From an uncultured bacterium (GTDB lineage: Bacteria > CALINM01), in contig CALINM010000078.1 in the NCBI GenBank assembly GCA_938045315.1, forward strand, positions 1 through 6,419: a DNA stretch of 6,419 nt. The letters run 5' to 3'. A model generated the notes under the pieces. It saw nothing but the letters and a program-made list of their open reading frames with translations, was not told the DNA's origin and searched no databases. Both the position numbers and the translations under genes were made by a program. The stretch's first letter is position 1. Every line of letters begins with the position of its first letter. Shown one piece after another: positions 1-6,419 of this stretch.

Positions 1-1203
1 AAAAATCTTAAAAAAGAAGCAAAAGCGTTAGAGAACAGATTTGGACTGCCAATTGTAAATACAAGAATTTCCATAACTCCAGTCTCACTTTTTTATCCCG
101 CTAAAAATTCTGAGGAACTTATTTATTTAGCGGAAAACTTGGATAATATAGCTTCAGATCTTGAGGTGGATTTTATTGGAGGCTTTGGAGCTTTAGTTCA
201 CAAGGGCGAGACAATTATAGATAAAATTGTTATGAAATCACTTCCAGATGTATTAGCCTCTACTGTAAGGGTATGTTCTTTTGTTAATGTAGCTTCTACA
301 AGATCTGGTATAAATATGGATGCCATTTTGAAAATGGGTAAAATAATTAAGGAGATAGCTTACAAAACAAAGGAAAAAAATGGTATTGGATGTGCTAAAT
401 TAGTAGTTTTTTCTAATGCAGTGGAAGATAATCCCTTTATGGCTGGATCATTTCATGGTCCTGGTGAACCCGAATGTTGCATAAATATTGGGGTATCTGG
501 ACCAGGGGTCGTAAAGTATGCGCTTAATAAGTTGGGAAAGGGCGCCAATTTAGGTGAAGTAGCAGAAACTATAAAAAAGGTGGCTTTTAAAATAACAAGA
601 GCGGGAGAATTGATAGGTAAAGAAATGGCAAAAAAACTTGGTGTTACTTTTGGTATACTGGATTTATCTCTTGCCCCCACTCCAGCAGTTGGTGATAGTG
701 TGGCAGAGATTTTAGAAGCTATGGGGCTTGAAAAAACTGGAGCTTTTGGGAGTGTTGCAGCTCTCTTCATACTCAATGATGCAGTTAAAAAAGGAGGACT
801 TTTTGCCTCCTCTTCTGTAGGTGGACTTAGTGGTGCATTTATTCCAGTGAGCGAAGATAAAGGAATGGTGGATGCTGTTAAAAATGGTAGTTTAAATATG
901 GAAATGCTTATGGCAATGACATCTGTATGTTCTGTAGGACTTGATATGATTGTTATTCCTGGCGATACTCCAGAAGAGATTATATCTGCTATAATTGCTG
1001 ATGAATCGGCAATAGGTGTTGCTAACAATAAAACAACTGGTGTTAGGATTATTCCTGCCTTTGGGAAAAAAGTTGGAGATTTAGTCTCTTTTGGAGGTCT
1101 TTTAGGTGAAGCCACTGTTATGGAAGTAAATCAGTTTTCTCCTAAAGCTTTCATAAATAGGGGAGGTAGAATCCCCGCGCCAATTATTGGTTTTAGAAAT
1201 TAA
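1..1203 (+). CDS. UPF0210 (DUF711, PFL-like) family protein, 5'-truncated by the window edge
   Basis: The reading frame is open from base 1 and ends at TAA 1201-1203, giving 400 visible residues. Full-length members have about 450, so roughly 50 N-terminal residues lie before the window. Family signatures are plain: an early RISITP segment, the glycine-rich stretch around bases 415-510 with [19 protein letters not shown] followed by NIGVSGPG, the central [32 protein letters not shown], and the C-terminal [10 protein letters not shown] ending in FRN. The family is structurally related to pyruvate formate-lyase/glycyl-radical-type folds, but its biochemical function is not established. It is often encoded next to a small ACT-domain protein (UPF0237), which would lie upstream and is not visible here. 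TTG or ATG codons inside the frame (for example TTG at 139) are not the start, because conserved family sequence continues upstream of them. Family assignment is confident; function is unknown. It appears unrelated to the chemotaxis genes that follow. Confidence 0.93.
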
Positions 1204-1212
1204 ATCCCGATC

Positions 1213-1234
1213 TTTTAAAAATCAAATTTTAAAA
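1213..1234 (+). repeat. AT-only inverted repeat just after the UPF0210 gene
   Basis: Two copies of TTTTAAAA (1213-1220 and 1227-1234) are separated by six bases and can form an 8-bp stem. It lies 10 bases after the UPF0210 stop and could mark the 3' end of that transcript. The stem has no G-C pairs and is followed by A residues rather than a T tract, so it is not a convincing intrinsic terminator. In such AT-rich sequence it may be chance. No better terminator is visible between the two genes. Confidence 0.25.
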
Positions 1235-1237
1235 AAA

Positions 1238-1269
1238 TAGAATTTTTCTAAAGTTTATACAAAATTCTA
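1238..1269 (+). repeat. 9-bp perfect inverted repeat overlapping the sigma-28 promoter
   Basis: TAGAATTTT (1238-1246) and AAAATTCTA (1261-1269) are exact reverse complements separated by 14 bases. The left arm lies just upstream of the -35 element. The right arm fills most of the spacer and reaches the first two bases of the -10 element. The position would suit an operator for a dimeric regulator, but arms this AT-rich can arise by chance, and no similar repeat is seen at the second promoter. Confidence 0.35.
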
Positions 1270-1275
1270 CGATAA
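1249..1275 (+). promoter_or_regulatory. Sigma-28 (FliA) promoter for the chemotaxis operon
   Basis: TAAAGTTT at 1249-1256 matches the FliA -35 consensus in all eight positions. After exactly 11 bases, TACGATAA at 1268-1275 matches the consensus GCCGATAA in six of eight, including the CGATAA core. The site lies 25 bases before the start codon of the kinase-like gene and leaves room for a very short leader containing the ribosome binding site. Flagellar class-3 and chemotaxis genes are the usual FliA targets, so the gene content supports the call. The start of transcription is predicted, not measured. Confidence 0.85.
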
Positions 1276-1287
1276 AAACTAAAAAAC

Positions 1288-1294
1288 AGAGGTG
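1288..1294 (+). promoter_or_regulatory. Ribosome binding site that fixes the kinase-like gene start
   Basis: AGAGGTG lies six bases before ATG 1301. An in-frame GTG at 1292-1294 is part of this Shine-Dalgarno sequence and has no binding site of its own, so the ATG is preferred. Confidence 0.75.
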
Positions 1295-1300
1295 TTATAT

Positions 1301-2191
1301 ATGATTTATAAAATCAGTGATGCAGAATTACTGGAGGAACTCAGAAGAAGATTTAATGAAAACAAAAAAGTAGTTCACGATCTTCAAATATTGACGAAGA
1401 AATTAGAGAGGATGAATGCCAAATTAATAGAGTCTGAATCACTAAAAAGTAATTTTATTTCAAATATAAAAAATGAACTTAATAACCCCATAACGTCAAT
1501 ATTAATAATGGCTAAGGAATTAATAAAAGGTATAGATAGCATGGATACTAAAATGGTTACTTCGTTAGCAGAAAATCTATATTTAGAGCTCCTTACGATA
1601 GATTTCAATTTAAGAAATATCTTTATGGCAGCAGAAATTGAAGCTGGTGAAATTAAGCTTGATATTTCAAAAATTAATTTAAATCAGTTTATAAACAATA
1701 CCTTTGAAGAGGTTGTATATCTTTTAAAACGTAAGAATATTAATGTTGAAAAGAGCTTTGTAGGAATTTCTAATTCTGAAGATGATACCTTTTTTAAAAC
1801 CGATGCGGAGAAGCTCAAATTAGTTTTAATAAACTTGCTATGGAACTCCATTGAATATAGCAAAAATAATTCCAGGATTATTTTTACAATAGACCTGAGA
1901 GATAATGTTTTAAATTTTTGGATTAAAGACTTCGGTTTTCAAATGGCTACTGATGATTTAGATACTATTTTTGGAGAATTTAAGCATATAAGTGTGGATC
2001 TAACAAAGAGAGATAGGGGAAAATCACTCTCTCTAAATGTAAGTAAAGCAATAATAGAACTCTTAAATGGTAGCATAACTGTTAAACCTAATGAAGATTA
2101 TAGAGGATGTACTTTTACAATTATGATACCAGAATCTCAAGCTGATGTAGAAGATGTTATATCTGAAGATGGGAATGAATTTTTCTTTTAA
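1301..2191 (+). CDS. Degenerate histidine-kinase-like protein (probable pseudo-kinase), chemotaxis-linked
   Basis: This 296-residue protein has no signal peptide or membrane segment and should be cytosolic. Residues about 7-50 are charged and probably form a coiled coil. A DHp (HisKA-like) region follows at about 50-115 and a HATPase_c-like domain at about 160-280. The H-box reads NIKNELNNPITSI where active kinases have SHELRTP-like sequence, so Asn58 stands in the place of the phospho-accepting histidine. In the ATPase domain the N-box is recognisable (NLLWNSIEYS, Asn182) and Asp210 and the F-box (IFGEF, 223-227) remain. However, the G1 box is DFGFQM (second Gly is Gln214) and the G2 box is GKSLSL, with Ser242 and Ser244 for the usual glycines. 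The reading frame is intact, so this is a specialised protein rather than a decayed gene. Autophosphorylation is not expected; a scaffold, decoy or regulatory role is inferred. It is the first gene after the sigma-28 promoter and stands 3 bases before cheD. Confidence 0.85.
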   Translation: MIYKISDAELLEELRRRFNENKKVVHDLQILTKKLERMNAKLIESESLKSNFISNIKNELNNPITSILIMAKELIKGIDSMDTKMVTSLAENLYLELLTIDFNLRNIFMAAEIEAGEIKLDISKINLNQFINNTFEEVVYLLKRKNINVEKSFVGISNSEDDTFFKTDAEKLKLVLINLLWNSIEYSKNNSRIIFTIDLRDNVLNFWIKDFGFQMATDDLDTIFGEFKHISVDLTKRDRGKSLSLNVSKAIIELLNGSITVKPNEDYRGCTFTIMIPESQADVEDVISEDGNEFFF

Positions 2192-2194
2192 GTC

Positions 2195-2668
2195 ATGAGT
2201 GAAATTAGATTAAAGGAAATATATTTATATCCAGGACAAATTTATGCAGAAACAGATCCTGCATTAGTAACTACAGTGCTTGGTTCATGCGTTTCAGTTT
2301 GTTTATTCGATAAGGTTGAAAAAATAGGTGCAATTAACCATTTTATGTTACCCTTATGGAATGGTGATGGGCTGCCTTCTCCCAAATATGGCAATATAGC
2401 AATTCCTAAATTAATAGAAAAAATGATTCTTAATGGTTGTAGAAGAAACAACCTCGTAGCAAAAATTTTTGGTGGTGCTTCTGTATTGAATTCAAGTAGT
2501 GGTTTGATGGGCGTGGGGGAAAGAAATATAAGTCTTGCTAAAGATATGTTGAAAATGGAAGGAATTCAAATTGTGGCCGCAAGCTTAGGTGAAAATTATG
2601 GAAGAAAGATAATCTTTAACACCCTTACTGGGGAAGTCTTGATGAAAAAAGTAACTAATGGGTATTAA
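2195..2668 (+). CDS. cheD: Chemoreceptor glutamine deamidase CheD
   Basis: CheD converts specific glutamines of methyl-accepting chemotaxis proteins to glutamate, tuning receptor output during adaptation; in some bacteria it also partners with the phosphatase CheC. The 157-residue length is normal for the family. The catalytic residues line up with the known Cys-His-Thr set: Thr26, Cys32 in VLGSCVSVCLFD, and His49 in INHFMLP, with the same spacing as in Thermotoga maritima CheD (Thr21, Cys27, His44). The FGGA motif and the C-terminal GRKIIFNTLTGEV segment are also typical. ATG 2195 lies only 3 bases after the stop of the kinase-like gene and has no strong Shine-Dalgarno sequence, so translation is probably coupled to the upstream gene. 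The likely substrate is the MCP encoded at the end of the window, among others. No cheC or cheB is visible here. Confidence 0.96.
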   Translation: MSEIRLKEIYLYPGQIYAETDPALVTTVLGSCVSVCLFDKVEKIGAINHFMLPLWNGDGLPSPKYGNIAIPKLIEKMILNGCRRNNLVAKIFGGASVLNSSSGLMGVGERNISLAKDMLKMEGIQIVAASLGENYGRKIIFNTLTGEVLMKKVTNGY

Positions 2669-2691
2669 GTTTTGGGAAAAAATTACGATAA
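2665..2691 (+). promoter_or_regulatory. Internal sigma-28 (FliA) promoter before cheY
   Basis: TTAAGTTT at 2665-2672 matches the FliA -35 consensus TAAAGTTT in seven of eight positions. After exactly 11 bases comes TACGATAA at 2684-2691, the same -10 octamer as in the promoter at 1249-1275. The -35 element overlaps the cheD stop codon. The distance from -10 to the next ATG (24 bases) nearly equals that at the first promoter (25 bases). It would give extra transcription of cheY, the STAS gene, cheA and mcp independent of the first two genes. Confidence 0.75.
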
Positions 2692-2704
2692 GTATTTTAG
2701 TAGC

Positions 2705-2712
2705 AAGGAGGT
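2705..2712 (+). promoter_or_regulatory. Strong ribosome binding site of cheY
   Basis: AAGGAGGT is a near-perfect Shine-Dalgarno sequence, the strongest in the window. It ends three bases before ATG 2716, a rather short spacing. A TTG at 2713 directly abuts it and is not a plausible start. The strength fits the high CheY level that chemotaxis usually requires. Confidence 0.8.
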
Positions 2713-2715
2713 TTG

Positions 2716-3084
2716 ATGGGAAGGACAATAATGATCATAGATGATTCTGCTTCTATAAGACAGGTTGTTAGTTTAGCTTTAACTAAAGCGGGTTATGAGG
2801 TAGTTGAAGCAGAGGATGGTCAAGATGCCTTGAATAAGCTGCAAAATATTAAGGTGAATTTGATAATTTGTGATGTTAATATGCCTAATATGGATGGCTT
2901 GACTTTTTTAAAAAATTTAAAGCAATTATCTAATCATAAATTTACACCTGTTATAATGTTAACCACAGAATCACAACAATCATTGAAAATGGAAGGTAAA
3001 ATGGCAGGAGCTAAAGCTTGGATGGTTAAACCATTCAAGCCAGAACAGATGCTTGAGGCTATCTCAAAGCTTATATTACCATAA
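2716..3084 (+). CDS. cheY: Single-domain response regulator CheY
   Basis: This is a 122-residue stand-alone receiver domain with no output domain. All active-site residues are present: acidic pair Asp9/Asp10 in IIDDS, phospho-acceptor Asp53 in CDVNMPNMDG, Thr83 in MLTTES, and Lys105 in VKPF. The position equivalent to Tyr106 of E. coli CheY is Trp102 (AWMVKPF), an aromatic but different switch residue. The expected role is to take phosphate from CheA His48 and, when phosphorylated, bind the flagellar switch to change rotation. Its place in the same operon as cheA and behind a sigma-28-type promoter supports motor control rather than a general two-component function. A start at ATG 2716 is needed for the first beta strand and is preceded by a strong ribosome binding site. 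Its stop codon overlaps the ribosome binding site of the STAS gene. Confidence 0.95.
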   Translation: MGRTIMIIDDSASIRQVVSLALTKAGYEVVEAEDGQDALNKLQNIKVNLIICDVNMPNMDGLTFLKNLKQLSNHKFTPVIMLTTESQQSLKMEGKMAGAKAWMVKPFKPEQMLEAISKLILP

Positions 3085-3095
3085 GGATAATATAC

Positions 3096-3383
3096 ATGAG
3101 GGTTGAAGACACTATAGAGGTTTATGTTGTTGGGGAAATGAATATTTATAAGGCAGAGGATAATAAAAAAACCTTTCAGAGTTATCTAACAAATAATAAA
3201 AATGTTATTTTAGATCTTTCAAACGTAACAGAATTCGATACCGCGGGTTTACAGATATTAATGGCTTTTAAAAAGAGTCTCGATGCAAAGCATAAAAATT
3301 TATATTTGAGGGCACCTTCAGAATTAATAATAAACATTCTGAAGTTACTTAAAATGGATAATTACTTTGAGGTTATCAATTAA
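3096..3383 (+). CDS. Single-domain STAS protein (anti-sigma-factor-antagonist-like) in the che operon
   Basis: This 95-residue protein is essentially one STAS domain. It has N-terminal beta strands (IEVYVVGEMNIYKAED), the core strand NVILDLSNVTEFDTAGLQIL, and a C-terminal beta-alpha unit ending in MDNYFEV. In SpoIIAA/RsbV proteins the DSxG serine is phosphorylated by a HATPase-type kinase; here the matching position is Thr49 in D48-T49-A50-G51, which could still be phosphorylated. The domain is related to SpoIIAA and MlaB-type STAS proteins. Small STAS proteins of this type occur in several chemotaxis operons, where their task is poorly defined. An AAGGA sequence at 3083-3087, overlapping the cheY stop, lies 8 bases before ATG 3096. 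The stop is followed after one base by the cheA start. Family is confident; partner and role are unknown. Confidence 0.9.
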   Translation: MRVEDTIEVYVVGEMNIYKAEDNKKTFQSYLTNNKNVILDLSNVTEFDTAGLQILMAFKKSLDAKHKNLYLRAPSELIINILKLLKMDNYFEVIN

Positions 3384-3384
3384 A

Positions 3385-5517
3385 ATGAACGATGAATTGA
3401 ATGCTATCAAACAGACCTTCATAAATGAAAGCCTGGATCTTTTAGAGGCTATGGAGAGGTCTTTGCTAAAAATAGAAAATTCACCTGAGGATCAAGAAAC
3501 CATCAATACTCTTTTTAGAAGTGCTCATACTATTAAGGGTTCTTCAGGTATGGTTGGTTATTATGAGATAGAAAAATTTACTCACACATTAGAAAATACC
3601 TTATCCTCCATTAGAGATGGTAAATTAAGTATTAATCGGGATATTATCGATCTTCTACTGGAATGTAAAGACTATATTTCTGATATGATAAGGGTTTACG
3701 CCATTGAAGAAAGTGTATTAACTGAGGAAATGAGGATTAAAGGTGATTTATTAAAAGTAAAGCTTCAGAACCTAAAAGATGAAAAAAAAGTATTGGAAAA
3801 GGAGCTAAAAGAAAGCTCAGAAATCATAAATATTGAGGGGATATGGCATATTTCAGTTAAGTTCAATGAAGATATACTCACCTATGGCTTCGATCCATTG
3901 TCTTTTATAAATTATATGCAAAAGATTGGTGAGGTACGTTACATTTTTGTGAACGCACAAAAACTTCCACCATTAGAAGAACTAAATCATGAAAAATGTT
4001 ATTTATCCTTTGAAATTGGTCTTTATACTGAGCTTGGTAAAAAGGCAATAGAAGATATTTTTGAGTTTGTAATAGAAGATGTTAAATTAAGAATTCTTCC
4101 GCCAAACAGCAAAGTTGAAGAATATATAAAATTGATAGAAGAGCTTAAGACAGATTCAGAAAAATTAGGAGAGATATTAGTTAATGCGGAAGTAATTACT
4201 AAAAAGGAGTTAGAAGATGCCCTTGAAGAACAAAGAAATAGGAAGGTTTTGAAGGGCGAAGAAAAAAAGATCGGAGAGATCATAGTTGAGGAAAAAATGG
4301 CCCATCAACCTGTTGTTGATGTAGCCCTTGAGAAGCAAAAGAAAATTTTAGAATCAAAACAAAGAGAGAGTAAAACAATTAAGGTTGATTCTGAAAAATT
4401 AGATCACCTAATCAATATGGTTGGTGAGCTTGTTATTGCTACTGCAGGTCTTAACCAGCAATCTATGAAAATAGGTTTCAAGGAGTTTTTGGAATCCGTA
4501 TCCATTATGACGAGATTGGTTGAAGATATTAGAGAGAAGGCTATGCAACTTAGGATGGTTCCTGTGGGGGAGACGTTTTCAAAATTTCAAAGGGTTGTAA
4601 GGGATATATGTAAAGAAACAGGCAAAGAAATTGAGTTGAGAATAACAGGGGGGGATACGGAGCTAGATAAAAATGTTACGGAAAAGATAAATGATCCTCT
4701 TATGCATTTGATTAGAAATGCCTGTGATCATGGAATAGAAACACCTGATGTAAGGGAGAAGATTGGTAAACCAAGAAAAGGTATCGTTAAGATTAATGCA
4801 TATAATGATGCAGGTAGTATTGTTATAGAAATTATTGATGATGGTAAAGGCATAGACAAAGAAAAAATACTGCAAAAAGCAATTAGTATGGGATTGATCC
4901 AGGATAATCAGCAATTATCTGAAAGGGAAATATTTAATTTAATCTTTCATCCAGGCTTATCTACTGCAGAGGATGTAACAAAATTCTCCGGAAGGGGGGT
5001 TGGGATGGATGTTGTTAAAAAAGGTATCGAATCCCTGAGGGGTATAATTGATATTGATAGCAAGAAAAATATTGGAACAACAGTAAGAATAAAACTGCCA
5101 TTAACACTTGCAATAATTGATGGTTTTATGGTGAGTGTTGATGATGCTAATTTTATTATACCACTTGAGATGGTTATTGAGTGTCTTGAGTTAAATGGTT
5201 TTTCAAGAGAGGATACGAACCAGAAAAAATATATAGATTTGAGAGGAGAGGTTTTGCCTCTTATTCGGTTAAGGGATATTTTCTACAATAATGGATTTTT
5301 ACCACCTATAGAAAATGTAGTAGTTGTTAAGGTAGGACAGCAAAAAATAGGTATAGTTGTAGATAAACTAAAGGGTGAGGTTCAAACGGTAATAAAGAAT
5401 ATGGGGATTTTTTACAAAAATTATAGACATATCTCTGGAGCAACAATACTTGGAGATGGAAATGTGGCTCTTATATTAGATGTTCAGTATTTATTAAATG
5501 GAGGATTAGTATGTTGA
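3385..5517 (+). CDS. cheA: Chemotaxis histidine kinase CheA with an unusual P2-region insert
   Basis: CheA is the central kinase of the receptor array, donating phosphate to CheY. The 710 residues show, in order: an HPt/P1 domain (about 1-120) with phospho-site His48 in SAHTIKGSSG; a charged linker (to about 150); a region at about 152-245, starting with the IWHISVKF strand, that stands where P2 would be and resembles the middle domain of many delta-proteobacterial-type CheAs; two MshEN-like repeats (260-283 and 295-318); the P3 dimerisation helices (about 333-395, DSEKLDHLINMVGELVI); the P4 ATPase (about 396-570) with N-box HLIRNACDHG (His441, Asn445), G1 DDGKG (485-489) and G2 GRGVGMD (536-542); and a CheW-like P5 domain (about 573-710). 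All kinase motifs are intact. ATG 3385 is preferred to the earlier in-frame TTG 3367, which lies inside the STAS gene; a weak GAGG lies 12 bases upstream and coupling to STAS translation is likely. The end overlaps mcp by 7 bases. Confidence 0.96.
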   Translation: MNDELNAIKQTFINESLDLLEAMERSLLKIENSPEDQETINTLFRSAHTIKGSSGMVGYYEIEKFTHTLENTLSSIRDGKLSINRDIIDLLLECKDYISDMIRVYAIEESVLTEEMRIKGDLLKVKLQNLKDEKKVLEKELKESSEIINIEGIWHISVKFNEDILTYGFDPLSFINYMQKIGEVRYIFVNAQKLPPLEELNHEKCYLSFEIGLYTELGKKAIEDIFEFVIEDVKLRILPPNSKVEEYIKLIEELKTDSEKLGEILVNAEVITKKELEDALEEQRNRKVLKGEEKKIGEIIVEEKMAHQPVVDVALEKQKKILESKQRESKTIKVDSEKLDHLINMVGELVIATAGLNQQSMKIGFKEFLESVSIMTRLVEDIREKAMQLRMVPVGETFSKFQRVVRDICKETGKEIELRITGGDTELDKNVTEKINDPLMHLIRNACDHGIETPDVREKIGKPRKGIVKINAYNDAGSIVIEIIDDGKGIDKEKILQKAISMGLIQDNQQLSEREIFNLIFHPGLSTAEDVTKFSGRGVGMDVVKKGIESLRGIIDIDSKKNIGTTVRIKLPLTLAIIDGFMVSVDDANFIIPLEMVIECLELNGFSREDTNQKKYIDLRGEVLPLIRLRDIFYNNGFLPPIENVVVVKVGQQKIGIVVDKLKGEVQTVIKNMGIFYKNYRHISGATILGDGNVALILDVQYLLNGGLVC
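4162..4338 (+). other. Tandem MshEN-like motifs inside CheA
   Basis: CheA residues 260-283 and 295-318 are two 24-residue units with the same spacing of key positions: KLGEILV...L...L..Q and KIGEIIV...V...L..Q. They resemble the RLGxxLVxxGxIxxxxLxxxLxxQ motif of MshEN domains, which bind cyclic di-GMP in MshE-type ATPases. The first copy keeps LG, LV, I, L, L and Q, with Lys for Arg and Glu for the middle Gly. The second copy is more divergent. The linker is 11 residues, shorter than in MshE. Homologous repeats occur in other CheA proteins by my recollection. Ligand binding is unproven. Confidence 0.6.
5500..5504 (+). promoter_or_regulatory. Ribosome binding site of mcp inside the end of cheA
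   Basis: GGAGG lies six bases before ATG 5511, within the last codons of cheA. It supports the start of the MCP at 5511 and a 7-base overlap of the two genes, typical of translational coupling. Confidence 0.8.
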
Positions 5518-6419
5518 AAAAATTAAAACTAAAAGGAAAGATCTTAGCAGTTTTAATTACAATATTTATTTTTCAGCTCGCTGGTTATAGTTATTTATTT
5601 TATATTCTTATGAGCGCCAATCATGATTTTGAATGGATTACAAATGTAAATATGAAAAGAGAGCATCTTTTGTTTGACTTTGAAACAGATCTTAGAGAGG
5701 TTGAAGGCTACATCAAAGATATGGTATTATCCTTAGATACAAGTAAAAAGTATGAGTTGAAAGATAAAATAGCTCAAAAAAGAAAGTCTTATGCAGAAAA
5801 ATTAGACCAGGTCAGTAAATTAATAGATCAAAATGATAAAAAAGGCTTTGACATTTTATCTGAGTTAAAGGTTGCAATTGAACAGGCAAAGCCTTACAAC
5901 TCTCAAATAATAGAATCTATACTTAAGGGAGAAGAACTTGTTGCCAGAGCGATTTTTGAGAGAGATGCTAAACCTGCTATAGATAAAGTATATGATAAAA
6001 TTGGAGTATTAATTGATCACTTTAATGAAAGAACAAATATTAGATATAGAAAATTTGGTACCCTTTTTAGAATCTCTATTTTTGTAATATGTATAATATC
6101 ATTTTTATCTTTAGCTATAATTATTTTTGCAGGTGCCTATTATATAAAAACAATTGTAAATCCTATCAAACAAGCAAGTGATGCAATAAAGACTATAGCA
6201 AGGGGAGATTTAGGGGTTAACATTAATACTGTAAACACTAAAGACGAGATAAGTCAGATGATGGTATCATTGGGTGAGATGATAGATAAGTTAAGGGGTG
6301 TTATATTGGAGGTTAAATCTGCGGCGGACAATGTGGCATCTGGCAGTAGTCAGTTAAGTAGTTCGGCGCAGCAGTTATCACAGGGTGCTACAGAGCAAGC
6401 TGCGTCAGTTGAAGAGACT
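5511..6419 (+). CDS. Methyl-accepting chemotaxis protein, 3'-truncated by the window edge
   Basis: The frame is open from ATG 5511 to the last base, giving 303 residues. A short positively charged N-terminus is followed by TM1 (about 11-33), a mostly helical periplasmic domain (about 35-185) that looks like a four-helix-bundle (4HB_MCP) ligand domain, TM2 (about 188-211), a HAMP domain (about 210-263, with the conserved Pro218), and the start of the cytoplasmic methylation helix. The last residues, GATEQAASVEET, match the first methylation segment of Tsr-type receptors, so Gln296 and neighbouring Glu residues are likely sites for CheD and the methylation enzymes. The rest of the signalling domain, including the kinase-control hairpin tip, is outside the window. 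This transmembrane receptor is expected to drive the CheA encoded just upstream; its ligand cannot be predicted. The last ~100 bases are richer in G+C than the rest of the gene. Confidence 0.94.
   Translation, partial: MLKKLKLKGKILAVLITIFIFQLAGYSYLFYILMSANHDFEWITNVNMKREHLLFDFETDLREVEGYIKDMVLSLDTSKKYELKDKIAQKRKSYAEKLDQVSKLIDQNDKKGFDILSELKVAIEQAKPYNSQIIESILKGEELVARAIFERDAKPAIDKVYDKIGVLIDHFNERTNIRYRKFGTLFRISIFVICIISFLSLAIIIFAGAYYIKTIVNPIKQASDAIKTIARGDLGVNINTVNTKDEISQMMVSLGEMIDKLRGVILEVKSAADNVASGSSQLSSSAQQLSQGATEQAASVEET

Follow-up and report, generated by a model that had tools for sequence, protein, structure and literature searches.

What might a histidine-kinase-like protein do at the head of a chemotaxis gene cluster once it has lost the histidine that a kinase of its kind phosphorylates? 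The question is raised by a 6,419-base stretch of DNA from an uncultured bacterium (hereafter, the window), in which such a protein is encoded directly ahead of CheD. We address it by following the protein's motifs, its relatives and their gene neighborhoods.

The protein and its motifs

The gene occupies positions 1301..2191 of the forward strand and encodes 296 residues in an open frame, with HisKA-like DHp and HATPase_c regions. The ATG at 1301 is favored as the start codon over the GTG at 1292 because of a GAGGTG upstream of 1301. In Pfam searches, HATPase_c scores above its curated threshold (E=3.7e-14; 53.6 bits vs a cut-off of 26.4), and the HisKA match, at residues 49–77, is sub-threshold (20.1 bits vs a cut-off of 26.9). 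These are the only Pfam domains found; PAS domains ahead of the DHp were not among them. A single-sequence AlphaFold model reached a pLDDT of 42 and was left out of the evidence.

When aligned with solved kinases, the window sequence FISNIKNELNNP corresponds to FVSNVSHELRTP and FIANISHELRTP, so that Asn58 falls exactly on the phospho-His. This residue, encoded by AAT at 1472–1474, lies in the H-box region FISNIKNELNNPIT (1454..1495, forward strand). On the same strand, the N-box region (1823..1864) retains Asn178 and Asn182, and the F-box (FGEF) is likewise retained. The G1 box DFGFQM (1928..1945, forward; D210-F-G212-F-Q214) keeps Asp210 and Gly212, with Gln214 replacing the second glycine; the G2 box RGKSLSL (2015..2035, forward; R-G240-K-S242-L-S244-L) keeps Gly240, with Ser242 and Ser244 in place of the lid glycines. 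Thus, the protein lacks the phospho-His and matches neither the DxGxG pattern of G1 nor the GxGLGL pattern of G2 expected of an active HisKA kinase. Since Asp210 and the first glycine of both G boxes (212 and 240) are kept, the nucleotide pocket appears to be damaged rather than erased. The original prediction had named these four substitutions and described the frame, Asn182 of the N-box and the F-box as intact; its residue numbers are right in the alignment to solved kinases, and the intact elements are confirmed.

The gene cluster and its host

The gene had also been placed at the head of a chemotaxis operon, and it is indeed the first in a tight, same-strand cluster, beginning 98 nt after an upstream DUF711 gene. 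It is followed, all on the forward strand, by genes for the chemoreceptor deamidase CheD (2195..2668; PF03975, E=2.3e-29), a CheY-type single-domain response regulator (2716..3084; PF00072, E=1.3e-30), a STAS-domain protein (3096..3383; PF01740, E=4.1e-11), CheA with Hpt, dimerization, HATPase_c and CheW-like domains (3385..5517; full-length relatives in other phyla are 40–49% identical) and a methyl-accepting chemotaxis protein with 4HB_MCP_1 and HAMP domains, cut by the contig end (MCP; 5511..6419). The gaps are 3 nt between the kinase-like gene and cheD, 47 between cheD and cheY, 11 between cheY and the STAS gene, and 1 between the latter and cheA; cheA and mcp overlap. By inspection, His48 of CheA (in AHTIKGSSG), Asp53 of CheY and the expected Thr, Cys and His of CheD are all present, and for this reason the remainder of the pathway looks active.

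Several features of the neighboring genes are worth recording in their own right. Between its N-terminal and dimerization domains, the window CheA contains a stretch (4156–4353) resembling MshE-type c-di-GMP-binding sequences, which scores just under the cut-off (NF053729, E=4.6e-9; 35.9 bits, cut-off 38); many CheA matches in other phyla begin their alignment at the same point. The STAS protein has a Thr, within a D-T-A-G motif, at the position of the phosphorylated Ser of SpoIIAA. In related cheY-(STAS)-cheA clusters, a protein of about 370–410 residues is encoded just upstream of cheY (L192, 3–1495; L095, 2587–4188; L097, 2994–4960), the place taken in the window by the kinase-like gene and cheD.

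It should be noted that the host of this cluster is uncertain. The window is an entire contig (C78 of genome G000), and orthologues of the kinase-like protein, CheA and DUF711 protein are missing from two relatives belonging to the phylum of G000, which makes the assignment doubtful. The GC content of the window, 32.6%, is similar to that of other G000 stretches (29–34%). The contig may have been misplaced, or the cluster may have been gained laterally; the argument about the family, given below, is unaffected by this uncertainty.

A family without the phospho-histidine

Several hundred genomes were searched, yielding six further members in two other phyla. A 60-genome search with the window protein returned only ordinary kinases of about 30% identity, and the window's own phylum (three genomes) contained no orthologue of the protein or of the window CheA. 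Scans of genome contigs gave no relative with the kinase query and only generic CheAs with the CheA query; a scan of viral contigs gave no relative, and the family of G352 contained only ordinary kinases. The route to the family led from full-length CheA matches to other phyla, and from there to relatives of the matching genomes. Among the 50 genomes of the G113 phylum, five proteins of near-equal length were found, with G395 and G394 contributing two apiece and G401 one. The seventh member, in G287 of another phylum, was found with a profile. No further member came from a second diverse sample, which comprised 382 genomes and shared some of them with the first. The family is probably rare, although in both large samples the scoring was limited to six candidates from each genome, so that members may have been missed. 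G395 is taken to be Desulfurispirillum indicum, and G394 its relative.

When placed in a tree among about 90 further kinase domains, the seven members form one clade (SH-aLRT 100, obtained after masking the H, G1 and G2 positions), and the unmasked tree pairs the window with G401 (SH-aLRT 96); both values are to be read as SH-aLRT support from a quick search with long branches. The family is a small and old one, and its genes neighbor those of chemotaxis in two or three bacterial phyla at least. The phospho-His position is occupied by N, N, T, N, N, N and N in the seven members and never by His. This exceeds chance, because His occupies the position in 85 of about 92 further kinase domains from the fetched loci; the background of about 7 in 92 includes a few tandem double-core kinases. 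Three such tandem two-core kinases (L112, L118 and L121) carry Gln for His in the first core, an independent loss.

Glu at H+1 (Glu59 in the window) is invariant (7/7), and H+4 is Thr or Asn in six members and Asp in G401. The DHp helices around the H site are better conserved than the ATP-binding domain: mean pairwise identity is 45% for DHp helix 1, 42% for helix 2 and 32% for the CA domain. G1 and G2 are intact in the five G394, G395 and G287 copies and decayed only in the window and G401. As all seven members lack His and form a single clade, the sequences show that this loss is ancestral to the family, and five intact pairs of G boxes show that ATP-site decay came later and was confined to the window and G401. 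The simplest history is one early loss of His, with the ATP lid lost later on a single branch.

These results bear on the original prediction in two ways. Its main claim, a conserved pseudo-kinase rather than a local mutation, is borne out by six orthologues in other phyla, all without His and all beside chemotaxis genes. It had also treated the three catalytic losses as one set, and this part is not borne out as worded: a scoring of the H, G1 and G2 positions across orthologues finds a normal H-box in none of the seven and normal G boxes in five. Judged by sequence, the protein belongs to the general kind termed pseudo-histidine kinase, having a histidine kinase core and a loss of His conserved among orthologues. 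The ordinary explanations, i.e., a local mutation, a dead gene or a misread frame, are unlikely. In particular, that the gene is functionless and decaying in the window lineage, as its three motif losses and long branch might suggest, is in our opinion highly improbable in view of the open frame, the good start, cheD only 3 nt away, the loss of His common to six orthologues and the retention of the N-box and DHp residues.

Gene neighborhoods

Chemotaxis genes adjoin all seven copies, and cheD lies directly downstream in five (the window and loci L134, L135, L137 and L168). The gene order, with HK denoting the family member, is cheA-HK-cheD-cheB for G395b and G394b, cheA-cheR-cheB-HK-cheD for G287 and sensor kinase-HK-cheD for G401; in G395a (cheA-cheR-HK) and G394a (cheW-mcp-cheR-HK), no cheD follows. 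G401 was considered as a second instance of the unbroken window operon and rejected, as HK-cheD and cheY-STAS-cheA lie on two contigs with non-overlapping ends and different neighbors.

CheA, CheY, CheD and the STAS protein had all been named as possible partners. The neighborhoods favor CheD and give less to STAS, which is adjacent in the window only, and to CheA, the adjacency of which varies; CheY is a plausible partner by virtue of the fold and the DivL precedent described below. We consider it very unlikely that members with intact ATP sites are kinases of another type, acting in the manner of SpoIIAB on a partner (for instance STAS) or on a residue other than His. The intact G1 and G2 of five members and the Thr of the window STAS at the SpoIIAA Ser position would fit such an activity, but the one STAS-adjacent copy is that with a decayed ATP lid, and no STAS gene was seen directly beside the other six copies.

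The neighborhoods also bear on whether the protein modulates another kinase, either an active sensor kinase that it would join via its DHp or CheA, by contact. A sensor kinase is located directly upstream in G401, CheA adjoins the G394b and G395b copies, and the ChrS pseudokinase works with HrrS in heterodimers (PMC9491836). Nevertheless, the neighbor most widely shared is cheD, and no sensor kinase lies near the window, G394, G395 or G287 copies. The dimerization domain of CheA, moreover, differs from HisKA. Taken together, these points make such pairing distinctly unlikely.

Proposed mechanism

We assign a probability of roughly 45% to the reading that these proteins are conserved pseudo-histidine kinases acting as dimeric docking proteins, the DHp of which would bind CheY~P and alter the availability of CheD, and hence the activity of CheA. 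A HisKA protein without its His cannot phosphorylate itself at that site, and autophosphorylation would be impossible here, given the loss. DHp helices dock receivers; the dimer would thus serve as a docking protein for its partners, its DHp helices binding a receiver in the way that DivL binds DivK~P; the likeliest receiver would be the chemotaxis CheY~P. A dimer occupied by CheY~P would change how available CheD is to the receptors, and through it CheA activity, a role that in Bacillus falls to CheC as the partner of CheD. In the window lineage, nucleotide binding would probably be dispensable.

Both parts of this scheme have precedents. DivL shows docking without catalysis: it has no kinase or phosphatase activity, binds an ATP analogue weakly and binds DivK~P via its DHp (PMC4211667). 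The CheC-CheD pair is the precedent for a CheY~P-dependent partner of CheD in which binding outweighs catalysis, for CheY~P strengthens their binding, which is more important than their enzyme activities (PMC3513319). We infer the coupling of the family to CheY and CheD. The further proposal, that a histidine kinase core is a non-homologous replacement for CheC that reads CheY~P and controls the binding of CheD to chemoreceptors, is in our opinion doubtful. Three observations stand against the docking model: two members (G395a and G394a) follow cheR and have no cheD after them; G boxes are intact in five members, an unexpected feature if the family as a whole had no use for nucleotide; and the window protein lacks PAS domains, which DivL requires for its selectivity for DivK~P (PMC4211667).

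The search for CheC itself returned nothing: the window protein has no CheC/CheX/FliY Pfam match, and tblastn with two CheC queries detected no CheC-like sequence in the window or in any fetched locus of the family. A cheC-cheD pair is present in relatives G001 and G002. The lack of CheC in the fetched loci also suits a dedicated CheY~P phosphatase, in which the DHp bundle would hydrolyze the receiver phosphate and lower CheY~P beside CheD, as CheC does. The invariant Glu at H+1 and the Thr or Asn at H+4 (6/7) are residues that HisKA kinases use for this hydrolysis, and an NtrB H139N mutant reportedly keeps phosphatase activity. In HK853, phosphatase activity requires Thr264, the H+4 residue, but the His itself also helps to activate the water (PMC5727384). 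Furthermore, H+4 is Asp in G401, Thr or Asn is in any case the ancestral residue at this position, and DivL, which is also without His, is not a phosphatase and stabilizes DivK~P (PMC4211667). A phosphatase is for these reasons rather unlikely. In summary, action by binding rather than by phosphorylation, as originally proposed, is likely, with a phosphatase role as a candidate alternative.

Significance

Pseudo-histidine kinases are already known as a kind, and those that we found described are individual cases such as DivL. What is presented here is a small clade without His that accompanies chemotaxis genes in several phyla and has CheD as its clear neighbor; our searches of open-licence papers found no report of such a family. 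It offers a graded set of natural variants, with ATP sites running from intact to decayed, and makes possible a direct test of whether a kinase core can serve chemotaxis by docking alone, standing in for CheC. Two of the copies belong to a cultured species if G395 is D. indicum. Were the replacement of CheC to prove true, a pseudo-kinase would run the feedback of chemotaxis adaptation.

Comparison with known systems

One close parallel is DivL of Caulobacter, which shares the HisKA/HATPase core (the window protein matches PDB 4q20 with E=2.4e-12), a replaced phospho-His and a likely single-domain receiver partner. DivL, however, is a large, PAS-bearing cell-cycle regulator with Tyr (Tyr550) at the His position, whereas the window protein has no PAS domain and lies beside chemotaxis genes, and its family has Asn or Thr. 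HK853 and other HisKA sensor kinases have the same two-domain core (E of about 6e-17 against PDB 2c2a), from which the window protein differs in lacking the phospho-His, a sensor domain and the ATP-lid glycines. The ChrS pseudokinase of Corynebacterium glutamicum is likewise a catalytically dead kinase that still alters signaling, although that form, which acts with HrrS, is the product of a frameshift during laboratory evolution (PMC9491836). CheC, the CheD partner and CheY~P phosphatase, belongs to an unrelated sequence family, yet its gene in G001 and G002, like that of the window protein, lies directly upstream of cheD.
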